The notes under the pieces are model-generated. The model was not told where the DNA came from. It saw only the letters and a list, made by a program, of their open reading frames with translations, and did not search any database. From positions 1-10,910 of the forward strand of contig JAISLX010000001.1 in the NCBI GenBank assembly GCA_031277045.1: DNA of 10,910 nucleotides, given 5' to 3'. Each line of letters opens with the position of its first letter. Positions within the stretch are counted from its first letter, which is position 1. Source of the DNA: Treponema sp. Its GTDB lineage: Bacteria > Spirochaetota > Spirochaetia > Treponematales > Breznakiellaceae. Of the stretch, positions 1-10,910 are shown piece by piece. The position numbers and the translations under genes are program-made.

Positions 1-23
1 AGCCCGGGGAGGCCGGATCGTGA
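1..23 (+). CDS. Possible 3' end of an upstream gene (azlC expected)
   Basis: The frame starting at base 3 reads PGEAGS and then a TGA at 21-23, which overlaps the GTG start of azlD as GTGA. azlC usually sits immediately upstream of azlD and often overlaps it, so this could be the last six codons of azlC. The fragment is far too short to recognise; the call is inferred from gene order only. Confidence 0.2.
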
Positions 24-403
24 ATACCCCGGGTCAGGCTTTGGGCTTTGTTTTTGCCATGGGCGTGGTGATTCTTTTCTGCCGGGCCTTTCCGTTTTTG
101 TTTTTCAGGGAGAAAAACCGGGCCGCCGGGGACGCCCTTGACGCCGGTACGGATAAGGCCGAAGGCGGCCGCCGGAAAACCAGGGCACTCCTCAACTTTG
201 TCGAACGGATAGTACCCCCCGCGGCTATGACGGTGCTGGCCTTTAACAGCCTGGCGGGCGCCGTGCGGGAAGACCTCCACCGGAACCTCCCCATCTTCGC
301 CGCCGCCGCTTTTACCGCCCTGGTCCACGTATGGAAGCGGAATTCCCTGATCAGTATCTTCGGCGGGACGGCGCTTTATATGATTTTACAGCGAATAATA
401 TGA
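20..403 (+). CDS. azlD: AzlD-family branched-chain amino acid transport protein
   Basis: Small membrane protein of 127 residues, the AzlD partner of an AzlCD-type exporter for branched-chain amino acids or related compounds. Seen: a hydrophobic N-terminal segment (about residues 7-30) with the family-like RAFPFLFF, then VPPAAMTVLAFN (about 65-76), a segment around FAAAAFTALVHVWKRN, and a C-terminal NSLISIFGGTALYMIL that closely fits the family's WKRNxLxSIxGGTxLYM end. The GTG start is chosen because GGGGAGG lies seven bases upstream and the codon overlaps a TGA as GTGA, suggesting coupling to a gene outside the window. Odd point: residues about 31-60 form an enlarged, charged loop (many K, R, D, E, G) between the first and second hydrophobic segments, making the protein longer than the common ~105-110. 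Its TGA is the first part of the following hairpin. Substrate is not readable from sequence. Confidence 0.82.
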   Translation: MNTPGQALGFVFAMGVVILFCRAFPFLFFREKNRAAGDALDAGTDKAEGGRRKTRALLNFVERIVPPAAMTVLAFNSLAGAVREDLHRNLPIFAAAAFTALVHVWKRNSLISIFGGTALYMILQRII

Positions 404-443
404 GGCGGCTCATTTCAGAATCGGTTATTTTGAAACCGCCTCA
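401..443. terminator. Hairpin between convergent azlD and tyrA
   Basis: TGAGGCGG (401-408) pairs perfectly with CCGCCTCA (436-443). After a four-base bulge, TTTCAGAA (413-420) pairs with TTTTGAAA (428-435) through one G-U, leaving a seven-base loop. It begins on the azlD stop codon and lies 3' of tyrA on the other strand, the place for a bidirectional terminator. There is no strong T run on + ; on - the hairpin is followed by TATTATT. Intrinsic termination is therefore plausible but not certain. Confidence 0.5.
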
Positions 444-510
444 GATTACCTGCTCATGTTACGCAGGGGCTCATTCGCGCCGGGTATGTTGATTGGAAGG
501 CCGGCTATAT

Positions 511-532
511 ACCCCGGAGCTTGCTCCTGGGT
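511..532 (-). terminator. Weak hairpin 3' of tyrA
   Basis: ACCC-C-GGAGC-TT-GCTCC-T-GGGT forms an imperfect inverted repeat 20 bases beyond the tyrA stop. The two-base loop is tight and no T run follows, so it may only stabilise the mRNA end or mean nothing. The rest of 444-551 shows no ORF or motif that I can support. Confidence 0.2.
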
Positions 533-551
533 TCTTCATTGTATCGGGGGT

Positions 552-1541
552 TCAGGTATTTTGATTCGCGGAATTTTTTTCCGTCATGGAGATTCGCCGG
601 TCCCTTATCCGGGCAAGTTTTTCCTCCAGCGTCTTTTTATTCTCCGGGGCAATCAGGTTTTTCAGGGCGTCCAGACTTTCCTCGAACTGCCCGATCCGCG
701 TGAGGAGTTCGGCGCGGTTTTCAATAAACAGTTCGGTCCACATGGGGGCGTTCAGCATGGCGATCCGGGTAAGGTCCTCGAAACTGCCGCCCCCGAAGCG
801 GGTAATCTCCAGGTCCGCCTCGCAGTCGACAAGGGCGGCGGCGATAACGTGGCAGAGCTGGCTGGTAAAGGCGATCTTCCTGTCGTGATCCGCCGCGGTA
901 GTTTCAGTAATTCTACCAAAGCCCAGGCGGCGGATCAGGGCTTTAAGGGCTTCCAGATTCTCCGGCCTGTTCCGCGCAAGGGGGGTAAGGATGTAATTTT
1001 TCCCCCGGAAATCGCAGCGGGCCGCGTTGGCGAAACCGCCCCGCTCGGAACCGGCCATGGGATGGCCGGGGATAAAATCAAGATCTTCCCGCAGGTTTTT
1101 TTCTACCGCCTTCACGATGTTCCCCTTGATCCCCGCGATGTCCGTAAGCAGGGCCCCCTTCTTGAAAGATCCCATCCATGTTTCAAGAAAGCACAGCAGA
1201 GTTGAGGGATTAAGGCAGAGAAAAACCAGATCGCAGCGGGGCAGCATGGGGGCGGGATCGGGAAATGCCTCGTCGATTAGCCGCTGGTCCAGGGCCGCTT
1301 TGAGGGCGTCTTCATCGGTATCGCAGGCCAGGATCCGGGCGGGCGGCCCGCCGGGCGGGCGGCGCAGGGCCAAGGCCAGAGCCCCGCCCATAAGCCCCAG
1401 CCCCACGATCCCCAGGGTGCAGGACTCAAGGGGCTTCCCCGAAATACCGGCCCGGCGGATTTCCGGACCGGGTTCTTCCGGGGCCGCGCCTTCCCGCCTG
1501 GAAGCGCCTTGAAACCCGGCCGGTTCGCCGCCGCCTTTCAC
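552..1541 (-). CDS. tyrA: Prephenate/arogenate dehydrogenase (TyrA)
   Basis: Cytosolic NAD(P)-dependent dehydrogenase that decarboxylates prephenate or arogenate on the tyrosine branch. Seen in its 329 residues: a Rossmann fold opening LGIVGLGLMGGALALALRR with the glycine motif at 47-53, an acidic residue after the second strand (LACDTDED), TDIAGIKG at about 133-140, and the family signature GHPMAGSERGGF with the catalytic His at about 160. The C-terminal helical dimerisation part follows (ITRFGGGSFEDLTRIA). The GTG start overlaps the aroF stop as GTGA and has GAAGG about nine bases upstream; no in-frame ATG, GTG or TTG lies between it and the glycine motif. This gives an unusual Gly/Glu/Pro/Arg-rich extension of about 40 residues before the first strand. 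No ACT domain is visible. Pairing with aroF supports aromatic amino-acid synthesis. Prephenate versus arogenate preference cannot be told. Confidence 0.93.
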   Translation of the reverse strand: MKGGGEPAGFQGASRREGAAPEEPGPEIRRAGISGKPLESCTLGIVGLGLMGGALALALRRPPGGPPARILACDTDEDALKAALDQRLIDEAFPDPAPMLPRCDLVFLCLNPSTLLCFLETWMGSFKKGALLTDIAGIKGNIVKAVEKNLREDLDFIPGHPMAGSERGGFANAARCDFRGKNYILTPLARNRPENLEALKALIRRLGFGRITETTAADHDRKIAFTSQLCHVIAAALVDCEADLEITRFGGGSFEDLTRIAMLNAPMWTELFIENRAELLTRIGQFEESLDALKNLIAPENKKTLEEKLARIRDRRISMTEKNSANQNT

Positions 1542-2563
1542 AGTGTCTTGCCTTCGATGTCCGCAAGCTTTCGCAGAACGGTCATAAGGGACGCGAAAGC
1601 ATCCGGGGTAATAGACTGTTCCCCGTCACAAAGGGCCGCTTCGGGGTTGTTGTGGACCTCGATGATAAGCCCGTCGGCGCCCGCGGCAATGGCGGCTTTG
1701 GCCATGGAGGGGACCATCCAGGCAAGGCCCGTGGCGTGGCTGGGATCCACGATAACCGGCAGATGGGACTGCCGCTTTAGGGCGGGAACCGCCGAAAGGT
1801 CCAGCGTGTTCCGCGTATAAGGGTCGAAAGAGCGGATGCCCCGCTCGCAGAGGATGACCCGGCTGTTCCCCCCGGCCATGACGTACTCCGCGGCCATAAG
1901 AAGTTCGGTGATCGTGCAGGCGTAACTCCGTTTAAGAAGGATGGGCTTCCCGCTCCGGCCCAATTCTTTAAGGAGGGTGAAATTCTGCATGTTCCGGGCC
2001 CCCACCTGGATGATGTCCACATCCCCAAAGAGTTCCAGGCAATGGATATCCATAAGTTCGGTAACCACCGGAAGCCCTGTTTCCCTTTTCGCCTCCATCA
2101 GCAGGTCCAGCCCTTCCGGGCCCAGCCCCTGGAAGCTGTAAGGACTGGTCCGCGGCTTAAAGGCCCCGCCCCTCAGAAATCCGGCCCCCGCTTCCTTTAC
2201 CGCCCGGGCCACCGCGACAATCTGGTCCCGGTTTTCCACTGAACAGGGACCGGCCATAATTCCAAGCTGGCCGCCCCCCACGCGGCGAAACCCGCCGCCG
2301 GGTAGTTCCACATCGATCCGGGTGTCTTCGGGGTGGAACATCCGGTTTGCCTGTTTGTAGGGTTCCTGTACCCGGATCACTCTTTCTACCAGGTGATGGG
2401 CCAGAAGGCTTTCCGCGTCAATGGCGGTGGTATCGCCCACCAGCCCCAGCACCATTTGCGCCGCCCCCTGGGACCGGTGTACTGTTACTCCCTGCTTTTC
2501 CAGCCAGGCGCTGAAACGCTCAACCTCGGAGACAGCGGTCCCCCTCTTAATCGCAATGATCAT
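1538..2563 (-). CDS. aroF: 3-deoxy-7-phosphoheptulonate (DAHP) synthase, type I-beta
   Basis: Condenses phosphoenolpyruvate and erythrose 4-phosphate to DAHP, the first shikimate step. Its 341 residues match the Thermotoga-like form: a small N-terminal ferredoxin-like regulatory domain (1 to about 70), then the TIM barrel. Seen: GIMAGPCSVEN with metal ligand Cys107, RGGAFKPRTSPYSFQG (131-146), ILCERGIRSF, TRNTLD, IVDPSHATG with His276, and IEVHNNPEAALCDGEQS with Glu302 and Asp313. Differences from the usual pattern are KRSYACT where KRG is normal, and HNNPE where HPxPE is common; the metal ligands are intact. The ATG has a perfect GAGGAGG five bases upstream. tyrA overlaps its end by four bases, so the two are probably translationally coupled, and the N-terminal domain suggests allosteric control by an aromatic product (family knowledge). 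Two GC hairpins precede the RBS. Confidence 0.95.
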   Translation of the reverse strand: MIIAIKRGTAVSEVERFSAWLEKQGVTVHRSQGAAQMVLGLVGDTTAIDAESLLAHHLVERVIRVQEPYKQANRMFHPEDTRIDVELPGGGFRRVGGGQLGIMAGPCSVENRDQIVAVARAVKEAGAGFLRGGAFKPRTSPYSFQGLGPEGLDLLMEAKRETGLPVVTELMDIHCLELFGDVDIIQVGARNMQNFTLLKELGRSGKPILLKRSYACTITELLMAAEYVMAGGNSRVILCERGIRSFDPYTRNTLDLSAVPALKRQSHLPVIVDPSHATGLAWMVPSMAKAAIAAGADGLIIEVHNNPEAALCDGEQSITPDAFASLMTVLRKLADIEGKTL

Positions 2564-2588
2564 AAATTCCTCCTCTTTTTCTTTTTTG

Positions 2589-2641
2589 CCGCGGTTTCAA
2601 ACCACGGATAACACAGGCTCCGCGGTCAGCTATAACCGCGG
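2589..2641 (-). promoter_or_regulatory. Paired CCGCGG hairpins before the aroF RBS
   Basis: On the transcript strand four arms occur in order: CCGCGGT (2641-2635), ACCGCGG (2626-2620), CCGTGGT (2607-2601) and ACCGCGG (2595-2589). Arms 1-2 and 3-4 make adjacent hairpins. Because the arms are near-identical, 1-4 or 2-3 can pair instead. The last arm ends 13 bases before the GAGGAGG of aroF, and the first hairpin spans the lipoprotein stop codon. No T run follows, so a translational or mRNA-stability role is likelier than termination. Function is inferred only. Confidence 0.35.
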
Positions 2642-3886
2642 CCGTGTGCGGCCTGTCAGATCAAAGGGCATGGAAACACCGGAAAAACCCGCCGGGCCGG
2701 AGGAAAAGCTTACGCCGCCCTTAAGCTCGTAATCCATCTCTTTTCCCCTGGTAATAATATCGGTCAACTCCTTAACCAGGGAAGGGGAACTAATGGTAAC
2801 GGCAACAGGAATGACGGTTTCCCGCTCTGGGGGAATTTTCGTCTTTTCATCAATCCGGCCCTGAACCCAGGAGTTGCCGTCAACAAGAAACTCGTAGTGC
2901 AGATCACCGGCCTCAAAGCCGTAGACATTCGGGTTGTTCACATTCCATCCAAATTCAAAATCGATTTTTGAAAGGGAAATATTTTTTACGCTGATCCCCT
3001 TAAAACTTAAAACAGGCGCCTTTAAAAGGGGAAGCGCGCCGGGAATATCCAGGGAAAGCCGCCTTTCGCCAAAACCGGGCAGGGAAATGCGGGAACTGAG
3101 GGAAAGAAGGCAGGCCGCCTCGCCGGCGCTCTTCAATGCGGAAAAACTGCGGTACAGGTCCGCATACGCGATCCGCATGTCGATGTCCACCGGGTTAAGA
3201 CGCCCCGCCGCCAGCATACCGGGATGTTCCGCCGTGCCGGTTACATAGACGTTGTTCCATACCTCGCAGGTGTACGATACACCGGGAAAAGGAATTGGGA
3301 AGGAATTGGGATTGTCAACGCTCAGCGAAAAATGAATATCTATCCCGTTAAAATCCAGTTTCGTAATTTCAAATGACGGATCGCGGAAGGAGATCATCTG
3401 TACAAGGGGAAGCTTCCCCTTGTGTTCAAAGTCCACTGTCCATTCCCCCTGCACCGGGAGCAGGAACCGTATATCCACGACAAGCTGGTAATCGATTTCC
3501 CGCAGGTCCCCAGAAGACCCGGCGGCGTTGATAAGGGTCGTATAGTCAAGGCGAAGGAGGATATCCAGAATTCTGGTATCGCCGGGACCAATCGTCTCGC
3601 TTTCCGGCACGGTGTCCGAAAAAAAAGAACTGCCGTTTATAAAAATTTCCCAGCCGATTTCGGGGAAGGGAAGATCAAGGAGATTCGGATTTTCTATGCT
3701 AACGGAACAAAGCAACTGTATTTCCTCAAGGTTAATATCCGTAACAGCCACCGAACGCAGAAAAACTTCCGGCTGCCTGAACGCCGCGCCAAAAGTCCGG
3801 CACGAGGAACCGCCCAAACAGACAACAAGCGTTACAAGCGCGCCCGCCGCGAAACGGGACAGCGCGAACTTTTCCCGTAGATTCAA
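2630..3886 (-). CDS. Lipoprotein with three LEA type-2/WHy domains
   Basis: Predicted lipid-anchored envelope protein of 418 residues; function unknown. The N terminus NLREKFALSR is basic, followed by a hydrophobic stretch (about 12-26) and GGSSC, giving a lipidated Cys29 with a relaxed spirochaete-style lipobox. Three repeats of about 115 residues follow, each with a WHy/LEA14 signature and an invariant NPN: SIENPN (66-68), SVDNPN (192-194) and NVNNPN (318-320). Each is followed by a motif such as FPEIGWEIFINGSSF. The family folds as beta-sandwiches and is linked to desiccation or stress in other organisms; that role is not established here. Start choice: the longer reading runs far into serS, so I take TTG at 3886, which gives a clean signal peptide but lacks a good RBS. 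An ATG at 3921 lies in another frame and would join this one if its A7 tract had eight As. It sits between serS and aroF, possibly in one transcript. Confidence 0.8.
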   Translation of the reverse strand: MNLREKFALSRFAAGALVTLVVCLGGSSCRTFGAAFRQPEVFLRSVAVTDINLEEIQLLCSVSIENPNLLDLPFPEIGWEIFINGSSFFSDTVPESETIGPGDTRILDILLRLDYTTLINAAGSSGDLREIDYQLVVDIRFLLPVQGEWTVDFEHKGKLPLVQMISFRDPSFEITKLDFNGIDIHFSLSVDNPNSFPIPFPGVSYTCEVWNNVYVTGTAEHPGMLAAGRLNPVDIDMRIAYADLYRSFSALKSAGEAACLLSLSSRISLPGFGERRLSLDIPGALPLLKAPVLSFKGISVKNISLSKIDFEFGWNVNNPNVYGFEAGDLHYEFLVDGNSWVQGRIDEKTKIPPERETVIPVAVTISSPSLVKELTDIITRGKEMDYELKGGVSFSSGPAGFSGVSMPFDLTGRTRPRL

Positions 3887-3921
3887 AACGATTTTCCCGG
3901 AGGCGTGGCGATTTTTTTCAT
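3883..3921 (-). CDS. Mini-ORF overlapping the lipoprotein start
   Basis: ATG at 3921, with AAGG seven bases upstream, reads MKKIATPPGKSF and stops at a TGA that overlaps the TTG start of the lipoprotein as TTGA. It could be a leader whose translation feeds the lipoprotein start, or the true start of the lipoprotein separated by a one-base slip in the A7 tract (3912-3918). MKK is a typical lipoprotein beginning. It may also be chance. Confidence 0.25.
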   Translation of the reverse strand: MKKIATPPGKSF

Positions 3922-3947
3922 GTTCCGGCCTTGTGTGGTAAACCTTT

Positions 3948-5243
3948 TTAATTCTTTTTTTCGATGGTATCGAAACCGCAGTAGGGAACCAGGGCTTTGG
4001 GAAGTTTGACGCTGCCGTCTTCCCGCTGGAAATTTTCCAGTATGGCGATGATTCCCCGGGAAACGGCGACAGCGGTGCCGTTGAGCATGTGGACAAATTT
4101 ATTTTTACCGTCGCTGTCTTTGTAACGGATGTTGAGGCGCCGGGCCTGGTAATCGGTACAGTTGGACGTGCTGGTTACCTCCCCCCATTCGCCCCCGCCG
4201 GGGGAAGGGGGATTCGCCCGCCCCGGCATCCAGGCTTCCAGATCCCATTTGCGGTAGGCCGGGGCCCCCAGGTCCCCGGTGCAGGTGTCCACCACCCGGT
4301 AGGGGATCTCCAGTCCCGCGAATATCTCTTCTTCGACGGAGCGCAGTTCCTTGTGAAGGGTCTCCGAATCCTCCGGCAGGCAGTACACAAACATTTCCAG
4401 CTTGGTAAACTGGTGTACCCGGTACAGGCCCTTGGAAAACTGCCCCGCGGCCCCCGCCTCCCGGCGGAAACAGTGGGAAAGACCGGCCAGGCGCAGGGGA
4501 AGCTGTTCCCTGGGCAGGATAACGTTGGAATAATACCCCCCCAGGGTGATCTCCGCGGTTCCCACCAGGCAGGCGTCCTCCCCCTCCAGGCCGTATACGT
4601 TGGATTCCGCCCCCCGCGGGTTAAAGCCGATGCCCTCCAGAATCTCCGCCCGGGCCACATCGGGAGTGATAAAGGGGGTAAAGCCCCTCCGGACAAGAAT
4701 ATCCAGGGCATAACGGACCAGGCCCAGCTCCAGAAACACCCCTTCGTTTTTTAGATAGTAAAACTTTGTCCCGGAAACTTTGGTAGCCGAATCAAAGTCG
4801 ATAATGTCCAGGTCCTGCCCCAGTTTTACATGGTCGGCGGGCACAAAATCAAAAACCCTGGGCTCCCCTGCCCGTTTAACTTCCAGGTTGTCCTTGTCCT
4901 CTTTCCCCGCCGGGGCATCCGGGTGGGCCATGTTGGGGATATTCCGGGCTTCCGCCTCCAGTTCCCGTTCCAGTCCGGTAAGCTCCGCCTCCAGCGCGGC
5001 GATATCCTCTTTGAGTTTTTTCCCTTCCTCAATCAGAACGTTCCGCCGATCCGGTTCCAGCTTCCCTTTCATCGTGGCGGCGTTGGCGTTGCGCTTTTGC
5101 CGCAGATCCTGCAGCGCGGCGGACAGTTCCGCACGGTGGTTGAACAGGCGGACCACCGCGTCCGCGTCAGCCTTCATGAAGCGGTTGGCGATGTTCTCTT
5201 TCACCGCCGCGAGGTTTTCAACAATGAACCGGTAATCCAGCAT
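3948..5243 (-). CDS. serS: Serine--tRNA ligase
   Basis: Cytosolic class II synthetase of 431 residues that charges tRNA-Ser and tRNA-Sec. Seen: start MLDYRFIVENLAAVKENIANR; the long antiparallel coiled-coil arm (about 27-110, rich in E, K, L); the TxE motif in LVGTAEITL (about 227-236); motif 2 FRREAGAAGQFSKGLYRVHQF (about 259-279); VTSTSNCTDYQARRLNIRY; and motif 3 HMLNGTAVAVSRGIIAILENFQ, where most bacteria have NGSGLAVGR. The ATG at 5243 matches the conserved N terminus, whereas upstream in-frame ATGs would add 46 unrelated residues running into birA. No Shine-Dalgarno lies before the ATG; a -10-like TGCTACACT ends nine bases upstream. Odd: about eight extra residues (PPSPGGGE, 345-352) between WMPGR and GEVTS, from a GC-palindromic 24-bp insertion. 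Confidence 0.95.
   Translation of the reverse strand: MLDYRFIVENLAAVKENIANRFMKADADAVVRLFNHRAELSAALQDLRQKRNANAATMKGKLEPDRRNVLIEEGKKLKEDIAALEAELTGLERELEAEARNIPNMAHPDAPAGKEDKDNLEVKRAGEPRVFDFVPADHVKLGQDLDIIDFDSATKVSGTKFYYLKNEGVFLELGLVRYALDILVRRGFTPFITPDVARAEILEGIGFNPRGAESNVYGLEGEDACLVGTAEITLGGYYSNVILPREQLPLRLAGLSHCFRREAGAAGQFSKGLYRVHQFTKLEMFVYCLPEDSETLHKELRSVEEEIFAGLEIPYRVVDTCTGDLGAPAYRKWDLEAWMPGRANPPSPGGGEWGEVTSTSNCTDYQARRLNIRYKDSDGKNKFVHMLNGTAVAVSRGIIAILENFQREDGSVKLPKALVPYCGFDTIEKKN
4187..4219. repeat. 24-bp in-frame GC-palindrome insertion in serS
   Basis: The segment 4188-4211 contains CCCCC-GCC-GGGGG (4192-4204) and a G-rich flank, and is bordered by the direct repeat ATTCGCCC at 4187-4194 and 4212-4219. 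Removing 24 bp restores MPGRANWGEVTS, close to the usual SerRS sequence, so the segment looks inserted with a short target-like duplication. The source (mini-mobile repeat or slippage) is not known. Confidence 0.5.
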
Positions 5244-5251
5244 GATGAGAG

Positions 5252-5280
5252 AGTGTAGCAAAGGACCGCCCGTTTTTCCA
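5252..5280 (-). promoter_or_regulatory. Candidate serS promoter (extended -10)
   Basis: On the - strand TGGAAA (5280-5275) is followed after 17 bases by TACACT (5257-5252), preceded by TG-C as an extended -10. Initiation about seven bases downstream would start the mRNA about two or three bases before the serS ATG, consistent with the missing RBS. Confidence 0.4.
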
Positions 5281-5325
5281 GCGGCGCGTACATGACGGAC
5301 AGGGCGGCAATACGCGGCGGACCGG

Positions 5326-6177
5326 TCAGCCGTACAAATCCAGTTCCCCCGTAACAAAGGATCGCTCCCGGTCTTCATCATCGGGGAGGATAATGAGTTC
5401 CCCGCCGGGGCCGACGCCCCGGAGCAGCCCTTCTACCGGGCGGCCTGAATCCGCCTCTCCCGCGATAAAGCGGACCCGCCGGTCCTTCATGTAAAGCCGC
5501 CTTTCCAGCCGCTCCCGCCAGCCCCTGTCCACGGCGGGATGCGCGGAATTTTCAGGGGGATCCTCAAGCTCCCGGTGGAGGCGGCCCAAAATCAGCTCCA
5601 GCAGGGCGAAACGGGGATCGCCGCCCGGCCCGAAAACCGCCGCCCCATCGCCGCTCGCCTTTTCCGGCCCCAGTTCTTTCAGCGCCAGGTTCAGACTCGT
5701 GGCCTTGCGGCTGAGACCGGGGGGGAATTCGGCCTGGCCCGTGTTGACCCCGACACCGATGAACACAACGCTGCCGTCCGTTTCGCACAGAATCCCCGCG
5801 ATTTTCCGGCCCCCCCCGGACAGCAGAACCAAAACGTCGTTGGGCCATTTTATCCGCACCAGGCCCGCCAGGGGGGGGGCGATATCCTCTATGGCCAGGG
5901 AAACCGCCAGGCCGGTCTTGAGGGTTAGGGCCGCGGGAATGGAGGCGAAAGAACCGCAGCGAAGCAGCAGCGTGAAAAACAGGTTGTCCCCCGCGTCCCC
6001 CAGCCAGGGACGCCCCGCAGTCCTCCCCCGGCCGGCTTCCTGAAAATCCGCGGCGATCACCGTACCGTGGGGGGCTCCCCCGGCAGCCAGGCGGCGCGAA
6101 ACGTCCATCGTGCTGGACACGGTTTCCTCAAAGTACACGGGACCCTCAAAAGAATTCACTACGGGAATTGTCCGCAT
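5326..6177 (-). CDS. birA: Biotin--[acetyl-CoA carboxylase] ligase, catalytic-only form
   Basis: Forms biotinyl-AMP and transfers biotin to the carboxyl-carrier lysine of biotin enzymes. Seen in 283 residues: VSSTMDVSRRLA (about 20-31); the biotin/ATP loop GRGRTAGRPW with GRGR at 49-52; KWPNDVLV with the catalytic Lys at about 110; GRKIAGILCE (about 123-132); GVGVNTG (141-147); and a C-terminal SH3-like part (EGLLRGVGPGGELIILPDD). There is no N-terminal helix-turn-helix, so this is a class I ligase without repressor function. A linker with AFGPGGD-type low complexity lies between catalytic and C-terminal parts. Start: ATG at 6177 with GAGGAGGAG just upstream; the longer reading runs through the divergent thrH promoter region. 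Two homopolymers occur in the coding DNA (C8 at 5810-5817, G9 at 5871-5879 on +). serS lies 82 bases downstream. Confidence 0.92.
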   Translation of the reverse strand: MRTIPVVNSFEGPVYFEETVSSTMDVSRRLAAGGAPHGTVIAADFQEAGRGRTAGRPWLGDAGDNLFFTLLLRCGSFASIPAALTLKTGLAVSLAIEDIAPPLAGLVRIKWPNDVLVLLSGGGRKIAGILCETDGSVVFIGVGVNTGQAEFPPGLSRKATSLNLALKELGPEKASGDGAAVFGPGGDPRFALLELILGRLHRELEDPPENSAHPAVDRGWRERLERRLYMKDRRVRFIAGEADSGRPVEGLLRGVGPGGELIILPDDEDRERSFVTGELDLYG

Positions 6178-6193
6178 GGCTCCTCCTCTCCGA

Positions 6194-6202
6194 ATATTAC
6201 CA
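6194..6202 (-). promoter_or_regulatory. Candidate extended -10 for birA
   Basis: TGG-TAATAT on the - strand is a good extended -10 (TGnTAATAT), ending 16 bases upstream of the birA ATG, so initiation would keep the GAGGAGG site in the transcript only narrowly. No good -35 is seen 16-18 bases upstream, which extended -10 promoters can tolerate. Confidence 0.3.
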
Positions 6203-6264
6203 CGATACCGCGATGCAAGGTCGAGGCTTGTCCCCGCCCCGGTCCCGGTAGTATCGTAGGAGCC

Positions 6265-6903
6265 ATGACCCTGGTTTGCCTTGACCTTGAGGGGGTTCTG
6301 CTCCCCGAAATATGGATTGCCTTTGCCGAATCCGTGGGGATTCCCGAATTCCGGCGGACTACCCGGGACGAACCGGACTACGACAAGCTGATGCGCTTCC
6401 GCATTGATCTGCTGGGGCGGCACAAGTTCAGACTCTCCGACATTCAGCGCGCCGCCGGGAACATAGAGCCCCTGCCGGGGGCGGTGGAGTTTTGCGCGAA
6501 ACTCCGGGAACTCACGCAGCTAGTGATTCTTTCCGACACATTCGAGCAGTTCGCCCGGCCGGTCATGGCAAAGCTGAACTACCCCACCCTGTTTTGCAAT
6601 TCGCTTATCACGTCGGAGGACGGCGCCGTTACCGGTTACCGGCTGCGCCAAACGGACGGAAAAAAACACGCCGTGATTGCCTTCAAATCCATGAACCTAA
6701 ATGTCTTTGCCGCCGGGGATTCGTTTAATGATCTTAACATGATAAGCGAGGCGGACGAAGGCTGTCTGTTCCGGGCGCCTGAGAGGATCCGCAGGGACTA
6801 CCCCGGCATTCCCCGCGCGGATAGTTTGGACGAACTTCTGGGGCGGATAGAGGATTTTTTGAGGCGGGAGCAGGAGATTACCGCGTTTTCCGGCTCAGCT
6901 TAA
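6265..6903 (+). CDS. thrH: Bifunctional phosphoserine phosphatase / homoserine phosphotransferase (ThrH)
   Basis: HAD-superfamily enzyme of 212 residues. Known ThrH proteins dephosphorylate phosphoserine and can pass the phosphate to homoserine, linking serine and threonine synthesis. Seen: LVCLDLEGVLLPEIWIAFAE with Asp7 and the family-specific Glu9 where other HAD proteins have DxD; TTRDEPDYDKLMRFR (cap region); LEPLPGA-type turn EPLPGAVEFCAKLRE; motif II VILSDTFEQFARP; YPTLFCNSL; DGKKHAVIAFKS with the motif III Lys; and motif IV AGDSFNDLNMISEADEGCLF. Start: ATG at 6265 with AGGAG almost adjacent; this matches the conserved N terminus, and the longer in-frame reading runs into birA. It diverges from birA and its last 9 bp overlap the end of argD on the other strand. 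Which of the two activities matters in vivo cannot be told. Confidence 0.9.
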   Translation: MTLVCLDLEGVLLPEIWIAFAESVGIPEFRRTTRDEPDYDKLMRFRIDLLGRHKFRLSDIQRAAGNIEPLPGAVEFCAKLRELTQLVILSDTFEQFARPVMAKLNYPTLFCNSLITSEDGAVTGYRLRQTDGKKHAVIAFKSMNLNVFAAGDSFNDLNMISEADEGCLFRAPERIRRDYPGIPRADSLDELLGRIEDFLRREQEITAFSGSA

Positions 6904-8076
6904 AAGTTCCCGTAGTATTTCCAGGCCCAGATCAAGTTCCGCGTCGCTGATTATGTAGGGCGGCAGCAGCCGCAGGGTGTTTTTTCCGGCGCTTAACAGC
7001 AAAAGTCCGGGCGTCCCGGCGGCAGCCCTGGTTATCGCGCGTTCCAGGAGGGGCCAGGCTTCGCCTTCAATGTCGATGCCGATTATAAGCCCCCGGCCCC
7101 GTATGTCTTTTATGCCGGGGCGCTTCCAGCCCCTGAGCGCGGACCGCAGCTTTTCCCCCTTGCGGGCAATTTCATCAAGAAAGGGTTTTTGGGTCACCGT
7201 TTCCAGCACCACCAGGCCCGCCGCCGCCGCAACGGGGTTCCCCCCGAATGTGGAGGCGTGATCGCCTACCTGCAAAACATCCGCCGCCTTGTCCCCGGCC
7301 AGCACCGCGCCTACGGGGATCCCCCCCGCCAGGCCCTTGGCCAGGGTAACCAGGTCGGGCTTAAGGTTGTAGGCTTCGCAGGCCAGAAAGCTTCCGGTCC
7401 GCCCCAGACCGCACTGGATCTCGTCAAAGATAAGGAGGATGTCCCGCTCGGCGCAGAGTTTGGCGGCCCGCTCGATGTAGCCGCTGTCCAGGGGCCTGAC
7501 GCCGCCTTCGCCCTGGACGGCCTCCACAAGGAAGCCGGCCACGGTGTCCCCGTCCAGGGCCCGGTCCAGGGCTTCCGCGTCCCCGGCGGGGATGTAGCTA
7601 AAGCCTTCGGTAAAGGGGCCGAAGTCCTTGTGGAACACATCCTGGCCGGTGGCGGAAAGGGTGGTGATGGTCCGGCCGTGGAAGCTCCCCCGCAGGGTTA
7701 CGATCCGGTGCCGGTTGGCGCCGTGCCTGAGCAGCGAGTACTTCCGGGCAATTTTTACGGCCCCTTCGTTGGCCTCCGCCCCGGAATTGGCCAGGAACAC
7801 CCGCCTCATCCCCGCGGGGGCGCAGGCGGCCACCAGGCGTTCGGCAAAGGCGGCGGTTACATCGTTCTGGTAGTAGTTGCATACGTGGTTCAGCCGGGCC
7901 GCCTGGTCCGCGATGGCCTTAACCAGCGGCGGATAGGCGTGGCCCAGGCAGTTCACCGCGATACCGGAACCAAAATCCAGGTACTTGTTCCCCCCGCCGT
8001 CAAACAGCCATGCCCCCTCCCCCCGGACAAAACTTACCGGCAGCCGGTGGTAGGTATTCATAAACACGTCGGTCAT
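6895..8076 (-). CDS. argD: Acetylornithine aminotransferase
   Basis: PLP enzyme converting N-acetylglutamate semialdehyde and glutamate to N-acetylornithine, the fourth arginine step; the family may also act on succinyldiaminopimelate. Its 393 residues show class III aminotransferase landmarks: GEGAWLFDGGGNKYLDFGSGIAV, ANSGAEANEGAVKIARK (96-112), SFHGRT (131-136), VEAVQGEGGV, the cofactor-binding Asp in LIFDEIQCGLGRTG (Asp218), the Schiff-base Lys247 in TLAKGLAGGIP, and HASTFGGNPVA. Start: ATG with GGAGGG five bases upstream, and length is normal. It lies 13 bases after argB, so it is almost certainly cotranscribed with argJ and argB, and ends by overlapping the convergent thrH. Related aminotransferases (gabT, ornithine aminotransferase) are possible by sequence alone, but the arg context decides. 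Confidence 0.95.
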   Translation of the reverse strand: MTDVFMNTYHRLPVSFVRGEGAWLFDGGGNKYLDFGSGIAVNCLGHAYPPLVKAIADQAARLNHVCNYYQNDVTAAFAERLVAACAPAGMRRVFLANSGAEANEGAVKIARKYSLLRHGANRHRIVTLRGSFHGRTITTLSATGQDVFHKDFGPFTEGFSYIPAGDAEALDRALDGDTVAGFLVEAVQGEGGVRPLDSGYIERAAKLCAERDILLIFDEIQCGLGRTGSFLACEAYNLKPDLVTLAKGLAGGIPVGAVLAGDKAADVLQVGDHASTFGGNPVAAAAGLVVLETVTQKPFLDEIARKGEKLRSALRGWKRPGIKDIRGRGLIIGIDIEGEAWPLLERAITRAAAGTPGLLLLSAGKNTLRLLPPYIISDAELDLGLEILRELLS

Positions 8077-8089
8077 TGTTCCCTCCAGA

Positions 8090-8962
8090 CTAATTTGAGC
8101 TTACCATAGTCCCCGCTCCCCTGTCGGTAAAGAGTTCCACAATAAGGGAATGGGGTTCCCGTCCGTCGATAATGTGGGCCTTCTTTACCCCGCCGGAAAG
8201 GGCCAGGGCGCAGCAATCCGCTTTGGGGATCATTCCCCCGCTCAGCGTCCCCTGTTCTTTGAGGGCGTCCAGTTCCGCCAGCGTAAGCGACTGGATCAGG
8301 GAACCGGGATCCGCTAGATCCCGCAGGATACCCTTCACATCGGTCATCAGCAGGAGCTTTTCCGCCTTTAACGCGGCGGCCAGCTTCGCGGCGGCGGTAT
8401 CGGCATTCACGTTGAGGGAACAGCCCGCATCCTCCCCAAGGCCAAAGGCCACGGAGGAAAGGACCGGGATAATCCCGCTGTCCAGCAGGGCGTCCAGCAG
8501 CGTAGTATCCACATCCTCGATCTCCCCCACAAAACCCAGGTCTTCCCCCCCGGCGGCTTTCAGGCGGCGGGCCTTGAGAGTAGCCCCGTCGACGCCGCAG
8601 AGCCCCACCGCCCGTCCCCCGGCGTTTTCGATGAGAGCGGTAATTTCCTTGTTTAACTTGCCGCAGAGGACCATCTGGACCGCTTCCATGGTCTCCGCGT
8701 CGGTGTAACGGAGCCCCCGGACAAAACGGCTTTCCTTGCCCAGCCGCCTGAGCAGGGCGTCAATCTCCGGACCCCCGCCGTGGACCAGAACGACCCGGAT
8801 CCCCACATAGTTCATCAGCACAATATCCTGAATCACCTGGGCCTTGAGCCCCCCGTTGATCATGGAAGCCCCGCCATATTTTACCACGATGGTCTTGCCT
8901 CTATACTTCCTGATATAGGGCAGGGCCTGGACCAGTATCTCCGCTTCCCCGGCGCTGCTCAT
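8090..8962 (-). CDS. argB: Acetylglutamate kinase
   Basis: Phosphorylates N-acetylglutamate, the second step of arginine synthesis and usually the feedback-controlled one when ArgJ recycles acetyl groups. Seen in 290 residues: TIVVKYGGASM with Lys28 and the Gly-rich turn, VLVHGGGPEID (58-68), FVRGLRYTDAETMEAVQMVLCGKLNK, NVNADTAAAKLAAAL for nucleotide/substrate binding, LLLMTDVKGIL, and SGGMIPKADCCALAL. About 22 residues, including AEILVQALPYIRKYRGK, precede the first strand. Arginine-inhibited kinases carry an N-terminal helix of this kind, so I infer inhibition by arginine. Start: ATG with AAAGGAG eight bases upstream. It follows argJ by 45 bases and precedes argD by 13. Confidence 0.95.
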   Translation of the reverse strand: MSSAGEAEILVQALPYIRKYRGKTIVVKYGGASMINGGLKAQVIQDIVLMNYVGIRVVLVHGGGPEIDALLRRLGKESRFVRGLRYTDAETMEAVQMVLCGKLNKEITALIENAGGRAVGLCGVDGATLKARRLKAAGGEDLGFVGEIEDVDTTLLDALLDSGIIPVLSSVAFGLGEDAGCSLNVNADTAAAKLAAALKAEKLLLMTDVKGILRDLADPGSLIQSLTLAELDALKEQGTLSGGMIPKADCCALALSGGVKKAHIIDGREPHSLIVELFTDRGAGTMVSSN

Positions 8963-9007
8963 CTCCGCCGCTCCTTTAACCAGTGTTTTGTAAAGCCCAA
9001 AGTACGC

Positions 9008-10234
9008 TTATGACCGGTAATCCCCGTTGATTTTGACGTAATCGTAACTTAAGTCGCAGCCCCAGGCGGCGGCGGTCCCGGTTCCCCCGCCGGCCAGATC
9101 AATACGGATTTCGATCTCATCCTGGGAAAGGATCCGCCTGGCGTCTTCTTCGGAGAAGGGAACCGGCGCGCCGGCAGCGCAGACCAAAATTTCACCGGCG
9201 GCGCCGGCAAAGCGCACACCGGCAGCGCCGGGATCAAAATCCACGCCGGCGTAACCCAAGGCGCAGAGGACCCGGCCCCAGTTGGCGTCCGCGCCAAAAC
9301 AGGCGGCCTTGACCAGGCTGGAAGACGCCACCGCCCTGGCAAGGAGTTCCGCGGCCCCCTCGTTTGCCGCGCCTTTTACCGTTACGGTAACAAGCTTGGT
9401 GGCCCCCTCCCCGTCCTGGGCCACAGCCCTGGCAAGTTTAACGCAGAGGGCCTCCAGGGCTTCTGCGAACAGGGCGTAATCCGGCCCTTCGGCGTTAATG
9501 GGGACATTCCCCGCCTCCCCGTTCGCCATGACGATGACCATATCGTTGGTGGAAGTATCCCCGTCCACGGTAACCCGGTTAAACGAGCGCCGTACCGCCC
9601 GGCGCAGGGCCCGGTCCAGCAGTTCCCGGCTTATCGCCGCGTCGGTCGTAAGAAAACAAAGCATCGTGGCCATGCTGGGGTGTATCATTCCGGAACCCTT
9701 AACCATACCCCCCAGACGCGGAGTTTTGCCGCCAATCTCAATCTCCAGGGCGGCGGCCTTTTTCCGGGTATCGGTAGTCATAATCGCCTCCAGGGCCGCC
9801 TCATGACCGGCGGGACCGGGGCGAATGCTGTCCGCCAGGGAACTGACGCTGCTCTCAATGGCGGCGATGGGCAAGGGTACGCCAATAACGCCGGTGGAAG
9901 CCACCGCCACCTCGTTCGGGTTGATGGCGAACTCCCCGGCGGCTAACTCCGCCATCCGGCGGGCGGCAGCCAGCCCCGCTTCCCCGGTACAGGCGTTGGC
10001 GTTCCCCGAATTGGCGATCACCGCCCGCAGGATACCGCCCGCGATATGTTCCTGAGTTACCAGGACCGGGGCGGCCTTAACCCGGTTCGTGGTAAACATA
10101 GCCGCCGCCGCGCAGGGCTTATCCGCGTAAATTAAGGCCAGGTCCCGCTTTTGGGAACCAGCTTTAATACCGCACCAAATGCCCCCCGCCCTGAATCCCC
10201 CGGGGGCGCAAACCCCGCCTTCGATTTCCCGCAT
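9008..10234 (-). CDS. argJ: Bifunctional glutamate N-acetyltransferase / amino-acid acetyltransferase (ArgJ)
   Basis: Moves the acetyl group from N-acetylornithine to glutamate (cyclic route); bifunctional forms also use acetyl-CoA. It is an Ntn-fold precursor that cleaves itself. Seen in 408 residues: IEGGVCAPGGFRAGGIWCGIK at the start, FTTNRVKAAPV, VIANSGNANACTG (oxyanion/substrate loop), STGVIGVPLP, and KGSGMIHPSMATMLCFLTTDA, where cleavage precedes nucleophile Thr190. The beta chain has VDGDTSTNDMV and ends WGCDLSYDYVKINGDYRS, a normal C terminus. Start: ATG at 10234 matches the family N terminus; a TTG six codons upstream (10252) is possible but has no RBS, while the ATG has only GAGG very close by. 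First gene of argJ-argB-argD; whether it also makes acetylglutamate from acetyl-CoA is inferred from the absence of another synthase here. Confidence 0.94.
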   Translation of the reverse strand: MREIEGGVCAPGGFRAGGIWCGIKAGSQKRDLALIYADKPCAAAAMFTTNRVKAAPVLVTQEHIAGGILRAVIANSGNANACTGEAGLAAARRMAELAAGEFAINPNEVAVASTGVIGVPLPIAAIESSVSSLADSIRPGPAGHEAALEAIMTTDTRKKAAALEIEIGGKTPRLGGMVKGSGMIHPSMATMLCFLTTDAAISRELLDRALRRAVRRSFNRVTVDGDTSTNDMVIVMANGEAGNVPINAEGPDYALFAEALEALCVKLARAVAQDGEGATKLVTVTVKGAANEGAAELLARAVASSSLVKAACFGADANWGRVLCALGYAGVDFDPGAAGVRFAGAAGEILVCAAGAPVPFSEEDARRILSQDEIEIRIDLAGGGTGTAAAWGCDLSYDYVKINGDYRS

Positions 10235-10240
10235 AACCTC

Positions 10241-10324
10241 ATTAAAAAGCAAAACGGGACCATTGTATATACGGCCCGTTAAGCGGGCGGGCGCGCCGGT
10301 TTTACCGGGCTTTGGCCTGCCCGG
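10241..10324 (-). promoter_or_regulatory. Candidate attenuator in the argJ leader
   Basis: Reading the - strand, three GC hairpins lie before argJ. The first is CCGGGC/GCCCGG (10324-10305). The second is GCCCG-CTTAA-CGGGC (10288-10274). The third is AACGGG+CC / GG+CCCGTT with a one-base bulge (10280-10253), followed directly by TTTGCTTTTT. The 3' arm of the second overlaps the 5' arm of the third, so they cannot form together: an antiterminator/terminator arrangement. No ArgR-like box was recognised. Function is inferred from architecture only. Confidence 0.4.
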
Positions 10325-10337
10325 ATTTGATTTTCAT
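10302..10337 (-). CDS. Possible leader peptide upstream of argJ
   Basis: ATG at 10337 reads MKIKSGQAKAR and stops, with the final Arg codon inside the 3' arm of the first leader hairpin. An alternative ATG at 10347, in another frame, gives 22 residues ending ARPPA, with its stop in the loop of the second hairpin. Neither has a clear RBS and there is no run of Arg codons, so either may be chance; they matter only if the leader is an attenuator. Confidence 0.15.
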   Translation of the reverse strand: MKIKSGQAKAR

Positions 10338-10365
10338 GGGTATACATGGCCCGCGTTTTTATCTA

Positions 10366-10397
10366 TTGACAAGCCCCCCAAACTCTGCTAGTATAAT
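10366..10397 (+). promoter_or_regulatory. Strong sigma70-type promoter
   Basis: TTGACA (10366-10371) is a perfect -35. TAGTAT (10389-10394) follows at 17 bases, and overlapping TATAAT (10392-10397) at 20 bases. It points rightward into a leader with AAGGAGGGG (10412-10420) and ATG at 10424. The same bases contain TTGTCA and TATACT on the - strand, so part of this region may also serve argJ. Confidence 0.65.
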
Positions 10398-10423
10398 GAC
10401 TGATTAAAAACAAGGAGGGGACA

Positions 10424-10507
10424 ATGACAGGCTTTTCGCCTACGGCCGCGCCTAAATGTGTTCCTCGTTTTTTAGTATGTAGTACCCCCCCCCCCCCCAA
10501 CATATAG
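10424..10507 (+). CDS. Short ORF with poly-C tract, possible phase-variable start
   Basis: ATG preceded by AAGGAGGGG at four-base spacing and by the strong promoter at 10366-10397. In the sequence given it codes 27 residues (MTGFSPTAAPKCVPRF..., then four Pro from the C run) and stops at 10507. The run of 14 C (10485-10498) occupies codons about 21-25. With 13 (or 16) C the frame would continue without a stop to the window end, through the 21-bp repeats, reading units such as AFDSSAT and AFTPFAA. That is the layout of a contingency gene in the off state. Against it: the repeat is read more conservatively on the other strand, and no family is recognised. It could also be a leader, a gene remnant or a sequencing error in the homopolymer. 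Confidence 0.35.
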   Translation: MTGFSPTAAPKCVPRFLVCSTPPPPNI

Positions 10508-10910
10508 CGTAGTTTTAGTAACAGATACCCCATACATAGCGGATTTTGTTATATTCGCCATAGCTCCTGCCGTATCCGCCGCGGCTTTTGACTCATCCGC
10601 CACAGCTTTTGATTCATCCGCCACAGCTTTTATGCCATTCGCCATAGCTTTTGACTCATCCGCCGTGGCTTTTACGCCATTCGCCGCGGCTTTTGACTCA
10701 TCCGCCACAGCTTTTATGCCATTCGCCACGGCTTTTAACCCATCCGCCGCGGCTTTTGATTCATTCGCCGCGGCTTTTACGCTATTCGCCACGGCTTTTG
10801 ATTCATCCGCCATAGCTTTTACGCTATTCGCCACAGCTTTTAACTCATCCGCCCCGGCGTCAGGAACATTCGCCGGAGCTGTTTGGCTTCTCGATACACC
10901 TGCCACAACA
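10472..10910 (-). CDS. Heptad-repeat coiled-coil protein, C-terminal part
   Basis: Open frame entering from the right edge and ending at a TAA at 10472; a GTG at 10906 could be the start, but the frame is open to the edge, so I treat it as partial. About 15 consecutive seven-residue units read A-[D/N]-x-[S/V/I/L]-K-A-[V/A/M], for example ADESKAV and ANGIKAV, with Lys in nearly every unit. Placing S/V/I/L at position a and V/A/M at d gives a regular Ala-rich coiled coil. The tail TKTTLYVGGGGGTTY includes five Gly encoded by the G14 tract. Variation between units is mostly conservative (D/N, E/G/S, V/A/M), which favours this strand over the other as coding. No signal peptide or known family can be named from this part. 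No RBS can be seen. It converges on the + promoter and short ORF. Confidence 0.5.
   Translation of the reverse strand, partial: VVAGVSRSQTAPANVPDAGADELKAVANSVKAMADESKAVANSVKAAANESKAAADGLKAVANGIKAVADESKAAANGVKATADESKAMANGIKAVADESKAVADESKAAADTAGAMANITKSAMYGVSVTKTTLYVGGGGGTTY
10485..10498. repeat. Homopolymer of 14 C
   Basis: An uninterrupted C14 (G14 on -), much longer than any other run in the window (next is G9 at 5871-5879). It lies inside two overlapping reading frames on opposite strands, and each frame changes outcome with one base gained or lost. Confidence 0.95.
10554..10889. repeat. 21-bp tandem repeat, 16 units
   Basis: Sixteen units of exactly 21 bp with consensus TCCGCCACAGCTTTTGACTCA on +, with no indels; the first and last two units are the most diverged. 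Units alternate between a GACTCATCC type and an ACGCCATTC type, so part of the array has a 42-bp period. The length is a multiple of three, so it keeps a frame on each strand. Confidence 0.95.

Follow-up and report, generated by a model that had tools for sequence, protein, structure and literature searches.

A C14 tract probably switches the frame of a short leader ORF on and off ahead of an unstudied treponeme gene family

Introduction

Contingency genes of the intragenic poly-G/C type, as in Neisseria, Campylobacter, and Helicobacter, carry the tract within an ORF and switch by changing its reading frame. As a rule, the ORF that is switched in these genera encodes a functional protein. The nearest precedent for the locus described here is the pil1 leader of Streptococcus gallolyticus, in which GCAGA repeats make a leader peptide longer or shorter and thereby affect termination (PMC3894217). 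The poly-G tracts of the Treponema pallidum tpr genes and tp0126 lie in promoters and have variable lengths linked to gene expression, and the primer table of the same report also includes tracts inside ORFs (PMC7864442).

Here, we describe the end of a 10,910-nt stretch of Treponema DNA (the window), in which a probable contingency locus of a familiar general type is arranged in a new way. We found no description of this arrangement in the treponeme, termite, or phase variation literature, among the matches listed and judging by titles and the beginnings of abstracts. As in pil1, a simple sequence repeat (SSR) lies within a leader ORF, and, we propose, the frame sets how far ribosomes reach and downstream genes respond. 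The pil1 repeat unit is a pentanucleotide and is accompanied by one terminator hairpin, whereas here there are poly-C or 7-nt repeats and a 21-bp array; unlike in pil1, the stop codon usually overlaps the next start codon in closer relatives of the window. The SSR-bearing leader ORF stands between a promoter and a gene in these relatives; the window's own gene would lie beyond its edge. The locus shares with T. pallidum a homopolymeric tract in a treponeme but has it 90 nt downstream of the -10 element and inside an ORF, a position that excludes the poly-G-in-promoter type. Its tract is placed in an ORF, whose frame it would switch as in the Neisseria, Campylobacter, and Helicobacter genes.

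Results

Layout of the window

On the minus strand, the window carries biosynthetic genes; Pfam matches to ArgJ and AA_kinase place argJ and a kinase resembling argB among them. The nearest relatives of argJ (60 to 77% identity) were found in 13 Treponema, Spirochaetaceae, and Spirochaetia genomes, many with bin names that we take to be those of termite-gut projects. In several relatives (for example, L001, L003 to L006, and L062), the stretch directly upstream of argJ is presumably the end of ArgC, judging by motif; in the window (10252 to 10910), the putative phase-variable leader sits at that place. The first ORF of the window (2 to 403) ends in WKRNSLISIFGGTALYMILQRII, and by eye a closely similar end directly adjoins argJ upstream in L002, indicating that gene order near argJ differs. 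Rfam families and tRNAs gave no matches, and a reading as an RNA of either kind was ruled out.

The plus-strand promoter, Shine-Dalgarno sequence, ATG, C14 tract, stop, and array all fall within the last 545 bases of the window. The features are as follows.

10366..10394, plus strand: sigma-70-type promoter, TTGACA-17-TAGTAT (read directly; also in relatives)
10412..10420, plus strand: Shine-Dalgarno sequence AAGGAGGGG, 3 nt ahead of the ATG at 10424 (read directly)
10424..10507, plus strand: 27-codon leader ORF of the assembled (OFF) sequence; its stop, TAG at 10505-10507, precedes the array
10485..10498, plus strand: C14 tract, proposed slipped-strand switch (read directly; C11 to C21 upstream of the array in relatives)
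10503..10512, plus strand: frame gate TATAGCGTAG, with TAG in two frames (10505-10507 and 10510-10512) and the third open
10553..10858, plus strand: 21-bp (7-codon) repeat array, open in the gate frame (TRF)
10846..10906, plus strand: array end and tail, whose 61 nt align ungapped with L194 between -77 and -16 relative to the extrapolated start of a family gene
10472..10906, minus strand: ORF of KAVADES heptads, 144 codons, spanning array and tract; judged to mirror the array in antisense and not to be a gene

The promoter consists of TTGACA (10366-10371), a 17-bp spacer, and TAGTAT (10389-10394); an alternative -10 hexamer, TATAAT, starts 2 nt beyond TAGTAT and has a spacer of 19. With 10 of 12 matches and a TG ahead of the -10, it was the sole site in a scan of 9900 to 10910, where shuffled sequences give an expectation of 0.9, and by itself it is not beyond chance. 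Together with the relatives, it is: a promoter scoring at least 10 of 12 lay no more than 200 bp upstream of the repeat at 11 of 19 loci including the window (10 of 18 relatives), compared with 0.51 expected, and reverse-strand promoters of the same quality occurred at none of the 19. This count was made without L196 and L205, whose contigs begin in the repeat, and L220, whose C tract lies 1.3 kb upstream. Because promoters decide between the strands, we prefer the plus strand, as had the sequence-only reading. The promoter stands 119 nt before the tract in the window and 117 to 148 nt before it in six other C-tract loci. In L197, L201, and L202, which have 7-nt repeats, the ATG stands 6 nt past the -10, which resembles leaderless mRNAs.

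The elements from promoter to stop could all be read directly, as first reported. With 14 C's, translation halts at 10507, the OFF state claimed for the assembled sequence; the frame for 13 C's, translated as is with nothing joined, has no stop from 10500 to the window edge. The second-longest homopolymer run in the window is G9. The C14 tract is a simple repeat whose unit is not divisible by 3, and it lies in a region that we expect to be translated. The N terminus MNKPYYAPH is common to L181 and L184; the N terminus of the window's leader shows no signal peptide by eye (no tool was used). None of 4682 candidates for the plus-frame translation reached E 0.001, and Pfam gave no match at E 1, consistent with the earlier remark that no named family is recognizable. 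At the DNA level, 10330 to 10910 matched 37 of 195 genomes (family of G002), chiefly via the array or the C tract.

The gate TATAGCGTAG begins 4 nt past C14, and its open third frame reads Y-S-V. A C run followed by TATAGCGTAG was found at 13 places in 11 of the 195 genomes, compared with 0 for the reversed control; the motif was first spotted by eye in loci, some of which are among the 13 places. Including the window, 5 of 14 gate loci had a promoter (at least 10 of 12 matches, within 200 bp) and none had one in reverse, several of the contigs being short. Only three gate loci (the window, L240, and L244) run into arrays, with heptad repeats; others precede different genes, with N termini that look lipoprotein-like by eye in L242, L247, and L248. 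These three and L249 have a C tract and TATAGCGTAG leader before lipoprotein-like or secreted proteins and no 21-bp array, and we read them as a second cargo class that may use the same switch. The nearest complete analogue of the window arrangement is G082:C203, where C8, gate, 21-bp array, and family gene (41% identity, E 1.4e-49) follow in that order. Its gate-frame ORF extends about 45 nt beyond the gene start, as extrapolated from tblastn. A promoter was not found there, nor did any Shine-Dalgarno start satisfy the search criteria.

A gene family behind 21-bp arrays

At several matched loci in relatives, a C tract leads to a 21-bp array and then to a conserved gene starting MSNDWLP. This family of about 238 amino acids had matches in 118 of the 195 related genomes, often many in each, with at least 16 places in the genome that has the most; in the majority of genomes no more than 14 candidates were scored, which makes the per-genome counts lower bounds. 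Three members had no match in Pfam or NCBIfam at E 0.1, and a PDB sequence search with the 238-amino-acid protein gave nothing better than E 0.47. In a protein database, 342 proteins matched the family; among the 120 listed, names that bear an organism were Treponema or Spirochaetaceae, and annotations were mostly "hypothetical protein," with two "head-tail adaptor." An AlphaFold model built with 50 relatives (mean pLDDT, 81.8; pTM, 0.55) has helices in residues up to 101 and mainly strands after. Foldseek returned no hit to this model at E 0.001 or better; its top 50 hits were chiefly receptors that contain FN3, with a best E of 1.7e-3 and a TM-score of about 0.3 to the query. The model thus suggests helices and a weakly FN3-like domain. 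Among ORF-bearing stretches behind family genes (L151 to L180 and L111 to L147), 9 of 24 had a lipobox-like N terminus, with three places double-counted (identical places, L127/L151, L120/L163, and L133/L160).

We fetched 60 of the roughly 150 family places, chosen mostly for a complete N terminus and upstream sequence. A period-21 array ended within 300 bp upstream of 52 of these 60 genes, a figure that holds for that selection, and 8 copies had none within this distance. Arrays of at least three copies were present in 50 of 60 upstream regions and in 1 of 13 background loci (169 kb). That sole background array lies in L007 at 13493 to 13604 and has 5.3 copies. The 21-bp arrays are not exclusive to this family: approached from the arrays, a family gene was present at 11 of 31 loci, some of them the same place twice (L111/L138, L114/L135, L115/L134, L116/L144, and L122/L137) and several others cut by contig ends. 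The 10 family-less array loci with flank had a lipoprotein-like gene within 250 nt in three cases (L114, L132, and L149), another ORF in one, and none by our criteria in six.

In the window, TRF called the array at 10574 to 10858 with 13.6 copies; the earlier suggestion that a 21-bp repeat explains part of the downstream openness is supported. Unit sequences vary widely between loci, as do the repeat residues, and they are unlike even within genome G033 (L182, L184, L201, and L203). The window tail aligned to L194 with a z of 7.1 and to L192 (-77 to -26) with a z of 5.6, gene starts being extrapolated; the first 21 nt or so of the 61-nt alignment are array, and the top scorer, L189 (z, 8.5), matches the array part only. 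From the alignment to L194, the window edge should be about 12 nt before a family gene, whose start is thus probably just beyond the edge.

Reading frames and the repeat ORF

We evaluated which frames were open from -240 to -30 of the gene in 35 copies with at least 60% identity, dropping L199 and L221, where no start was found. Frame +2 was open in 23, +1 in 5, 0 in 3, and none in 9 (P value = 3.9e-6 for the preference, assuming independence of the 31). In 16 of the 23, the +2 frame stopped 5 to 14 nt inside the family gene. Below 60% identity (23 copies), +2 was not favored (+2, 4; +1, 2; 0, 6). Among 24 arrays (at least 60% identity, indel-free by TRF, at least four units, each unit at least half consensus-like), 18 were stop-free in +2, 8 in 0, and 6 in +1, and 15 in the mirror minus frame; stop avoidance therefore does not separate the strands (18 versus 15 of 24, P value = 0.53). 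In +2, the third codon position was the least variable, and S/(S+N) was lowest at 0.232, tied with the minus mirror. These results indicate no purifying selection on the array peptide, and we rejected a conserved array peptide.

States could be called at 16 loci: 5 were ON and 11, including the window, were OFF, close to the one third expected for a frame switch, so that both frames are found among homologous loci. Starts were set by eye for 15 of the 20 relatives that have a C or 7-nt repeat, L182, L196, L205, L215, and L229 being left out; L218 and L236, which have no array, were judged by the end of the ORF.

The sequence-only reading took the 13-C frame for a variable ORF of about 160 codons, possibly a surface antigen. 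The contingency layout it described held up; the ORF itself is more likely a leader, because the array amino acids are not conserved, no signal peptide is visible by eye, and the end of the frame usually overlaps the start of a separate gene in the closer relatives. It is accordingly unlikely, in our judgment, that the heptapeptide-repeat ORF encodes the product proper, as a plus-strand phase-variable repeat protein with the downstream gene as operon partner. Such a protein would agree with the long frame open to the window edge, with the shared MNKPYYAPH, and with +2 being stop-free in 18 of 24 arrays and, level with the mirror, richest in nonsynonymous changes, as expected if the product diversifies; it agrees poorly with repeat residues that vary among loci, with the empty Pfam and homolog searches, and with a frame that in 16 of 23 copies stops just inside the next gene.

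Array structure, tract statistics, and the minus strand

We compared the folding of 44 arrays, including the window, with that of column-permuted versions. The real arrays folded better overall: the mean z was -1.69, with 16 below -2 and none above 1; the window array reached only -0.93. Several array units read arm-loop-arm, with about 7 nt for each part. Terminator-like sites were in no clear excess in three leaders ahead of other genes, numbering 1, 1, and 2, compared with 1.0, 0.8, and 1.0 expected. A dyad test on 47 arrays, which is a weak test, gave a mild excess (mean z, 0.71; p of 0.05 or less in 4). This excess, and a period of 21 (two helical turns) that is kept while sequences differ, could suit an array that acts as DNA, with tandem iteron-like dyad sites for a regulator and translation incidental. 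We hold this improbable given the frame preference and the stop/start overlap; units that are unlike even among the copies of one genome also argue against a single binding site.

Within 1 kb upstream of the 60 family genes, C tracts occurred in 12 and 7-nt repeats of 9 to 17 copies in 8, the other 40 having neither; of these 40, one had a G12 and another only three copies of a 7-mer. The 7-nt repeats (GGCTCAC, GGCTCCC, and CAAGCCC) replace poly-C in L191, L196, L197, L201, L202, L203, L205, and L236 and occupy the same place in the layout, in keeping with the contingency arrangement first proposed. The sequence upstream of family genes (80,567 bp) contained 14 C runs and 1 G run of at least 9 and eight 7-nt repeats of at least eight copies; the corresponding background figures (13 argJ loci, 169,465 bp) were 0, 6, and 0. 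Some G runs in relatives sit at contig starts, where artefacts would be expected; this would suit a C tract that is neutral or was produced by assembly, and an array that is a functionless minisatellite. This account has little to recommend it given the 14-to-1 excess of C over G, the similar placement of tracts behind promoters, the 7-nt repeats in the same place, and a gate motif that recurs when its control does not.

Two other loci carry poly-C on the opposite strand (G19 at 17547-17565 of L008 and G17 at 17568-17584 of L011) just upstream of ORFs with exported-looking N termini by eye, and no array. These tracts are candidates for further switches.

None of 869 candidates for the minus ORF reached E 0.001; its nine Pfam matches were all under the curated cutoff, and its translation matched 51 of 195 genomes, often with stops. 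A minus-strand gene, encoding a coiled-coil-like KAVADES protein with C-terminal residues switched by a G14 near its 3' end, would use all 144 codons across array and tract, would fit the coinciding wobble positions of the two strands and the 15 mirror-open arrays, and would recall the homopolymer C-terminal switching reported for Helicobacter canadensis (PMC2823697), but we rejected it as very improbable given the lack of homologs, a frame that in relatives must begin near or inside the family gene, and promoters that, over the 31 family copies with at least 60% identity and enough flank, numbered 0 on the minus strand at the gene side and 11 on the plus strand (1.4 expected).

Discussion

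We found the parts of a switchable leader, their frames, their recurrence among relatives, and a preferred strand. We consider it reasonably likely that the assembly shows a phase-variable contingency locus in its OFF state, with the 13-C frame as the leader of a family gene past the edge. The window would then end within the leader: a sigma-70 promoter and an ATG led by a Shine-Dalgarno sequence would launch a plus-strand ORF, and about 20 codons in, C14 would gain or lose C's through slipped-strand mispairing, with TATAGCGTAG just past it halting two of three frames. In the open frame, ribosomes would traverse the 21-bp array and reach the gene of about 238 codons that, as relatives suggest, starts beyond the edge. 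Array translation may keep the mRNA open and deliver ribosomes to the overlapping start codon, through either translational coupling or relief of attenuation; without it, expression would drop. We infer both that the gene depends on translation of the leader and that hairpins play a part.

More tentatively, and with doubts that outweigh our confidence, we suggest a modular treponeme phase switch made of a tract, TATAGCGTAG, and a hairpin-forming 21-bp array that is stop-free and in other respects unconstrained in sequence, in which translating the array, and not its peptide, activates the next gene, with many such genes per cell (the FN3-like family and lipoproteins). These loci suggest that an array can retain period, place, and frame but not sequence, perhaps because being translated is its function. 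If this is true, these treponemes would have a large, little-studied set of switchable genes, with ON and OFF states that could be read from genomes.
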